Source: Roseateles violae
Lineage (GTDB): Bacteria > Pseudomonadota > Gammaproteobacteria > Burkholderiales > Burkholderiaceae_C
NCBI RefSeq assembly: GCF_030410485.1
Contig: NZ_JAUHHC010000003.1
Coordinates: 1 to 64,000 of the forward strand
Length of the DNA stretch: 64,000 nucleotides
Direction of reading: 5' to 3'
Shown here: positions 1-64,000 of the stretch, one piece after another
Layout: each line of letters opens with the position of its first letter
How positions within the stretch are numbered: position 1 is the first letter of the stretch
Translations under genes and position numbers: made by a program
Notes under the pieces: model-generated
The model's input: only the letters and a program-made list of their open reading frames with translations
Databases searched by the model: none
What the model was told of the DNA's origin: nothing

Positions 1-45
1 AGCACTTTCGAAAAACTTCTCAAACCGTGCTTGCCGCGTGCTCAT
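1..45 (-). CDS. 5' end of an unidentified gene running off the left edge
   Basis: An ATG at 45-43 opens a minus-strand frame that stays open to the window edge; only 15 codons are visible (reads MSTRQARFEKFFESA). A purine-rich ribosome-binding site (GAGGGAA) sits six bases upstream of the ATG, which supports a real start. It would be the next minus-strand gene after the binding-protein gene, but a terminator at 131-164 separates them, so it is probably its own transcription unit. Too little is visible to name a family. Confidence 0.5.
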   Translation of the reverse strand, partial: MSTRQARFEKFFESA

Positions 46-130
46 CGCCGCTTCCCTCACCGCCCAACTTCCTTCCGAAGAAGTCCGCGAGCAGCGAAGC
101 CCGCTACTGTAGCACAGGTTTTCGACGGCA

Positions 131-164
131 AACAAGAAGGGCGCCGAACTTTCGCTCGGCGCCC
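131..164 (-). terminator. Rho-independent terminator after the binding-protein gene
   Basis: A perfect 9-bp stem (GGGCGCCGA / TCGGCGCCC, 139-164) with an 8-base loop is followed on the minus strand by a T-rich tail (TTCTTGTT, 131-138). It lies about 45 bp beyond the stop codon of the substrate-binding protein gene and would close the liv-type operon. Confidence 0.8.
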
Positions 165-210
165 TGCTTCTTCGTCCTGGCCGGTGGCGCGACGAGGCGC
201 CAGGGCCGAC

Positions 211-1377
211 CTACTGACCCACGTAGTCGGAGATCACCTTCCAGCGTCCGTCCTGGATCTGCGACAGGCGCGAGGCGTTGCTGCCCAGGCGCTTGGTCGC
301 GGTGTAGCTGGCCGGTGCGCTGCCGAAGATGTCGGCCGGGAAGCTCATCGAGTCCATCGCCTTGATGAAGCTGTCGGTGCTCAGGTTCGGACCGACCTTC
401 TGGGCCACGGCGATGAAGCCATCGATGATCAGATAGCCATAGACCGAGAAGACGGTCGGGTCGTCGCCGAACTTGGTCTTGTACTTGGTGGCCCAGAAGC
501 GGATCGGCTGCGAGGCCTCATCCATATAGGGATGCTGGGTCGCCATCGTCGCGTAGAAGCCGTCCATCGCCTTGCCGCCTAGCTTGTGAATCAGGTCGGT
601 GTAGGCGGCACTGGAGCCGAGAAAGATCGGATTGAAACCGGTCTTGCGCGCCTCGGCGATCGAACCGATCGTCTCCCGGATGATGGTGCCCAGCACGACC
701 ACATCGCAGCCGGCCGACTTCAGCTTGGCCACCTGGGACGAGAACTCGGTCGCGCCGCGCTTGAAGCTGGTCTTTTCGGCCAGCTCCATATTGATGCCCT
801 TCAAACCCGCCTCGGCGCCCTTCAAGACCTCGAGGCCAAAGTCGTCATCTTGATAGTGGGCGCAAACCTTCTTGGCGCCCTTCTCCTTCACCAGGCGCGG
901 CAGCATCACGCGGATCTGCTCGTAATAGGGCACGGCAAACGAGTACTTCAGCTTGTGAAAGGGCTCGTACATCTCCCGCGCCGCCGTCAGCGGCCAGAAG
1001 TTGATTACATTCTTCTCGAACTGCACCGGCATCGCCGCGAGGTTCTGCGCCGTGCCGATATGGCCGGCCATGATGAAGATCTTGTCCTGGTTCACCAGCT
1101 TCTGCGCGGCCAGCACGGCGCGCTTCGGGTCGTAGCCCGAGTCCTCGAACTTCAGCACGATGCGCCGGCCGTGCACGCCGCCCTGCTCGTTCAGCTCGTC
1201 GACGCGCAGCTGCATGCCGGCGCGCACCTGCTTGCCGTAGCCGGCCAAGGGGCCGGACAGGTCCTGTATCGAGCCGACGACGATCTCCGTCTTGCTGACG
1301 CCCTGGCTCTGCGCCTGGGCCAGCCCGGCCGAGACCAGCAGGGCCACGGCCGCGAGGCTTGCTCTCATCTTCGTCAT
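211..1377 (-). CDS. ABC transporter substrate-binding protein, branched-chain amino acid (LivK/Peripla_BP_6) type
   Basis: A 388-residue periplasmic binding protein that would deliver ligand to the LivHMGF importer encoded upstream. Residues 1 to about 22 form a signal peptide (basic start, hydrophobic core, AQA cleavage region). The mature part begins with the family-typical run VSKTEIVVGSIQDLSGP and contains the two-lobe periplasmic-binding fold. The ATG at 1377 has AAGGAG nine bases upstream. It is the last gene of the minus-strand cluster and is followed by a terminator. Its neighbour is an acyl-CoA ligase, so the ligand may be an organic or aromatic acid rather than an amino acid; that is inference. 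Proteins of this class bind amino acids, amides, urea or aromatic acids, and the sequence alone does not tell which. Confidence 0.9.
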   Translation of the reverse strand: MTKMRASLAAVALLVSAGLAQAQSQGVSKTEIVVGSIQDLSGPLAGYGKQVRAGMQLRVDELNEQGGVHGRRIVLKFEDSGYDPKRAVLAAQKLVNQDKIFIMAGHIGTAQNLAAMPVQFEKNVINFWPLTAAREMYEPFHKLKYSFAVPYYEQIRVMLPRLVKEKGAKKVCAHYQDDDFGLEVLKGAEAGLKGINMELAEKTSFKRGATEFSSQVAKLKSAGCDVVVLGTIIRETIGSIAEARKTGFNPIFLGSSAAYTDLIHKLGGKAMDGFYATMATQHPYMDEASQPIRFWATKYKTKFGDDPTVFSVYGYLIIDGFIAVAQKVGPNLSTDSFIKAMDSMSFPADIFGSAPASYTATKRLGSNASRLSQIQDGRWKVISDYVGQ

Positions 1378-1419
1378 GATGTCTGTCTCCTTCTTGGGCT
1401 TGGCGAACGAAAGCCGGTC

Positions 1420-3285
1420 TCAGGCGCCGGCGCTGTACATCGATTCGATCAGGCTCGCGTACTTCTTCTGCACGAACGAGCGTTTCAGCTTCATCGTCGG
1501 CGTCAGTTCCTCATCCTCGGCGCCGAGCTGCGTCTCCAGCAGGCGGAACTGCTTGATCTGCTCGACGCGGGCGAACTTGCGATTGACCTTGGCGATCTCG
1601 CCCTCAATCAACTCCTGCACCTCGCGGGCGCGGGTCAGGCTGGCGTAGTTGGAGAACGGTACGTCGCGGTCCTGCGCGAACTTCTCGACGTTCTCCTGGT
1701 CGATCATCACCAGCGCGGTCAGATAGGCACGCTTGTCGCCGATCACGACGGCATCGGTGATGAAGGGCGAGAACTTCAGCTCGTTCTCCAGTTCGCTGGG
1801 CGTGATGTTCTTGCCGCCGGCCGTGATGATGATGTCCTTCATGCGGTCGGTGATGCGGAAATAGCCGTCGGCATCGACGGCGCCGACATCGCCGGTGTGC
1901 AGCCAGCCTTCGGCGTCTATCGTCTCCGCCGTCTTCTCCGGCTGGTTCAGATAGCCCATGAAGACATTCGGCCCGCGCAGCAGCAGTTCGCCGCTCGCCT
2001 CGTCCACACGCACCTCGACGCCCTCGGCCGCCACGCCGATCGTGCCCGGCCGCATCGCGTCGGCGCGCGTGATCGTGCCCAGCGCACAGCTCTCGGTCTG
2101 CGCCCAGCCCTCCAGCATCGGCACGCCCAGCGACAGATACCAGCGGATCAGCTCGGGCGAGATCGGCGCCGCGCCGGTCAGCAGGGCCCGGCAGCGGTGA
2201 ATGCCGATCAGCTTGCGCACATTGTTCAGCGCCAGCCCGCGCGCGAGCAAAAAGCGCAGCTTGAGCCCGGCGCCGACCGGCTTGCCGGCCAGCACCAGGT
2301 CGACGACCTCGCCGCCGACGCCCAGAGCCCAGCGATAGGCCAGCTGCTGCAGCGGCGAGGCCTCCTTGATCGCGATCGCGACGGCCGAATAGAACTTCTC
2401 CCAGACCCGCGGCACGGCGAAGAAGATCGTCGGCGCGATCTCGCGCACGTTCTCGGCCACCGTGTCGGGGTTCTCGACGAAATTCAGCGTCGCTCCCGAG
2501 TACAGCGAGGCATAGGCACCGACCAAGCGCTCGGCGATATGGCACAGCGGCAGAAAGCACATGCGCTCGTCGCGCTCGTCCTGCGGCAGGCCGACGACCG
2601 CCTGGCGCATGCTGTAGACGAGGCCGGCATGGCTGTGCATCGCGCCTTTCGGCTTGCCGGTCGTGCCCGAGGTGTAGACCAGGATGGCCAGGTCCGCCGG
2701 CCCGCGGCTGTGCAGCCGCTCGTCGAACAGGCCCGGATCGGCGGCATCGAACTCGCGGCCCAGCGCGCGCAGCTCGTCCAGGCTCATGACATCGGGGTCA
2801 CTGAAGCGCTGCAGGCCACGCGTGTCGAAGACGATGGTCTTGCGCAAGAGCGGCAGCGCGCTGCGCACCTCGAGCGCCTTGTCCAGCTGTTCCTCGTCCT
2901 CGACGAAGAGCAGCACCGTGCGCGAGTCCTCGCACAGGTATTGCAGCTGCGAGGCCGAGTCGGTCGGGTAGACGCCGTTGGTCACCCCGCCGGCCGACTG
3001 GATCGCCAGATCGGCCAACACCCATTCGAGCAGGGTGTTCGACAGAATCGAGGCGCAGTCGCCGGGCTTCAATCCCAGCGCCGCCAGACCCATCGCGATC
3101 TCGCGCACGGCCGCGGCGCAGTCGCGCCAGCGCCAGCTCTCCCAGATACCCAGCAGCTTGCGGCGCATGAAGACCCGCTCTCCGCGCAAGGCCACCGCGT
3201 TCCAGAAGACCTGCGGCAGCGTGTCGCCGCCAATCGCCGTCGGATTCGGCGGCACGGCGGTTTGGGCGTCCCAGAGATTGCTCAT
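1420..3285 (-). CDS. AMP-forming acyl-CoA synthetase (long-chain fatty acid/aromatic acid CoA ligase family)
   Basis: A 621-residue cytoplasmic ligase that activates a carboxylic acid to an acyl-adenylate and then to acyl-CoA. The ANL-superfamily marks are present: the P-loop-like A3 motif YTSGTTGKPKG near residue 204, the A5 region EGWAQTE, the A7 motif GWLHTGD, and A8 with DRMKDIIITAGGKNITPSE carrying the hinge. The length suits FadD15-type long-chain ligases. It lies between livF (15 bp upstream) and the binding protein gene (42 bp downstream), all on one strand, so it is almost certainly co-transcribed with the importer. Import linked to CoA activation is the natural reading, but the substrate cannot be read from sequence. 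Confidence 0.9.
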   Translation of the reverse strand: MSNLWDAQTAVPPNPTAIGGDTLPQVFWNAVALRGERVFMRRKLLGIWESWRWRDCAAAVREIAMGLAALGLKPGDCASILSNTLLEWVLADLAIQSAGGVTNGVYPTDSASQLQYLCEDSRTVLLFVEDEEQLDKALEVRSALPLLRKTIVFDTRGLQRFSDPDVMSLDELRALGREFDAADPGLFDERLHSRGPADLAILVYTSGTTGKPKGAMHSHAGLVYSMRQAVVGLPQDERDERMCFLPLCHIAERLVGAYASLYSGATLNFVENPDTVAENVREIAPTIFFAVPRVWEKFYSAVAIAIKEASPLQQLAYRWALGVGGEVVDLVLAGKPVGAGLKLRFLLARGLALNNVRKLIGIHRCRALLTGAAPISPELIRWYLSLGVPMLEGWAQTESCALGTITRADAMRPGTIGVAAEGVEVRVDEASGELLLRGPNVFMGYLNQPEKTAETIDAEGWLHTGDVGAVDADGYFRITDRMKDIIITAGGKNITPSELENELKFSPFITDAVVIGDKRAYLTALVMIDQENVEKFAQDRDVPFSNYASLTRAREVQELIEGEIAKVNRKFARVEQIKQFRLLETQLGAEDEELTPTMKLKRSFVQKKYASLIESMYSAGA

Positions 3286-3300
3286 GGTCGATGCTCTGCT

Positions 3301-4080
3301 TCAGCGCCAGGTTTTCTTCTTCTTCCAGCGCCGCTCGCCGCGCGCGCCGGCTTCCTTCATGCCCAGGTAGAACTCCTTGATGTCATCCTTCTCGCGCAGC
3401 CGCTCGCAGCTGTCTTCCATCACGATGCGGCCGTTCTCCAGCACATAGCCATAGTCTGCCGCGTTCAAGGCCATATTGGCGTTCTGCTCGACCAGCAGCA
3501 CCGTCGTGCCGCGCTCGCGGTTGATGCGCACGACGATCTCGAAGATCTCCTTGGTCAGCTTGGGGCTGAGGCCCAGGCTGGGCTCGTCGAGCAGGATCAG
3601 CTCGGGCGCGGCCATCAAGGCGCGCGAGATCGCCAGCATCTGCTGCTGTCCGCCCGAGAGCAGGCCCGCCTGCTGGGCCGCGCGCTCGCGCAGGATCGGG
3701 AAATAGCCGAACACGCCCTCGACATCGCGCGCCACCGCATCGCGGTCGCGCCTCGTGTAGGCGCCCATCAGGAGGTTGTCGCGCACCGACAGCAGCGGGA
3801 ACACCTCGCGCCCCTCCGGCACATGGGAGAGCCCGCGCTGCACGATCAGGGCCGGATCCAGTGCGGTGATGTTGTCGCCGCGGAACTCGACCGAGCCCTT
3901 GCGCGGATCGATGATGCCCGAGATCGTCTTCAGGATCGTCGTCTTGCCGGCACCGTTGGCGCCTAGCACCGTCGCGATCTCGCCGGGGCGCACCTGCAGG
4001 CTGACGCCGCGTATCGCCTTGATCGGCCCGTAGGCGCTCTCGACGTTGGCGAGCTTCAGGATGGCTTCGGCTGCGCTCAT
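3301..4080 (-). CDS. livF: ABC transporter ATP-binding protein LivF
   Basis: A 259-residue ABC ATPase, the second nucleotide-binding subunit of a branched-chain amino acid-type importer. It has Walker A GANGAGKTT near residue 40, the signature LSGGQQQ, Walker B LILLDEPSLGL and the switch-histidine region. The HVPEGR segment is typical of LivF. Its ATG overlaps the livG stop by four bases (ATGA), giving translational coupling. The C-terminus is unusually basic (RRWKKKKTWR) and about 20 residues longer than many homologues. The ligand is unknown. Confidence 0.92.
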   Translation of the reverse strand: MSAAEAILKLANVESAYGPIKAIRGVSLQVRPGEIATVLGANGAGKTTILKTISGIIDPRKGSVEFRGDNITALDPALIVQRGLSHVPEGREVFPLLSVRDNLLMGAYTRRDRDAVARDVEGVFGYFPILRERAAQQAGLLSGGQQQMLAISRALMAAPELILLDEPSLGLSPKLTKEIFEIVVRINRERGTTVLLVEQNANMALNAADYGYVLENGRIVMEDSCERLREKDDIKEFYLGMKEAGARGERRWKKKKTWR

Positions 4081-4880
4081 GCCCGGCTCCTGCGCAGGCT
4101 GCCGGCGTCCTCGGCCGAGCCGAGATAGGCCTCGATCACGCCGGCATGGGCCTGCACCTCGGCCGGCGTGCCCAGGGCCAGCACCTCACCCTGGTTCATC
4201 GCCAGCACCCGATCCGACACTTTGGACACCAGGCTCATATCGTGCTCGACCATCAGGACCGTGATGCCCAGATCGTTCTTGATGTCCTGGATCCAGAAGG
4301 CCATGTCGCCGGTCTCCTCGACGTTCAGCCCTGAGGACGGCTCGTCCAGCAGCAAGAGCTTGGGCTCGGTCGCCAGCGCCCTCGCCAGCTCGACGACCTT
4401 GCGCACGCCATAGGGCAGGCCGGCGACCAGGGTGTCGCGGTAATGCTGCAGATCCAGGAAGTCGATCACCTCCTCGACCTTGCGCCGCGTCTGCCGCTCG
4501 GCCGCGCGCACGCCCGGCGCGAACAAGAGTTCGCCCCAGAGGCTGCGGCGGTGGTGGACATGGCGACCGATCAGCAGGTTCTGCAAGACAGTCGCATGCT
4601 CGAACAGCTCGATGTTCTGGAAGGTGCGCGCAATACCCAGCGCCGCCACCCCATGGGGCGCCACGCTGGCCAGCGGACGACCCAGATAGCTGATCGCACC
4701 GGCGCTGGGCACATAGATGCGGCTGATCAGATTGAACACCGTCGTCTTGCCCGCACCGTTCGGGCCGATCAGCGTGAACACCTCGCCCCGGCGTACCTCG
4801 AAGCTGACCTTGTTGACGGCGACGACGCCGCCGAAGCGCAGGGTCAGGTCCTCGACGGACAGCAGGATTTCGCCGCTCAT
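4077..4880 (-). CDS. livG: ABC transporter ATP-binding protein LivG
   Basis: A 267-residue ABC ATPase that pairs with LivF under the LivHM permeases. Walker A is GPNGAGKTT, Walker B KLLLLDEPSSGL, and the C-terminal BCA_ABC_TP_C-like tail ends in IEAYLG. The signature region reads LPYGVRK, the degenerate form usual in LivG. The frame is open far upstream, but homology begins at MSGEILLSVEDL, so the ATG at 4880 is preferred; an ATG at 4913 would add 11 residues. The longer extension runs into the palindromic repeat before livM and is not credible. It overlaps livF by four bases. Confidence 0.9.
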   Translation of the reverse strand: MSGEILLSVEDLTLRFGGVVAVNKVSFEVRRGEVFTLIGPNGAGKTTVFNLISRIYVPSAGAISYLGRPLASVAPHGVAALGIARTFQNIELFEHATVLQNLLIGRHVHHRRSLWGELLFAPGVRAAERQTRRKVEEVIDFLDLQHYRDTLVAGLPYGVRKVVELARALATEPKLLLLDEPSSGLNVEETGDMAFWIQDIKNDLGITVLMVEHDMSLVSKVSDRVLAMNQGEVLALGTPAEVQAHAGVIEAYLGSAEDAGSLRRSRA

Positions 4881-4920
4881 CTCGGCTGTCCAATCTGCGT
4901 TCGTGGCAGGCATGACACTT

Positions 4921-5025
4921 GCATTCTGCGGGCCGAGCGCCGGGCCGCTCCCAAGCCGGCCCGCCTCGGGCGATGTGCTCGCGGCTCGACGCCGCGAGCA
5001 TCGCCGTCCCCTCGGGGGACCGGCC
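4921..5025 (-). repeat. Intergenic palindromic repeat, copy 1 (livM-livG gap)
   Basis: The 169-bp gap between livM and livG holds two hairpins: a perfect 10-bp stem TGCTCGCGGC / GCCGCGAGCA (4976-5000) and GTCCCC-TCG-GGGGAC (5006-5020). Read on the minus strand, the block contains GGTCCCC..GGGGACGGCG and, further on, GCGCTCGGCCC. Both strings recur at 50199-50226. It looks like a small interspersed element of the REP or mosaic type, placed inside an otherwise tight operon. It may modulate expression between livM and livG. Confidence 0.6.
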
Positions 5026-5049
5026 AAGGTATTCCTTGGACGAGGGGCT

Positions 5050-6126
5050 TCATCTCAGCCGGTCCGATTTCTGAAAGCTCTTCTGCCGCTTGAACAGGCC
5101 GCGGCGGTAGAAGGGGAAGAGCTGCAGCCAGGTGCGTGCCTTCAGCCAGCGACCGTACAGCCCCAGCGGCTCGAAGAGCACGAACAGGATCAGCACCCCG
5201 CCGTAGACGGCCGCCTGCAGGCCCGGCGCCTGGCCGATCGCGTCGGGCAGCCGGTCCTTGAACAAGGCAATCAGCTGCGGCATCGTGATCAGAAAGATCG
5301 CACCGAGAAAGGCGCCATGCACCGAGCCGAGCCCGCCGATGACGACCAGCAGGAGCAGGTCGATGCTCTGCAGGATGTTGAACTGGTCCGGCGAGAGGAA
5401 GCGGATCTTGTGCGCGTAGAGCGCGCCGCCAAGGCCGGCCAGCGCGGCCGAGATCGCAAACGACAGCGTCTTGTAATAGGCGAGGTGGATGCCCATGCTC
5501 TGCGCCGAGATCTCCGAATCGCGGATCGCGACAAAGGCGCGGCCGGTCGGCGCACGCAGGAGATTGAGCACGGCCAAGGTCGCGCCGACGGTCAGCACCA
5601 GGCAGACGAAGTAGAAGCCCGCCGCGCTGTCGAGCTGCCAACCGAAGGCCTGCAGGCTGCCGACCATCTTGCCGGCATTGCCGCCGGTCACCGACTCCCA
5701 GCGCGCCAGCCCCTCCTCGACGATGAAGCCGAAGGACAGCGTCGCGATGCCCAGATAGACGCCCTTCACCCGCAGCGCCGGCAGGCCGACGATCGCGCCG
5801 GCCAGCGCCGACAGCAGGGCCGCAGCGGCAAAAGACAGTGGAAAGGGCCAGCCCTGGCCGGCCAGCACCGCCTGCGTGTAGGCGCCTATGCCCAGAAAGG
5901 CCGCATGGCCCAGCGAGAACAGGCCGGTGAAGCCGGCCAGCAACATCAGGCCCAGGCCGACCAGGCCGTAGATCAGCACGAAGGTCAGCTGGGCCAGCCA
6001 GTATTCGTCGGCCAGCCAGGGCGCGGCCAGCAGCAGCGCCAGCAGGAGGCCGTACCAGAAGCGATGACCGCCATGCTTGGCCAGCGCGATGTCCTGGTCG
6101 TAGCTGGTCTTGAAAAGGAAGCGCAT
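5050..6126 (-). CDS. livM: ABC transporter permease LivM
   Basis: A 358-residue inner-membrane permease with about nine hydrophobic helices. It shows the LivM-type core (VGLGLMLLAGFTGLFSLGHA, the EAA-like SLGHAAFLGIGAY segment, and VVIGGLGSVHGAFLGA toward the C-terminus). With LivH it forms the translocation channel. I chose the ATG at 6126 (MRFLFKTS); an ATG at 6141 would add five residues. It is followed by a palindromic repeat before livG and preceded by a different repeat after livH. Confidence 0.9.
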   Translation of the reverse strand: MRFLFKTSYDQDIALAKHGGHRFWYGLLLALLLAAPWLADEYWLAQLTFVLIYGLVGLGLMLLAGFTGLFSLGHAAFLGIGAYTQAVLAGQGWPFPLSFAAAALLSALAGAIVGLPALRVKGVYLGIATLSFGFIVEEGLARWESVTGGNAGKMVGSLQAFGWQLDSAAGFYFVCLVLTVGATLAVLNLLRAPTGRAFVAIRDSEISAQSMGIHLAYYKTLSFAISAALAGLGGALYAHKIRFLSPDQFNILQSIDLLLLVVIGGLGSVHGAFLGAIFLITMPQLIALFKDRLPDAIGQAPGLQAAVYGGVLILFVLFEPLGLYGRWLKARTWLQLFPFYRRGLFKRQKSFQKSDRLR

Positions 6127-6152
6127 CGTCAGTGCCCGCACGGCCGCCCGAA

Positions 6153-6200
6153 GGGCACTGAGCGCCCCCCCGGGGGGCAGCGAACGAAGTGAGCGTGGGG
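6153..6200. repeat. C/G-run intergenic repeat (livH-livM gap)
   Basis: The gap between livH and livM contains a run of seven C followed by six G (about 6165-6178), then CAGCGAACGAAGTGAGCG and a run of five G. The C-run/G-run pair forms a strong hairpin, and the AGCGAACGAAGTGAGCG part has its own partial dyad. I recognise this kind of element from Burkholderiales intergenic regions by general appearance. Only one copy is visible in this window. Confidence 0.45.
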
Positions 6201-6216
6201 GTCGACTGTCATCGCT

Positions 6217-7092
6217 TCAGACCTTCTTGCGCAGCCGCTCGCCGAACAGGCCGTTCGGCTTCAGCATCAGCATCAGGAGCACGACCACATAGGGCGTCAC
6301 GTCCTTGAAGCCCTCGGGCAGGTAGAAGCCGGCCAGCGCCTCGACGACGCCGATCACCAGGCCGCCGACGATGGCGCCGGGCAGCGAACCGAAGCCGCCG
6401 ACGACGGCGGCCGGGAAGGCCTTCAGGCCGATCAGGCCCATATTCGCGTGCACGAAGGTGATAGGCGCGAGCAAGAGCCCGGCAATCGCCGCGACGGCCG
6501 AGGCCAGCCCCCAGACCAGACCGTTCAGCCGCCGCACCGGGATGCCCATGTAGTAGGCGGCCAGCTGGTTCTGCGAGGCGGCCTGCATCGCGATGCCGAC
6601 CTTGCTGCGCCGGAACAGCAGATAGAGCCCGCCGCACAGCAGGGCCGTCACGCCGATGACGACCAACTGCTCGACGGCGATCACCAGGCCGGCGAAGCGC
6701 AGGAGTTCGCCGCGGTAGGGCACCTCCAGCGCATGGGTCTCGGTGCCGATGACCGGGATCATCGTGATCATGCCGCGCGCCATATAGCCGATGCCCACCG
6801 TCAGCATCACGATGGCGAAGGCCGGCTGGCCGAGGATGGGGCTGATGACGACGCGCTCGAGCAGCATGCCGAACAGGGCCATCGCCACGATCACCGCCGG
6901 TACCACCAGCCAGAAGGGCAGGCCCCAGGCGCTCAGCAGGGCCAGGCCCAGGAAGGCGCCCAGCATCATCAGATCGCCCTGGGCGAAGCTGACCGTCTCG
7001 GTCGCCTTGTAGATCAGCACGAAGCCGAGCGCGATCAGGCCGTAGATACAGCCCTGCGCCAGCCCGCCGATCAGCACCTGCAAACCCTGCAT
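6217..7092 (-). CDS. livH: ABC transporter permease LivH
   Basis: A 291-residue inner-membrane permease, first gene of the importer operon. It starts with the family-typical MQGLQVLIGGLAQGCIYGLIALGFVL and contains the LivH motifs FAQGDLMMLGAF and VVGGFGSLPGA. About eight membrane helices are expected. The frame is open upstream to 7257, but that stretch is polar, cysteine- and arginine-rich and runs into the tctA terminator, so the ATG at 7092 is used. The promoter for the livH-livM-livG-livF-ligase-binding protein run should lie in 7093-7250. Confidence 0.9.
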   Translation of the reverse strand: MQGLQVLIGGLAQGCIYGLIALGFVLIYKATETVSFAQGDLMMLGAFLGLALLSAWGLPFWLVVPAVIVAMALFGMLLERVVISPILGQPAFAIVMLTVGIGYMARGMITMIPVIGTETHALEVPYRGELLRFAGLVIAVEQLVVIGVTALLCGGLYLLFRRSKVGIAMQAASQNQLAAYYMGIPVRRLNGLVWGLASAVAAIAGLLLAPITFVHANMGLIGLKAFPAAVVGGFGSLPGAIVGGLVIGVVEALAGFYLPEGFKDVTPYVVVLLMLMLKPNGLFGERLRKKV

Positions 7093-7255
7093 CGCGCCCT
7101 TGCCTCTGGATCGGGCCGCGCAGCACGACGCGCCCTCTTCTTCTGGAGCCCACCGGCCTAGGCACAGCGAGCCGATAGCCGAGCTTGTACTGCATGCGCA
7201 CAGGCCGCGCATCACCGAGAAAACCCGGGCGTCCGCGAAGTCATGGTCGACAGAC

Positions 7256-7285
7256 AAAAAAAGCCCGCCGGGCTCGCCGGCGGGC
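7256..7285 (-). terminator. Rho-independent terminator after tctA
   Basis: A perfect 9-bp stem (GCCCGCCGG / CCGGCGGGC, 7263-7285) with a 5-base loop is followed on the minus strand by seven T (7256-7262). It is placed about 40 bp beyond the tctA stop and isolates tctBA from the liv operon. This is the cleanest terminator in the left third of the window. Confidence 0.9.
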
Positions 7286-7324
7286 TTTGCGGATGGAGGC
7301 GCCGCCGCGGGCGCCGGGCTTCGA

Positions 7325-8836
7325 TCAGCCCTCGTCCTGGAAGGCCTCCTCGCGTTTGCTCTTGATCGAGGGCAGCATCACGACGACGATCATCAGCGCG
7401 GCGGCGATCAAGAGGCCGGCCGACAGCGGACGCGTCATGAAGGTGCTCCAGTCGCCGCGCGACAGCAGCAGCGCACGGCGCAGGTTCTCTTCCATCATCG
7501 GGCCGAGGATGAAGCCCAGCAGCAGCGGGGCCGGCTCGCAGCTGAGCTTGTAGAACAGATAGCCCAGCACCGCGAACAGCGCCGTCATATAGACGTCGAA
7601 GCTGTTGTTGTTCAGCGTGTAGGTGCCGATGCAGCAGAACACGACGATGGCCGGGAACAGGAAGCGGTAGGGCACGGTCAAGAGCTTGATCCAGATGCCG
7701 ATCAGCGGCAGGTTCAGCACCACCAGCATCAGATTGCCGATCCACATCGAGGCGATCAGGCCCCAGAACAGCTCGGGGTTGCTGGTCATCACCTGCGGGC
7801 CGGGCTGGATGCCCTTGATCGTCATCGCGCCGACCATCAGCGCCATCACCGCGTTCGGCGGGATGCCCAGGGTCAGCATCGGGATGAAGGAGGTCTGCGC
7901 GCCGGCGTTGTTCGCGGACTCGGGACCGGCCACGCCCTGGATCGCGCCCTTGCCGAAGGGCACGCGCGGGTTCTTGGTGACCTTCTTCTCCAGCGTGTAG
8001 GAGGCGAAGGAAGCCAGCAAGGCGCCGCCACCGGGCAGCACGCCCAGCAAGGAACCCAGCGTCGTGCCGCGCAGCACCGAGGGCCAGGCTTCCTGGAAGT
8101 CCTGCTTGGTCGGCCACAGGCCCTTGACGTCCTTGGTGAAGACCTCGCGGTGCTCGGCCGGCTGGCCCAGGTTCGCAATGATCTCGCCGAAGCCGAAGAT
8201 GCCCATCGCGATGACGACGAAGCCGATGCCGTCGGTCAGCTCGGGGATGTCGAAGGAGAAGCGCGGCGTGCCCGAGATCACGTCGGTGTTGATCTGGCCC
8301 AGCAGCAGGCCCAGCAGGATCATCGCGATCGCCTTGACCAGCGAGCCCGAGGCCAGCACGACGGCACCGATCAGGCCCAGCACCATCAGCGAGAAGTACT
8401 CGGCCGGGCCGAACTTGAAGGCCAGCTCGGTCAGCGGCGGCGCGAAGGCCGCGATGATGATCGTGCCGACGCAGCCGGCGAAGAAGGAGCCCAGGCCGGC
8501 TGCAGCGAGCGCGGCCCCCGCGCGACCTTTTCTGGCCATCTGGTAGCCGTCGATCGCGGTCACGACCGAGCTCGACTCGCCCGGCACATTGATCAGGATC
8601 GCGGTCGTCGAGCCGCCGTACTGCGCGCCGTAATAGATGCCGGCCAGCATGATCAGGGCCGGCGTGGCGTCCAGCGCGTAGATCGAGGGCAGCAGCATCG
8701 CGATCGTCGCGACCGGGCCCAGGCCCGGCAGCACGCCGATCAGGGTGCCCAGCACCGCGCCGCCGAAGGCGTAGAGCAGGTTTTGCAGCGTGAACGCGAC
8801 GCCGAAGCCGAGCGCGAGATTGTTCAGGAGATCCAT
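7325..8836 (-). CDS. tctA: Tripartite tricarboxylate transporter large permease TctA
   Basis: A 503-residue, strongly hydrophobic inner-membrane protein, the large permease of a TTT-type, binding-protein-dependent secondary transporter for citrate-like carboxylates. It has the two glycine/proline-rich TctA repeats, VLPGLGPVATIAMLLP near residue 40 and VLPGGGALLASFASY in the middle, plus the PGESSSV and GIPPNAVMALM segments. About eleven helices are expected. It follows tctB by 10 bp. No binding protein (TctC/Bug) lies next to it; the only Bug protein here is at 22132-23085. Confidence 0.93.
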   Translation of the reverse strand: MDLLNNLALGFGVAFTLQNLLYAFGGAVLGTLIGVLPGLGPVATIAMLLPSIYALDATPALIMLAGIYYGAQYGGSTTAILINVPGESSSVVTAIDGYQMARKGRAGAALAAAGLGSFFAGCVGTIIIAAFAPPLTELAFKFGPAEYFSLMVLGLIGAVVLASGSLVKAIAMILLGLLLGQINTDVISGTPRFSFDIPELTDGIGFVVIAMGIFGFGEIIANLGQPAEHREVFTKDVKGLWPTKQDFQEAWPSVLRGTTLGSLLGVLPGGGALLASFASYTLEKKVTKNPRVPFGKGAIQGVAGPESANNAGAQTSFIPMLTLGIPPNAVMALMVGAMTIKGIQPGPQVMTSNPELFWGLIASMWIGNLMLVVLNLPLIGIWIKLLTVPYRFLFPAIVVFCCIGTYTLNNNSFDVYMTALFAVLGYLFYKLSCEPAPLLLGFILGPMMEENLRRALLLSRGDWSTFMTRPLSAGLLIAAALMIVVVMLPSIKSKREEAFQDEG

Positions 8837-8846
8837 CGCGTGCCCC

Positions 8847-9311
8847 TCAGCCGGTGATGAAGACGGGCCAGACCGGAATCACCAGCTTCAGGCCCCAGAC
8901 GAAGATGATCCAGCTGAACACGGTCAGCACGACCGCGTTGATCAGCGCATCCTTCCAGTGGAATTCATCGCCGGCCAGCGCCGAGCTGATGACCAGGATG
9001 GGCAGCGTGATCGCCATGCCCAGGCGGGGCAGCAGCAGTCCGAAGACGGCGATGGACACGACCATCACGATCAGCGGCCGCCAGGCGAAGGCGCCGACCG
9101 GATCGCCGCCCTCGGACTCGATCGTCAGTGCCTTGAACAGCACCATCGCCCCGAGGATGGCCAGCAGCACGCCGAGGCCGAAGGGGAAGTAGCCGGCGCC
9201 CGGACGGGCGGATGAGCCAAAGCTGTACGAGGTGGACGCCCAGGCGAACGCGACGCCGACGACCACGAACATCAGCCCTGACCAGAAGTCTCTTTGACTC
9301 TTGATCTTCAT
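8847..9311 (-). CDS. tctB: Tripartite tricarboxylate transporter small permease TctB
   Basis: A 154-residue membrane protein with four predicted helices, the small permease of the TctABC system. Typical TctB features are the N-terminal RDFWSGLMFVVVGVAFAWAS helix followed by the PGAGYFPFGLGVLLAILG motif. It is the first gene of the tctBA pair. Its promoter must lie within the 233-bp gap 9312-9544. Confidence 0.9.
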   Translation of the reverse strand: MKIKSQRDFWSGLMFVVVGVAFAWASTSYSFGSSARPGAGYFPFGLGVLLAILGAMVLFKALTIESEGGDPVGAFAWRPLIVMVVSIAVFGLLLPRLGMAITLPILVISSALAGDEFHWKDALINAVVLTVFSWIIFVWGLKLVIPVWPVFITG

Positions 9312-9503
9312 TGCAAACCCTCAGAAGGCTTTATCGGTGAGGCATTCTGGCAGCGCCAAACCGGCCCGATCGTGTGGTTTACACGTAAGCGCTCGCCGAG
9401 CGGTGGACAGGCTCCGAGGGCTCACATCGCGGAGCCTTCAGCTTCCCTTCAGCTACGGTAGAACCAGAGCTGGAACCGAGGTCATGCCTGCGATCGAGTG
9501 AAG

Positions 9504-9546
9504 CTGAGGCTTCGCCTCAGTTTTAGTGGAACCGACGCTTCGCGTC
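9504..9546. repeat. Two tandem TTC-loop hairpins at the 3' end of the GspE-like gene
   Basis: Two small perfect hairpins stand side by side: CTGAGGC-TTC-GCCTCAG (9504-9520, followed on the plus strand by TTTTA) and GACGC-TTC-GCGTC (9534-9546). Both are followed by AGTT. The second overlaps the stop codon of the minus-strand ATPase gene (9545-9547). The first looks like a plus-strand terminator, although no plus-strand gene lies upstream. The rest of the 9312-9544 gap shows nothing else I can name. Confidence 0.5.
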
Positions 9547-11338
9547 AGTTCTCCCACTGCGGGGTATTGCGCAGCACCTCTTCCAAGGTCGTCATGCCCT
9601 CGGCGATCTTCATGGCGCCGGCCAGGCGCAGCGGCCGCATGCCGTCCTGCACCGCCTGGCGGCGCAGCGCCGACAGGTCCGGCGTCGGGTGCAGATGTTT
9701 CTTCGTCGACTCGCCCAGCAGCATCAGCTCATAAAGCCCGGCGCGCCCGCGGTAGCCGGTATTGCGACAGTCCAGGCAGCCGACCGCCTTGTAGGGCTTG
9801 ACGCCGCCGTTCATCCGCCAATGCTTGAGCATCTCCTGCAAGGTATCGCGGGTGACGCTCGGGTCGGGCTGCTTGCAGTGCTCGCACAGCGTGCGCACCA
9901 GGCGCTGGGCCAGCACGCCGATCACGGTGGCGCCGATCAGATAGGACGGCACGCCCAGATCGGTCAGCCGCGTGATCGCCGAGGCGGCGTCGTTGGTGTG
10001 CAGGGTGCTGAAGACCAGATGCCCGGTCAGCGCCGCCTGGATCGCCATCTCGGCCGTCGCCAGGTCGCGGATCTCGCCGACCATGATGATGTCCGGGTCC
10101 TGCCGCATCAGCGCGCGCAGGCCTTCGGCGAAGCCGAAGTCCAGGTTCGCCTGCGCCTGGGTCTGGTTGAAGGCCGGCTCGATCATCTCGATCGGATCCT
10201 CGACCGTGCAGACATTGACCTCGTCGGTGGCCAGGCGCTTCAGGGTCGAATAAAGCGTCGTCGTCTTGCCGCTGCCGGTCGGGCCGGTGACGAGGATGAT
10301 GCCGTGGGCCTGCCGGACCAGCTTCTCCCAGCGCTCGCTGTCGTGGCCGGAAAAGCCCAGCGTGGCCAGGTCCTTGACCGCGGTGTCGGGGTCGAAGATC
10401 CGCATCACCATCTTCTCGCCGAAGGCGGTCGGCAGGGTCGACAGGCGCATCTCGACCTCGTCGCCGGCCGGATTGCGCGTCTTGATGCGGCCGTCCAGCG
10501 GGCGCCGGCGCTCCACCACGTCCATGCGGCCCAGCAGTTTGATGCGCGAGATCATCGCGCTCATCACCGTCGGCGGCAGCTGGTAGACCGTGTGCAGCAC
10601 ACCGTCGATGCGGAAGCGGATCACGCCCATCTCGCGGCGCGGCTCCAGATGGATGTCGCTGGCGCGCTGGTCGAAGGCGTACTGCCACAGCCAGTCGACG
10701 ACCTGGACCACGCCCTGGTCGTTGGCATCGAGCTGCTTGCTCTTGCCCAGCTCGACCAGTTGCTCGAAGCTGGTCACCTGGCTCTGTTCGCCGGCCTTGG
10801 CGGCGGCGCGCACCGAACGCGCCAGGGTGAAGAACTCGGTCGTGTAGCGGGCGATGTCCAGCGGGTTGGCGACGACCAGCTTGACCGGCTTGCGCGCGTG
10901 CGATTCGATCTGCTCGACCCAGCCGATGTCGAACGGTTCCGCCGTCGCCACCGTCACCTCGGTCAGGCCGACGGCCACCGGCAGGCAGCGCCGCGCCTCG
11001 GCATAGCCGACCGACATGATGTCGGCGACGCGGCCGACATCGACCTTCAGCGGATCGATGCGCAGATAGGGCAGCTTGGCCCGCGACGCCAGCCATTCGC
11101 TGAGCGCATCGAGGTCCAGCGCCTTGCCATTGGCGACCCGGGTCAGCCCGGCATGGCCGAGCCGCACCAGCGCATGCAGCGAGCTGTCGCCGGCGCCGAA
11201 GCGCTGCTCGGTGCGCGCGACCTGGGCCTCGTCGATCAGCCCGTCCTCCCGCAGCCAGTGCAGCAAGGTCCGCCATTCGAGCCGCCCCTCCGGATGGGCG
11301 GCGGCTGCCGCGCTGGTCTTGGTCTTGGCAACGGTCAT
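9545..11338 (-). CDS. GspE/PilB-family secretion or pilus assembly ATPase, orphan
   Basis: A 597-residue traffic ATPase of the type II secretion/type IV pilus family. The N-terminal part (about 1-190) resembles the MshEN/GspE N-domain. The ATPase domain has Walker A GPTGSGKTTT near residue 350, an Asp-box-like region, and Walker B with RQDPDIIMVGEIRD. Two CxxC pairs (CEHC near 483 and CLDC near 519) form the zinc-binding C-M domain of GspE/PilB. The ATG at 11338 overlaps the stop of the upstream spermidine-synthase-like gene by four bases, so the two are translationally coupled. No GspF/PilC, pseudopilin or secretin gene is nearby, so its partner machine cannot be told. Confidence 0.88.
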   Translation of the reverse strand: MTVAKTKTSAAAAAHPEGRLEWRTLLHWLREDGLIDEAQVARTEQRFGAGDSSLHALVRLGHAGLTRVANGKALDLDALSEWLASRAKLPYLRIDPLKVDVGRVADIMSVGYAEARRCLPVAVGLTEVTVATAEPFDIGWVEQIESHARKPVKLVVANPLDIARYTTEFFTLARSVRAAAKAGEQSQVTSFEQLVELGKSKQLDANDQGVVQVVDWLWQYAFDQRASDIHLEPRREMGVIRFRIDGVLHTVYQLPPTVMSAMISRIKLLGRMDVVERRRPLDGRIKTRNPAGDEVEMRLSTLPTAFGEKMVMRIFDPDTAVKDLATLGFSGHDSERWEKLVRQAHGIILVTGPTGSGKTTTLYSTLKRLATDEVNVCTVEDPIEMIEPAFNQTQAQANLDFGFAEGLRALMRQDPDIIMVGEIRDLATAEMAIQAALTGHLVFSTLHTNDAASAITRLTDLGVPSYLIGATVIGVLAQRLVRTLCEHCKQPDPSVTRDTLQEMLKHWRMNGGVKPYKAVGCLDCRNTGYRGRAGLYELMLLGESTKKHLHPTPDLSALRRQAVQDGMRPLRLAGAMKIAEGMTTLEEVLRNTPQWEN

Positions 11339-12144
11339 GGGCGGGGCTCGATGTTCTGGATCACGCTCAGCGGCAGCGGCCGCACCAGGCGCAGCCACTT
11401 GCGCGCCGGCAGGCCCTGGTCCTTGAATTGCGACTCGATATTAGCCGCTCTGCGCTCGAGTTCCTCGCGCTCCGGCACCTGGACGCCGCGCGCGGCGACG
11501 ACGATGGTGTTGCCCTCCTTGGTCGGCGCCAGGCTCCAGACCTGGTCGGAGCCGAAGACGCGCGCGATGCGGCCGGCGCTGCGCGCGAAGCTGGCGTCGC
11601 GGCCGAACAGATTGACCGTCATCAAGCCGCCCTCGGCCAGCAGCGCGCGGCATCCGGCATAGAAGTCCTCGTCGTCCAGCACCGGCGAGGCGGCCTCATG
11701 GTCGTAGAGATCGACATTGAGCACCTGGGCCTGCTGCGGCTCGGCCTCGGCCACCCATTGCGCGGCATCGGCATTGACGACGCTCAGGCGCTGGTCATCC
11801 TCGGGCAGGTGGAACCAGGCGCGGCAGGCCGAGATCACCGTCGGGTTGATCTCGACCGCCGTCGTCTTCATGCGCAGCAGCTTGTGGCAGAAGCGCGTGA
11901 TCGCCGCTGCGCCCAGGCCCAGCTGGATCGCGTGGCCCTGGGCCAGCTCGGCGCTGTCGCGCCACAGCATCCAGGCCATCATCCGCTGCACATATTCGAG
12001 CTCCAGGCGCTGCGGCTTGCGGATGCGCATCGCGCCCTGCACCCAGATCGAGTCCAGGTGCAGAAAGCGCACGCCGTCGAATTCGCTCAGGGTCGCCGGC
12101 GCCCAGCCGGGCGCCTTCTTGCTCTTGTTCATCGCATCCTTCAT
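11335..12144 (-). CDS. Spermidine synthase-like (polyamine aminopropyltransferase fold) protein
   Basis: A 269-residue Rossmann-fold protein of the spermidine synthase/SAM methyltransferase class. Visible blocks are QLGLGAAAITRFCH (glycine-rich SAM loop, with LGLG in place of the canonical GGG), TTAVEINPTVISACRAWF (motif II acidic residue after the beta strand) and VLNVDLYDHEAASPVLDDEDFY. The catalytic DxxD region of true spermidine synthases appears as VDLYDHEA, so substrate and activity are uncertain. The start may be at 12144 or 12132. It overlaps the GspE-type ATPase gene by four bases and lies 14 bp after the amidohydrolase gene. There is no signal peptide. Confidence 0.75.
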   Translation of the reverse strand: MKDAMNKSKKAPGWAPATLSEFDGVRFLHLDSIWVQGAMRIRKPQRLELEYVQRMMAWMLWRDSAELAQGHAIQLGLGAAAITRFCHKLLRMKTTAVEINPTVISACRAWFHLPEDDQRLSVVNADAAQWVAEAEPQQAQVLNVDLYDHEAASPVLDDEDFYAGCRALLAEGGLMTVNLFGRDASFARSAGRIARVFGSDQVWSLAPTKEGNTIVVAARGVQVPEREELERRAANIESQFKDQGLPARKWLRLVRPLPLSVIQNIEPRP

Positions 12145-12158
12145 CGTCGCCGCGCCGC

Positions 12159-13625
12159 TCAGTTCGGTACCGCCGGCGCGGGCGGCTGCTCCGCCACCCA
12201 TTGCTGCAGCTCGGCCAGCATGCGGTCCAGCGTCGCACGGTCCAGCCATTCGCCCTTGGCGACGACGGCGCGGATCCTGCGCGTGGCGCCGATGTCCTGC
12301 AGAGGGTTGGCGTCCAGCACGACGATGTCGGCCATCTTGCCCGCCGCCAGATCGCCATAGCGATCGAGCTTGCCGAGGAAGCGCGGCCCGGCCAGCACCG
12401 CCGACTGCAGCGCCTGCAGCGGCGTCAGGCCGTATTTGACATAGAGCCCGATCTCGTCGTGCAGCGCCTGGCCCGGGTAGTCGAAGGAGTTCAGGAAACC
12501 GGCATCGGTGCCGGCGATGATGGACACGCCGGCCTGCTGCAGCAGCGGCAGGAGCGAGGCGGCGCGCTCGACATTGGCATGCCGGTAGGCGATCTGCTCG
12601 GGGCTGTCCAGCGCCGCGCGCCTGACCCGCCAGTCATAGGTCGCGCGCAGCTGCGGGCCCAGGTACTTCAGGTAGTCGTCGCGGCTGTGATCGTCCTGGT
12701 CCAGATAGGCGGTGATGCGGCTGATCGACAAGGTCGGCACGACGGCGGTGCCGGCCGCGGCCATGCGGGCAAAGGCGCTGCGTGCGGTCGCCTCGTCGAA
12801 GCTGGCCAGGCTCTGCTCGGCCGCCGCGCGGCCGCTGATCTGGCCGGCCGCGACCTGGGCCGTCAGCTCGGCCTCGCGCGGGGTCGCCGCGCGCAGCAGA
12901 TAAGTGAGGTGCTCGACGCTGCCCAGCCCCGCCTCGCTGGCCTGGGCGAGCGTGATCTGACCGGGCAGATGGGTGGAGGTGCGCAGGCCGCGCGCCTTGG
13001 CCTCGCGCAGGGCATCCAGATAGATGTCCGGCTTCAGCGTGTTCTCGGTGATCTTGATGAAGTCGACCTGGGCCGCCTGCAGGCCATCGAGCGCCAGGCT
13101 GACCTCGGCCGGCGTGCCGACCTCGATCGTGCCCTTCCACAGCGGCTTGTAGCCCTCCAGCTTGGCGCCGGCGGCAAAGATCGTCGGCCCCTGCAGGCTG
13201 CCGGCATTGATCTGCGCGCGCCATTGCAGCACCGTCTCGGTCAGGTCGCCGGCACAGTCGCGCACCGTCGTGATGCCATGCGCCAGGTACAGCGGCAAGA
13301 GCCGCCTGTTCTCCTCGATCAGCGCCGGGCCGCCGCCGAAATGCACATGGCTGTCCCACAGGCCGGGGATGATGTAGCGGCCCGGCAGCGCGACCGTCTT
13401 CTTGGCCGCGTAGTTGCCGAGCTGCTTCTCGTCGACCACGGCCAGGATGCGCGTGCCGCGCGTCAGCACCGCCTTGCCGAGCAGCAGCTTGCCGTTCGTC
13501 ACGTCGACGACGGCGGCCTGCTTCAGCAACAGATCGGCCTCGATCTTCTTCGCGGCCAGGGCCGGCGCGCTCAGGGCCGCGGTCAGCAGCAGCGGGAGGA
13601 ACTTCATCGGTGTCGTTTTCTTCAT
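12159..13625 (-). CDS. Exported amidohydrolase-superfamily protein
   Basis: A 488-residue metal-dependent hydrolase. The N-terminus (KKTTPMKFLPLLLTAALSAPALA) is a signal peptide with an ALA-type cleavage site near residue 24, so it acts in the periplasm. The amidohydrolase marks are the metal-binding LWDSHVHFGG near the start of the barrel, HGITTVRDCAGD, STHLPG, and late GTDAGFLNSF with the catalytic aspartate. The C-terminal composite domain reads GKMADIVVLDANPL. Starts at 13625 or 13607 are both possible. The stop of the upstream glycosylase gene lies one base before the ATG at 13625. The substrate is unknown; relatives include exported cyclic-imide and dipeptide hydrolases. Confidence 0.87.
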   Translation of the reverse strand: MKKTTPMKFLPLLLTAALSAPALAAKKIEADLLLKQAAVVDVTNGKLLLGKAVLTRGTRILAVVDEKQLGNYAAKKTVALPGRYIIPGLWDSHVHFGGGPALIEENRRLLPLYLAHGITTVRDCAGDLTETVLQWRAQINAGSLQGPTIFAAGAKLEGYKPLWKGTIEVGTPAEVSLALDGLQAAQVDFIKITENTLKPDIYLDALREAKARGLRTSTHLPGQITLAQASEAGLGSVEHLTYLLRAATPREAELTAQVAAGQISGRAAAEQSLASFDEATARSAFARMAAAGTAVVPTLSISRITAYLDQDDHSRDDYLKYLGPQLRATYDWRVRRAALDSPEQIAYRHANVERAASLLPLLQQAGVSIIAGTDAGFLNSFDYPGQALHDEIGLYVKYGLTPLQALQSAVLAGPRFLGKLDRYGDLAAGKMADIVVLDANPLQDIGATRRIRAVVAKGEWLDRATLDRMLAELQQWVAEQPPAPAVPN

Positions 13626-13626
13626 A

Positions 13627-14148
13627 TCAATCCTGAAAGGCCAGCGCGCGCCAGGCGGCCAGCTTGTCCGCATAGGGCAGCGTATAGGCCGGGCTCGACG
13701 AGGGCAGCGCGAGGATACGGTAGTTGACGGCCAGCGGCCCCAGCTGGCGCAGGCCCAGGCGGTGCGCGGTGCCGCCATTGAAGCCTATCGCGCGCAGCGC
13801 CGGCAGCCCGGCGACCAGGCCGGCCAGATCACTAGCCCGCGGCGCGCGGATGCTGCTGTCCAGGCTGCCCTCGCGATGCGTCTCGGTGATCACGTCCCAC
13901 AGCCCGATGCCATGGGCCTTCAGCAGCACCAGCCGCGTCGGATAGTCGGCCGGTTCCAGCGCCAGGCCAAAGACCTCACCGAGCAGGCGCCAGAACTGGT
14001 TGCGTGGATGGCCGTAATAGGCCTGCGCCTGCAGCGAGGCGACGCCCGGAAAGCTGCCGAGCATCAGCAGGCGTGTATCTGACGCCACTAGGGGGGTCAG
14101 ACCTTGCAGCTTCGGCTTGGGGTTTGCGATGATGGGCCGTCCGTCCAA
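13627..14148 (-). CDS. DNA-deoxyinosine glycosylase-like (uracil-DNA glycosylase superfamily) protein
   Basis: The conserved part begins LQGLTPLVASDTRLLMLGSFPGVASL and continues YYGHPRNQFWRLLGE, GLWDVI and ALPSSSPAY. These match the uracil-DNA glycosylase superfamily branch annotated as hypoxanthine/deoxyinosine glycosylase: GSFPG is the active-site loop and the LPSSSPA segment the Leu-loop counterpart. It would excise deaminated bases. No ATG lies at a sensible place. A TTG at 14148 gives 173 residues, the usual family length; a GTG at 14088 would give 153. The TTG choice puts its 5' end 16 bp from the divergent mscS start. Enzyme type is by resemblance only. Confidence 0.72.
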   Translation of the reverse strand: MDGRPIIANPKPKLQGLTPLVASDTRLLMLGSFPGVASLQAQAYYGHPRNQFWRLLGEVFGLALEPADYPTRLVLLKAHGIGLWDVITETHREGSLDSSIRAPRASDLAGLVAGLPALRAIGFNGGTAHRLGLRQLGPLAVNYRILALPSSSPAYTLPYADKLAAWRALAFQD

Positions 14149-14164
14149 CGATGGGGTGCAAAAG

Positions 14165-14974
14165 ATGAATACCGAAGTGATCTGGCAGTTTCTCGCCACG
14201 CAGGGTGTCGATTTCGGCCTGAAGGTGCTGGCCGCGCTGGCGGCCTGGGTCGTCGGCCGCTGGATTATCAATCTGGCCGTACGCCTGTTCACCCGCGCGC
14301 TGGAGGCTGGGCGCAAGGTCGACTCGACGCTGTCGAACTACCTGCGCTCCATCCTGTCGGTGCTGCTCAACATCGTCCTGATCCTGGCGATTCTGGACAT
14401 CTTCGGCATCAAGACCACCTCGTTTGCCGCGCTGCTGGCCGGCGCGGGCCTGGCAATCGGCACCGCCTGGGGCGGGCTGCTGAGCCATTTCGCGGCCGGC
14501 ATCTTCATGCAGGTGCTGCGGCCCTTCAAAGTCGGCGACTTTGTGCTGGCCGGCGGCGTCACCGGCACCGTGCACGAGATCGGCCTGTTCGGCACGACCA
14601 TCATCACGCCGGACAATGTGCAGACCATCGTCGGCAACAACAAGATCTTCTCCGAAACCATCCAGAACTACTCGACCCTGCCGGTGCGCCGCGTCGACTG
14701 CGTGGCCAAGGTGGCCAATAGCGTCGACCCGCTCGACGCGATCGCCAAGCTGAAGGCGGCCGTGGCCGCGATCCCCAATGTCGCCACGACGCCGGCGCCC
14801 GACGTCGAGATCCTGAACTTCACCCCCGAGGGCCCGCTGCTGTGCGTGCGGCCCTACACCCACACCGACCATTACTGGCAGGTCTATTTCGACACCCACC
14901 GCGCCGTCGTCGCGACCTTCGGCGCGGCCGGCTATCCGGTGCCGGAGACGCCGATCGCGCCGCGCAATCGCTAG
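14165..14974 (+). CDS. mscS: Small-conductance mechanosensitive channel MscS
   Basis: A 269-residue inner-membrane channel that opens under membrane tension during hypo-osmotic shock. Three N-terminal helices are visible. The pore-lining TM3 carries the Gly/Ala-rich pattern SFAALLAGAGLAIGTAWGG, followed by the beta domain (VLRPFKVGDFVLAGG, VTGTVHEIGLFGT) and the alpha/beta vestibule. The length is close to E. coli MscS (286). The ATG at 14165 begins MNTEVIWQFL; an upstream ATG at 14117 would add 16 polar residues. It converges on the TatD-family gene, and their stop codons overlap within CTAG at 14971-14974. Confidence 0.93.
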   Translation: MNTEVIWQFLATQGVDFGLKVLAALAAWVVGRWIINLAVRLFTRALEAGRKVDSTLSNYLRSILSVLLNIVLILAILDIFGIKTTSFAALLAGAGLAIGTAWGGLLSHFAAGIFMQVLRPFKVGDFVLAGGVTGTVHEIGLFGTTIITPDNVQTIVGNNKIFSETIQNYSTLPVRRVDCVAKVANSVDPLDAIAKLKAAVAAIPNVATTPAPDVEILNFTPEGPLLCVRPYTHTDHYWQVYFDTHRAVVATFGAAGYPVPETPIAPRNR

Positions 14975-15792
14975 GATCTCGCCAGACCCGCCAGGCGCGG
15001 CAAGGCCGCGGCCACATTGGCGCTGGTCACCGCGGCCGTCTGCTCAAGACTCCACGCGCGCAGCTGCGCCAGGCTTTCGGCGATCCGCGGCAGCTGGGCC
15101 GGCTCGTTGCGCGGAGTCGCCGCGCCGGCGGCGCGTTCGGCGGCGGTCTTGTACAGCCATTGCGGCGGGATGTCCGGCGCGTCGGTCTCCAGCACCAGCG
15201 CTTCCTCCGGCAGGCCGGCGGCCAGGCGGCGGATCTGCAGCGAGCGATCGAAACTCAGCGTGCCGCCGAAGCCGAGCCTGAAGCCGAATTCGACAAAGGC
15301 CTTTGCCTGCTGCTCGCTGCCGTTGAACGCATGGGCGATGCCGCCGCTGACGGGCAGGCGGCGCAGGCCGGCCAGCAGCTGGTCGGCGCTCTTGCGCACA
15401 TGCAGGATCACCGGCAGCGCATGGCGGCGCGCCAGCTTCAGCTGCTCGAGATAGAAATGCCGCTGGCGCTCGGCGTCGATGCCGGGCACGAAGAAGTCCA
15501 GGCCGATCTCGCCGATCGCGACCAGGCGCGGGTCGCAGGCATGGGTTTGCAGCTGCTCGGCGAGCCGGGTCAGCTCGTCCTCGCCGGCCCGCATCACATA
15601 GAGCGGATGGATGCCCAGCGCATAGGCAAAGCCGTGCTCATGGGCCAGCAGCCGCACCGAGTCGAAATCGAAGGCGCCGACGGCCGGGATGACGATCTGC
15701 CCGACGCCGGCCGCCTTGGCGCGCGCGACGACGGCCCCGCGGTCGGCATCGAATTCCGGCGCGTCCAGATGGCAGTGGCTGTCGATCCACAT
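14971..15792 (-). CDS. TatD-family metal-dependent hydrolase/DNase
   Basis: A 273-residue TIM-barrel hydrolase. The family motifs are the metal-binding MWIDSHCHLDAPEFD at the N-terminus, LGIHPLYV, AIGEIGLDFF, PVILHVRKS, GGIAHAFNGS and LVLETDAPDIPP. TatD enzymes have been reported as 3'-5' exonucleases and DNases. It is the last gene of a minus-strand run lolC-lolD-purU-tatD with 17 bp between it and purU. The ATG at 15792 matches the family start; the frame is open further upstream inside purU. Confidence 0.92.
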   Translation of the reverse strand: MWIDSHCHLDAPEFDADRGAVVARAKAAGVGQIVIPAVGAFDFDSVRLLAHEHGFAYALGIHPLYVMRAGEDELTRLAEQLQTHACDPRLVAIGEIGLDFFVPGIDAERQRHFYLEQLKLARRHALPVILHVRKSADQLLAGLRRLPVSGGIAHAFNGSEQQAKAFVEFGFRLGFGGTLSFDRSLQIRRLAAGLPEEALVLETDAPDIPPQWLYKTAAERAAGAATPRNEPAQLPRIAESLAQLRAWSLEQTAAVTSANVAAALPRLAGLARS

Positions 15793-15809
15793 GCCCGCCT
15801 CCGTCGATC

Positions 15810-16682
15810 TCAGCGGAAGACCACGGTCCGGTTGCCGTTCATCAGCACGCGATGCTCGGCATGCCACTGGATCGCGCGCGCCAGGGTCACGCATTCGACG
15901 TCGCGGCCGATCGCCACCAGCTGCTCGGGCGGCAGGCTGTGGTCGATGCGGGCGACCTCCTGCTCGATGATGGGGCCCTCGTCGAGGTCCGAGGTCACGT
16001 AATGCGCGGTCGCGCCGATCAGCTTGACGCCGCGTTCATAGGCCTGGTGATAGGGCTTGGCGCCCTTGAAGCTGGGCAGGAAGCTGTGATGGATATTGAT
16101 CGCGCGGCCCGACAGATAGCGGCACAGCTCGGGGCTCAGGATCTGCATATAGCGCGCCAGCACGACCAGCTCGATCCGGTTCTCCTCGATCACCTCGATG
16201 ATCTTCCTCTCCTGCGCCGCCTTCTGCTCGGGCGTGCTCTGCAGCAGCGGGAAGTGGTGGAACGGAATATTGTGCGAGGCGGCCAGCTGGTAGAAGTCGC
16301 GGTGGTTGCTGACGATGGCCGGGATCTCGATCGGCAGATGGTTGGTCTGCACGCGGAACAGCAGGTCGTTCAGGCAATGGCCGAGCTTGGACACCAGCAG
16401 CAGCACGCGCGTCTTGGCTCGCGCGTCGACCAGCTGCCAGTCCATCTGCAACTGGCCGGCCAGCGCGGCAAAGGCGGCGCGCATCGCGGCCAGTTCGCCG
16501 GCGGCCTCGAACTCGATGCGCATGAAGAAGCGCCGGTGGTCGGCATCGCCATGCTGGGCCGAGGTCAGGATATTGCCGCCCTGCTCGAGCAGAAAGCCGG
16601 TCACCGCATGGACGATGCCGGGGCGGTCCGGGCAGCTGAGCTTGAGGATGAAGCGCGACGGGGAGGCTTGGGATTGGCTCAT
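15810..16682 (-). CDS. purU: Formyltetrahydrofolate deformylase PurU
   Basis: A 290-residue enzyme hydrolysing 10-formyltetrahydrofolate to formate and tetrahydrofolate, which balances one-carbon pools and feeds PurT. Residues about 8-90 form an ACT domain ([20 protein letters not shown]). The rest is a formyltransferase fold with [20 protein letters not shown], the catalytic [17 protein letters not shown] and [17 protein letters not shown]. The His-Asp pair typical of deformylases is in place. The start at 16682 overlaps the lolD stop by four bases. Confidence 0.95.
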
Positions 16683-17389
16683 ACGGATTGCTCGGCTTGG
16701 ACGACGCCGCCGGCCAGGTTCAGATGCGCCTGGCACTGCGCGGCCAGGCCGGGATCATGGGTGACCATCACGAAGGCGGTGCCCAGCTCGCGGGCCGTCG
16801 CCAGCATCAGCTCGAACACCGTCTGCGCGGTGCCGCGGTCCAGATTGCCGGTCGGCTCGTCGGCCAGCACGCAGGCCGGCCCGGTCACCAGCGCGCGCGC
16901 GATCGCGACCCGCTGGCGCTCGCCGCCGGACAGCTGCGAGGGCCGGTGCGCGACGCGCGGGGCCAGGCCCACCCGCGCCAGCATGGCCGCCGCGCGCTCG
17001 CGCGCCTCGGCCACCGGCATCCGGCGTATGCGCAGCGGCATCGCCACATTGTCGAGCGCGCTGAATTCTGGCAGCAGGTGATGGAACTGGTAGACGAAGC
17101 CCAGGTGCTGGTTGCGCCACTGGCCCAGCGCCGGCTCGCCCAGCTCGGCCAGCTCGCGGCCCATCAGCCGGATGCGGCCGGCGCTGGGCTGGTCCAGCCC
17201 GCCCAGCAGGTGCAGCAGCGTCGACTTGCCCGAGCCCGAGGCGCCGACGATGGCCAGCGTCTGGCCGCGGCGCACCGTGATGTCCACGCCCTGCAGCACC
17301 GGCACGTCGAGCCCGCCCTCGCTGAAGCGCTTCTCGATGCCGACGCCTTCGAGCACCCGCTCGTCGTCCTTCAACAGCGCCTCACTCAT
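16679..17389 (-). CDS. lolD: Lipoprotein-releasing system ATP-binding protein LolD
   Basis: A 236-residue ABC ATPase that powers release of outer-membrane lipoproteins from the inner membrane to LolA. Walker A is [11 protein letters not shown], the Q-loop region [19 protein letters not shown] is typical of LolD, the signature is [15 protein letters not shown] and Walker [12 protein letters not shown]. The start at 17389 overlaps the end of lolC by eight bases, and its stop overlaps purU. LolD works as a dimer with membrane partners LolC/LolE. Confidence 0.95.
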
Positions 17390-18650
17390 AGCGCAGGGCC
17401 TCGGCCGGTTGCACGCGGCTGGCGCGCCAGCTCGGATAGATGGTCGCAACGAAGGCCAGCAGCAGCGAGGTGAGCGCGATCGGCACGATGTCGCCGCTTT
17501 GCGGGTCGCTGGGCATGTGGTTGATCAGGTAGATGCTGCCGGGCAGGAAGCTGACGTTCAGCGCATGCTCGATCGCCGGCACGATCACGTCCAGATTGAA
17601 GGCAATCAACAGGCCGCCGGCCACGCCGGCCAAGGTGCCGATCACGCCCGAGGCGGCGCCCTGCACGATGAAGATGCCCATGATGGAGCGGGGGCTCGCG
17701 CCCAGGGTGCGCAGGATGGCGATATCGGCCTGTTTGTCGGTGACCGTCATCACCAGGGTCGAGACCAGGTTGAAGGCGGCGACGGCGACGATCAGGGTCA
17801 GGATGATGCTCATCAGGCGCTTCTCGACCTGCACCGCGTCGAACCAGTTCGCATTGGTGCGGGTCCAGTCGCGCACCAGCAGCTCCGGCGGCAGCGTGCG
17901 CGCCAGCCGCGACGCGACCTGGCGCGCCTCGTGCACGTCCTTCAGCCGCAGCTGCACGCCGGTCGGTCCCTCGGTGCGGAACAGCCGCGCCGCATCGTCG
18001 ACATGGATCAGCGCCATGCCGCTGTCGTACTCGTAATGGCCGGCGTTGAACACTCCCAAGAGCGTGAAGGTCTTCAAACGAGGCACGACGCCGGCCGGCG
18101 TCACCTGGCCGCCGGGCGCGACCAGGGTGATCTTGTCGCCGCGCGAGACGCCCAGACTGCGCGCCAGCTCGGCGCCCAGCACGATGCCCCAGCCGCCCGG
18201 CTGCAACTCGGCCAGCACGCCGTCCTTCAGCTGCGCGGCCAGCGGCGTCACCGTCGCCTCCTCGGCCGGCGAGACGCCGCGGATCACCGCGCCGCGCATC
18301 TCGTCGCCACGCGCGATCAGCGCCTGCGCCGCGACGAAGGGCGCGGCGCCGACGATCTCGCCGCCGACCTCGGGATTGGCCTTGGCCTGCGCCACCGTCT
18401 GGCGCCAGTCCGCCAGCGCCTGGCCCTGGTAGGACAGCAGCTCGATATGGGCGACGACCGACAGCATGCGGTCGCGCACCTCCTTCTGGAAGCCGTTCAT
18501 CACCGACAGCACGATGATCAGCGCCGCCACGCCCAGCGCGATGCCCAGCACCGACACGCCGGAGATGAAGGAGATGAAGCGGTTGCGTCGCCCGCCCCGG
18601 CCCGCGCGCGTGTAGCGCCAGCCGATTTGCAGTTCATAGGGCCAATTCAT
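17382..18650 (-). CDS. lolC: Lipoprotein-releasing system transmembrane protein LolC/LolE
   Basis: A 422-residue permease of the lipoprotein-sorting ABC transporter. It has the N-terminal cytoplasmic [13 protein letters not shown] segment, a first transmembrane helix with the motif [19 protein letters not shown], a large periplasmic domain, then three C-terminal helices and the MacB/FtsX-like ending [18 protein letters not shown]. Many betaproteobacteria carry a single LolC/E-type gene, which fits here because no second one is adjacent. It heads the lolC-lolD-purU-tatD run. The ATG at 18650 (MNWPYEL) is the family start. Confidence 0.92.
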
Positions 18651-18742
18651 GGGAGCGGATGCTAACCGAGCGCGCGCCGACGGCCTGGCTGCGAGGCCAG
18701 CCGATGACCGCCCGCTCGCCTCACTGCGTCGTGATACGGCGT

Positions 18743-19561
18743 TCAGGAAAAATCGCGCGCTTCGTCCGCCGAGGTCCACTCGATGATCTGGCCGTCGCAA
18801 AGCCGCTCGGCATCGCTCAGGCCGATCGCCCGCGCCACGCCCTGCGGGAAGCTGTCGAACAGCGCGGTGCCCGCGATGTCCAGCTCATGCGCGCGGGCGC
18901 TCCAGCTGGACAGGTAGAGCACGCTGGCCAGGGTGTCGCCGCCGTCCTGCGGATCGCATTGATGGCGGATCGCCTCGACCAGGCTGGCCGGGAAGCGCCA
19001 GCGCGCGGCGAAGGCCGCGCCGACCTCCGGGTAGGCATAGCCCAGCTCCGCCTTCTGCGCCGCATAGCGGCCGTCGTCGGTGGCAAAAGCCGGCTGCAGG
19101 CTGGCGAGCCCGGGCATGGCCCGCTTCAGGATCAGGTCGCCCACGCCGTGCACCAGCCCGGCGGTGAAGGCGATGCCGGCGTCCAGCTTCAGATCGCCGG
19201 CCAGCGAGTGCGCGATCTTGGCGACGTCCAGCCCGTGGCGCCAGAACTCCGGCATGTTCACGCCGGGTACCGCATGAAAGGCATCGCCGACGGCCGCCGC
19301 ATGCACCAGCTGGCGCGTCGTCTTCAGGCCCAGCAGGGCCGTGGCCGCCTCCACCGTGCCGATCGGCGTGACGCCGGGGCTGTAGCGCGCGGAATTCACC
19401 AGCCGCAGCAGGCGCAGGGTCAGCCCCCCCTCTTCCGCCAGCAGCTGGTTGACCCGCCGCATATCGGGTTCGTCCTGCTGCAGCTCGGCAAGAATGCGGT
19501 GGACCGCCTCCGGCGGCGAAGGGATCAAGGCGTCGTTGGCCAGCAGCTCTTCGAGTTTCAC
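18743..19561 (-). CDS. HDOD-domain protein
   Basis: A 272-residue protein made almost entirely of an HDOD domain, an HD-related fold without phosphodiesterase residues found in bacterial signalling and often linked to cyclic-di-GMP or chemotaxis outputs. Visible features are IPSPPEAVHRILAELQQ, the LLRLVNSARY helix and the GLVHGVGDLILKR and VGAAFAARWRFP segments. The best start is a GTG at 19561 (VKLEELLAND) with GAGG eight bases upstream. The frame is open further but reads through the divergent promoter region. No EAL, GGDEF or receiver domain is attached, so its partner is unknown. Confidence 0.85.
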   Translation of the reverse strand: MKLEELLANDALIPSPPEAVHRILAELQQDEPDMRRVNQLLAEEGGLTLRLLRLVNSARYSPGVTPIGTVEAATALLGLKTTRQLVHAAAVGDAFHAVPGVNMPEFWRHGLDVAKIAHSLAGDLKLDAGIAFTAGLVHGVGDLILKRAMPGLASLQPAFATDDGRYAAQKAELGYAYPEVGAAFAARWRFPASLVEAIRHQCDPQDGGDTLASVLYLSSWSARAHELDIAGTALFDSFPQGVARAIGLSDAERLCDGQIIEWTSADEARDFS

Positions 19562-19742
19562 GGAACACCTCGCGATAAAGAAGAAGCGATGGTAATGGCC
19601 GGCCGGCCCGGGTGAATACAAGCCGCCGTGCCCGCGGCGCATCCTCAGAACTGCCGAGCCGCAGGCGTGTCGAGCGCGCAAATCGTCTTGCGGCGGCGCG
19701 ACATGGCGCTGAAGATGCATTGCCACCGCCAGCGAGGACCCT

Positions 19743-20702
19743 ATGCCGATCACCCAGCCCCGCACCCTTGCCGCCGAAGCAGCGCTGCTCGCCCTGCTGG
19801 CCGCCGCCACCCCGGCCGCCGCCGCCCTGCTCGAGATCGCCAACGCGGCGCAATCGGCCGTCTATGTGCGCGACTGCCGCAGCCCCGAAGCGCGCGCGGC
19901 CGGCTCGCTGCTGCCCGATCGCTGCGACATCAACAACGACTTCATCGCGACGATGCAGGAGGAACGCTACCAGGCCGCGCTGGGCGGGCTGAGCAGCGCC
20001 GCCGTCGCCAGCAACAGCCTGGCGATTGCCGGCGGCCAGGCCAGCCGGGCCTCGGTCGACGCCGGGGGCGGCCTCGGCCAGTTGCTGATCAAGCAGGGCG
20101 CCTTTAGCGGCACGACCTATGCGCGCGTCTCGGCCTGGAACACGGTGCTGCAGAGCTACCGCTGGGACGGCAGCGGCCCGGCCGATCGCCATATCGGCGC
20201 CAGCCTTGACTTCAGTGCCCAGCATCTGGTCGGCGACGACGGCTTCGACGGCGCGCCGGCGGCCGCCGCGGCGCTGCTCAATGCCAGCATCAGCGTGTTC
20301 TCGCTGAGCGCTGACCACATCGGCGTCGACACCGACACCTTCTTCGTCGGCGACCTGATCGAATCGCATGCGCTCGGCGCCGGCGGCTATCGCAGCGAGG
20401 CCTACAGCTTCCAGGCCGGCGTGCTGGCCTCGCCCTTCAGCTTCGGAGTCGACATCCATCTGGAGACGGGGCGCAGCTATTTCCTCGAGATCCAGCTGGG
20501 CAGCTGGGGCCGCTATGGCGGCTCGGTCGACGCGACCCACACCTTCAGCGTCGGCTTTGCCGACACGCAGGGCCTGAGCGTCGCCGCGGCGCTCGCCAAT
20601 CCCGTCCTCGTAGGCACGCCGGTGCCCGAGCCGGCCAGCGCGCTGCTGCTGGTCACCGGCCTGCTGGCGCTGCGCGCCCGCCGTACTCAGCCCAGCCGGT
20701 AG
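19743..20702 (+). CDS. PEP-CTERM sorting-domain exported protein
   Basis: A 319-residue exported protein of unknown function. The N-terminus (to about residue 28) is a signal peptide with an AAA-type cleavage site. The last 30 residues form a PEP-CTERM sorting signal: VPEPAS, a hydrophobic helix and a terminal arginine cluster. The middle is rich in Ala, Gly, Ser and beta-prone segments (GRSYFLEIQLGSWGRYGGS). It would be processed by an exosortase, usually with exopolysaccharide production; no exosortase gene is in the window. Its 3' end overlaps the convergent DUF3237 gene by 16 bp. Confidence 0.82.
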   Translation: MPITQPRTLAAEAALLALLAAATPAAAALLEIANAAQSAVYVRDCRSPEARAAGSLLPDRCDINNDFIATMQEERYQAALGGLSSAAVASNSLAIAGGQASRASVDAGGGLGQLLIKQGAFSGTTYARVSAWNTVLQSYRWDGSGPADRHIGASLDFSAQHLVGDDGFDGAPAAAAALLNASISVFSLSADHIGVDTDTFFVGDLIESHALGAGGYRSEAYSFQAGVLASPFSFGVDIHLETGRSYFLEIQLGSWGRYGGSVDATHTFSVGFADTQGLSVAAALANPVLVGTPVPEPASALLLVTGLLALRARRTQPSR

Positions 20703-21163
20703 ACGTCCAGCACGACCTCGCGGGCGCGGCGCTCGCCGCAGGCGATCGCCATCACCTTGTTCAGATGCAGCCAGGCCGGCGCACCGGTCTGGAAGCGCAT
20801 CAGCGTGCGGAAGAAATAGCGCTCGCGCGGCGGCGACTCGCCCCGGGCCAGCGCCGCCATCACCTCGGGCGGGCCATGGCGCAGGCCCTCGCTGCGCACC
20901 TCGATCAGGCCGCCATCGGCATCGGCACGCAGCACATAGTGGGCGGCGATCTCGAGCACGCCGTCGCTGCGGCGCAGCTGCCAGTCGACGCCGCCCTCGA
21001 CGACGCGGCCATTCAGCTCCGGCCCCTGTACCCGGCCGCCGCCCAGCGGCACATAGCGGCGCTCGCCGCCCGGCGCTTCGCCGAGACTGACCAGGGGCAG
21101 CACCTCGCAGTGGATGCGGGTCATCGGCGTCAGGGCGGGCGGTGGCGGCAGCGGTTCGGGCAT
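20687..21163 (-). CDS. DUF3237 domain-containing protein
   Basis: A 158-residue soluble protein resembling the DUF3237 family (beta-barrel proteins of unknown function often found near catabolic genes). Features are GGRVQGPELNGRVVEGGVDW, AHYVLRADADGGLIEVRSEG and the terminal PAWLHLNKVMAIACGER block with EVVLDVYRL. There is no signal peptide. It diverges from a LuxR-type regulator at 21266 across 102 bp that hold an 18-bp palindrome, so that regulator probably controls it. Function unknown. Confidence 0.82.
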   Translation of the reverse strand: MPEPLPPPPALTPMTRIHCEVLPLVSLGEAPGGERRYVPLGGGRVQGPELNGRVVEGGVDWQLRRSDGVLEIAAHYVLRADADGGLIEVRSEGLRHGPPEVMAALARGESPPRERYFFRTLMRFQTGAPAWLHLNKVMAIACGERRAREVVLDVYRLG

Positions 21164-21223
21164 GGCAAGATCGATCGGGGCGGCGGGATCGCGCCAGTGT
21201 CGCGCCGGCCGCGCCGCCCCGCC

Positions 21224-21241
21224 GTCATCCCAGGGGATGAC
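21224..21241. promoter_or_regulatory. 18-bp palindrome, probable operator between DUF3237 and LuxR-type genes
   Basis: GTCATCCC-AG-GGGATGAC is a dyad with perfect 8-bp arms and a 2-bp centre. It lies 24 bp before the LuxR-type start codon and 60 bp before the DUF3237 start codon. LuxR-type HTH proteins bind 18- to 20-bp dyads, so autoregulation and control of the divergent gene are plausible. A half-site GGATGAC recurs at 22071-22077, upstream of the Bug gene. Confidence 0.6.
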
Positions 21242-21265
21242 CGCCCGCATGGAGAACCGCAGACG

Positions 21266-22045
21266 ATGCCGACGCTTGTTCCGCTGACCGCCCAACGGGA
21301 ACCGCCCGTCTTGCGCGGCCTGCTGCCGCTGATCGCTGCGCTGGGTGCACCGGACTTCGCCGCCCGCGCGCTGGGCGGCCTCCACGACGGTGGCCTGCGC
21401 GCGGGGTCCTGGTCGGTCTACCGGCTGGCCGACGGCGAGGCGCCGATCCTGCACCTGTCGTCCAGCCTCGGCGTTGCCGACACCACCCGGCAATGCTTTG
21501 CCGCCTATCTGGACGGGCTCTACCGCGCCGACCGCAGCTTCGACGCGGTGCGCCGCGGCGAGGCGGCGCTGCTGCGCATGCGCGCCGACGAGGCACCCAG
21601 CAGCGCGCACCGTGACGCGATCTACCGCCGCCACGGCATGCTGGAGCGCTTGTCGGTCGTGCAGCGCGCGGCCGATGGTGGCCTGCTGGCCGTCAATCTG
21701 TACCGCCACGAGCAGCAGGGCCTGTTCAGCGCCGGCGAGTTCGACGGCTTCGGCGGCCTGGCGCCGCTGCTGCTGGCGACGGTCCAGCGCCATCTGGCGC
21801 TGTGTCCGCCGCAGCAGAGCGCGGCGCCCGACACGCGCGCGGCGCTGCGCCGGCGTTGCGCCGAGCTGACCGAGCGCGAGCTCGACGTCTGCGAGCGGCT
21901 GCTGCGCGGCTGGAGCTATGACGGCATCGCCGCCGACCTCGGCCTGAGCCGCGCGACGGTCAAGACCTACCGCGCCCGCGCCTTCGAGCGCCTGGGCCTG
22001 CATTTCAAGAGCGAGCTGTTCGCGGCGCTGCGCGGCGCGCATTGA
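21266..22045 (+). CDS. LuxR-family HTH transcriptional regulator
   Basis: A 259-residue regulator. The C-terminal 60 residues are a LuxR/FixJ helix-turn-helix: ELTERELDVCERLLRGWSY, DGIAADLGLSRATVKTY and RARAFERLGLH. The N-terminal 190 residues do not show a receiver aspartate or a clear autoinducer-binding pattern and may be a divergent sensor domain. The ATG at 21266 begins MPTLVPLTAQ. It diverges from the DUF3237 gene across a palindrome and is followed 86 bp downstream by a Bug binding-protein gene in the same direction, which suggests a small ligand-responsive module. Confidence 0.85.
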   Translation: MPTLVPLTAQREPPVLRGLLPLIAALGAPDFAARALGGLHDGGLRAGSWSVYRLADGEAPILHLSSSLGVADTTRQCFAAYLDGLYRADRSFDAVRRGEAALLRMRADEAPSSAHRDAIYRRHGMLERLSVVQRAADGGLLAVNLYRHEQQGLFSAGEFDGFGGLAPLLLATVQRHLALCPPQQSAAPDTRAALRRRCAELTERELDVCERLLRGWSYDGIAADLGLSRATVKTYRARAFERLGLHFKSELFAALRGAH

Positions 22046-22131
22046 GCGCCGGCGCGGCTGTCGGCCTCTCGGATGACAGCCCGCCGCCGACCGGCGGCGC
22101 ACACTGCGGGCCCAACAACGGAGACTCTCGC

Positions 22132-23085
22132 ATGCGCCTGCCTCGCCTGTTCCTCACCCTGATGCTGCTGACCCCGGCGCTGGCAATCGCCCAGACCGCG
22201 CCCTTGAAGCTGATCGTCGGTTTCCCGCCCGGCACCGGGCCGGATGTGGTCGCGCGGCTGCTGGCGCAGAAGGTCGGCGAGACGGGCAAGCAGAACGTCG
22301 TGGTCGACAACCGCGCCGGCGCCGGCGGCCAGATCGCCGCGCAGGCGGTCGCCAAATCGCCGGCCGACGGCACGACCTTGCTGCTGGGGGAGGTCGGCTC
22401 GATCAGCATCGCGCCGGCGGCCTTCTCCAAGCTGCCCTACAACCCGGCGCGCGAGCTGAGCCCGCTCAGCGAGGTGGTGCGCTCGGACTTCCTGCTGGTC
22501 GTGCCGGTGCAGGCCCCGCCGACCAGCGTCGCCGATTTCGTGAAGGCGGCGAAGGCGCGCGGCGACCGGCTCAACTTCGCCACTTTCGGCGCCGGCACGC
22601 CGGGCCATTTCGGCGCCGAGATGTTCGCCGAGGCCGGCGGCTTCAAGATCGAGCCCATCCATTACCGCGCCACCGGCGACGCGGTCACCGCCATCATTGC
22701 CGGCGATGTGCAGGCCGCCTTCGTGACGACGGCGCTGGGCGCCGCGCAGATCAAGGCCGGCAAGATGCGCGCGCTGGCCACCACCGCCGCGGCGCGCTCG
22801 CCGCTGCTGCCCGATGTGCCGACCTTTGCGGAGGCCGGCCTGCCCAAGGTCGATTTCTCGGCCTGGTTCGCGGTCTTCGCGCCGGCCGGCACGCCGGCGG
22901 CGACGCTCGATCAGCTGAGCCAGCAGTTCGCCGCCGCGGCGCGCGCGCCCGAGGTCAGGCAGAAGCTGGTCGAGGCCGGCTTCAGCGTCACCGGCAGCAG
23001 CCGCGCCGAGGCCGAGAAGATGGTCAGGGACGAGGCCTTGCGCTGGGCCGCGGCCGTCAAGGCCAGCGGCTTCAAGGGCGACTGA
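22132..23085 (+). CDS. Bug/TctC-family tripartite tricarboxylate transporter substrate-binding protein
   Basis: A 317-residue periplasmic solute-binding protein. The signal peptide covers about residues 1-20 (ending ALAIAQ). Bug-family marks are LIVGFPPGTGPDVVARLLA, VVDNRAGAGGQIAAQAVAKSPADGTTLL, the water-mediated binding loop near FGAGTPGHFGAEMF, and VPTFAEAGLP. Such proteins bind carboxylates or related small acids and either serve TctAB or act as extracellular sensors. No permease genes are adjacent. The ATG at 22132 follows GGAGA. Orphan Bug genes are very numerous in Burkholderiales. Confidence 0.92.
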   Translation: MRLPRLFLTLMLLTPALAIAQTAPLKLIVGFPPGTGPDVVARLLAQKVGETGKQNVVVDNRAGAGGQIAAQAVAKSPADGTTLLLGEVGSISIAPAAFSKLPYNPARELSPLSEVVRSDFLLVVPVQAPPTSVADFVKAAKARGDRLNFATFGAGTPGHFGAEMFAEAGGFKIEPIHYRATGDAVTAIIAGDVQAAFVTTALGAAQIKAGKMRALATTAAARSPLLPDVPTFAEAGLPKVDFSAWFAVFAPAGTPAATLDQLSQQFAAAARAPEVRQKLVEAGFSVTGSSRAEAEKMVRDEALRWAAAVKASGFKGD

Positions 23086-23101
23086 TCGCCCTCGGTCCGC
23101 C

Positions 23102-25858
23102 TCAATGGGCTTCATCCCAGTTCGGCCCCACGCCGACCTCGGCCAGCAGCGGCACGCGCAGCTCGGCCGCCGAGGCCATCAGCCGGGGCACCTCGGCTTT
23201 GACCCAGTCGAGCTCGCCTGAAGGCACCTCGAAGACCATTTCGTCGTGCACCTGCATGACGATGCGCGTGGCCTTGCCCTGCTCGTCCAGCGCGGCCTGG
23301 ACCTTCAGCATGGCCAGCTTCATCAGATCGGCGGCCGTGCCCTGCATCGGCGCATTGATCGCCTGGCGCTCGGCGCCGGCCTTGCGCGGGCCGTTGCCGC
23401 CATTGATCTCGGGCAGGTAGATGCGGCGGCCGAACAGGGTCTCGACATAGCCCTTGTCGCGCGCGAACTGCTTGGTGCGCTCCATATAGTCGCGCACGCC
23501 GGCGAAGCGGGTGAAGTAGCGGTCGATATAGTCCTTGGCCGCCTTCTGCTCGATACCCAGGCTGGACGCCAGGCCGAACACGCCCATGCCGTAGATCAGG
23601 CCGAAGTTGATCGTCTTCGCATAGCGGCGGTGCTCGCTCGTCACCTCGCCGACCGGCACGCCGAAGACCTCGCTGGCGGTCGCGCGGTGGATGTCCACGC
23701 CCTCGCCGAAGGCGCGCAGCATGCCGGGGTCTTCGCTGATATGGGCCATCAGGCGCAGCTCGATCTGCGAATAGTCGGCGCTGACGACGGAACAGCCGGC
23801 CGGGGCGACGAAGGCCTCGCGCACGCGCCGGCCCTCGGCCGTGCGGATCGGGATGTTCTGCAGATTCGGCTCGTTGCTGGACAGGCGGCCGGTCACCGCC
23901 ACCGCCTGCGCATAGTTGGTGTGCACGCGCCCGGTGCTGGCGTTGATCTGCAGCGGCAGCTTGTCGGTGTAGGTGCTCTTCAGCTTGGCCAGGCCGCGCG
24001 ATTCGAGGATCTTGGCCGGCAGCGGGTAGTCCTCGGCCAGCTTGGCCAGCACCTCCTCGTCGGTCGAGGGCGCGCCGGTGGCCGTCTTCTTGACGACCGG
24101 CAGGCCCAGCTTGTTGAACAGGATCTCGCCGATCTGCTTGGGGCTGCCCAGATTGAAGGGCTGGCCGGCGATCGCATAGGCCTCCTGCTCGATCGCGACG
24201 AGGCGCTGCGCCAGCTCATGGCTTTGCGCCTGCAGGCGCGCTGCATCGATCAGCACGCCGTTGCGCTCGATGCGGGCCAGCAAGGCACTGGTCGGCATCT
24301 CGATCTCGGCATAGACGCGCTTGAGGCCGGGCTCGGCTTCGATGCGCGGCCACATCAGCGCATGGACCTGCAGGCACATGTCCGAATCCTCGGCCGAATA
24401 CTCGGCCGCGCGGGCGACATCGACCTGGGCAAACGGGATCTGGTGCGCGCCCTTGCCGCACAGCTCCTCGTAGGCAATGCCGCTGCGGCCAAGATAGCGC
24501 TCGCCGATCGCGCCCAGGCCATGGGCCTTGTGCGCCTCCAGCACATAGCTCTGCAGCATGGTGTCGTGGCGCACGCCGCGCAGCGCGATGCCGTGGTTGG
24601 CCAGCACATGGGTGTCGTACTTGAGGTTCTGACCCAGCTTGGCCGCCTGCTCGTTTTCCAGCCAGGGCTTCAGCCTGGCCAGCACCTCGTCCAGCGGCAG
24701 CTGGGCCGGCGCATCGGGGCCGCTGTGGGCCAGCGGGATATAGGCCGCCTCGCCCGGCGCGGTGGCGAAGGAGATGCCGACGATGCGAGCCAGCATCGGC
24801 TCCAGCGAATCGGTCTCGGTGTCCAGCGCCACCAGCTCGGCCGCCTGCACCTTGCTCAGCCAGCGCTCGAAGCTCTCCCAGTCGAGGATGGTCTCGTAGC
24901 GGCGCTCGACCGCGGCGGCGACCGGCGCCGGCGCGTCGGCAAACATATCGCCATTGACCGGCTCCGCGGGGGCGGCCGCGGCGGCCGTCTTCGCACCCAG
25001 TTCCTTCAGCCAGGTCTTGAAGCCGTAGCGGCCGTAGAAGTCCAGCAGGCCGGCCTCGTCGACGGCCTTCAACGCCAGCGTGTCAAGCGAGGGCCAGCCC
25101 GCCACATGCTCGGCCAGATCGCAGTCGCAGCGCACAGTCACCAGCTTGCGGCCCATCGGCAGCCAGTCCAGCGCCTTGCGCAGGTTCTCGCCGGCCACGC
25201 CCTTGATCTTGTCGGCATTGGCGATCACGCCGTCCAGCGAGCCATGCTCGGCGATCCACTTGGCGGCCGTCTTCGGGCCCACGCCGGTGACACCCGGCAC
25301 ATTGTCGACCGCGTCGCCCATCAGGGTCAGGTAGTCGATGATGCGCTCGGGCGGCACGCCGAACTTGGCCTGCACGCCGGCGGCGTCCAGGCTCTCGTTG
25401 CTCATGGTGTTGATCAGGGTCACGTCGGGCGTGACCAGCTGCGCCATGTCCTTGTCGCCGGTCGAGACGATCACCGCATGGCCGGCCTCGGCGGCGACGC
25501 GCGCCAAGGTGCCGATCGCGTCGTCGGCCTCGATGCCGGGCACCTCGAGCACCGGCCAGCCGAGCAGCTTGACGACCTCGTGGATCGGTTCGATCTGCTC
25601 GCGCAGCGCGTCGGGCATCGGCGCGCGCTGCGCCTTGTACTCGGGATACCAGTCGTCGCGGAAGGTCTTGCCCTTGGCGTCGAACACGCAGACCGCGTGC
25701 TCGGCGCCGATCTGCTCGCGCAGCTTCTTCATCATCGCGACCATGCCGTGCAGGGCGCCGGTCGGCACGCCGCCGGGGCCGCGCAGATCGGGCAGCGCAT
25801 GGTAGGCACGGTAGAGATAGCTGGAGCCGTCGACCAGCAGCAAGATTGGTTTGCTCAT
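23102..25858 (-). CDS. polA: DNA polymerase I
   Basis: A 918-residue polymerase for Okazaki fragment maturation and repair. Residues 1 to about 290 are the 5' nuclease (LLVDGSSYLYRAYHALP, VFDAKGKTFRD, GIEADDAIGTLA, STGDKDMAQLV, GDAVDNVPGV). Residues about 330-520 are the 3'-5' exonuclease with catalytic residues retained (LVALDTETDSLE, AEYSAEDSDM). The polymerase domain has SADYSQIELRLMAH (motif A), RRYAKTINFGLIYGM (motif B) and VMQVHDEMVFEVP (motif C). All three activities should be intact. The ATG at 25858 (MSKPILLLVDG) is the family start. Confidence 0.97.
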   Translation of the reverse strand: MSKPILLLVDGSSYLYRAYHALPDLRGPGGVPTGALHGMVAMMKKLREQIGAEHAVCVFDAKGKTFRDDWYPEYKAQRAPMPDALREQIEPIHEVVKLLGWPVLEVPGIEADDAIGTLARVAAEAGHAVIVSTGDKDMAQLVTPDVTLINTMSNESLDAAGVQAKFGVPPERIIDYLTLMGDAVDNVPGVTGVGPKTAAKWIAEHGSLDGVIANADKIKGVAGENLRKALDWLPMGRKLVTVRCDCDLAEHVAGWPSLDTLALKAVDEAGLLDFYGRYGFKTWLKELGAKTAAAAAPAEPVNGDMFADAPAPVAAAVERRYETILDWESFERWLSKVQAAELVALDTETDSLEPMLARIVGISFATAPGEAAYIPLAHSGPDAPAQLPLDEVLARLKPWLENEQAAKLGQNLKYDTHVLANHGIALRGVRHDTMLQSYVLEAHKAHGLGAIGERYLGRSGIAYEELCGKGAHQIPFAQVDVARAAEYSAEDSDMCLQVHALMWPRIEAEPGLKRVYAEIEMPTSALLARIERNGVLIDAARLQAQSHELAQRLVAIEQEAYAIAGQPFNLGSPKQIGEILFNKLGLPVVKKTATGAPSTDEEVLAKLAEDYPLPAKILESRGLAKLKSTYTDKLPLQINASTGRVHTNYAQAVAVTGRLSSNEPNLQNIPIRTAEGRRVREAFVAPAGCSVVSADYSQIELRLMAHISEDPGMLRAFGEGVDIHRATASEVFGVPVGEVTSEHRRYAKTINFGLIYGMGVFGLASSLGIEQKAAKDYIDRYFTRFAGVRDYMERTKQFARDKGYVETLFGRRIYLPEINGGNGPRKAGAERQAINAPMQGTAADLMKLAMLKVQAALDEQGKATRIVMQVHDEMVFEVPSGELDWVKAEVPRLMASAAELRVPLLAEVGVGPNWDEAH

Positions 25859-25952
25859 GCAGCCATTGTCGCCGCACGGCAAGCGCCGGCCCGCCGGCGC
25901 CCGTCCAAGGGCGGACGCCGCGCACCGGCCCTGGGACACATAGAATGGGCCG

Positions 25953-26303
25953 ATGCTTCGCCCCACCCTGCTTCTTTCCGCCCTGGCGCTGTTCGCCGCC
26001 GGTGCCGCCCGGGCCGCCGACGACAAGCCCACCGCCCCGCCGCCGCCCAAGCCCGGTTGGACCGTGCTGCCCGATGAGGTGCCGGAGGCCAAGGTCGACC
26101 GCCGGGTGATCGAGGACGACAGCACCCGCATCGAGGAGCTGCGCGTGCGCGGCGAGACGCGCAAGATCACCGTGCAGCCGAAGAAGGGCAGCGCGCCGGC
26201 CTACGAGATCATCGTCGGCGACGCCACCCACGACCTCTCCCCCGGCGCCAACACCACCCGCGACCTGGTGGGCAAGCGTGTCTGGCGCGTGATGGACTTC
26301 TGA
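25953..26303 (+). CDS. DUF2782 family exported protein
   Basis: A 116-residue protein with a signal peptide (MLRPTLLLSALALFAAGAARA) and a short Pro-rich linker, then the DUF2782 region: DRRVIEDDSTRIEELRVRGETRK, VQPKKGSAPAYEII and GKRVWRVMDF. Function unknown. It lies divergent to polA and 61 bp upstream of thrB, an arrangement I know from many betaproteobacteria. The 25859-25952 gap must hold both promoters. Confidence 0.88.
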   Translation: MLRPTLLLSALALFAAGAARAADDKPTAPPPPKPGWTVLPDEVPEAKVDRRVIEDDSTRIEELRVRGETRKITVQPKKGSAPAYEIIVGDATHDLSPGANTTRDLVGKRVWRVMDF

Positions 26304-26364
26304 CGCCCCCAACCGTCGGGGCTCCGCCCCTTCCAGCCGCCGCAACACGCCCGCCAGCCCGCCC

Positions 26365-27336
26365 ATGGCCGTATTTACCGAAGTCACGCCCGACCAAGCA
26401 CAAGCGCTCCTCGATCGTCTGCGGCTGGGCCGCCTGCTGAGCCTGCGCGGCATCAAGGCCGGCATCGAGAACACCAATTACTTCGTCAGCGCCGAGGCCG
26501 GCGAGTTCGTGCTGACGCTGTTCGAGCGCCTGAGCTTCGAGCAGCTGCCCTTCTACCTGCAGCTGATGAAGCACCTGGCCGCGCGCGGTCTGGCGGTGCC
26601 CGATCCGCAGGCCGACGAGCAGGGCCAGATCCTGTTCGAGCTGAATGGCAAGCCGGCCGCCCTGGTCGACAAGCTGCGCGGCGGCCACCAGCTGGCGCCC
26701 GATGTCTTCCACTGCGAGCAGGTCGGCGCCGCGCTGGCGCGCATGCACCTGGCCGGCCAGGATTTCCCGCTGCACCAGCCGAATCTGCGCGGCCTGGCCT
26801 GGTGGACCGAGACGGTGCCGGTGGTGCTGCCCTTCCTCGCGCCCGAGCAGGCCGAGCTGATCAGCGCGGAGCTGGCCTTCCAGCAGCAGCTGGCCGCCTC
26901 GCAGACCCATGCCGAGCTGCCGCGCGGCCCCATCCACGCCGATCTGTTCCGCGACAACGTGATGTTCGAGGGGCTTCCCGGCCGCGAGCAGCTGAGCGGC
27001 TTCTTCGACTTCTATTTCGCCGGCGTCGACAGCTGGCTCTTCGATCTGGCCGTCTGCCTGAACGACTGGTGCATCGATCTGGATAGCGGCCGCCTGGACG
27101 AGACGCGCGCCGCCGCCTTCGTCGCCGCCTATGAGAAGGTGCGCCCCCTGAGCGGCGCCGAGCACCGGCTGCTGCCGGCGATGCTGCGCGCGGCGGCGCT
27201 GCGCTTCTGGATCTCGCGGCTGTGGGACTTCCATTTGCCGCGCGAGGCCTCGATGCTGAAACCCCATGACCCGGCCCATTTCGAGCGCGTGCTGCGCGAG
27301 CGCATCGCGCGCCCCTGGCATGCACTAAGCAGCTGA
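26365..27336 (+). CDS. thrB: Homoserine kinase, APH-fold type (ThrB1)
   Basis: A 323-residue kinase making O-phosphohomoserine for threonine synthesis. It belongs to the aminoglycoside-phosphotransferase fold type, not the GHMP type of enterics. Typical segments are the N-terminal MAVFTEVTPDQAQALLDR, KAGIENTNYFV, the FVLTLFERL strand, the catalytic loop GPIHADLFRDNVMFEG and the metal-binding GFFDFYFAG. The length and start match family members. Confidence 0.95.
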   Translation: MAVFTEVTPDQAQALLDRLRLGRLLSLRGIKAGIENTNYFVSAEAGEFVLTLFERLSFEQLPFYLQLMKHLAARGLAVPDPQADEQGQILFELNGKPAALVDKLRGGHQLAPDVFHCEQVGAALARMHLAGQDFPLHQPNLRGLAWWTETVPVVLPFLAPEQAELISAELAFQQQLAASQTHAELPRGPIHADLFRDNVMFEGLPGREQLSGFFDFYFAGVDSWLFDLAVCLNDWCIDLDSGRLDETRAAAFVAAYEKVRPLSGAEHRLLPAMLRAAALRFWISRLWDFHLPREASMLKPHDPAHFERVLRERIARPWHALSS

Positions 27337-27348
27337 GACCTCGCAGCC

Positions 27349-28218
27349 ATGAGCAGTCTTCCTCCCTCTCCTTCCGCGCCGCCGGGCGCGCCGGCACCGA
27401 GCACGGCGATGCTGCTGCATCTGCAGACGGTGCCGCCACGCAATGGCGGGCTGTGGATACGCCATGGCTTCAAGGTCTTCCAGCGCAAGCCGCTGGCGCT
27501 GACCGGCCTGCTGGCGATCTTCATCTTCGCCGCGATCGCGATGATGCTCCTGCCCTTCGTCGGCATCGTGCTGCTGTTGATGGCCTGGCCGCTGCTGTCG
27601 CTGGGCTTCATGCTGGCCACGCACCTGGTGCTGCAGAACCGCACGCCGACGGCGGCCGTCTACCTGGCTCCGCTGAAGCTGACGCGGCAGCGCCGCAATA
27701 CGCAGCTGCAACTGTGCGGTGCCTATGCGCTGGCGACGCTGCTGATCAGCCTGCTGTCCTCGGCGGTCGACGGCGGCAGCTTCGACGCGCTGCAGCGTCT
27801 GCTGGCCAGCGGCGCGCCGCCCGAGCAAGTGGCCGAGGCCGCGGCCGACCCGGCGCTGTTCTGGGGCGCGATGACGCGGCTGACGCTGGCGGCCCTGCTG
27901 TCGGTGCCCTTCTGGCATGCGCCGGCGTTGGTGCACTGGGGCGGCCAGGGGCTGATGCAATCGCTGTTCTCCAGCACCCTGGGCGTCTGGCGCAACAAGG
28001 GCGCCTTCGTCGTCAACTCGCTGCTGTGGAGCGCGTTGGTGATCGGCGCCGCCCTGCTCTGCAGCCTGCTGGGCGGCCTGCTGGGCGCGCCGCAATTGCT
28101 GCCGCTCTTGATCGCGCCGCTGGGCCTGGTGCTGTCGACGGTGTTCTACGCCTCGCTGTACTTCACCTTCGTCGACTGCTTCATGTTCGGCACCCCGCGC
28201 GAGCTGCCGCAGAGCTGA
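27349..28218 (+). CDS. BPSS1780-family integral membrane protein
   Basis: A 289-residue membrane protein of unknown function. A Pro/Ala-rich N-terminal stretch of about 25 residues precedes the family-typical LHLQTVPPRNGGLWIRHGFKVFQRKP. About six hydrophobic segments follow. The conserved FWHAPALVHWGGQG and GVWRNKGAFVVNSLLW blocks are present. It starts 12 bp after thrB and is likely co-transcribed with it. No enzyme motif is visible. Confidence 0.85.
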   Translation: MSSLPPSPSAPPGAPAPSTAMLLHLQTVPPRNGGLWIRHGFKVFQRKPLALTGLLAIFIFAAIAMMLLPFVGIVLLLMAWPLLSLGFMLATHLVLQNRTPTAAVYLAPLKLTRQRRNTQLQLCGAYALATLLISLLSSAVDGGSFDALQRLLASGAPPEQVAEAAADPALFWGAMTRLTLAALLSVPFWHAPALVHWGGQGLMQSLFSSTLGVWRNKGAFVVNSLLWSALVIGAALLCSLLGGLLGAPQLLPLLIAPLGLVLSTVFYASLYFTFVDCFMFGTPRELPQS

Positions 28219-28239
28219 TCGGGCGCTCTGCGCTCGGCG

Positions 28240-28273
28240 ATGTCACAGCGCTGACATTGGCGCTTCGCAGAAT
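28240..28273 (+). promoter_or_regulatory. Pho-box-like site and -10 element upstream of the PhoX-type gene
   Basis: ATGTCAC-AGCG-CTGACAT (28240-28257) has the two 7-mer units spaced by four bases that define a PhoB box, with 12 of 14 positions matching CTGTCAY-N4-CTGTCAT. Exactly 10 bp further on is a -10-like CAGAAT (28268-28273), the spacing known for PhoB-activated promoters. The start codon follows at 28302. The same 18 bp also contain the dyad ATGTCA-N6-TGACAT, so another dimeric regulator is not excluded. Confidence 0.6.
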
Positions 28274-28301
28274 GCGCCCGCTAACTCAAGCGGAGCATTC
28301 G

Positions 28302-30533
28302 ATGAGCATCACGAAGAACAGCCAAGCCCTGCCCGGCGACAGCGCCTGCAGCTACGACGACGACGCGATCGTCAACCCCAGCGCCAACCAACACATCGAC
28401 GACATCCTGGCGCTGCGCCTGAGCCGCCGCCAGACGCTGATGGGCGGCATCAGCACGACGGCCGCCGCGCTGCTGGGCGGCGTCTCGCTGGCCGCCTGCG
28501 GGGGCGGCGACGACACGGTGACCGCCGCGCCGGCCCCGGCACCAACGCCCGCCCCGGCCCCGGCCGCGCCCAAGCTCGGCTTCCCCGCCGTCGCCAAGAA
28601 CAAGAACGATCTGGTCACCGTGCCGGAGGGCTACCAGGTGAGCATCCTGCATGCGCTGGGCGACCCGCTGCACTACGGCGACGAATCGTGGAAGGACGAC
28701 GGCAGCGAGAGCGCCGACTCCTACAAGCGCCGCATCGGCGACGGCCACGACGGCATGTACTGGTTCGGCCTCTCGGAGGCCGGCGCCTACCAGGCCGACC
28801 GCTCGGACCGCGGCCTCTTGTGCGTCAACCACGAGTACGTGGTCGCGCCCTACGGCCTGCACCCGGCCGGCCGCGCCGCCGGCGCCGCGCGCAATGCGGC
28901 CGAGGTCGAGAAGGAGATCTACGCGCATGGCGTCAGCGTCGCCGAGGTCAAGCGCGATGCCGGCGGCACCGGCATGAGCATGGTGCGCGGCTCGCGCTTC
29001 AACCGCCGCATCACCTCGGCCACGGTGATGGACTTCGCCGGCCCGGCGCGCGGCGCGGCCATGCTGGCGACCAAGTTCTCCGGCACCGCGACACAGACGC
29101 GCGGCACCAACAACAACTGCGCCAATGGCTACACGCCCTGGGGCACCTATCTGACCTGCGAGGAGAACTACCTCAATGTGATCAGCCGCGCGGCCGGCGA
29201 CGAGGCGCTGCGCACGGCCAAGGAGAACGCCAGCCTGGCCCGCTACGGCCTGCCGCCCAACCGCAAGAGCCCCTATCTGTGGGAGACGGCCGGCAGCGAC
29301 GATCTGTTCGCGCGCTGGAATTCCTCGGTCACCGGGGCGACGGCGGCCGACGACTACCGCAACACCATCAACACCTTCGGCTGGGTGGTCGAGATCGACC
29401 CCTTCGCCCCCGACTCGGTGCCGGCCAAGCGCACGGCCCTGGGCCGCTTCAACCACGAGGGCGCCTGGCCCGCCCCGGCCGTCGCGGGCAAGCCCGTCGT
29501 CATCTACCAGGGCGACGATTCGCGCAACGAGTACATCTACAAATTCGTCTCCAAGGCCCTGTGGGACACGGCCGACGTCGGCAAGGGCCTGACGGCCGGC
29601 GCCAAGTACCTGGACGAGGGCACGCTCTATGTCGCCCGCTTCAACGCCGACGGCAGCGGCGAATGGCTGGAGCTCGCTTATGGCAAGAACGGCCTCGACG
29701 GGACGAACGCCGCCTACCCCTTCGTCGACCAGGCCGATGTGCTGATCAACGCCCGGCTGGCCGCCGACAAGCTGGGCGCCACCAAGATGGACCGCCCCGA
29801 ATGGGGCGCCGTCAATCCGCTCAACGGCGAGGTCTATATGACCCTGACCAACAACAGCAACCGCGTCGCGCTGAGCGCCACGCCGAGCGGCAGCCAGCTG
29901 AAGCCCGACGCCGCCAATCCGCGCTATTACGAGGACCTGAAGGGGACGACTTCGCAAAAGGGCAATCCGAACGGCCACATCATCCGCTGGCGCGAGGACG
30001 CGGCGAGCGTCACCAAGTTCGCCTGGGACATCTATCTGTTCGGCGCGCAGTCGGACGCCGCGGCCGACGTGAACCTGTCGGGCCTGAGCGACGTCAACGA
30101 CTTCTCCAGCCCCGACGGTCTGTATTTCGACAAGCGCGGCATGCTGTGGGTGCAGACCGACGACGGCGCCTACACCGACGTCACCAACTGCATGATGCTG
30201 GCCGCGGTGCCGGGCAAGGTCGGCGACGGCGGCGCGGCGGCGGCCGCAGGCGGCACGGCAACCATCAAGGGCGCCAGCGCGACGGCCGATACGGTGCGCC
30301 GCTTCCTGGTCGGCCCCAAGGAATGCGAAATCACCGGCATCGCCATGACGCCGGACCACAAGACCCTGTTCTTCAACGTCCAGCACCCGGGCGAGGACAG
30401 CGCGCCCGACTGGGCGGCCAAGAGCTACGGCAGCTACTGGCCGGCCAGCCAGACCGATACGGCCGCGAAGAAGCGCCCGCGCTCGGCGACGGTGGTGGTC
30501 ACGCGCAAGGACGGCGGGGAGATCGGGGTCTGA
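28302..30533 (+). CDS. PhoX-type (DUF839) alkaline phosphatase family lipoprotein, Tat-exported
   Basis: A 743-residue exported protein of the PhoX/DUF839 family (calcium/iron-dependent phosphatases or related beta-propeller proteins). A 40-residue polar N-extension precedes a twin-arginine motif SRRQTL (41-46), a hydrophobic segment and a lipobox-like LAAC (63-66), then a Pro/Ala linker (76-92). The catalytic domain has GLLCVNHEYV, TPWGTYLTCEENY, LGRFNHEGA, GAVNPLNGEVYMTLTNNS, NDFSSPDGLYFDKRGMLW and RRFLVGPKECEITGIAMTPD. The ATG at 28302 follows GGAG. The Pho-box-like promoter suggests induction by phosphate starvation. Some members lack phosphatase activity, so the enzyme call is by family. 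Confidence 0.85.
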   Translation: MSITKNSQALPGDSACSYDDDAIVNPSANQHIDDILALRLSRRQTLMGGISTTAAALLGGVSLAACGGGDDTVTAAPAPAPTPAPAPAAPKLGFPAVAKNKNDLVTVPEGYQVSILHALGDPLHYGDESWKDDGSESADSYKRRIGDGHDGMYWFGLSEAGAYQADRSDRGLLCVNHEYVVAPYGLHPAGRAAGAARNAAEVEKEIYAHGVSVAEVKRDAGGTGMSMVRGSRFNRRITSATVMDFAGPARGAAMLATKFSGTATQTRGTNNNCANGYTPWGTYLTCEENYLNVISRAAGDEALRTAKENASLARYGLPPNRKSPYLWETAGSDDLFARWNSSVTGATAADDYRNTINTFGWVVEIDPFAPDSVPAKRTALGRFNHEGAWPAPAVAGKPVVIYQGDDSRNEYIYKFVSKALWDTADVGKGLTAGAKYLDEGTLYVARFNADGSGEWLELAYGKNGLDGTNAAYPFVDQADVLINARLAADKLGATKMDRPEWGAVNPLNGEVYMTLTNNSNRVALSATPSGSQLKPDAANPRYYEDLKGTTSQKGNPNGHIIRWREDAASVTKFAWDIYLFGAQSDAAADVNLSGLSDVNDFSSPDGLYFDKRGMLWVQTDDGAYTDVTNCMMLAAVPGKVGDGGAAAAAGGTATIKGASATADTVRRFLVGPKECEITGIAMTPDHKTLFFNVQHPGEDSAPDWAAKSYGSYWPASQTDTAAKKRPRSATVVVTRKDGGEIGV

Positions 30534-30586
30534 GTGCTTGCTTGTGCCGCGGTAAGGGGCCGCCGGGAACTCGCTCGTAGCCAGCA

Positions 30587-30631
30587 AGGTTCACGCTCGG
30601 CGGGCGGCGTCGCCGCCCGCCGCGGCAACCT
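30587..30631. terminator. Large hairpin between convergent PhoX-type and VOC genes
   Basis: A perfect 10-bp stem GGCGGGCGGC-GTC-GCCGCCCGCC (30599-30621) is extended outward by AGGTT (30587-30591) and AACCT (30627-30631). It has no T tract, so it may be a Rho-assisted or bidirectional end structure, because it lies between two convergent genes. The rest of the 30534-30686 gap shows only weaker dyads. Confidence 0.5.
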
Positions 30632-30686
30632 CGCCGCTCAGACGACCGAGCCGGCGTAGCTCGCGAGGGTCGGCCCCAGCGACGAG

Positions 30687-31058
30687 TTAAGCCCGTGGCT
30701 GCTCATAAATTTGCAGCTGGTTGCCAGATGGGTCCTGGAGCGTGGCAAGCGTTCCTCCCCAAAACTGCTTCTCCGGCACGCCACTGAATGACACACCGCG
30801 CGAACGCAGATCCTCATATGCGGCTTGGACGCTGCGCACTTCGAAGGAAAGGCCGGTGAAGCGCCCGACGAGATCGCCGTCCTCCTGGGGGGCGTCAGCA
30901 GGCACCTCCTCAACGACAAGCGTCGCAGAGCCAGCATCAAAGACGCAGTAGCCATACGACTCGCCGTCCGCCTTGATGCGAAGGCCAAGCACGCCTCCGT
31001 AGAAACTCTTGGCACCGGCAATGTCTTGAACAAAGACCCGCGGGGTATTGAGATTCAT
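30687..31058 (-). CDS. VOC (glyoxalase/bleomycin resistance) family protein
   Basis: A 123-residue vicinal-oxygen-chelate fold protein. It begins MNLNTPRVFVQDIAGAKSFY and shows FYGGVLGLRIK, CVFDAGSATLVVEEV, GLSFEVRSVQAAYEDLRSRGV and the terminal FWGGTLATLQDPSGNQLQIYE. The two beta-alpha-beta-beta-beta modules are complete. Metal ligands and substrate cannot be assigned. It stands alone: 222 bp separate it from uvrD upstream, and no partner gene follows. That upstream gap has a small TGCGT-AAGCG-ACGCA hairpin near uvrD but no gene. Confidence 0.87.
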   Translation of the reverse strand: MNLNTPRVFVQDIAGAKSFYGGVLGLRIKADGESYGYCVFDAGSATLVVEEVPADAPQEDGDLVGRFTGLSFEVRSVQAAYEDLRSRGVSFSGVPEKQFWGGTLATLQDPSGNQLQIYEQPRA

Positions 31059-31280
31059 GTCGGTGCTTCCTGACGGGTTCGAGGCTTGACGAACCGGCTC
31101 AGCGGTCTGCGAAGCAGCCCGCCGAATCCAAGTTGGGCTCGCGCCTAAACAAGCGCATGAAGCCGAATTCTGAACGGGCTTGGCCCAGGGCTTGCTCGGT
31201 AGCAACCCCGGTGAAGCATCCTTCTGTTGGGGGGATGCGTCGCTTACGCAGTCGCCTCCCCGCGGGGCCAGGCACCGACG

Positions 31281-33731
31281 TCAATCGATCGGCGTTAGCT
31301 TGGCAACGCTGAGCGCCAGCCACTTCAGCCCATGCCGCCCGAAGTTCACCTGCGCCCGCGCGTCCTGGCCCTTGCCTTCCAAGGTCACCAGCACGCCTTC
31401 GCCGAACTTGGTGTGGAACACGCCCTTGCCGACGCGCAGGCCGCCGTGCTCGTCGTCGACCTTCTTGACCATCGCGGCCGGCACCGGCGGCTCGACCCAG
31501 GCGGCCTTCTGCGGGTTGCTGTTCCAGGCCGGGCGATTGCCGGCGCCGACCATGGACTTCAGGCCCGAGCCGCGCGACCAGGCGTCCTGGTACTCCTTGG
31601 CATAGCCGGACCCGAAGCCCTGGTTCTTCGGCGTCAGCCATTTCAGCGCGCTCTCGGGCAGCTCGTCGAAGAAGCGGCTCTTGATGTTGTAGCGGGTCTG
31701 GCCGTGCAGCATGCGCGTCTGGCAGAAGCTCAGGTAAAGCCGCTGGCGCGCGCGCGTGATCGCCACATACATCAGGCGCCGCTCCTCCTCCAGCCCGTCG
31801 CTGTCGGACAGCGAGTTCTCGTGCGGGAACAGGCCCTCCTCCAGGCCGGTGATGAAGACGGCGTCGAACTCCAGGCCCTTGGCCGAGTGCACCGTCATCA
31901 GCTGGATCGCATCCTGGCCGGCCTGGGCCTGGTTGTCGCCGGCCTCCAGCGCCGCATGGGTCAGGAAGGCGGCCAGCGGCGAGATGATCTCGCCCGTCTC
32001 CGCATCGGGTGTCACGGCGGCCTGGGCGACCGCCGCCGGCAGACCCTCGGCCCGACCATCAGATAGCGTACCCGGCGACAGCTCGTCGACCGGCAGCGCG
32101 ACCGCATCGCGGCCGAAGCCCTCCTGCGTGACGAAGGCCTCGGCGGCATTGATCAGTTCGCCCAGGTTCTCCAGCCGCTCGGCGCCGTCCTTGTCATTGC
32201 GGTAGAACTCGTTCAGGCCCGAGGTCTCCAGCACCTCCTCGATGATCTTGCGCAGGTTCAGGCCCTGGGTCAGGTTGCGGGTCGAGTCGACCAGATTCGC
32301 GAAGCCGGCCAGCTTGGCGCCGGCCGCGCCGGCGACGGCGCCGACGCTCTGGTAGAGGCTGCGGCCGCTGCTGCGCGCCGCGTCCTGCAGGAGTTCGATC
32401 GTGCGCGCGCCGATGCCGCGCGCCGGGAAGTTGACGACACGCAGAAAGCTGGTGTCGTCGTGCGGGTTCTCGATCAGGCGCAGATAGGCCAGCGCGTCCT
32501 TCACCTCCTTGCGCTCGAAGAAGCGCAGGCCGCCGTAGACGCGATAAGGGATACCGGCATTGAACAGCGCCGACTCGATCACCCGCGACTGCGCATTGCT
32601 GCGGTAGAGCACGGCGATCTCGGCGCGCGCGATGCCGCCGCGGTGCAGCGCCTGCGCCTCCTCGATCAGCCACTGCGCCTCGGCGAAGTCGCTGGCCTGC
32701 TCGTAGACGCGCACCGGCTCTCCGGGGCCGGCCTCGGTGCGCAAGGTCTTGCCCAGGCGCTTGCTGTTGCGGCTGATCAGTTCGTTGGCGGCGTCGAGGA
32801 TGTTGCCGAAGCTGCGGTAGTTCTGCTCCAGCTTGATGACGTTGCGCACCCGGTACTCGCGCTCGAAGTCGGCCATATTGCCGACCCGCGCGCCGCGGAA
32901 GGCGTAGATGCTCTGGTCGTCGTCGCCGACGGCCAGCACGCTCTGCCCGCTGCCGCCCGCATTGCCCGGTGGGGCGAACATCTTCAGCCAGGCGTACTGC
33001 AGCTTGTTGGTGTCCTGGAACTCGTCGACCAGGATGTGGCGGAAGCGCTGCTGGTAATGCTGGCGCAGCGCCAGGTTGTCGCGCAGCAGTTCGTAGGAGC
33101 GCAGCATCAGCTCGGCGAAGTCGACCACGCCCTCGCGCGCGCACTGGTCCTCGTAGGCCTGGTAGATCGCGACCTGGGTCTTGGTCTGCTCGTCCCAGGC
33201 CTCGATATCGCCGGGGCGCTGGCCATCCTCCTTGGCACCGGCGATGAACCAGGACACCTGCTTGGGCACGTAGCGCTCCTCGTCCAGCTTCATCGCCTTG
33301 ATCACCCGCTTGATCGCCGAGACGGTGTCGCTGGCGTCGAGGATCTGGAAGCCCTGCGGCAGGCCGGCCAGCTTCCAGTGCGCGCGCAGGAAGCGGTTGC
33401 ACAGGCCGTGGAAGGTGCCGATCCACATGCCGCGCACATTGACCGGCAGCATGGTCGTCAGCCGGGTGATCATCTCCTTGGCCGCCTTGTTGGTGAAGGT
33501 CACCGCCATCACGCCGCCGGGCGACACCTGGCCGGTCTGCAAGAGCCAGGCGATGCGGGTCGTCAGCACGCGCGTCTTGCCCGAACCGGCGCCGGCCAGG
33601 ATCAGCGCCGGCTCGGCCGGCGCGGTGACGGCCGCGTACTGCTCGGGGTTCAGGTTCTTCAGCAGGCCGGTCTGCGGCGCGGCAACGGCAGCGGGCGCGC
33701 CGAACAGATCGTCAGAGGGGTGGGAATTCAT
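31281..33731 (-). CDS. uvrD: UvrD/PcrA-type superfamily 1 DNA helicase
   Basis: An 816-residue 3'-5' helicase for excision and mismatch repair. SF1 motifs are all visible: LNPEQYAAVTAP (Q motif), ILAGAGSGKTRVLT (I), VMAVTFTNKAAKEM (Ia), ILVDEFQDTNKLQY (II), LAVGDDDQSIYAFRGA (III), VIKLEQNYRS (IV), LMTVHSAKGLEFDAVF (V) and EERRLMYVAITRAR (VI). The C-terminal Tudor-like tail (HTKFGEGVLVTLEGKG) is typical of UvrD/PcrA. The start at 33731 is 40 bp from a divergent acetyltransferase gene. Confidence 0.94.
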   Translation of the reverse strand: MNSHPSDDLFGAPAAVAAPQTGLLKNLNPEQYAAVTAPAEPALILAGAGSGKTRVLTTRIAWLLQTGQVSPGGVMAVTFTNKAAKEMITRLTTMLPVNVRGMWIGTFHGLCNRFLRAHWKLAGLPQGFQILDASDTVSAIKRVIKAMKLDEERYVPKQVSWFIAGAKEDGQRPGDIEAWDEQTKTQVAIYQAYEDQCAREGVVDFAELMLRSYELLRDNLALRQHYQQRFRHILVDEFQDTNKLQYAWLKMFAPPGNAGGSGQSVLAVGDDDQSIYAFRGARVGNMADFEREYRVRNVIKLEQNYRSFGNILDAANELISRNSKRLGKTLRTEAGPGEPVRVYEQASDFAEAQWLIEEAQALHRGGIARAEIAVLYRSNAQSRVIESALFNAGIPYRVYGGLRFFERKEVKDALAYLRLIENPHDDTSFLRVVNFPARGIGARTIELLQDAARSSGRSLYQSVGAVAGAAGAKLAGFANLVDSTRNLTQGLNLRKIIEEVLETSGLNEFYRNDKDGAERLENLGELINAAEAFVTQEGFGRDAVALPVDELSPGTLSDGRAEGLPAAVAQAAVTPDAETGEIISPLAAFLTHAALEAGDNQAQAGQDAIQLMTVHSAKGLEFDAVFITGLEEGLFPHENSLSDSDGLEEERRLMYVAITRARQRLYLSFCQTRMLHGQTRYNIKSRFFDELPESALKWLTPKNQGFGSGYAKEYQDAWSRGSGLKSMVGAGNRPAWNSNPQKAAWVEPPVPAAMVKKVDDEHGGLRVGKGVFHTKFGEGVLVTLEGKGQDARAQVNFGRHGLKWLALSVAKLTPID

Positions 33732-33771
33732 CCAGGCATTTTACGGAGCCGGCTTTTGGTCAAATGGCGGC

Positions 33772-34311
33772 ATGTCCATGCAGAGCCCTCCGACGCCGGC
33801 CGCCGCCGCGGTCACGCTACGCCCGCCCGCCCCCGGCGACATCGGCTGGATCGTCGCCCGCCATGGCCAGCTCTATGCCGCCGAGTTCGGCTGGGATCTC
33901 GGCTTCGAGGCCCTGGTCGCGACGATCGCCGGCCGCCTCGCCCAGCGGCTGGACCCCGCGCGCGAAGCCTGCTGGATCGCCGAGCGCGGGGGCGAGCGCC
34001 TCGGCTGCGTCTGCCTGGTCCAGGCTCGCGACGAGGGCAGCGACGCGCCCGAGGCCGGCGTCGCCCAGCTGCGCCTGCTGCTGGTCGAACCCTCGGCCCG
34101 CGGCCTGGGTCTCGGCCGGCGGCTGGTCCGGCATTGCAGCGATTTCGCCCGCCGGGCCGACTACCGCCGCATCCGGCTGTGGACGAACAGCCTGCTGCTG
34201 GCCGCCCGCGGCATCTACGCGGCCGAGGGCTATATCCTCGTCGGCAGCGAATCGCACCACAGCTTCGGCCAGGACCTGGTCGGCGAAATCTGGGAGCTGG
34301 ATCTGCAATGA
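33772..34311 (+). CDS. GNAT-family N-acetyltransferase
   Basis: A 179-residue acetyltransferase. It has the acetyl-CoA-binding motif A (LRLLLVEPSARGLGLGRRLVRHCSDFARR), motif B (IRLWTNSLLLAARGIYAAEGYILV) and an N-terminal TLRPPAPGDIGWIVARHG that resembles the acetyltransferase part of some MarR-GNAT fusions (HGQLYAAEFGWD). Substrate unknown. The frame is open further upstream inside uvrD antisense, but the ATG at 33772 is the sensible start. Its stop overlaps the ychJ start (ATGA, 34308-34311). Confidence 0.88.
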   Translation: MSMQSPPTPAAAAVTLRPPAPGDIGWIVARHGQLYAAEFGWDLGFEALVATIAGRLAQRLDPAREACWIAERGGERLGCVCLVQARDEGSDAPEAGVAQLRLLLVEPSARGLGLGRRLVRHCSDFARRADYRRIRLWTNSLLLAARGIYAAEGYILVGSESHHSFGQDLVGEIWELDLQ

Positions 34312-34712
34312 CGATGACGAGCAGTGCCGCCTGCCCCTGCGGCAGCGGCCGGATCTACGAAGCCTGCTGCGGCCGCTGGCACCAGGACTTTGCCGCCGGT
34401 CTGGGCCTGCGCGCCCCGGATGCCGAGGCGCTGATGCGCTCGCGTTACAGCGCCTACGTGCTGGACAAGCTGGACTACCTGCTGGCCAGCTGGCATCCGA
34501 GCACACGGCCGGCAAGCCTGGCGCCCAATGAGCCGGGCCTGCGTTGGCTGGGGCTGGAGGTGAAAAGGCATTGTCAGCAGGACGCCGACCATGCGACGGT
34601 GGAGTTTGTCGCCCGCGGCAAGATGGGCGGGCGCGCCCATCGCCTGCACGAGATCAGCCGCTTCGTGCGCGAGGACGGCGCCTGGCTCTATGTCGACGGC
34701 GACGTCGACTGA
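34308..34712 (+). CDS. ychJ: YchJ-family SEC-C motif protein (UPF0225)
   Basis: A 134-residue protein of the YchJ family. The N-terminal zinc-binding SEC-C-like motif is ACPCGSGRIYEACCGRWH, followed by the NTF2-like domain: AEALMRSRYSAYVLDKLDYLLASWHPSTRP and FVARGKMGGRAHRLHEISRF. Function unknown. It is translationally coupled to the upstream acetyltransferase and converges on a membrane protein gene. Confidence 0.9.
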   Translation: MTMTSSAACPCGSGRIYEACCGRWHQDFAAGLGLRAPDAEALMRSRYSAYVLDKLDYLLASWHPSTRPASLAPNEPGLRWLGLEVKRHCQQDADHATVEFVARGKMGGRAHRLHEISRFVREDGAWLYVDGDVD

Positions 34713-34719
34713 GCGCTGA

Positions 34720-35115
34720 TCAGGCGAATTCCTGCCGCACGTCCAGCGAGCTGAGTTGGCGCAGCGGCCAGATCAGCGCGGCGCTGATCGCCAGGCTCAG
34801 GATCGCCAGGCCCAGGCTCGAGTCGGTCAGCCAGGGCAAGGCCGGCAGCGCCAGCATCAAGAGGCCCAGCAGCGCCACCGACAGACGGCGGCCCCACTCG
34901 TAGCGGCGCAGCAGGCCCTGGCCGCTGGTCAGCGCCAGCAGCGAGGCAATCGCCAGCTCGGCCAGGGTCAGCAGGCTCAGCGCGTCGTGGCCGGCCGCGG
35001 CGAAGCTGGCCAGATAGCCCAGGAAGGCGAGCCCGGCGAGGCCGAACGCCATCAGCAGCCAGGCGATCGCGCTGACCCAGGGCGAGCGGTGTCCGACGTG
35101 GAGAATCTGCGGCAT
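34720..35115 (-). CDS. Small membrane protein of unknown function
   Basis: A 131-residue protein with four hydrophobic segments (about 14-36, 45-66, 77-95 and 98-118) and short charged ends. I do not recognise a family. The ATG at 35115 has GGGAG seven bases upstream (GGGAGTTGAAC), which decides the start even though the frame is open further. It stands alone on the minus strand between convergent ychJ and divergent truC. Confidence 0.72.
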   Translation of the reverse strand: MPQILHVGHRSPWVSAIAWLLMAFGLAGLAFLGYLASFAAAGHDALSLLTLAELAIASLLALTSGQGLLRRYEWGRRLSVALLGLLMLALPALPWLTDSSLGLAILSLAISAALIWPLRQLSSLDVRQEFA

Positions 35116-35271
35116 GTTCAACTCCCGAAAAAAGCAAGGACTGCTGGTTTGCCTGCACATCATGCGCGCGGCCTGTGACAGGATTTTTTCGGTCGGCGGC
35201 GCCGCTGTCATTCCCCCCTGAGGAGGGGAAGCCCCGTATTCATCGGCATTCGGTAAGAGTTCACAAGCCTC

Positions 35272-35973
35272 ATGTTGCCCATCGTCTACATCGACGACCA
35301 CCTGGTCGCCATCGCCAAGCCGGCCGGCCTGCTGGTCCATCGGACAGCGCTCGACGCGCAGGAAGAAGTCTTCGCGCTGCAGCTGCTGCGCGACCAGCTG
35401 GGCCGCCCGGTCTGGCCCGTGCACCGGCTCGACAAGGGCACCTCGGGCCTGCTGCTGTTCGCGCTCAGCGCCGAGATCGCCGCCCGGGTCGGGCCGCTGT
35501 TCGAGCAGGGCCTGGCGAAGAAGCGCTATCTGGCTCTGGTGCGCGGCTGGCCCGCGGCCGAGTCGGGATCCATCGAGCATCCGCTGGCGCGCGACCCCGA
35601 GAAGCCCTCGGCCGGCCAGACCCTGCTGGACGCGCGCACCGACTGGCGGCTGCTGCAGCGCCTGGAATGGCCGCTGCAGACCGATACGCGCTTCGCGAGC
35701 AGCCGCTTCGCCCTGGTCGAGGCGAGCCCCTTCAGCGGCCGGCGGCATCAGATCCGGCGGCACTTGAAGCACATCGCCCACCCGATCATCGGCGACGCCA
35801 CTCATGGCAAGGGCCCGCTGAATCGCGCGGTCGCCGCCTATCTGGGCCTGCAGCGCCTGTGGCTGCATGGGCTGGAGCTGCAGATTGCGCATCCGGCCGA
35901 CGGCCGGCCGCTTGTGCTGAAGGCGCCGCCGGGGCCGGAGTGGCAGCTCCTGCGCGCTCAGGCTGCGGGCTGA
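35272..35973 (+). CDS. truC: tRNA pseudouridine synthase C (RluA family)
   Basis: A 233-residue pseudouridine synthase resembling TruC, which modifies U65 of some tRNAs. The N-terminal IVYIDDHLVAIAKPAGLLVH and the catalytic HRLDKGTSGLLLFAL (aspartate in HRLDKGTSG) are diagnostic. GRRHQIRRHLKHIAHPIIGD is the family's third motif. There is no S4 domain, as expected for TruC. The end overlaps the convergent acetyltransferase gene by 16 bp. The 156-bp upstream gap has a CCCCT-GAGG-AGGGG hairpin near 35215 but no recognisable promoter. Confidence 0.9.
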   Translation: MLPIVYIDDHLVAIAKPAGLLVHRTALDAQEEVFALQLLRDQLGRPVWPVHRLDKGTSGLLLFALSAEIAARVGPLFEQGLAKKRYLALVRGWPAAESGSIEHPLARDPEKPSAGQTLLDARTDWRLLQRLEWPLQTDTRFASSRFALVEASPFSGRRHQIRRHLKHIAHPIIGDATHGKGPLNRAVAAYLGLQRLWLHGLELQIAHPADGRPLVLKAPPGPEWQLLRAQAAG

Positions 35974-36530
35974 CGATCGCGTGCCAGCAGAGCGTGCATC
36001 TCCAGGTCCTCGTGCCGGCCACCCCAGAAGGCCACCTCGCGCAAGAGTCCCTCACGCCGGAAGCCCAGGCCCTCGGCCAGGCGCAGCGAAGCTTGGTTCT
36101 TCGGATGAATCATCGCCTCGACCCGGTTCAGGCCCATGCCGTCGGCCGAGAAGCCCCAGGCCAACACGGTGAGCAGCGCCTCCGTCATCAGGCCCTGGCC
36201 CTGGGCCGCACGCGCCAGCTCATAGCCCAAGGTGCAGCGGCGCCAGGCGCGGTTCCAGGCGAAGAGGCCGCAGCTGCCGACCAAGGCACCGTCGGCGATC
36301 CGCTCCAGGCCCCAGCGCGTGCCGGGGTTGGGCAGGCAACGCCAGCCGGCGAAGGTCTCGACCAGTTTCTCGGCTTCCGCCACGCTTTGCAGCGGATCGC
36401 TCCCGAACCAGCGCATCGCCTCGGCATCGCCATGGATGGCGAACAGAGCCGGCGCGTCGGCCGGAGTCAGCTCGCGCAGCCGCAGCCGCGCACTCGTCAA
36501 CAGGGGAAAGGACGCCTCGGCGCTACTCAT
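35958..36530 (-). CDS. GNAT-family N-acetyltransferase, RimJ/RimL type
   Basis: A 190-residue acetyltransferase of the RimJ/RimL branch: LTSARLRLRELTPADAPALFAIHGDAEAMRWFG at the N-terminus, then a TLGYELARAAQGQGLMTEALLTVL acetyl-CoA loop and NRVEAMIHPKNQASLRLAEGLGFRREGLLREV. The catalytic target is unknown. The start at 36530 overlaps the stop of the upstream propeller gene by four bases, so it is part of a three-gene unit with that protein and a MoaD/ThiS-like protein. Confidence 0.9.
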   Translation of the reverse strand: MSSAEASFPLLTSARLRLRELTPADAPALFAIHGDAEAMRWFGSDPLQSVAEAEKLVETFAGWRCLPNPGTRWGLERIADGALVGSCGLFAWNRAWRRCTLGYELARAAQGQGLMTEALLTVLAWGFSADGMGLNRVEAMIHPKNQASLRLAEGLGFRREGLLREVAFWGGRHEDLEMHALLARDRQPAA

Positions 36531-37621
36531 GCCCCGAAGCGTAGCGCGTAGATCGGCGGCAGGTTCAGCGCGACGGCCTGCCAGCTGTCGCCGGCATCGT
36601 CGCTGGCCCAGAGGTTGCCGGTCGTGCTGCCCATCAGCAGGCGCTCGCCGCTGGCGTCAACGTCGAGACCGTGGCGGTAGATCAGGTCATAGCAATGCTG
36701 TTGCGGCAGGCCCCGACGCAGCGCTTCGAAGCTCCTGCCGCCGTCGCGGGTGCGGGTCACGCACAGGGCGGCGTCAACCGGCAGGCGGCGCTCGTCCTTG
36801 ATCGCCGGCGCGAACCAGGCGGTGTTCGGGTCGCGCGGATGGGCGGCAACGGCGAAGCCGAAGCTGGAGGGCTCAGCATGCAGCCGCTGCCAGCTGGCGC
36901 CGTTGTCGGCCGAGCGCCAGATGCCGCAGTGATGCTGGGTCCACAGCACCTCGGGTGCGCCGGCGCAGCGGGCGATGCGGTGCACGTCCTGCACGATCGG
37001 GTCCTGCTGGCGCTCGGGCGGCATGTAGTCGGCATTCATGCCGCTGGCGCGGATCTGCCAGCTGGCGCCGCCGTCCGTGCTGCGCCAGGCGCCGCCGGTG
37101 GAGACGCCCAGAAGCGTCTCCTCGGGCTTGCTCGGATGCGGGCAGATCGAGTGGATGCCCGGCGCGTCGTACCCGCCGCCCATCCATTCCATCCGCTCGG
37201 GCAGGTTCCACAGCGAGTCGACCAGCTGCCAGCTGGCGCCACCGTCGCCGCTCTTGAACAGGCCGCCAGGGATGGTGCCGGCCCAGACGGTGCCGGCACC
37301 GTCACGCTCCATGGACCAGACCTGCTGCAGCTTCCAGGCCGGCCCCTGATCGCTGCCATCGCCCTCGGGCTGCGGGGGAAAGGTCGGCACGGCCACCTCG
37401 GTCCAGCTCTTGCCACCGTCGTCGGACGCATGCATCTTGCTGCCGAAGTGCCCCAGGTTCAGCGCCGCCAGCATGCGCTGCCCCGGCGGCGCTGGCAGCA
37501 CCATGGTCACCGGCTCGGCGATGAAGCTCAGGTTCGCGATCTGCCAGCCGGCGCCGTCGTGGCGCAGCTCGAACAGGCCCTTGCGGGTGGCGACCCAGGC
37601 GCTCTTGCTGGGATTGGTCAT
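36527..37621 (-). CDS. Asp-box (BNR/sialidase-like) beta-propeller protein
   Basis: A 364-residue repeat protein. Six Asp-box repeats are visible: SDDGGKSW, SGDGGASW, STDGGASW, SADNGASW, TRDGGRSF and SDDAGDSW, so the fold is a six-bladed propeller like sialidases or YCF48-type proteins. There is no signal peptide, so it is cytoplasmic, and the arginine triad of true sialidases is not obvious. It starts 4 bp after the MoaD/ThiS-like gene and overlaps the acetyltransferase gene by four bases. Function unknown; annotations as glycosidase for this type are probably misleading. Confidence 0.85.
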   Translation of the reverse strand: MTNPSKSAWVATRKGLFELRHDGAGWQIANLSFIAEPVTMVLPAPPGQRMLAALNLGHFGSKMHASDDGGKSWTEVAVPTFPPQPEGDGSDQGPAWKLQQVWSMERDGAGTVWAGTIPGGLFKSGDGGASWQLVDSLWNLPERMEWMGGGYDAPGIHSICPHPSKPEETLLGVSTGGAWRSTDGGASWQIRASGMNADYMPPERQQDPIVQDVHRIARCAGAPEVLWTQHHCGIWRSADNGASWQRLHAEPSSFGFAVAAHPRDPNTAWFAPAIKDERRLPVDAALCVTRTRDGGRSFEALRRGLPQQHCYDLIYRHGLDVDASGERLLMGSTTGNLWASDDAGDSWQAVALNLPPIYALRFGA

Positions 37622-37625
37622 CGGT

Positions 37626-37895
37626 CTAGCCTCCGGACAATGCTTGCAGCACATGGACGACGCTGTCGGGTCCCAGCGGCTCGTTCAGGAGCCGGAACTC
37701 GCGCAGCCGCCGTCCGTCGACAAAGATCACCACGTTGGCGCGCAGATGGCCCTGGTCGTCGAGCACATAGCCGCGCAGCCGCGGGTTGACGGCGAACGCG
37801 GCCTCCAGGCCCTCGCGCACCGTCTGGCACGACGTTTGGACCTCGGGAGTTTCGACAAAGCGGCGCAATTGGGGGGTGAAGACGATGCGGGCCAT
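37626..37895 (-). CDS. MoaD/ThiS-family ubiquitin-like protein with C-terminal Gly-Gly
   Basis: An 89-residue beta-grasp protein. It starts MARIVFTPQLRRFV and ends VVHVLQALSGG, and the terminal di-glycine is the hallmark of sulfur-carrier or ubiquitin-like modifiers that are adenylated by E1-like enzymes. The core VREGLEAAFAVNPRLRGYVLDD and NVVIFVDGRRLRE matches MoaD/ThiS-like proteins. No molybdopterin or thiamine gene and no E1-like enzyme is nearby. It is the first gene of a unit with an Asp-box propeller and an acetyltransferase, so it may be a dedicated modifier or sulfur donor for an unknown reaction. Confidence 0.85.
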   Translation of the reverse strand: MARIVFTPQLRRFVETPEVQTSCQTVREGLEAAFAVNPRLRGYVLDDQGHLRANVVIFVDGRRLREFRLLNEPLGPDSVVHVLQALSGG

Positions 37896-37915
37896 GGACG
37901 GATTCTTGCCGCCTG

Positions 37916-37955
37916 GGCGCTGGCTGAACAGTGCCTAAAGCCCTGGGCCAGCGCC
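37916..37955. promoter_or_regulatory. 9-bp inverted repeat in the MoaD-like/rarD divergent region
   Basis: GGCGCTGGC (37916-37924) and GCCAGCGCC (37947-37955) form perfect 9-bp arms around 22 bp. The region separates the MoaD/ThiS-like start (37895, minus) from rarD (38010, plus). Arms of this length and spacing suit a bipartite regulator site, but could equally be an RNA hairpin in the rarD leader. Confidence 0.35.
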
Positions 37956-38009
37956 GATCGGCGCGCCGGCCGAGAATGCCGCTTCCGTCACACCAAGAAG
38001 AAGTTCGAG

Positions 38010-38897
38010 ATGAATCCAGGCATTGCCTATGCCGCGCTGGCCTATCTGCTGTGGGGCCTGTTCCCGCTCTACTTCAAGCAGCTGACCGAGGTGCCGGCGC
38101 TGGAGGTGATCGCGCACCGCACACTGTGGTCGCTGGCCTTCGTGGCGCTCTTGATGACGGTGCTGCGGCGCTGGGCCTGGGCGCCGGCGGTGCTGCGCAA
38201 GCCGCGGCTGCTGGGCCTGTTCGGGCTGTCGGCCAGCCTGCTGGTCGTCAACTCGCTGGCCTATGTCTGGGCGGTCCAGCAGGGCCATGTGCTGGAGGCC
38301 AGCCTGGGCTACTTCATCAATCCGCTGGTCAATGTGGCGCTGGGCTTCGTCTTCCTGCGCGAGCGGCCGCGCCCGCTGCAATGGGCGGCCGTCGGCCTGG
38401 CGACGGCCGGCGTGCTGTGGATGACGGTGCAGACCGGCCGCGCACCATGGATCGCGCTGGTGATCGCGCTGAGCTTCGGTTTCTACGGTCTGGTGCGCAA
38501 GACGGCACCGCTGGGCGCGATGGAGGGGCTGACCCTGGAGACCCTGCTGGTCGCGCCGGTCGCGGCCGGCGCGCTGGCGCTGTGGACCGCGCAGGGCCAT
38601 AGCGCCTTTGTCGCCGGCACCTCGGCGCAGCTCGGCTGGCTCTTGCTGGCCGGGCCGGTGACGGCGATCCCGCTCTTGCTGTTCGCCGCCGGCGCCCGAC
38701 GCCTGCCGCTGACGACCCTGGGCTTGATCCAGTACATCTCGCCCTCGATGCAGTTCCTGCTGGGCGTCTTCCTGTTCCGCGAGCCCTTGGAGCCGGCGCG
38801 GCTCACTGCCTTCGCCTGCATCTGGGCGGCGCTGGCGATCTACAGCCTGGAGGGCTTGTGGCGCGGGCGGCGGGCGGCGGCGCTCAGCGCGGTGTAA
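38010..38897 (+). CDS. rarD: EamA-family transporter RarD
   Basis: A 295-residue permease of the drug/metabolite transporter superfamily with ten predicted helices. It matches RarD by GIAYAALAYLLWGLFPLYFKQL at the N-terminus, EVIAHRTLWSL, NSLAYVWAVQQGHVLEASLGYFINPL, FYGLVRKTAPLG and TLGLIQYISPSMQFLLGVF. The substrate is unknown (E. coli RarD was named for chloramphenicol sensitivity). The ATG at 38010 follows a purine-rich AAGAAGAAG stretch. Confidence 0.92.
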   Translation: MNPGIAYAALAYLLWGLFPLYFKQLTEVPALEVIAHRTLWSLAFVALLMTVLRRWAWAPAVLRKPRLLGLFGLSASLLVVNSLAYVWAVQQGHVLEASLGYFINPLVNVALGFVFLRERPRPLQWAAVGLATAGVLWMTVQTGRAPWIALVIALSFGFYGLVRKTAPLGAMEGLTLETLLVAPVAAGALALWTAQGHSAFVAGTSAQLGWLLLAGPVTAIPLLLFAAGARRLPLTTLGLIQYISPSMQFLLGVFLFREPLEPARLTAFACIWAALAIYSLEGLWRGRRAAALSAV

Positions 38898-38921
38898 TCC
38901 TGCGGAGCCCGGCGGCGGCGC

Positions 38922-39284
38922 TCACTCGTCGATGAATTTCCAGCTGTCGGCGCCGTCGAATCTGCGCACCCGAACCGAGGCGATCAGTGCGGGATCGAAG
39001 TTGCCCAGATTGACCCCATGCTTGCAGCCGGGCGTGGGTTGCAGCGGCTCCCAGTGAGTGACGCAGCCGCAGGTCTTGCAACGGATGGTCCGCAGCGTCC
39101 TGTCGCCCCAGATGTAGTCGATCGTGGACTCGGGATGGCCTTCGATGGCGACGCTGCCGAACTCGAAGTAGACCCAGGGCCCGCCGCCGCGGCGGCACAG
39201 CGAGCAGTTGCAATCGGTGGCTACCGTCGGCGTCGACGGCAGCCGCAGGCGGACCGCGCCGCAGTGACAGGAACCTTCATGCAT
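38922..39284 (-). CDS. GFA-family (glutathione-dependent formaldehyde-activating enzyme/CENP-V) protein
   Basis: A 120-residue zinc-binding protein. The family cysteines are in place: EGSCHCGAVR, DCNCSLCRRGG and RCKTCGCVTHW. GFA-family proteins are named after a glutathione:formaldehyde enzyme, but for most the activity is unproven. The ATG at 39284 is preceded by GAGGAG, which favours it over an upstream ATG at 39305. It converges on rarD (24 bp apart) and stands about 60 bp beyond the terminator of the CHRD gene. Confidence 0.88.
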   Translation of the reverse strand: MHEGSCHCGAVRLRLPSTPTVATDCNCSLCRRGGGPWVYFEFGSVAIEGHPESTIDYIWGDRTLRTIRCKTCGCVTHWEPLQPTPGCKHGVNLGNFDPALIASVRVRRFDGADSWKFIDE

Positions 39285-39346
39285 CGGAATCTCCTCGAGT
39301 GGCAAGCCAGTGCCTGCCGATTCTCACGCAGCAGGTCTACAAATGC

Positions 39347-39367
39347 GAAAGGCCGGCAAAGCCGGCC
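39347..39367 (-). terminator. Rho-independent terminator after the CHRD/PEP-CTERM gene
   Basis: GGCCGGC-TTT-GCCGGCC followed by TTTC on the minus strand (39347-39367), 23 bp beyond the stop codon. The 7-bp perfect stem is strong although the T tract is short. Confidence 0.65.
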
Positions 39368-39389
39368 CTGGTCCCGCAGCGCCGCCTGT

Positions 39390-40001
39390 TCAGCGCTTCA
39401 GGCGGCGGCGCGCGGCCATGCCGATGACGCCGGCACCGGCCAGCAACAGGGCCGAGGTTCCCGGCTCCGGCACTGCCGAGACCTGCAGCAACTGCCCGCG
39501 CACTTCGCCGCCCGGATAGCTGGCGGTGTGGACGTTGACATAGGCCAGCCCGTTCTGCAGCACGGCAAGGAATGACATCGCCGGATAGCCGGCATTCGAC
39601 GAGCTCGAAGGCGTCGCCGGAATCGCGGGCGCCGGCAGATTGGCAGCGCCGACCAGGACGTTGTTGCCCGACACGGTCACGAGGTAACCCGGCGTGCTGG
39701 CGAAGTTGATGCGTACCGGCCCCGTCTCGGTGGACGACGCCGCGGCATGGATGTGATAGCCAGTAGCGGGGCCGGACAGCCCGAACACCGCCTCGGAGAA
39801 GCTGTAGGTGTCGTCGAGCAGCGAAGCCGTGCCGTGATCGTCGTACTGCAGGCTGGCAATGCCCGTCGCAGTACTGGCCGTCGACGGAACTTCGCTGGGC
39901 CCGTTCAGGGTGGCGTTGAACTGGTAGACAAGGGCGTGGGCGGCGAACGGCGAACCGAGCAATGCGCACAGCGCCAATAGCAAGGGCAGCGATTTCTTCA
40001 T
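39390..40001 (-). CDS. CHRD-domain protein with PEP-CTERM sorting signal
   Basis: A 203-residue exported protein. A signal peptide (MKKSLPLLLALCALLGSPFAAHA) is followed by a CHRD domain (chordin-like immunoglobulin-type fold): LNGPSEVPSTAS, GYHIHAAASSTETGPVRINF and AYVNVHTASYPGGEVRGQL, the classic bacterial CHRD ending. A PEP-CTERM tail (VPEPGT, hydrophobic helix, RRRLKR) closes the protein. It is likely surface-anchored through an exosortase system encoded elsewhere. The ATG at 40001 is preferred; an ATG at 40031 adds ten residues. Confidence 0.88.
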   Translation of the reverse strand: MKKSLPLLLALCALLGSPFAAHALVYQFNATLNGPSEVPSTASTATGIASLQYDDHGTASLLDDTYSFSEAVFGLSGPATGYHIHAAASSTETGPVRINFASTPGYLVTVSGNNVLVGAANLPAPAIPATPSSSSNAGYPAMSFLAVLQNGLAYVNVHTASYPGGEVRGQLLQVSAVPEPGTSALLLAGAGVIGMAARRRLKR

Positions 40002-40161
40002 GCGCGACTCCTGATGTCTTCGAATGAACAAGGGCCGACGACGAGCATAAGCCGCCCGGCGCCGCCGCGGTGCCGAAATCTGCCGTCCCCCCCAAGTCTG
40101 AAGGACGCGGCGCCCTTCAGCGCCGCGATTCGGCGCTGCAAGGCGCAGCCAGCTGCCCGGA

Positions 40162-41715
40162 TCAGCTGCGCATCAGATGATCGAAGGCGCCCAGCGCGGC
40201 CTTGGCCCCTTCGCCGGCGGCGATGATGATCTGCTTGAAGGGCACGGTGGTCGCGTCGCCGGCGGCGAACACGCCGGGCACCGAGGTCTGGCCCTTGGCG
40301 TCGACGATGATCTCGCCATGCTTGCTCAGCTCGACCACGCCCTTCAGCCATTCGGTATTGGGCACCAGGCCGATCTGCACGAACACGCCTTCGAGCTCGA
40401 TGTGCTTGGCCTCGCCGCTGGCCCGGTCGGTATAGCTCAGGCCGTTCAGCTTGCCGCTGGCACCGGTGAACTGGGTCGTCTGCGCCTGCTTGAGGATGGT
40501 CACATTGGCCAGGCTCTCCAGCTTTTTGACCAGCACGGCGTCGGCGCGCAGCTGATCGCCGTACTCCAGCAGGGTCACATGGGCGACGATGCCGGCCAGG
40601 TCGATGGCCGCCTCGACGCCGGAATTGCCGCCGCCGATCACCGCCACCCGCTTGCCCTTGAACAGCGGGCCATCGCAGTGCGGGCAGTAGGCGACGCCCT
40701 TGTTCTTGTACTCCTGCTCGCCCGGCACATTGACATTGCGCCAGCGCGCGCCGGTCGTCAGGATCACGGTCTTGCTCTTCAGCGAGCCGCCGTTGGCCAG
40801 CTGCACCTCGACCAGGCCGCCCGGCTCGGCGGCCGGGATCAGCTTGTCGCCGCGCTGCAGATTCATCACATCGACGCCATAGGCCTTCACATGGGCCTCC
40901 AGGCTGGTCGCGAACTTGGGACCGTCGGTCTCCAGCACCGAGATGTAGTTCTCGATCGCCAGGGTGTCGTTGACCTGGCCGCCGAAGCGCTCGGCGGCGA
41001 TGCCGGTGCGGATGCCCTTGCGCGCCGCATAGACGGCCGCGGCCGCGCCGGCGGGGCCGCCGCCGACGACCAGTACGTCGAAGGCCTGCTTGGCCGAGAG
41101 CTTGGCGGCGTCCTTGTCGGCCGCGCCGCTGTCGAGCTTGGCGACGATCTCCTCGACCGTCATCCGGCCCGAGCCGAACGGTGCACCGTTCAGCCAGATG
41201 CTGGGCACGGCCATGATCTCGCGGGCATTGACCTCGTCCTGGAACAGGCCGCCGTCGATGACGACGGTCTTGACCTTGGCGTTGAGCACCGACATCAGCG
41301 ACAGCGCCTGCACGACGTCCGGGCAGTTGTGGCAGGACAGGCTCATATAGACCTCGAAGGCGTAGTCGCCGTCCAGGGCCTTGATCTGCTCGATCACCTC
41401 GGGCTCGACCTTGGGCGGGTGACCGCCGGTCCACAGCAGGGCCAGCACCAGCGAGGTGAACTCGTGGCCCAAGGGAATCGCGGCAAAGCGCAGGCTCTGA
41501 TCCGTGCCCAGGCGCTTCAGGCTGAACGAGGGCTTGCGGGCGTCCTGGCCGCCGGTCTTCAGGCTGATCTTGTCGGACATCGCGGCGATGTCCTGCAGCA
41601 GGCCCAGCAACTCCCGCGAGGAGGCCGAGTCGTCCAGCGAGGCTTCGACCTCGAAGGGCTGGGTGACGCGCTCGAGATAGGCCTTGAGCTGGGATTTGAG
41701 GGTGTCGTCCAACAT
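40162..41715 (-). CDS. ahpF: Alkyl hydroperoxide reductase subunit F
   Basis: A 517-residue flavoprotein disulfide reductase that passes electrons from NAD(P)H to AhpC. The N-terminal tandem thioredoxin-like domain (1 to about 200) carries the CHNC redox pair in [11 protein letters not shown]. The FAD-binding site is [19 protein letters not shown], the C-terminal redox centre is [16 protein letters not shown], the NAD-binding loop [14 protein letters not shown], and the FAD end motif [16 protein letters not shown]. The length suits AhpF. It is 149 bp downstream of ahpC on the same strand. Confidence 0.96.
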
Positions 41716-41864
41716 GGTGCTGCTCCTTGTTCGTTCAGGCGTGGCGGTGCCAGCCTCTCCGGGAACGCCCCGTCGGACGAGGCGCTCTCAGAGACGCTTG
41801 CGCGGCTCTCTGCGGGAAGCTGCAAGCCCTCCCGGGCTCGCAGCATTCGTCTTCATCGATGAAC

Positions 41865-42428
41865 TCAGATCTTGCCGACCAGGTCCAGCGAAGGGGCGAT
41901 GGTATTGGCGCCTTCGTTCCACTTGGCCGGGCAGACCTGGCCCGGGTTGGCGGCGGTGTACTGGGCAGCCTTCAGCTTGCGCAGCGTTTCCTTGACGTCG
42001 CGGGCGATCTCGTTCGAGTGGATCTCGGCCGTCTTGATGATGCCGTCCGGATTGATCACGAAGGTACCGCGCAGGGCCAGACCTTCCTCGGGAATGTGCA
42101 CGCCGAAGGCATTGGTCAGCTTGTGGGTCGGGTCGCCGACCAGCGGGAACTTGGCCTTGCCGACGGCCGGCGAGGTCTCGTGCCAGACCTTGTGCGAGAA
42201 ATGCGTGTCGGTCGTGACGATATAGACCTCGGCGCCGGCCTTCTGGAACTCGGCGTAGTGGTCGGCGGCGTCCTCGACCTCGGTCGGGCAGTTGAAGGTG
42301 AAGGCGGCCGGCATGAAGATCAGCACGGACCACTTGCCCTTCAGCGACTCTTCGGTGACGGTGATGAACTTGCCGTTGTGGAAGGCCTCGGTCTTGAAGG
42401 GCTGGACTTGGGTATTGATCAGCGACAT
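41865..42428 (-). CDS. ahpC: Alkyl hydroperoxide reductase subunit C (peroxiredoxin)
   Basis: A 187-residue 2-Cys peroxiredoxin reducing hydrogen peroxide, organic peroxides and peroxynitrite. The peroxidatic cysteine is in FTFNCPTEVED near residue 47, and the resolving cysteine in GQVCPAKWNEGA near 166. The length and start (MSLINTQVQPFKTEAFHNGKF) match E. coli AhpC closely. It is transcribed ahead of ahpF. The AT-rich 141 bp upstream contain LysR-type dyads, consistent with control by OxyR; this is inference. Confidence 0.97.
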   Translation of the reverse strand: MSLINTQVQPFKTEAFHNGKFITVTEESLKGKWSVLIFMPAAFTFNCPTEVEDAADHYAEFQKAGAEVYIVTTDTHFSHKVWHETSPAVGKAKFPLVGDPTHKLTNAFGVHIPEEGLALRGTFVINPDGIIKTAEIHSNEIARDVKETLRKLKAAQYTAANPGQVCPAKWNEGANTIAPSLDLVGKI

Positions 42429-42522
42429 GGTGATTACCAGTTGGTTTAAGGGATGGCATGAATGATATCGGCATGCACGCTCCCTTAGTTTTGGTTAATC
42501 AAATGACCACCATTGGCGCTGA

Positions 42523-42557
42523 CTATTGAGCACTTCTATTGATTTCGCATTGTGCGA
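42523..42557 (-). promoter_or_regulatory. Candidate OxyR/LysR-type binding region upstream of ahpC
   Basis: The AT-rich lysA-ahpC gap holds a direct repeat CTATTGA (42523-42529 and 42536-42542, 13-bp period) and a perfect dyad TCGCA-TTG-TGCGA (42545-42557), which fits the T-N11-A form of LysR-type sites. It lies about 95-130 bp before the ahpC start codon. The full four-part ATAG/CTAT consensus of E. coli OxyR is not present. Confidence 0.4.
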
Positions 42558-42569
42558 TAGCAATAAAGC

Positions 42570-43805
42570 TCAGGCTTCCAAGGCCAGCAATTCCTCCACC
42601 GTCTGGCGCCGGCGGATCAGGCGCTCGGCCTCGCCGTCGACCAGCACTTCGGCGATCAGCGGCCGGCTGTTGTAGTTGCTGGACATCGAGGCGCCATAGG
42701 CACCGGTGTCGTGGATCACCAGCAGGTCGCCGACCCGGGCCTCGCCCAGTTCGCGCGGCACGACGACGCCGCCGTCCTCCTGGGTGAATACGTCGCCCGA
42801 CTCGCACAGGGGGCCGGCGACGACGGAGGCGCGCGGTTCGAGCTGCCGCCCGTCGGCGGCGATCACGCTCATCGCATGGAAGCTGCCGTACATGGCCGGG
42901 CGCATCAGCTCGTTGAAGCCGGCATCGACCAGCACGAAATGATTGGCGCCGGCCTGCTTGGTTGCACGCACCTCGCTCAGCAGCACCCCGGATTCGGCGA
43001 CCAGATAGCGACCCGGCTCGATCTCCAGCGCCAGCGCGTGGCCGAGGATGCTCTGCGCCTCCTGGCGCGCCATGTCCCAGAGGCCGAAGTAATGAGCGGC
43101 GTCGATCGACGGATCGCCTTCGCGGTAGGGGATGGAGAGGCCGCCGCCGGCCGAGATCGCGTGCAGATCGTGGCCGGCCGCCTTGGCCTGGCGCACCAGG
43201 TGCACCATCGCGCCGCAGACCTGGCTCAGATGCCCGTAGTCGACGCCCGAGCCGATGTGCATGTGCAGGCCGACCAGCTTGAGGCCGTGGCGGGCGATCG
43301 CATCGAGCGCAGCGCCCAGATCGCTGTGCCAGATGCCATGCTTGCTGTGCTCGCCGCCGGTATTGGTCTTGTTGCTGTGGCCATGACCGAAGCCGGGGTT
43401 GATGCGCAGCCAGACCGGATGGCCCGGACTCACGGCGCCTAGCTGGCCCAGCATGTCGATGGAGCCGGCATTGACCGGCACCCGGTGCTCGACGACGGTG
43501 GCCAGAGTCTCGCGGTCGAGCAGATCGGCGGTGAAGACGATCTCGCCGTCGGCGCCGGCCCGGTAGCCGGCCGCCAGCGCACGCAGAATCTCGCCGCGCG
43601 AAACGGCGTCGACCTGGACGCCCTGCTCGCGCATCAGCCGCAGGATATGGGTGTTCGAGCAGGCCTTCTGGGCAAAGCGGATGGTGTCGAAGGACTTCAG
43701 CGCCGCGATGCGCGCGCGGATCGTCGCCGCGTCATAGACCCAGAGCGGGCTGCCGAAGGTTTGGGCCAGCGCTTGCAGGCGGGCGGGGCTGAAGGGATTG
43801 GCCAT
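42570..43805 (-). CDS. lysA: Diaminopimelate decarboxylase, E. coli LysA type
   Basis: A 411-residue PLP enzyme of the alanine racemase-like fold making lysine from meso-diaminopimelate. It shows VRFAQKACSN-type PLP lysine context (DTIRFAQKACSNTHILRLM), VDAVSRGEI, the HMHIGSGVDY strand, ISAGGGLSIPY, EIEPGRYLVA, and the substrate-binding GPLCESGDVFT and HDTGAYGASMSSNYNSRP. The sequence resembles enterobacterial LysA along its whole length, including the ending RRRQTVEELLALE. The divergent neighbour is LysR, as in E. coli. Confidence 0.94.
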   Translation of the reverse strand: MANPFSPARLQALAQTFGSPLWVYDAATIRARIAALKSFDTIRFAQKACSNTHILRLMREQGVQVDAVSRGEILRALAAGYRAGADGEIVFTADLLDRETLATVVEHRVPVNAGSIDMLGQLGAVSPGHPVWLRINPGFGHGHSNKTNTGGEHSKHGIWHSDLGAALDAIARHGLKLVGLHMHIGSGVDYGHLSQVCGAMVHLVRQAKAAGHDLHAISAGGGLSIPYREGDPSIDAAHYFGLWDMARQEAQSILGHALALEIEPGRYLVAESGVLLSEVRATKQAGANHFVLVDAGFNELMRPAMYGSFHAMSVIAADGRQLEPRASVVAGPLCESGDVFTQEDGGVVVPRELGEARVGDLLVIHDTGAYGASMSSNYNSRPLIAEVLVDGEAERLIRRRQTVEELLALEA

Positions 43806-43854
43806 CTGGAACTCCTGGATCTTGGACTGCGCACAGCATGCCCGCCCTCATTCA

Positions 43855-43890
43855 TTCAATCAAATGCTTTGAGTTTGAAAGTCGATTCAA
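43855..43890. promoter_or_regulatory. LysR operator region between lysA and lysR
   Basis: The 104-bp divergent gap is unusually AT-rich. TCAAA-TGC-TTTGA (43860-43872) is a perfect T-N11-A dyad, the LysR-type consensus. TTCAA (43855) with TTGAA (43875) surrounds it, and TTGAA-N6-TTCAA (43875-43890) adds an adjacent dyad. Together they look like the recognition and activation sites of LysR for activating lysA and repressing lysR. Confidence 0.6.
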
Positions 43891-43909
43891 TCCTGATATG
43901 GTTTGATCG

Positions 43910-44818
43910 ATGAGCATCAGCCACCGCCATATCGAGGTTTTTCGCGCCGTCATGACCGCCGGCGCGGTGACCGGCGCCGCCGACCTCCTGCATACCTCCC
44001 AGCCGACGATCAGCCGCGAGCTGGCGCGCTTGGAGCAGTTGCTGGGCTACGCCCTGTTCGAGCGCCAGCGTGGTCGGCTGAAGGCGACCGCTCGCGCGCT
44101 GGCCCTGTTCGACGAGGTGCAGCGCTCCTTCCAGGGCCTGGAGCGCGTCATCGCCCGCGCCGGCGAGTTGGGCCGCGCGGAAGGCGAGCGTCTGTCCATC
44201 CTCAGCTTGCCGGCCCTGGCCCATGCGCTCCTGCCGGCCGCCTCCGCCGCCTTCGTCGCGCGCCATTCGGGCGCCAGCCTGAGCGTGACGCCACAGGAAT
44301 CGCCGCTGCTGGAGGAATGGATGAGCGCCCAGCGCTTCGATCTGGGCCTGACCGAGGGCAGCACGGCGGCGCCGGGCACGGCGATGGAGCCGCTGCTAAG
44401 CCTGGATGAGGTCTGCGTGCTGCCGGCCGGCCATGCGCTGCTGGACAAGACGGTGCTGGAGCCGGCCGATTTCGAGGACCAGCGCTTCGTCAGCCTGGCT
44501 GCCGAAGATCCGTACCGGACCCAGCTCGATGCGCTGTTCGCCGCGGCCGGCGTGCGGCGTCGGATGACGGTGGAGACGCACAGCGCGCAGGCCGTCTGCG
44601 CGATGGTCGAGCAGGGGCTGGGCCTGGCCATCGTCAACCCGCTGACGGCGCTGGCCTGCGCCGGCGAGCGGCTGCAGTGGCGGCGCTTCTCGGTCTCGGT
44701 GCCGTTCAGGGTCAGCGTCTTGCGGCCGGAGCATCGGCCGGGACAGCCGCTGGCCGCGGAGTTCCTGGGCTGTCTGCGCGACGAGGTCGCGGCGATCGAG
44801 AGCCGGCTCGCCGCTTAG
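43910..44818 (+). CDS. lysR: Transcriptional activator LysR
   Basis: A 302-residue LysR-type regulator that closely follows E. coli LysR itself: [42 protein letters not shown], then in the effector domain [60 protein letters not shown] and [11 protein letters not shown]. Residues 1-62 are the winged HTH. It likely senses diaminopimelate and activates the divergent lysA. It converges on folE2 with a four-base overlap of the stop codons. Confidence 0.92.
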
Positions 44819-45609
44819 TTGCGCTCGATGCGCGCGTAGGCCGAGTGGTTGTGTATGGATTCGAAGTTCTCGACATCCACCGTATAGCGCCCGATCCGCG
44901 GCTCGGCATTCAGCCGCAGCGCCACGTCGCGCACCAGATCCTCGACGAACTTCGGGTTCTCGTAGGCCTTCTCGGTAATCCACTTCTCGTCGCTGCGCTT
45001 GAGCAGGGGCCAGATCTCGCTGGAGGCGCTTTCCTCGGCGAAGCGCACCAGTTCCAGCCAGCCGAGTTCAGCGTCCGGCAATTCGGCACGTATCGTCACC
45101 AGCGAGCGCTGGTTGTGGGCGCCGTAGTCGGAGATCTCCTTCGAGCAGGGGCACAGGCTCTTCACCGGCACGGCCACCTCGGCCCAGACCGAGGTCCGGC
45201 CGGCGCGGGTCTCCGAGATCAGCGCGCCCTGGTAGTCCAGCATCGATTCGATGCCCGAGACCGGCGCGCGCTTGCGGATGAAGAAGGAGAAGCGCACCTC
45301 GATGCGGCCCTCGACGGCCTCCAGCTTCGTCAGCATCTGGCCGTGCAGCTCGCGCAGGCTCTTCGCGTCCAGCGGCGCCTTCAGCGCATCGAGCCAGGCG
45401 ACGAAGCGCGACATATGCGTGCCCTTCTTCTCGGCCGGCAGCGCGACGTCCAGGGTCCACAGACCGACCGTCGGCTGGGCCGCCTTGCCGACCTGCACCT
45501 GCAGCGGATAACGCACATCCTTGACGCCGACACGCTGGATCACGAGGTGGCGCTCGTCGCGCTCGCTCTGGGTGTCGGGGATATGCAGGGCGCTGGTGAC
45601 TTGGTTCAT
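44815..45609 (-). CDS. folE2: GTP cyclohydrolase FolE2 (type IB)
   Basis: A 264-residue enzyme making 7,8-dihydroneopterin triphosphate from GTP, the entry into folate synthesis. The FolE2 marks are the catalytic cysteine region [37 protein letters not shown], and [22 protein letters not shown]. FolE2 does not need zinc strictly and often backs up or replaces FolE when zinc is scarce. It lies 78 bp beyond dxs on the same strand; a small CCTTGC-CCGC-GCAAGG hairpin (45661-45676) stands between. No convincing Zur site is visible. Confidence 0.95.
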
Positions 45610-45687
45610 GCGGGACGGAAATGATTCTTCTTCGGCGCGAGCATGACAGCATTGCCACGGCCTTGCCCGCGCAAGGGCTTCATCGCC

Positions 45688-47613
45688 TCACTGGTTGGCG
45701 GCGGGCCTCACCAGCGAGGGGCGCGCGCCGAAGCGCTTGAGAATGCTTTGCTCGATGCCGGCGGCGTCGAGCCCGCACAGCGCCATCAGCTTGGCCGGGT
45801 CGCCATGCTCGACGAATTCGTCGGGCAGGCCCAGCACCAGGACGGGCACGTTCAGGCCGGCGGCCTGCAGCGACTCGAGCACGGCCGAACCGGCGCCGCC
45901 CATCACGCAGCCCTCCTCGACCGTCACCAGCGCGTCATGGCTGCGCGCCAGCTCGGCGACCAGCTCATGATCGAGCGGCTTGACGAAGCGCATATTCGCC
46001 ACCGTTGCGTCGAGCCGATCGGCCGCCTCCAGCGCCGGATAGAGCACGGTGCCGAAGGCCAGGATGGCGATGCGGGGACCGCTGCCGCGATTGCCGCCGT
46101 TCTTGCCGGCCTCGCGACGGATCTCGCCCTTGCCCCAGGGCTGGGCCGTCATCTGCTTTTCCACCGCGACGCCGGCGCCGGCGCCGCGCGGGTAGCGCAC
46201 CGTCACCGGGCCCTCGTGGCGGAAGGCGGTGAACAGGGCCTGGCGGCACTCGTTCTCGTCGGCCGGCGTCAGGATCGCCATATTCGGGATGCAGCGCGTG
46301 TAGGCGATGTCGTAATTGCCGGCATGGGTCGCGCCATCGGCGCCGACCAGGCCGGCGCGGTCGAGCGCGAACACGACGGCCAAGTTCTGGATCGCCACAT
46401 CGTGGACCATCTGGTCGTAGGCGCGCTGCAGAAAGGTCGAGTAGATCGCGACGACCGGCTTCAGGCCCTCGCAGGCCAGGCCGGCGGCAAAGGTGACCGA
46501 ATGCTGCTCGGCAATGCCGACATCGTGATAGCGGGTCGGGAAGCGCTTGTGGAACTCGACCATGCCCGAGCCTTCGCGCATCGCCGGCGTGATGCCGACC
46601 AGGCGCTGGTCCTGCTCGGCCATGTCGCACAGCCATTCGCCGAAGATCTGGGTGAAGGTCGTCTTCGGCGGCGTCGCCGGCTTAACGAAGCCGATCGCCG
46701 GGTCGAACTTGCCCGAGGCCGCGTGGTATTTGACCGGGTCCGCCTCGGCCAGCTTGTAGCCGGCGCCCTTCTTGGTGACGATGTGCAGGAACTGCGGGCC
46801 CTTCTTGCCGCGCAGGTTCTCCAGGGTCGGGATCAGCGATTCGAGATCGTGGCCGTCGATCGGGCCGACGTAGTTGAAGCCGAACTCCTCGAAGATCGTG
46901 CCCGGCACGACCATGCCCTTGGCATGCTCCTCGAAGCGGCGCGCCACCTCGTACAGCGGCGTGTTCTTCAGCACCGACTTGGCGCTCTCGCGCGCCGTCG
47001 CGTAAAACTTGCCGCTCATCAGCCGGGCCAGGTACTTGTTCAGCGCGCCGACCGGCGGGCTGATCGACATGTCGTTGTCGTTCAGGATCACCAGCACGTC
47101 GCCGAGCAGGCCGCCATGCGAGACGCCGGCATTGTTCAGCGCCTCGAAGGCCATGCCGGCCGTCATCGAGCCGTCGCCGATGATGGCGACCGCCTTGCGG
47201 TCCTCGCCCTTGATCTTGGCGGCCATCGCCATGCCATGGGCGGCCGAGATCGAGGTCGAGGAATGGCCGGTGCCGAAAGTGTCGTACTCGCTCTCGTCGC
47301 GGCGCGGGAAGCCGCTGATGCCGCCCAGCTGGCGCAGGCTCGACATCTGCTCGCGCCGGCCGGTCAGCACCTTGTGCGGATAGGTCTGGTGGCCCACGTC
47401 CCAGACCAGGCGGTCGTGCGGCGTGTTGAACACATAGTGCAGCGCGACGGTCAGCTCGACCGTGCCGAGGTTGGAGCCCAGATGGCCGCCGGTCTTGGAG
47501 ACGCTGTCCAGCACATAGGCGCGCAGCTCGCCGGCCAACTTGACCAGCTCGGTGCGCGGCAGCCGGCGCAGATCGGCCGGGCTGTTGATTTTTTCCAGCA
47601 GGGGGTAGCTCAT
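45688..47613 (-). CDS. dxs: 1-deoxy-D-xylulose-5-phosphate synthase
   Basis: A 641-residue thiamine-diphosphate enzyme condensing pyruvate and glyceraldehyde-3-phosphate, the first step of the MEP isoprenoid pathway. Visible are [46 protein letters not shown], the ThDP motif [18 protein letters not shown] with [14 protein letters not shown], and the transketolase-like [13 protein letters not shown] and [17 protein letters not shown]. The ATG at 47613 has GAGG ten bases upstream and is preferred to the ATG at 47622. It follows ispA by about 12 bp. Confidence 0.96.
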
Positions 47614-47625
47614 CGCGGCCATGCC

Positions 47626-48531
47626 TCAGCTATTGCGCTCGACGACCATATCGGCCAGCAGACCCAGCCAGGCGGTGTCGGTCAGGCCGCTGGCGGCCAG
47701 CGCGCGGTGCGCCTGGTCGCGCAGCTGATCGGCCAGGCGGCCGGCCGCCTCCAGGCCCAGCACCGAGACGTAGGTCGGCTTGTTGGCATCCTGGTCCTTG
47801 CCGGCGGTCTTGCCGAGCACGGCCGAGTCCTGGGTCACGTCGAGGATGTCGTCGACGACCTGGAAGGCCAGGCCCAGGGCCGCGCCGTAGTCGGACAGCG
47901 CGGCCGTCGCCTTCGCATCGGCCGGCCCGCAGGCCGCGCCCATCAGCACGCTGGCCTGCAAGAGCACGCCGGTCTTGCGGCGGTGCATATCGCGCAAGGT
48001 CGCCTCGTCCAGCTGCTTGCCGACGCTGGCCAGATCGATCGCCTGGCCGCCGGCCATGCCGTCATAGCCGGCCGAGCGGGCGAGCAGTGCGCACAGCCGC
48101 GCCTGCAGCGCCGGCTCGACGCCGGTCTCCGGTGTCAGCACCTCGAAGGCCAGCGCCTGCATCGCATCGCCGGCCAGCATCGCCACCGCCTCGCCGAAGG
48201 CGACATGGGTGGTCGGCTTGCCGCGGCGCAGCACATCGTCGTCCATGCAGGGCATGTCGTCGTGCACCAGCGAATAGGCATGGATCAGCTCGACCGCACA
48301 GGCCGCGCGCATCGCCGCCTCGGTGTGGCCATGGACCGCCTCGCAGGCAGCCAGCACCAGCAGCGGGCGCAGGCGCTTGCCGCCGCCGAGCACCGCATAG
48401 CGCATCGCTTCGCCGAGGCCGGCCGGCGCACCGGCCGGCACGAAGCCGTCCAGGGCGATCTCAAAAGCAGCGAGCGAGCGCTGCCTCCATTGTTCGAACA
48501 CGCCAGAATCCACGCTCAGGAGGCCTCCCAT
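47626..48531 (-). CDS. ispA: Farnesyl diphosphate synthase (polyprenyl synthetase family)
   Basis: A 301-residue prenyltransferase making farnesyl diphosphate. Aspartate-rich motif FARM is [17 protein letters not shown], and SARM is [28 protein letters not shown] and GGQAIDLAS are also typical. The chain-length region before FARM suits C15. Two starts compete: the ATG at 48531 (overlapping xseB by 16 bp, GAAGGG upstream) and a GTG at 48513, two bases after the xseB stop with GGAGG upstream. It is co-transcribed with xseB and dxs. Confidence 0.93.
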
Positions 48532-48776
48532 GGTTTCAACCCTTCGCCGTCCAGCACCTTGACTTGTTGTTCTACGGCCTGCAAACGGTCGCGACAGAAT
48601 CCCAGCAGTTCTGCCCCGCGTCTGTAACTCTCGAGTAACTGATCCAGCGGCAGGTTTTGACCTTCCATGGCCGCGACAAGACGCTCCAGCTCTTCGAGTG
48701 CGTGCTCGTAGCTGCTTGGGGCTGCGGCATCCTTCGATGCCGTCTTGGCGGTGCTGCTGGTTCTGCTCATCGACAT
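48516..48776 (-). CDS. xseB: Exodeoxyribonuclease VII small subunit
   Basis: An 86-residue helical protein, the small subunit of exonuclease VII. The family core is [44 protein letters not shown], ending [16 protein letters not shown] Ser/Thr/Ala-rich N-terminal stretch of about 20 residues comes first; starts at 48776 and 48770 are both possible. A -10-like TACAAT (48796-48791 on the minus strand) lies only about 15 bp upstream of the ATG, so the leader of the xseB-ispA-dxs operon may be very short. xseA is not in the window. Confidence 0.92.
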
Positions 48777-48945
48777 ACGCGAAAACGACAATTGTATCCA
48801 GCCGGTCCGCGCCCGATGTTTCCTCGCCGCCACGGGAAATAGGAACAGGCGTCTTGACAAGCGGCCGGCCCGGCAACGGCGACCTGGGTACAATCCCGCC
48901 CTCATGCCCGACGCATCCGATGGTGCTGCGCCGGGTCCGCCACGA

Positions 48946-48977
48946 GCCCGGCCGGAACGTTCCTTGCCGGGCTTTTT
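48946..48977 (+). terminator. Terminator in the leader of the Rieske oxygenase gene (attenuator or small-RNA end)
   Basis: A perfect 7-bp stem GCCCGGC (48946-48952) / GCCGGGC (48966-48972) encloses GGAAC-GTTCC and is followed by five T (48973-48977). It points toward the Rieske gene, but no plus-strand gene lies upstream, since xseB diverges. The transcript it ends must therefore start within 48780-48930; a -10-like TACAAT stands at 48889-48894. The Rieske start codon is 77 bp beyond the T tract. Confidence 0.65.
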
Positions 48978-49053
48978 GACACAAACCCGGTCTCGTGCCC
49001 ATCAGCAACGGTCCGGGGGGTTGACATTGGTTTCTGGAAAGAGCCCTTGGATC

Positions 49054-50172
49054 ATGTCCGACCTGAGCATCACTCTCTCAGCCCTCGAACGCAGCCAGAC
49101 CCAGCTGCCCGTCAGTTCCTACTTCGATGAGGACCTGTTCCGTCGCGAACAGGCGCAGATCTTCCAGCGCGGCCCGCGCTATCTCGGCCATGCGCTGGCC
49201 GTGCCCGAGGTCGGCGACTACTACGCGCTGCCCCAGGAGGGCGAGGGCCGCGCGCTGGTGCGCACGCCGCAGGGCATCGAGCTGATCTCCAATGTCTGCC
49301 GGCATCGCCAGGCGCTGATGCTGCGCGGTCGCGGCCAGGTCGGCGCCTCGCGCAGCCATATCGTCTGCCCGCTGCACCGCTGGACCTATGACCTGAAGGG
49401 CGAGCTGGTCGGCGCCCCGCATTTCGAGCAGGACCCCTGCCTGAACCTGAACCGTTACAAGCTGCAGCAATGGAACGGCCTGCTGTTCGAGGACAACGGC
49501 CACGACGTCGCCGCCGAGCTGGCGCGGCTGGGCCCGCGCGCCGAGTTGAGCTTCGACGGCTATGTGCTGGATAAGGTCCAGGTGCACGAGTGCAACTACA
49601 ACTGGAAGACCTTCATCGAGGTCTATCTGGAGGACTACCACGTCGGCCCCTTCCACCCGGGCCTGGGCCAGTTCGTCACCTGCGAGGACCTCAGCTGGGA
49701 ATTCGGCCGCCACCATTCGGTGCAGACGGTGGGCGTGCACAAGGAGCTGGCCAAGCCCGGCTCGGCCGTGTACCGGCGCTGGCACGAGCAGCTGCTGCGC
49801 TTCCGCGACGGCGCCCCGCCCGAGCAGGGCGCGATCTGGCTGACCTATTACCCGCACATCATGGTCGAGTGGTACCCGCATGTGCTGGTCGTCTCGACCC
49901 TGTTCCCCAAGGGCCCGCAACAGACGACCAATATCGTCGAGTTCTACTACCCCGAGGAAATCGCCGCCTTCGAGCGCGACTTCGTCGAGGCGCACCAGGC
50001 CGCCTATATGGAGACCTGCGTCGAAGACGACGAGATCGCCGAGCGCATGGACCTCGGCCGCCGCGCGCTGCTGGAGCGCGGCGACAACGAGGTCGGCCCC
50101 TACCAGAGCCCGATGGAAGACGGCATGCAGCATTTCCACGAGTGGTATCGCCGCGAGGTGGCGTTGCCTTAG
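49054..50172 (+). CDS. Rieske [2Fe-2S] aromatic-ring-hydroxylating oxygenase alpha-subunit type
   Basis: A 372-residue non-heme iron oxygenase. The Rieske cluster ligands are C82-x-H84 (NVCRHR) and C105-x2-H108 (VCPLHRW). The catalytic iron site reads EDYHVGPFHPGL, with His196 and His201 as two histidine ligands; the acidic third ligand is probably in the C-terminal CVEDDEIAERMD part. The bridging aspartate of this class would be D194. Substrate unknown. It diverges from xseB-ispA-dxs, a linkage I know from many Burkholderiales, so a housekeeping role, perhaps with an isoprenoid-derived compound, is more likely than catabolism. No ferredoxin or reductase gene is adjacent. The ATG at 49054 is preferred. 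Confidence 0.85.
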   Translation: MSDLSITLSALERSQTQLPVSSYFDEDLFRREQAQIFQRGPRYLGHALAVPEVGDYYALPQEGEGRALVRTPQGIELISNVCRHRQALMLRGRGQVGASRSHIVCPLHRWTYDLKGELVGAPHFEQDPCLNLNRYKLQQWNGLLFEDNGHDVAAELARLGPRAELSFDGYVLDKVQVHECNYNWKTFIEVYLEDYHVGPFHPGLGQFVTCEDLSWEFGRHHSVQTVGVHKELAKPGSAVYRRWHEQLLRFRDGAPPEQGAIWLTYYPHIMVEWYPHVLVVSTLFPKGPQQTTNIVEFYYPEEIAAFERDFVEAHQAAYMETCVEDDEIAERMDLGRRALLERGDNEVGPYQSPMEDGMQHFHEWYRREVALP

Positions 50173-50178
50173 CCCCTC

Positions 50179-50230
50179 GACCGCCGGACACGGCGGTCGG
50201 TCCCCCAAGGGGACGGCGCTCGGCCCGGGG
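50179..50230 (+). repeat. Intergenic palindromic repeat, copy 2 (Rieske-DMT gap)
   Basis: The gap after the Rieske gene holds GACCGCC-N6-GGCGGTC (50179-50198) and GTCCCC-CAA-GGGGAC (50200-50214), then GGCGCTCGGCCC. The second hairpin and its flank match the minus-strand sequence at 4995-5020 almost base for base (GGTCCCCC.AGGGGACGGCG). In copy 1 the variable hairpin is on the other side. The element may serve as the Rieske gene's terminator. Confidence 0.6.
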
Positions 50231-50246
50231 CGGTGACAATGCAGTG

Positions 50247-51158
50247 ATGCCTGCCTCGCTGCTGATGATCGCCGCCACTTTTCTGTTCGCCACGATGGGG
50301 GTCTGCGTCAAGCTGGCTTCCGAGCTTTACGACGCCGGCGAGATCGTCATGTACCGCGGCCTGGTCGGCATGGCGATGCTGGGCACGCTGTGTCTCGTGC
50401 GCGGCCAGACGCTGCGCACCGCCGTGCCGGCGATGCATTTCTGGCGCAGCCTGTCCGGCGTGATCTCGCTGTCGCTGTGGTTCTATGCGATCGGCAAACT
50501 GCCGCTTGCGACGGCGATGACCTTGAACTACATGAGTTCGGTCTGGATGGCGCTGTTCCTGATGGGCGGCGCCGTGATCATGGGCAGCGCGCGCATCGAC
50601 GGCCGCCTGGTCGCCGCCGTGCTACTGGGCTTCGCCGGCGTCGCCCTGGTCTTGCGCCCGACCATCGATCAGCAGCAGGCCTGGCATGGTCTGGCCGGCC
50701 TCCTGTCCGGCATGCTGGCCGCGCTGGCCTATCTGCAAGTGACGGCCCTGGGCCGTGCCGGCGAGCCCGAATACCGCATCGTCTTCTACTTCTCGGTCGG
50801 CGGCGTGACGGCCGGCGCGCTGAGCACGCTGGCCCTGCGCCTCAGCGAGCAGGGCAGCCCGCATGGCCATACGCTGAAGGGCATCGCCCTGCTGCTGGCC
50901 GTCGGCCTTCTGGCCACGATCGCCCAACTGCTGATGACGCGTGCCTATGGCCAGGGCAAGACCCTGGTCAATGCCTGCCTGCAGTACCTGGGCATCGTGT
51001 TCTCCTTTGTCTACGGCGTCGCGCTGTTCCGCGACCCGGTGACCGGCTGGGCCCTGGGCGGCATGGCCCTGATCATCACCGCCGGCCTGGCAGCGACGCT
51101 GCTGCGCGCCAGCACGACGCCGAAGGACAGCCAGCAACATTCGACGACCGAACCCTGA
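50247..51158 (+). CDS. EamA/DMT-family permease
   Basis: A 303-residue inner-membrane transporter with ten predicted helices and two EamA repeats. The first repeat begins LLMIAATFLFATMGVCVKLA, with MYRGLVGMAMLG, FWRSLSGVISLSLWFYAIGKLPLATAMTLNYMSS; the second contains GLLSGMLAALAYLQVTALGR. The C-terminus is a polar tail. Substrate unknown; the family exports metabolites and amino acids. It starts 74 bp after the Rieske gene, beyond a palindromic repeat. A GTG three bases upstream is an alternative start. Confidence 0.88.
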   Translation: MPASLLMIAATFLFATMGVCVKLASELYDAGEIVMYRGLVGMAMLGTLCLVRGQTLRTAVPAMHFWRSLSGVISLSLWFYAIGKLPLATAMTLNYMSSVWMALFLMGGAVIMGSARIDGRLVAAVLLGFAGVALVLRPTIDQQQAWHGLAGLLSGMLAALAYLQVTALGRAGEPEYRIVFYFSVGGVTAGALSTLALRLSEQGSPHGHTLKGIALLLAVGLLATIAQLLMTRAYGQGKTLVNACLQYLGIVFSFVYGVALFRDPVTGWALGGMALIITAGLAATLLRASTTPKDSQQHSTTEP

Positions 51159-51172
51159 TTGGATGAGCCCCC

Positions 51173-52021
51173 ATGATGAAAACCACGCTGATCGACGCCG
51201 CCGCACTGCAGCAGCTGATCGCCACCCGCGCGCCGCTATTGCTGATCGACTGCGGCTTCGACCTCGCCGACAGCGCGGCCGGCGAGCGCGCCTATGCCGA
51301 GGGTCATCTGCCCGGCGCCCATTACCTGCACCTGGACCGCGATCTCTGCGGCCCCAAGAGCGGCCCCGACGGCGCCTTCCGCGGCCGCCACCCGCTGCCC
51401 GAGCGCGCGGCCTTCGCGGCCACGATGGCCGGGCTGGGGCTGAGCACCAACACCCAGGTCGTTGCCTACGACGCCCAGGGCGGCATGTATGCGGCGCGGC
51501 TGTGGTGGATGTTGCGCTGGCTGGGCCATGCGGCGGTCGCCGTGCTCGATGGCGGCAAGGCCGCCTGGACCGGCCCGCTGAGCCGCGAACTGCCCGCCAC
51601 GCCGGCGCCCGGCGACTTCCGCCCCGGCGAGCCGCTGGTCGGCAGCATCGAGGCCGATCAGCTGCTGGCACAGCTGGGCCGGCTGCGCCTGATCGACGCG
51701 CGCGCGCCGGAGCGCTTCCGCGGCGAGGTCGAGCCGCTGGACCAGCAGGCCGGCCACATCCCGGGCGCCAGCAACCGGCTGTTCAAGAACAATCTGGACG
51801 AGCGCGGCTTCTTCAAGCCGGCGGCGCAGCTGCGCGCCGAGTTCGAGCCCCTGCTGGCACCGTTCGCCGGCTCGCAGGTCGTGCATCAATGCGGGTCCGG
51901 CGTGACCGCCTGCCACAACCTGCTGGCCATGGAGCATGCCGGCCTGGCCGGCTCGCTGCTCTACCCGGGCTCCTGGAGCGAGTGGTCCGGCGATCCGCGC
52001 CGCCCGGTTGCGAAAGGCTAG
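51173..52021 (+). CDS. Two-domain sulfurtransferase (thiosulfate/3-mercaptopyruvate sulfurtransferase family)
   Basis: A 282-residue tandem rhodanese protein. The N-terminal inactive domain has GAHYLHLDRDLCG and VVAYDAQGGMYAARLWWMLRWLGH. The catalytic domain has RLIDARAPERFRGEVEPLD, AGHIPGASNRLF and the active-site loop HQCGSGVTACHN, whose cysteine is the persulfide carrier. The CGSGVTA loop resembles mercaptopyruvate-type enzymes. It starts 14 bp after the DMT permease gene and is probably co-transcribed. Starts at 51173 or 51176 are equivalent. Confidence 0.92.
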   Translation: MMKTTLIDAAALQQLIATRAPLLLIDCGFDLADSAAGERAYAEGHLPGAHYLHLDRDLCGPKSGPDGAFRGRHPLPERAAFAATMAGLGLSTNTQVVAYDAQGGMYAARLWWMLRWLGHAAVAVLDGGKAAWTGPLSRELPATPAPGDFRPGEPLVGSIEADQLLAQLGRLRLIDARAPERFRGEVEPLDQQAGHIPGASNRLFKNNLDERGFFKPAAQLRAEFEPLLAPFAGSQVVHQCGSGVTACHNLLAMEHAGLAGSLLYPGSWSEWSGDPRRPVAKG

Positions 52022-52085
52022 ACGAATGGCGAAGATGGAGCCGCTGTAACACCGGTCCCCTGCTCACTCCACCAGGAGGTCTGCC

Positions 52086-52520
52086 ATGTTCAAGCGCATT
52101 CTGGTTCCCACCGACGGTTCCGACATCACGGCCAAGGCGGTCAACGCCGCCATCGGCATGGCCCGCGTCCACGGCGCCCAGCTCTACACGCTGAGCGTCA
52201 AGGAGCCCTTCCCCTACAGTGCCGTGTCGGAGATGCAGCCGACGCCGCCGCAGGAGTTCTTCGATGCGCAGGAACGCATTGCCGGCGCGCGCGTCAAGGA
52301 GGTCGTCGCCACCGCCGCCGAGGCCGGCGTGCCCTGCTCGGCCCACACGGTCGAGGCCCTGCATGCCTGGGAGGCGATCATCGAGCACGCCAACAACAAC
52401 CAGTGCGATCTGCTGGTGATGGCCTCGCACGGCCGCCGCGGCGTCTCGGCCCTGCTCTTGGGCAGCGAGACGCAGAAGGTGCTGACCCACTGCACGATCC
52501 CGGTCCTGATCGTGAGGTGA
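52086..52520 (+). CDS. Universal stress protein, UspA family
   Basis: A 144-residue single-domain Usp protein. It begins MFKRILVPTDGSDITAKAV and has the nucleotide-binding end motif in SHGRRGVSALLLGSETQKVL, close to the G-2x-G-9x-GS pattern with alanine at the first position, so ATP binding is likely. The final TIPVLIVR strand is typical. CAGGAGG stands about nine bases upstream of the ATG. Such proteins support survival in stationary phase and under stress. Confidence 0.93.
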   Translation: MFKRILVPTDGSDITAKAVNAAIGMARVHGAQLYTLSVKEPFPYSAVSEMQPTPPQEFFDAQERIAGARVKEVVATAAEAGVPCSAHTVEALHAWEAIIEHANNNQCDLLVMASHGRRGVSALLLGSETQKVLTHCTIPVLIVR

Positions 52521-52538
52521 GCCCGGCTCGGCCGGTCC

Positions 52539-53312
52539 TCAGTGCCCGGCGGCCAGGCGCACCAGCGTCACCAGGCTCAGGCCCAGGCCCAACCAGGCCA
52601 GTTGCATCGCCGTCTCGCGCAGCGGCAGGCGGCGCTGCAGCTGCGGGATCAGGTCGGCCACGGCGACATAGATGAAGCTGCTGGAGGCGGCAACCAGCAG
52701 ATAGGGGAACAGCCCCTCCCAGGGGCCGACGACGAAGTAGCCGAGCACGCCGCCGGCCACCGCCGCCAGGCCCGACAGCGCATTGAAGAGCAGGGCCTTG
52801 GCGCGCGAGAAGCCGGCGTTCAGGAGCACGATGTAGTCGCCGACTTCCTGCGGGATCTCGTGCGCGATGATGGCCAGCGAGGTCACCAGGCCCAGGCGCG
52901 GATCGGCCAGAAAGGCGGCGGCGATGATGATGCCGTCGCAGAAGTTGTGGATCGAGTCGCCGACCAGCACCGAGAAGCCGCCGCGGCCGGCCTGTTCCTC
53001 GTCGAAGTGGTGATGGTGGTGGTGGCCGTCGCCCTCGTGGTGATGGGTGTGGCGGTACAGCTCGGCCTTCTCGAGCAGGAAGAAGAACAGCAGGCCGCCC
53101 AGCAGGGTCATGAACAGCGCATGCGGACTGGCGCCGCCCTCGAAGGCCTCGGGCAGCACATGCAGCAGCGCCGTGCCCAGGAGCACGCCGGTCGACAGGC
53201 TCACCAGATGTTTGACCACGCGGCCCAGCAGGGCCACGGTCAGGCTGGCGGCGATCAGCACCGACAGCAGGCCGCCGATCAGGGTGGCCAGCACGATATA
53301 GAGCAGGGTCAT
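52539..53312 (-). CDS. ZIP-family metal transporter with histidine-rich loop
   Basis: A 257-residue membrane protein of the ZIP family, probably importing zinc or another divalent metal. The metal-site helices are DSIHNFCDGIIIAAAFL (TM4) and IIAHEIPQEVGDYIVLL (TM5) with the HxxP/E pattern. The loop between TM3 and TM4 is strongly His-rich (HTHHHEGDGHHHHHHFDEE), a likely metal sensor or buffer. The start MTLLYIV at 53312 is preferred; the longer frame reads through the upstream terminator. No Zur-like operator was recognised. Confidence 0.9.
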   Translation of the reverse strand: MTLLYIVLATLIGGLLSVLIAASLTVALLGRVVKHLVSLSTGVLLGTALLHVLPEAFEGGASPHALFMTLLGGLLFFFLLEKAELYRHTHHHEGDGHHHHHHFDEEQAGRGGFSVLVGDSIHNFCDGIIIAAAFLADPRLGLVTSLAIIAHEIPQEVGDYIVLLNAGFSRAKALLFNALSGLAAVAGGVLGYFVVGPWEGLFPYLLVAASSSFIYVAVADLIPQLQRRLPLRETAMQLAWLGLGLSLVTLVRLAAGH

Positions 53313-53320
53313 GTCAGTCC

Positions 53321-53352
53321 AAAAACAAACCGCGCCGGGAGGCGGCGCGGTT
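53321..53352 (-). terminator. Rho-independent terminator after the dienelactone hydrolase gene
   Basis: A perfect 10-bp stem AACCGCGCCG / CGGCGCGGTT (53328-53352) with a 5-base loop is followed on the minus strand by TTTGTTTTT (53321-53329). It ends the dienelactone hydrolase transcript and lies directly before the ZIP start codon, so ZIP needs its own promoter or read-through. Confidence 0.85.
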
Positions 53353-53388
53353 CGTCCAGTCATTCTTTCTATCTATTCTTTTCCGGTC

Positions 53389-54261
53389 TCAGGCCACGCC
53401 CTGGGCCTTGAACCATTCGAGGCAGCGCTTCCAGCCGTCCTCGGCCGCGTCCTTGCGATAGCTGGGCCGGTAGTCGGCGTTGAAGGCATGCGGCGCGTCG
53501 GCATAGACCTGGAACTGGCTGCGCCGCGCGGCCGGCGAACCTTCCGCCAGCGCGGCCTTCATCTTATCAACCGTGTCAAGCGGGATGCCGGTGTCCTGGC
53601 CGCCGTACAGGCCCAGCACCGGCGCCTTCAGCTCGCCGACCAGCTCGATCGGGTGCCGCGGCTGCAGCGGATTGGTCGGCCCCAGCAGGCGGCCGTACCA
53701 GGCGACGCCGGCCTTCACGCCCGGGTTGTGCGCCGCATAAAGCCAGGTGATGCGTCCGCCCCAGCAGAAGCCGGTGACGGCCAGCTTGGAGGTGTCGGCG
53801 CCCTGCGTCTTGGCCCAGGCGACGCAGGCATCCAGATCGCCCATCACCTGCGCGTCGGGCACCTTGGCGATCACCTCGGACATCAGCTTGGCGATCTCGC
53901 CATAGCTGCCGGCATCGCCCTGGCGCACGAAGAGCTCCGGCGCGATCGCCAGATAGCCCTGCTTGGCAAAGCGCCGCGCGACGTCGGCGATGTGCTCGTG
54001 CACGCCGAAGATCTCGCTGACGACCAGCACGACCGGCGCGTTCTTCTTGCCGGCCGGGACGGCGCGGTAGGCCGGCAGCTTGAAGTCGCCGACCGGAATC
54101 ATCACCTCGCCGGCCTCCAGGCCCGCCGCATCGGTCTTGATCGTCTGCGCGGTCACCGGCAGCACCGCGGCGGCGAAGCCGCTGCCGACGGCCGTCTGCA
54201 CGAAATCGCGGCGGTTGAAGTCGCGGCTGGGGGTCAGGCTGTCGAGGTCTTGCTTCAGCAT
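53389..54261 (-). CDS. Dienelactone hydrolase-family protein with Tat-type signal
   Basis: A 290-residue alpha/beta hydrolase. A twin-arginine motif ([20 protein letters not shown] at about 17-18) and a hydrophobic stretch ending VTAQT suggest Tat export. The nucleophile cysteine is in GFCWGGR, the catalytic aspartate probably in [12 protein letters not shown] and the histidine in [12 protein letters not shown]. The family cleaves dienelactones in aromatic degradation, but many members act on other esters. No catabolic genes are adjacent. The ATG at 54261 is accepted. Confidence 0.9.
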
Positions 54262-54348
54262 GCGGGGCGCTCCTTGGGCTCTTGATCGGTGCGCGCGATT
54301 CTAGGCACAGCCGCGGAAGGCTGCAGATTTGCCCCGACAATCGCGGCC

Positions 54349-55839
54349 ATGACCCTGCACCCCGCCACCGCACTCGCCGCCATCGACATAGGCTCCAACA
54401 GCTTCCGGCTCGAGATCGCCGAGCTGCCGCGCGGCCGCTACCGCCGGCTCGAATACCTGAAGGAGACGGTGCGCCTGGGGGCCGGCCTCGACGAGGACGG
54501 CCGGCTGACCGAGGCGGCGATGCAGCGCGGCCTGGACTGCCTGCAGCGCTTTGCCGAGCGGCTCAAGGGCTTCGCGCCGGAGCGGGTGCGCGCGGTCGCC
54601 ACGCAGACCCTGCGCGAGGCGAAGAACCGCGACGAGTTCCTGGCCCGCGCCGAGCGGGCGCTGGGCTTCGCGATCGAGGTGATCTCGGGCCGCGAGGAGG
54701 CGCGGCTGATCTATGCCGGCGTCGCCCACCTGCAGGCCTCGGACGAGCCGCGGCTGGTGATCGACATCGGCGGCCGCTCGACCGAGATGATCCTGGGCCG
54801 CGGCCGCCAGCCCAGCAGCGCCGAATCGTTCCAGGTCGGCAGCGTCAGCCTGTCGCTGCGCTTCTTCCCCGACGGCCGCTTCAGCGCCGAAGCCTTCCGC
54901 GCCGCCCAGGTCGCAGCCGGCGCCGAGCTCGAGGAAGCGCTGAGCCTGTTCAAGCCCTCGATGTGGCGGCAGGCGCTGGGCAGCTCGGGCACCGTCGGCG
55001 CGGTCGCGCAGATCCTGGCCGCCAACGGCATCAGCGACGGCCGCATCACCGCCGAGGGCCTGCGCTGGTGCATCGCCCAATGTCTGATCGCCGGCGCGGT
55101 CGACCGGCTCGCGCTGCCGGGGCTGAAGGACGACCGCCGCGCGGTCGTCGGCGGCGGCCTGTGCATCCTCTACACCTTGCTGACCCAGTTCGGCATCGAG
55201 GAGCTGCAGCCGGCCAAGGGTGCGCTGCGCCAGGGCGTGATCCTCGACCTGGCCGAGCGGCTGGAGCCGGCCGGCCGGCGCGGCGCCGATATGCGCGCCG
55301 CCTCGGTCGCCGTCCTGCAGCAGCGCTTCGGCGTCGATCTGGAGCAGGCGGCGCGCGTGCAGGGCCTGGCGCTGAAGCTGCACCGCCAGCTGGAGCCGGC
55401 CGCGCCGGCCGAGCTGCGCCGCGAGCTCGGCTGGGCCGCCGCCCTGCACGAGATCGGCATGATGGTCTCGCACCACGACCACCACCGCCACAGCGCCTAT
55501 CTGCTGGCCCATGTCGACGCGGCCGGCTTCTCGCAGAACCAGCTGCGCCGCCTCGGCCATCTGGCCCTGGGCCAGCGCGGCGGCCTGCGCAAGCTGGAGG
55601 CGCAGTTGGCCGACGAGACCCTCTTGTGGCAGGTGCTGGCCCTGCGCCTGGCGGCGATCGCCTGCCATGCGCGCGGCAGCGTCGGGCCGCGCCCGCTGCG
55701 CCTGCAGCGCCAGGGCCGCAAGCTGGATCTGGCGCTGCCGCTGCGCTGGGCGCGCGAGCAGCCGCGCCTGCTCTATCTGCTGCAGGAAGAGGCGCAGGCC
55801 TGGCAGCGCAGCGGGGCGCTGGAGCTGAACCTGGCCTGA
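54349..55839 (+). CDS. ppx: Exopolyphosphatase (Ppx/GppA family)
   Basis: A 496-residue ASKHA-fold phosphatase that removes terminal phosphate from polyphosphate or pppGpp. The nucleotide-binding loops are LAAIDIGSNSFRLEIAEL and LVIDIGGRSTEMILG; RAVATQTLREAKNRDEF, ISGREEARLIYAGV and VGSVSLSLRFF are also typical. The C-terminal third is the HD-like domain (HEIGMMVSHHDHHRHSAYLL). It converges on the sixA-ppk pair, so the three genes form a polyphosphate locus. The ATG at 54349 is the family start. Confidence 0.93.
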   Translation: MTLHPATALAAIDIGSNSFRLEIAELPRGRYRRLEYLKETVRLGAGLDEDGRLTEAAMQRGLDCLQRFAERLKGFAPERVRAVATQTLREAKNRDEFLARAERALGFAIEVISGREEARLIYAGVAHLQASDEPRLVIDIGGRSTEMILGRGRQPSSAESFQVGSVSLSLRFFPDGRFSAEAFRAAQVAAGAELEEALSLFKPSMWRQALGSSGTVGAVAQILAANGISDGRITAEGLRWCIAQCLIAGAVDRLALPGLKDDRRAVVGGGLCILYTLLTQFGIEELQPAKGALRQGVILDLAERLEPAGRRGADMRAASVAVLQQRFGVDLEQAARVQGLALKLHRQLEPAAPAELRRELGWAAALHEIGMMVSHHDHHRHSAYLLAHVDAAGFSQNQLRRLGHLALGQRGGLRKLEAQLADETLLWQVLALRLAAIACHARGSVGPRPLRLQRQGRKLDLALPLRWAREQPRLLYLLQEEAQAWQRSGALELNLA

Positions 55840-55854
55840 AGCTCCGGTAATCGG

Positions 55855-56319
55855 CTAGAGGCAATCCGGCGCCTGCACCGCCTGCAGGATCACTTCCATT
55901 TCCTCACTCTCGCGCTGGCGCGAGCGCAGCCACCAGACGGCGCCCTTCTTGATCGCCCAGGGCTGCTCGGCGCCGCATAGCAGCTGGGCGGCCAAGAGGC
56001 CCAGCGTCGGCTGGTGGCCGACGATCAGCACCGGCTCGGCCGAGCGCGGCCAGCGCGCCGCCGTCAGCAGCGCCTGCGGCTGGGCCTCGGGCGCCAGCGC
56101 CGGCACGATGCGGAGTTCGCGGCCCAACGCCGCGGCGGTCTGGCGGCAGCGCTCGGCCGGGCTGACCAGCACCCGCGTCGTCGCGGCCAGGCGGTGGTTC
56201 AGCCATTGCGCCATCTTGTGGGCCTGGCGCTCGCCCTTCGTCGTCAAGGCGCGCTGCAGATCGTCGAGGCCCTCGCGCTGCAGCTCGGCCTCGGCATGGC
56301 GCCACAAGATCAGGTCCAT
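55855..56319 (-). CDS. sixA: SixA-type phosphohistidine phosphatase
   Basis: A 154-residue histidine phosphatase. The catalytic RHG-like motif is LILWRHAEAE at the N-terminus, and the second histidine is in LIVGHQPTLGLLAAQLL. VLVSPAERCRQTAAAL completes the site. The length suits SixA, which dephosphorylates histidine-phosphorylated proteins. It starts 27 bp after ppk on the same strand, and this ppk-sixA linkage suggests a phosphorelay or polyphosphate-linked role. Confidence 0.87.
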   Translation of the reverse strand: MDLILWRHAEAELQREGLDDLQRALTTKGERQAHKMAQWLNHRLAATTRVLVSPAERCRQTAAALGRELRIVPALAPEAQPQALLTAARWPRSAEPVLIVGHQPTLGLLAAQLLCGAEQPWAIKKGAVWWLRSRQRESEEMEVILQAVQAPDCL

Positions 56320-56345
56320 GTCCGCAGCCTCCTTCGATCGCCCGG

Positions 56346-58421
56346 CTATTCCGGCTGGTAGCGCCGCATCAGCGCCTGCTGGGCGCTGATGCCCTCGGCC
56401 GAGACGCGCAGCGAGCGCCCGTCGGGGCCCAGCTGCCAGGCGTCCAGGCTGTCGTGCAGATAGGGTACCAGGGCCTCGTCGATCACGCGCTGGCGTAGCC
56501 GGGCGTCCAGCACCGGCCAGGCGACCTCGATGCGGCGGAACATATTGCGGCTCATCCAGTCGGCGCTGGACAGGTACAGAACTTCATCGGCTTCGCCGGC
56601 GCCCCAGCGGAAATAGCAGACCCGCGAATGCTCGAGAAAGCGGCCGACGACCGAGCGCACGACGATGTTGTCGCTGAGGCCCGGCAGGCCCGGCGGCAGC
56701 ATGCAGGCGCCGCGCACGATCAGGTCGACGGTGGCGCCGGCCTGGGCCGCGCGCAGGATGGCGGCGATCAGCTCGGCATCGGTCAGCGCATTGATCTTGA
56801 CGACCAGGCGCGCCGGCCGACCTTCGCGTGCCGCCTGCTCGACCTGGGCCAGGTGCTCCATCATGCGCTGGTGCATATTGAAGGGCGCCAGCAGCAGCCG
56901 GTGCAGCGCCTTCACGCTGCCCAGCGAGGCGAGCTGGCGGAACACCGTGTCGACGTCGGCGGTCAGCTCGCGGTCGGCGCTCAGATAGCCGATGTCGGTG
57001 TAGAAGCGCGCGGTGCGCGGGTTGTAGTTGCCGGTGGACAGATGCGCGTAGCGGCGCAGCCTGGAACGGCCCTCATGGCCCTCGCGCCGCGTCACCAGCA
57101 GCAGCTTGGCATGGGTCTTGTAGCCGACGATGCCGTAGACGACCTGCGCGCCGACCGCCTCCAGGCGCTCGGCCCAGTTGATATTGGCCTCCTCGTCGAA
57201 GCGCGCCTTCAGCTCGACGACGGCCATCACCTCCTTGCCGCGCCGCGCCGCCTCGATCAAGAGATCCATCAGCACCGACTGGCTGCCGGTGCGGTAGATG
57301 GTCTGCTTGATCGCCAGCACGTCCGGATCGTCGACCGCGTCGCGCAGAAACTGCACGACCGGATCGAAGCTCTCGAAGGGGTGGTGCAGCAGCACATCGC
57401 CCTTGCGCAGCTGCTCGAACATCGACTTGCCGCGCGGCAGCCGGCCCTGCGGCCAGACCGGCTCGTGCGGCGCGAAGCGCAGGCCCGGCGCCTCGGTCTG
57501 GTCGATCAGCTCGTTCAGCCGCACCAGATTGACCGGGCCGTTGACGCGGTACAGCGCCGCCTCCGGCAGGCCGAACTGCTCGAGCAGGAATTGCGACAGC
57601 TCCTGGGGACAGGTGTTGACCACCTCCAGCCGCACCGCGCGGCCGAAATGCCGCGTCGTCAGGCCCGAGCGCAGCGCATGGCGCAGATTGGCGATCTCCT
57701 CCTCCTCGACCTCCAGGTCGGAGTCGCGGGTGACGCGGAACTGCGAGAAGGCCTCGACCTTGCGGCCCGGGAACAGTTCCTCCAGATGGGCGCGGATCAC
57801 GCTGGTCAGCAGCACGAAGGCCTGCCGCCCCTCGCTGATCTCGGCCGGCAGCCGGATCACCCGCGGCAGCACCCGCGGCACCTTGACGATGGCAATGCGG
57901 TTGTCGCGGCCGAAGGCGTCCTTGCCCGACAGCCGCGCGATGAAGTGCAGCGACTTGTTGGCCACCTGCGGGAAGGGGTGGGCCGGGTCCAGCCCTACCG
58001 GCACCAAGAGCGGCCGCACCTCGCGCTCGAAGAAGCGCTCGACCCAGCGCCGCTGCGCCTCCTTGCGGTCGGCGTGGTTGAGGATCACGATGCGCTGCTC
58101 GCCCAGCGCGGGCATGATCTGCTCGTTGAAGATCGCGTACTGCTCGTCGATCAGCGCATGGGCGGCGCGGCCGACGCGCTCGACGTCGGCATGGCTGACC
58201 AGGCGGTCCGGCCCGCGCGCGGCATCCAGCATGTCGGCAAAGCGCACCTCGAAGAACTCGTCCAGGTTCGAGGAGACGATGCAGACATAGCGCAGGCGCT
58301 CGAGCAGCGGCACGTCGGCCCGCTGCGCCTGCGCCAGCACCCGGCGGTTGAACTCCAGGATCGCCTGTTCGCGGTTGAGCAGGAAGGCCGCGGGGGCAGA
58401 GGCCGTTTGAGGGACAGACAT
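56346..58421 (-). CDS. ppk1: Polyphosphate kinase 1
   Basis: A 691-residue enzyme that polymerises the gamma-phosphate of ATP into polyphosphate. The N-domain has FLLNREQAILEFNRRVLAQA; the catalytic head has DVLLHHPFESFDPVVQFL, TIYRTGSQS, ELKARFDEEANINWAERLE, and the autophosphorylated histidine in YAHLSTGNYNPRTARFYTDIG. The C-domain has IVRGACMLPPGLPGLSDNI and SADWMSRNMFRR. The upstream Pho-box-like site suggests induction at low phosphate. The -10-like element lies only about seven bases before the ATG, so the mRNA may have almost no leader. Confidence 0.95.
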   Translation of the reverse strand: MSVPQTASAPAAFLLNREQAILEFNRRVLAQAQRADVPLLERLRYVCIVSSNLDEFFEVRFADMLDAARGPDRLVSHADVERVGRAAHALIDEQYAIFNEQIMPALGEQRIVILNHADRKEAQRRWVERFFEREVRPLLVPVGLDPAHPFPQVANKSLHFIARLSGKDAFGRDNRIAIVKVPRVLPRVIRLPAEISEGRQAFVLLTSVIRAHLEELFPGRKVEAFSQFRVTRDSDLEVEEEEIANLRHALRSGLTTRHFGRAVRLEVVNTCPQELSQFLLEQFGLPEAALYRVNGPVNLVRLNELIDQTEAPGLRFAPHEPVWPQGRLPRGKSMFEQLRKGDVLLHHPFESFDPVVQFLRDAVDDPDVLAIKQTIYRTGSQSVLMDLLIEAARRGKEVMAVVELKARFDEEANINWAERLEAVGAQVVYGIVGYKTHAKLLLVTRREGHEGRSRLRRYAHLSTGNYNPRTARFYTDIGYLSADRELTADVDTVFRQLASLGSVKALHRLLLAPFNMHQRMMEHLAQVEQAAREGRPARLVVKINALTDAELIAAILRAAQAGATVDLIVRGACMLPPGLPGLSDNIVVRSVVGRFLEHSRVCYFRWGAGEADEVLYLSSADWMSRNMFRRIEVAWPVLDARLRQRVIDEALVPYLHDSLDAWQLGPDGRSLRVSAEGISAQQALMRRYQPE

Positions 58422-58427
58422 CGAAGC

Positions 58428-58461
58428 ATCTTATTCAAAGCGGATGACAGTCACGTGACTC
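58428..58461 (-). promoter_or_regulatory. Pho-box-like site and -10 element upstream of ppk1
   Basis: Read on the minus strand, GAGTCAC-GTGA-CTGTCAT (58461-58444) has two 7-mers spaced by four bases. The second is a perfect Pho-box unit and the first matches 5 of 7 positions. Ten bp further lies TAAGAT (58433-58428), a -10-like hexamer. The same block includes the 12-bp palindrome AGTCACGTGACT (58449-58460) in the ppk1/rpfE divergent gap. Confidence 0.6.
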
Positions 58462-58474
58462 GATAATCCCGGCC

Positions 58475-59410
58475 ATGCACCTGATGATCCCCTACGCCAG
58501 CGCCGTCGACGAGGCCTGCGCCCACACCCTGGGCGACCTGCGCCTGCCGAATCTGGCCGCCGCGCTGGGCCTGCTGAAGGCCGCCGGCGCGCCGCTGGGC
58601 GAGGACGAATACAGCCTGAACACCCCCTTCGAGCTGGCGCTGGCCGCCCAGCGCGGTCACAGCGGCGGCGCCGCCGGCCCGCTGCCCACCGCCGCCTGGC
58701 TGGCCCGCGAGCAGGGTCTGGATGCGACCCTGCCCTGGGCGCTGCTGACGCCCATCCATCTGTCGGTCGGCAGCGATCAGGTGAGCGCGCTGGCGCCCGA
58801 GGCGCTGCGCCTGGACGCGGCCGAATCGCGCGCCTTCTTCGATTCGCTGGCCGAGCTGTGGCCGGCCGGCGAGGGCTGGCAGGCCCACTGGCTGGCGCCG
58901 ACGCAATGGCTGCTGGGCCATGCGCGCTTTGCCGCCCTGCCCTGCGCCAGCCTGGACCGCGTCGTCGGCCGCAATGTCGAGGCCTGGAAGCCCGAGGCGC
59001 GCGCGCTGCGGACCTTGCAGAACGAGTTCCAGATGTTGCTGCACCGCAATCCGCTCAACGAGGCGCGCGAGGCGCGCGGCGAGCTGGCGCTGAACTCGGT
59101 CTGGATCAGCGGCTGCGGTCTGGCCAGCGGCGGTGCGCTGCCGGCCGAGCTGCGGATCGAGGCGGGCCTGCGGGAGCCGCTCTTGGCCGGCGACTGGGCC
59201 GCCTGGGCCGAGGCCTGGCGCGCGCTCGATGCCGGCCCGGTCGCGGATCTGCTGACGCGACTACGCGCCGGCGATGCGGCCGAGCTGACGCTTTGCGGCG
59301 AGCGCTTCGCCCAGGCCTACCGACTGCCGGCGCGCGGCGCGCTGCTGCGCGCCTGGCAAGGCCTGGCCCCGCCGCGCGCCGACACCGCCAAGACGCTGGG
59401 GGCCCTATGA
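58475..59410 (+). CDS. RpfE-like conserved protein upstream of recJ
   Basis: A 311-residue soluble protein. I recognise it as the conserved gene found before recJ in Burkholderiales and Xanthomonadales, described in Xanthomonas as RpfE and sometimes annotated as phosphoglycerate-mutase-like. Visible features are MHLMIPYASAVDEACAHTLGDLRLPNL, HWLAPTQWLLGHARFAALPC, a LQNEFQMLLHRNPLNEARE segment and LNSVWISGCGLASGG. There is no signal peptide and no catalytic motif I can name. It diverges from ppk1, and its stop overlaps the recJ start by four bases (ATGA). Confidence 0.75.
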   Translation: MHLMIPYASAVDEACAHTLGDLRLPNLAAALGLLKAAGAPLGEDEYSLNTPFELALAAQRGHSGGAAGPLPTAAWLAREQGLDATLPWALLTPIHLSVGSDQVSALAPEALRLDAAESRAFFDSLAELWPAGEGWQAHWLAPTQWLLGHARFAALPCASLDRVVGRNVEAWKPEARALRTLQNEFQMLLHRNPLNEAREARGELALNSVWISGCGLASGGALPAELRIEAGLREPLLAGDWAAWAEAWRALDAGPVADLLTRLRAGDAAELTLCGERFAQAYRLPARGALLRAWQGLAPPRADTAKTLGAL

Positions 59411-61161
59411 GCAGCGCTGGGAGCGCAGGCCCGCAGATCCTGCTGCGCGATGTGCCGCCGCGCGCCGCCTGGGCGCTGGAGCAGGCGGGCCTGCCGCCGC
59501 TGCTGGCGCGGCTGTTTGCCGCCCGCGGCGTGCGCACGGCCGAGGAACTGGACGATGGCCTGGGCAAGCTGCTGCCGCCGGAGGGCCTGCGCGGCATCGC
59601 CGACGCCGCGCGCCTGCTGGCCGACGCGATCGAGGCCGGCGAGCGCATCTGCATCGTCGCCGACTACGACTGCGACGGCGCCACCGCCTGCGCGGTCGCC
59701 CTGCGCGGTCTGCGCATGCTGGGCGCGCGCGCGCCCGGCTATGTGGTGCCCGACCGCGCGGTCCATGGTTACGGCCTGACCCCGGCCATCGTCGAGCTGG
59801 CGCTGCAGTCCTCGGCCTCGGGCCGGCCCGATGTGCTGATGACGGTGGACAACGGCATCGCCAGCCTGGCCGGCGTCGCCCATGCGAAGTCGCTGGGCCT
59901 GAAGGTGCTGGTGACCGACCACCACCTGCCGGCCCTGGTGGGCGACGCGATCGAGCTGCCGGCGGCCGATGCGCTGGTCAACCCGAACCAGCCCGGCTGC
60001 AGCTTCGAGAGCAAGAACCTGGCCGGCGTCGGCGTCGCCTTCTATGTGCTGCTGGCGCTGCGCAGCGAGCTGCGCGCGCGCGGCCGCTTCGATGCGACGA
60101 ATCAGCCGCGGCTGGACGGCCTGCTCGATCTGGTCGCGCTGGGCACGGTCGCCGACGTCGTCAAGCTCGACGCGAACAACCGTCGCCTGGTCGCCCAGGG
60201 GCTCAAGCGCATGCGCGCCGGCAAGGTGCAGCCGGGCATCGCCGCGCTGTTCGAGGCGGCCGGCCGCGACGCGACGCGCGCCAATGCCTTCGACCTCGGC
60301 TTCGCGCTGGGCCCGCGCATCAATGCGGCCGGCCGCCTGTCGGACATGACGCTGGGCATCGAATGCCTGGCCAGCGACGACGCCGAGCTGGCGCTGGCCT
60401 TGGCCAAGCAGCTCGACGCGATCAACCGCGAGCGGCGCGAGATCGAGGCCGATATGCGCGAGCAGGCGGAGCTCAAGCTCGACGCGCTGATGCCCGATGG
60501 CGACCCGCCCCCGGCGCTGGCTATCTTCGAGCCCGAGTTCCACGAGGGCGTGGTCGGCATCGTCGCCTCGCGGCTGAAGGAGCGCGTGCACCGGCCGACC
60601 TTCGTCTTCGCGCGCGGCGCCGACGGCCAGCTGAAGGGCTCGGGCCGCTCGATCCCGGGCTTCCATCTGCGCGACGCGCTGGACCTGGTGTCCAAGCGCC
60701 ATCCGGACATCCTGAGCAAGTTCGGCGGCCATGCGATGGCCGCCGGCTGCACGCTTGCCGACGAGGCGGCCTTCGAGCGCTTCGACCGGGCGCTGCAGCA
60801 GGTCGCGCACGAATGGCTGGACGCGGCGGCGCTGACCCGCACCCTGCGCACCGACGGTCCGCTGCCCGAGGACGCGTTCAACCCGGCCGTCGTCGAACAG
60901 CTGGACGCGCAGGTCTGGGGCCAGGCCTTCGAGGCGCCGCTGTTCTGCGACACCGTCGAGGTGCTGAACCAGCGCATCGTCGGAGACAAGCACCTGAAGC
61001 TGCGGCTGCGCCAGGGCGGCGCGCTGCGCGACGCGATCTGGTTCGGCCACACCGAATCGCTGCCGGCGCAGGCACGCCTGGCCTACCGGCTCAGCCTGGA
61101 CAGCTGGAACGGCCAGCAGCGGGTGCAGATGGTGGTCGAGGCGATGGAGCCGCTGGCCTAG
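59407..61161 (+). CDS. recJ: Single-stranded-DNA-specific exonuclease RecJ
   Basis: A 584-residue DHH-family 5'-3' exonuclease for recombination and mismatch repair. Motifs in order: I VADYDCDGATACAVA, II MTVDNGIAS, III VLVTDHHLPA, then the DHHA1 region with SKFGGHAMAAGCTL and the family-typical FVFARGADGQLKGSGRSIPGF. The C-terminal OB-like domain ends LSLDSWNGQQRVQMVVE. The frame is open upstream inside the previous gene, but the ATG at 59407 fits the family start and the coupled overlap. Confidence 0.95.
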   Translation: MSSAGSAGPQILLRDVPPRAAWALEQAGLPPLLARLFAARGVRTAEELDDGLGKLLPPEGLRGIADAARLLADAIEAGERICIVADYDCDGATACAVALRGLRMLGARAPGYVVPDRAVHGYGLTPAIVELALQSSASGRPDVLMTVDNGIASLAGVAHAKSLGLKVLVTDHHLPALVGDAIELPAADALVNPNQPGCSFESKNLAGVGVAFYVLLALRSELRARGRFDATNQPRLDGLLDLVALGTVADVVKLDANNRRLVAQGLKRMRAGKVQPGIAALFEAAGRDATRANAFDLGFALGPRINAAGRLSDMTLGIECLASDDAELALALAKQLDAINRERREIEADMREQAELKLDALMPDGDPPPALAIFEPEFHEGVVGIVASRLKERVHRPTFVFARGADGQLKGSGRSIPGFHLRDALDLVSKRHPDILSKFGGHAMAAGCTLADEAAFERFDRALQQVAHEWLDAAALTRTLRTDGPLPEDAFNPAVVEQLDAQVWGQAFEAPLFCDTVEVLNQRIVGDKHLKLRLRQGGALRDAIWFGHTESLPAQARLAYRLSLDSWNGQQRVQMVVEAMEPLA

Positions 61162-61457
61162 GACGCCGCCGGTTTGGGCAGCGCATAGCGCAGCTCGACG
61201 AAGGCGCTGCCCCAGCGCTGCACCGAGATCAGCTGCAGCGGCGCGAAGGCGATGCGCCGCGGCAGCAGCGGCTGGCCCGCGCCCAGGGTCACCGGGCTGA
61301 TCTGCACGATGAGCTCGTCCAGCAGGCCGGCATCGTGGAATTGCCCGACCAGTTCGCCGCCGCCGACCAGCCAGAGCTTGCGGCCCTGGGCGGCCCGGCT
61401 CATCTCCGCATGCACCGGCGCGACCGGGCCGCTGACGAAGCGGATGTGCAGCCTAGC
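61158..61457 (-). pseudogene. Truncated RibD_C/dihydrofolate-reductase-like gene (3' part only)
   Basis: About 98 in-frame codons encode the C-terminal half of a RibD_C-domain reductase-like protein: RFVSGPVAPVHAEM, GRKLWLVGGGELVGQFHDAGLLDEL, SPVTLGAGQPLLPRR and VELRYALPKPA. Complete proteins of this type have about 180 residues, so the N-terminal half is missing. The frame is closed by TAG at 61460-61458, directly beside the stop of the DUF1993 gene. A GTG at 61415 could still start an 85-residue remnant, but half a Rossmann fold is unlikely to work. Its stop overlaps the recJ stop within CTAG-like sequence. Confidence 0.75.
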
Positions 61458-61464
61458 CTATTGT

Positions 61465-61980
61465 TCAGCCGTAGCGATGGAAACCGTCGAAGTCCTGTTT
61501 GCCCAGCGCCAGTCCGCGAGCGCGCAGGATCGCGTAGGCGCAGCTCAGATGGAAGAAGAAGTTCGGCAGCGCATAGTGATGCAGGAACTCCACGGCCGGC
61601 AGCGCCAACTCGGCCTGGCCGGCGCGCTCGCGCAGCAGGCGGTCCGGCCCGGCCTCGAACTGCGCCGGGGCCAGGTCTTGCAGCAGCGCGATCGCGCGGG
61701 CGATGCGGTCGCGCAGGCCGTCGAAGCCGGACGGGAACTCGCCGAAGTCCGGCACCGGTTGGCCGGCGAGCGGAAAGCAGGCGCGCAAGGCGAAGTGCGC
61801 GGCGATCTGCACCTGGGACTCGAAGGGCAGCATGTCCGGCGCGAGCCGCGCCGCCAGCAGCACGGCCGCGTCGCCGGCAGCGGCCTCGGCAGCCTTGTCG
61901 ACCAGGCCCGCCAGCCGGGGCAGATAGCGCAGAAAGACCGGCACCGAGCTTTCGTACAGAGGACAAGAGGGGCTGGACAT
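61465..61980 (-). CDS. DUF1993 family protein
   Basis: A 171-residue helical protein. Family features are YESSVPVFLRYLPRLAGLVDKA, LAPDMLPFESQVQIAAHFALRA, FPSGFDGLRDRIARAIALL and the final FHLSCAYAILRARGLALGKQDF. The fold is probably DinB-like. Function unknown. The ATG at 61980 (MSSPSCPLYESS) is the family start. It stops seven bases from the in-frame stop that closes the truncated reductase-like gene, so a deletion may have brought the two together. Confidence 0.88.
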   Translation of the reverse strand: MSSPSCPLYESSVPVFLRYLPRLAGLVDKAAEAAAGDAAVLLAARLAPDMLPFESQVQIAAHFALRACFPLAGQPVPDFGEFPSGFDGLRDRIARAIALLQDLAPAQFEAGPDRLLRERAGQAELALPAVEFLHHYALPNFFFHLSCAYAILRARGLALGKQDFDGFHRYG

Positions 61981-62150
61981 CGGCAGGTGGTTCCGCGGCA
62001 AAGTGCGCCATTCTGATGGCCCGGCGGCCCGGGCGGCCCCGGCGCGTCGGCCGGATGCAACGTCGCATTGCGAACATTTGTGAATCGTGCGCAGCCCGCC
62101 CTGGTTCGCCCTAGGATGGAAGCCCATCGTCACTTTCTGGAGCGAGCCTC

Positions 62151-62633
62151 ATGCGCATGATTTTGCTGCCCTTGATCGCCGTTGCGGCGGCTTTCCCCGC
62201 CTGGTCCGCCGATGCCCCGGCCGCATCCGCGCCCAGCCAGGAGCAGGTCATCGAGCAGTTCCGCAGCGATATGCAGGCCAAGCGCTCCGACATCATCGCC
62301 AAGAACCTGACCTTGACGGCCGACCAGGCCGCCAAGTTCTGGCCGCTGTTCGAGCAGTACCAGAAGGAGCAGAACGCCATCATCGAGGGCCAGCTGAAGG
62401 CGACCCAGCAATACGCGGACAAGTTCGACAAGCTCACCGACGCCGACTCGACCAACTATGTGAACGCACTGCTGACCCGCGATACGAAAATGCACGAGCT
62501 GCGCGTCAAGTGGCTGGCCAAGTTCAAGACCGTGGTGCCGGCCGGCGTGGCGGCACGCGTGATCCAGATCGACCGCCGGCTGAGCCTGCTGGCGCAGCTG
62601 CAGCTGTCCTCGCAGATTCCGCTGGTGCGCTGA
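62151..62633 (+). CDS. Spy/CpxP-like small periplasmic protein (LTxxQ-type)
   Basis: A 160-residue exported protein. The signal peptide is about 1-19 (MRMILLPLIAVAAAFPAWSA). The mature part is helical, with LTLTADQAAKFWPLFEQYQKEQ, close to the LTxxQ helix of Spy/CpxP proteins, and further amphipathic helices; cysteine is absent. A chaperone or envelope-stress role is plausible but unproven. GGAGCGAG stands upstream of the ATG at 62151; an ATG at 62157 is an alternative. The 170-bp upstream gap holds no recognisable operator. Confidence 0.75.
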   Translation: MRMILLPLIAVAAAFPAWSADAPAASAPSQEQVIEQFRSDMQAKRSDIIAKNLTLTADQAAKFWPLFEQYQKEQNAIIEGQLKATQQYADKFDKLTDADSTNYVNALLTRDTKMHELRVKWLAKFKTVVPAGVAARVIQIDRRLSLLAQLQLSSQIPLVR

Positions 62634-62684
62634 GTCCCGGGGCGATTCGCGCCGCTGCCACCGACCCGCCGTTAAACTGGGCGG

Positions 62685-63569
62685 GTGAATGCCAACACCC
62701 CGCTCTCGAACGCGACCAACGCCGACCTGCATTGCCACTCCAAGGTGTCCGACGGCACGCTGGAGCCCGAGGCGCTAGCCGCGCGGGCCAAGGCTAATGG
62801 GGTCGAGCTGTGGGCGCTGACCGACCATGACGAGATCGGCGGCCAGCAGCGCGCGCTCGATGCGGCGCTGGCCCTAGGCCTGCCCTATCTGACCGGCTGC
62901 GAGGTCTCGGTCAGCTTCGCCGGCAAGGTCGTGCACATCGTCGGCCTGGGCTTCGATCATCGCGATCCGGCCCTCGTCGCCGGCCTGCGCGCGACGCGCG
63001 GCGGGCGCGAGCAGCGCGCGCGCGAGATGGCCGCCGGCCTGGCCCAGGTCGGCATCAGGGGCGCTTACGAGGGCGCGCTGCAGTACGTGGCCAATCCGGA
63101 GTTGATCTCGCGCACCCACTTCGCCCGCTTCCTGGTCGAGGCCGGCCATTGCAGCGATGTGTCGGAGGTGTTCCGCCGTTATCTGACCGAGGGCAAGCCC
63201 GGCTATGTCGAGCACCGCTGGGCGGGCCTGGGCGAGGCGGTCGGCTGGATCACCGCGGCCGGCGGCCAGGCGGTGATCGCGCATCCGGCGCGCTACAGCT
63301 TCACGCCGACCGAGGAATACGCGCTGATCACCGAGTTCATCGCCCATGGCGGGCGCGGCATCGAGGTCGTCACCGGCAGCCACTCGGCGGCCGACGCGCT
63401 CAAGTACGCCGAGACGGCGCTGGAGTTCGACCTGCTCGCCTCACGCGGCTCCGACTTCCACTCGCCCGAGGAGAGCCATACCGATCTCGGCCAGCTGGAC
63501 CTGCTGCCGGGCCGGCTGACGCCGATCTGGCAGGCGCTGCAGGCACGCGTCCACCAGCCCGCGCACTGA
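62685..63569 (+). CDS. PHP-domain phosphoesterase (3',5'-nucleoside bisphosphate phosphatase/YciV type)
   Basis: A 294-residue PHP-fold phosphoesterase. Metal ligands are visible in ADLHCHSKVSDGTLEPE, WALTDHDEIGG, GCEVSVSFAGKVVHIVGLGFD, SRTHFARFL, VIAHPARY and GSDFHSPEESHTDLG. The family removes phosphate from 3',5'-bisphosphonucleotides (pAp) and trims 5' ends of short RNA. The start is a GTG at 62685. The stop overlaps the next permease start by one base (TGATG). It follows the Spy-like gene by 51 bp. Confidence 0.92.
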   Translation: MNANTPLSNATNADLHCHSKVSDGTLEPEALAARAKANGVELWALTDHDEIGGQQRALDAALALGLPYLTGCEVSVSFAGKVVHIVGLGFDHRDPALVAGLRATRGGREQRAREMAAGLAQVGIRGAYEGALQYVANPELISRTHFARFLVEAGHCSDVSEVFRRYLTEGKPGYVEHRWAGLGEAVGWITAAGGQAVIAHPARYSFTPTEEYALITEFIAHGGRGIEVVTGSHSAADALKYAETALEFDLLASRGSDFHSPEESHTDLGQLDLLPGRLTPIWQALQARVHQPAH

Positions 63570-64000
63570 TGCAGAAGAACCGGCCCGGCCTGGGCATCCT
63601 GCTGGTGCTGCTGATGGTGAGCTGCTTCGCCAGCATGGACAGCACGATCCGCTATCTGGGCGCCTTCGTGCCGGTGCTGCTGATCCTCTGGGCGCGCTAC
63701 GCCTTCCAGGCGCTGACGATGGCAATCTGGCTGGGTCTCAAGCAGCTGCGCGGTGGCACGGGCGCCTTCCGCAGCGCGCATCCGAAGTTCCAGCTGCTGC
63801 GCGGCGCCCTGCTGCTGGCGACCAGCGCAATGAGCTTCTACGGCGTGCAGCAGATGCCGGTGGCCGAGTTCACCGCGATCAATATGCTGACGCCGGTGCT
63901 GGTGACGCTCTTGGCCGCGCTGGTGCTGCACGAGCGCGTGCGGCCGCTGCGCTGGGCGCTGGTGGTCGGCGGCTTCGCCGGCGCGCTGATCGTGATCCGC
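63569..64000 (+). CDS. EamA/DMT-family permease, 3' end beyond the window
   Basis: An open frame from the ATG at 63569 to the window edge, 144 codons. It begins MQKNRPGLGILLVLLMVSC and shows DSTIRYLGAFVPVLLILWARY, LLRGALLLATSAMSFYGVQ, MPVAEFTAINMLTPVLVTLL and HERVRPLRWALVVGGFAGALIVIR. These are the first EamA repeat of a ten-helix permease. It is coupled to the PHP gene by a TGATG junction. Substrate unknown. Confidence 0.85.
   Translation, partial: MQKNRPGLGILLVLLMVSCFASMDSTIRYLGAFVPVLLILWARYAFQALTMAIWLGLKQLRGGTGAFRSAHPKFQLLRGALLLATSAMSFYGVQQMPVAEFTAINMLTPVLVTLLAALVLHERVRPLRWALVVGGFAGALIVIR

Follow-up and report, generated by a model that had tools for sequence, protein, structure and literature searches.

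A predicted promoter-proximal terminator in the leader of a Rieske oxygenase gene of Roseateles violae and its recurrence across Burkholderiales

The oxygenase locus and the elements of its leader

The window analyzed here, a stretch of 64,000 nucleotides of Roseateles violae DNA (contig NZ_JAUHHC010000003.1, positions 1 to 64,000), includes an intergenic region flanked by two divergent genes, xseB (minus strand, start at 48776) and a Rieske oxygenase gene (plus strand, start at 49054). Beyond xseB, the genes ispA (PF00348) and then dxs (PF13292) are also encoded on the minus strand. Thus, in agreement with the preliminary description, no plus-strand gene ends just upstream of the hairpin considered below, and the possibility that this hairpin is the 3' terminator of such a gene is ruled out by the minus-strand orientation of xseB, ispA and dxs. 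A match to xseB is present in 145 of the 151 genomes of the family, and the oxygenase has one match per genome in 172 of the 200 genomes of the order (Burkholderiales). The closest PDB match of the oxygenase is carnitine monooxygenase (E 3e-16), which is not a close relative, and no NCBIfam equivalog is found above cut-off for this protein. As judged from its sequence, it is an uncharacterised, almost universal gene of the order. The features of the locus are as follows.

48516–48776, minus strand: xseB, exonuclease VII small subunit (PF02609), the divergent neighbour
48889–48894, plus strand: -10 box TACAAT, the top -10 score in the leader
48906–48936, plus strand: 5' hairpin of the predicted leader RNA (fold of 48902–48980)
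48930–48952, plus strand: alternative hairpin of the upstream GCCGGG with the terminator 5' arm, which would be the antiterminator (-14.3 kcal/mol)
48944–48974, plus strand: predicted terminator stem-loop P1 (-20.4 kcal/mol, z = -3.7)
48973–48977, plus strand: U-tract TTTTT, predicted from the sequence as the 3' end of a short RNA
48978–49017, plus strand: conserved GACACAAACCCGG and predicted second hairpin P2 (fold)
49018–49053, plus strand: conserved pre-start segment GGGTTGACATTGGTTTC...GGATC, ribosome-binding region included, near-invariant in the near clade (A3)
49054–50172, plus strand: Rieske/ring-hydroxylating oxygenase alpha-type gene (PF00848, 1e-39; PF00355, 2e-10)

The P1 hairpin (GAGCCCGGCcGGAacguUCCuuGCCGGGCUU) is not equalled in stability by any of 200 shuffles and, together with the TTTTT that follows, it is oriented toward the oxygenase gene, which bears out the earlier observation of a strong hairpin with five T pointing in this direction. 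A simple terminator scan with a 3–8 nt loop rule misses P1 because of that loop limit. The TACAAT box previously noted ahead of the hairpin is likewise in place, with a -10 score of 9.1 (vs. 4.5 for the next best box downstream in the window leader), giving a predicted transcript start at about 48901–48902 and a predicted terminated RNA of ~76 nt with its 3' end near 48977. No sigma-70 type -35 box is found at the correct spacing (a TTGACA is present, but 29 nt ahead of the -10), and the -35 of the window promoter is poor.

The conservation of the hairpin in close relatives, on which the preliminary description had made its interpretation depend, was found, with the paired arm AGCCCGG being kept. 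Five of these leaders (L086, L087, L091, L095, and L012) share the string CCGGGCTTTTTGACACAAACCCGG without any change and retain the P1 arms AGCCCGG...CCGGGCTTTTT, and their P1 loop ranges in length from about 5 nt (L086) to about 83 nt (over 80 in L095 and L012). By inspection, the closing arms are also kept around an enlarged loop in L114 and L115. At the place of the 5' hairpin (48906–48936), the closest relatives have a hairpin of other sequence. In the near clade, few parts of the leader ahead of P2 are as well conserved as the U-tract and its flank. In two other leaders (L083 and L105), the ACACAAACCCGG flank is present without a good stem, so that this flank may have a second role. The U-tract string CTTTTTGACACAAACCCGG (with at most 2 mismatches) occurs at one site in 6 of the 7 genomes searched, and GGGGGTTGACATTGGTTTC, without mismatch, at one site in each of the seven, which makes the leader element a feature of one gene rather than a dispersed element.

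Downstream of the U-tract, P2 would be formed by pairing of the ACACAAACCCGG flank, through CCCGG (48986–48990), with CCGGG (49013–49017), and 94.5% of its pair cells are kept in 11 close relatives. Since these pairs are mostly invariant and hardly vary, they provide no covariation support for P2; alignment-based covariation is not significant for either P1 or P2, the stems of close relatives being invariant.

Recurrence of the promoter-terminator arrangement

A total of 154 distinct orthologous leaders were gathered from genome contigs and whole genomes, of which 130 have a strong -10 (TACAAT, TAGAAT, TATAAT or TAAAAT) located 45–230 nt before the ATG, with GGGTACAATC or TAGAAT/TATAAT/TAAAAT at this place. 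A strict terminator was defined as a single stem-loop with an energy of at most -10 kcal/mol and a d'Aubenton-type tail score of at least 3.3, no closer than 30 nt to the ATG. Such a terminator is predicted between the -10 and the start codon in 43 of the 130 leaders vs. 59 of 1300 dinucleotide-preserving shuffles (4.5%), and in only one of the 130 segments when they are read on the other strand. The relatives in this set are not independent of one another, and similar leaders were clustered with one representative each; 24 of the 94 representatives have a terminator, as compared with 4.5 +/- 2.2 in shuffles (maximum of 9 in 40 trials). Within 464 kb of the same genome, a comparable rule is passed by 3 of the 84 directional leaders of divergent regions and by 12 of the 46 convergent gene ends. 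Thus, terminators are as frequent in the oxygenase leader as at genuine gene ends. Chance is excluded for the leader set as a whole, though not for single species. The strict terminator is absent in two thirds of the leaders, including a Roseateles/Pelomonas subgroup (L006, L007, L009, L010, and L013) and the more distant L117–L127.

The succession of a promoter and a (predicted) terminator before the oxygenase gene, as originally proposed for the window, is supported by the fact that other genera and families have kept it. The Acidovorax stem begins about 5–7 nt past the predicted start site, and its inner pairs vary (CTAG/CTAG, CTCA/TGAG, CTAC/GTAG); RNAalifold applied to the Acidovorax set yields no double change. 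In a representative of another family of the order (L129), the distance between terminator and ATG is 24 nt, and L133 has the same arms by inspection. The proximity of the stem to the start site is itself recurrent: 28 of the 130 leaders, as compared with 24 of 1300 shuffles, have a stem that begins no more than 17 nt past the -10, and in those 28 leaders the distance from the predicted transcript start to the stem is about 10 nt or less.

As a separate observation, a Pelomonas/Roseateles group (L006, L007, L009, L010, L011, and L013) has another conserved leader, ACCTAGCAACCTGGCCGACTCGG...CCGAGATGCGCCGGAGGGACGCAGCACC, which is without a terminator except in L011.

Proposed attenuation and the competing interpretations

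Overall, we consider it probable that P1 and its U-tract form an intrinsic attenuator that acts in cis on the oxygenase gene from a position close to the promoter, with termination itself being a prediction from the sequence. According to this model, transcription would start near 48902, and RNA polymerase would soon reach P1 and the U-tract, where some initiations would release an RNA of ~76 nt ending near 48977. Polymerases reading through would produce the mRNA of the oxygenase; the conserved part of its leader beyond the U-tract, comprising P2 and the pre-start segment, would then serve translation. The cell would probably make mostly short dead-end RNAs. Termination in vivo, its efficiency and a regulated readthrough are all three what we infer from these patterns.

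The evidence for attenuation comes from the arrangement of the leaders. In all 43 terminator leaders, -10-like boxes between the U-tract and the ATG score no higher than 6.0 (the main boxes having a median of 9.0), so that expression of the oxygenase presumably depends on readthrough and the terminator would act as a cis attenuator. The properties expected of an attenuator were found, namely: (i) a -10 that precedes the terminator, with no further one before the gene, as far as predicted start sites go; (ii) a stable stem-loop directly before a U-tract on the strand of the gene, with pronounced strand specificity (43 vs. 1); and (iii) recurrence upstream of orthologues above expectation. Fixed attenuators need no mutually exclusive antiterminator. 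The preliminary description had left a choice between an attenuator and a small RNA: the attenuator side is favoured by the lack of a second -10 in all 43 leaders, and the small RNA side is weakened by the RNA upstream of the stem not being conserved in sequence.

In the 28 leaders with a stem near the start, the RNA ahead of the stem is too short to hold a riboswitch, a leader peptide or an antiterminator. When stem and start site are this close together, we infer that any regulation acts via the promoter or via RNA polymerase and its factors, unless the terminator is a fixed throttle. For P1 as well, a signal acting on RNA polymerase near the promoter, or a fixed throttle, is more likely than a sensor RNA upstream of the stem; action near the promoter is favoured because many relatives leave no more than ~10 nt between the start site and the stem. 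Candidate inputs on RNA polymerase near the promoter would include elongation factors, pausing, nucleotide levels, and a promoter-loaded antiterminator. A more far-reaching and rather doubtful version of this idea is that many Burkholderiales place a terminator within the first about 10–50 nt, have no upstream sensor, and rely on promoter-loaded antitermination or pausing, with released RNAs of about 26–50 nt. If true, such terminated RNAs may be lost by ordinary RNA-seq libraries.

Among the alternatives, the hairpin could be a 5' structural element of the mRNA that contributes to stability or to insulation of the start region, with no appreciable termination. Stems at the very 5' end are generally known to stabilise mRNAs, and several species have U-tracts of only 4–6 U, some leaders having none. 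A stabilising stem, however, does not need the strand-specific U-tract (43 vs. 1), and the near-clade conservation of the U-tract and its flank described above also speaks against this reading, which we regard as unlikely.

Alternatively, the terminated RNA may itself be the product, i.e., a trans-acting sRNA of ~76 nt, with the oxygenase being expressed via leakage or an unrecognised promoter. A promoter, a hairpin, and a U-tail are indeed the parts of an Hfq-type sRNA gene, and terminated leaders can act in trans, as described for GraL and the rnk-leader in PMC2965389. Nevertheless, the RNA upstream of the U-tract varies in sequence and length even among near relatives, with lengths of about 63 to 115 nt in these and about 26–50 nt in many others; there is no conserved RNA body and, therefore, no shared seed. 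Together with the lack of an Rfam match and of a separate oxygenase promoter (0/43 leaders with a -10 after the terminator), this renders a trans-acting product improbable.

A classical switching attenuator or riboswitch, in which the GC-rich segment 48904–48943 would be an antiterminator under ligand or protein control, appears very improbable. The preliminary description had suggested that the GC-rich sequence could pair alternatively with the stem and had proposed folding the leader in search of a competing antiterminator. Such a mutually exclusive hairpin does exist in the window (48930–48952, -14.3 kcal/mol), and the near clade also has a 5' hairpin ahead of P1. The competing pairing is, however, not found in near relatives, which have 2–4 arm pairs vs. 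7 in the window, and this antiterminator candidate was rejected as a window-only, non-conserved structure. Similarly, ACCCGG (48985–48990) was rejected as an antiterminator acting via the 3' arm, being transcribed only after the termination point; segments 3' of the U-tract have no effect on termination because they are not yet transcribed. No conserved aptamer-like sequence or Rfam family speaks for a switch, and the 28 leaders mentioned above have no room for one upstream of the stem. The Rfam 15 covariance models gave no match at gathering score in the window or in 29 related loci; the best sub-threshold score was 25.8 bits vs. 52 for gathering, and the sub-threshold hits to Scr3202 and D12-methyl, far under gathering, were taken as chance. 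With respect to a ribosome-mediated attenuator, no conserved short leader ORF was found, the ATG at 48904 being absent in aligned relatives, and the 50-codon leader frame has no Pfam match. A leaderless leader peptide or an N-terminal extension from this ATG, which is in the oxygenase frame, was rejected on account of the same non-conservation.

That P1 arose by chance, or that it protects ispA-xseB against stray antisense transcription from the plus strand and has no part in oxygenase control, is hardly credible, even though 3 of 84 other directional leaders in the genome pass a comparable rule, given the recurrence in relatives far above shuffles and the reverse strand and the placement of the terminator just after, not before, the promoter.

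At the level of translation, a start-codon-sequestering helix (GGUUGACAU with AUGUCCGACC and lineage variants) is drawn by the full fold; it was rejected, being no better than in shuffled leaders or with swapped starts, and it beats these controls only in L125/L126. In these two loci, the leader can pair over ~19 bp with the oxygenase coding start (about -24 to -25 kcal/mol). Comamonadaceae-type loci (L113–L200, L026–L080) keep ATGTCTGATTTAAGTCTTCAACTGCAG, including a rare TTA codon, at the oxygenase start, and the leader GGGGAGTCTTTAGGTCAGG before it almost letter for letter; this near-identity suggests a constraint at the nucleic-acid level across the start codon.

Relation to known systems

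Predicted 5' terminators and transcription attenuators have been ranked by gene family by Naville and Gautheret (2010; PMC2965389), and the oxygenase leader quite likely belongs to the 5'-terminator attenuators of the type catalogued in that survey. The features in common, as far as described there, are a terminator between the promoter and the start codon, its recurrence per gene family, and a fast-changing leader, whereas the window leader differs in that no conserved antiterminator or sensor was found in it. The main text of the survey contains no mention of Rieske, dioxygenase or hydroxylating. Among the examples in the same source, the greA leader (GraL) and the rnk-leader have terminators inside the leader that give short RNAs before the gene, and the oxygenase leader resembles them in its (predicted) intra-leader terminators leading to short RNAs. 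In contrast, the account given in PMC2965389 ascribes a clear antiterminator structure to both, and trans effects to GraL. The oxygenase leader further differs from both in the frequent placement of the stem right at the start site and in a short RNA whose sequence is not conserved. This stem-at-start-site arrangement in many relatives is its unusual trait. Phage lambda also has a terminator placed after a promoter without the need for an RNA sensor between them: at PR'-tR', with the antiterminator Q, the outcome depends on polymerase being modified at the promoter. The likeness to the oxygenase leader is purely an analogy; no antiterminator protein or binding element was found at the oxygenase locus. 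A literature search on the oxygenase leader, on xseB-ispA-Rieske or on a Bordetella counterpart returned nothing specific in the main texts of the papers searched.

This analysis marks an unstudied oxygenase, carried by most sampled genomes of the order, as being under probable transcription attenuation. It also provides a comparative set in which the stem sequence and the loop length change while the promoter-stem-U-tract-gene arrangement persists. A stem placed almost on the start site raises the question of how readthrough could be controlled without an upstream RNA long enough to sense.

Two minor observations concern individual leaders. In L129 and L133, two tandem terminator-like hairpins are present, the second just ahead of the ribosome-binding site, for which bprE of Bordetella pertussis, a 70–80 nt RNA in a divergent region (PMC3110155), is a possible comparison. 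L128 and L132 have GGTCGGAGGGACGCA in common upstream of the oxygenase.
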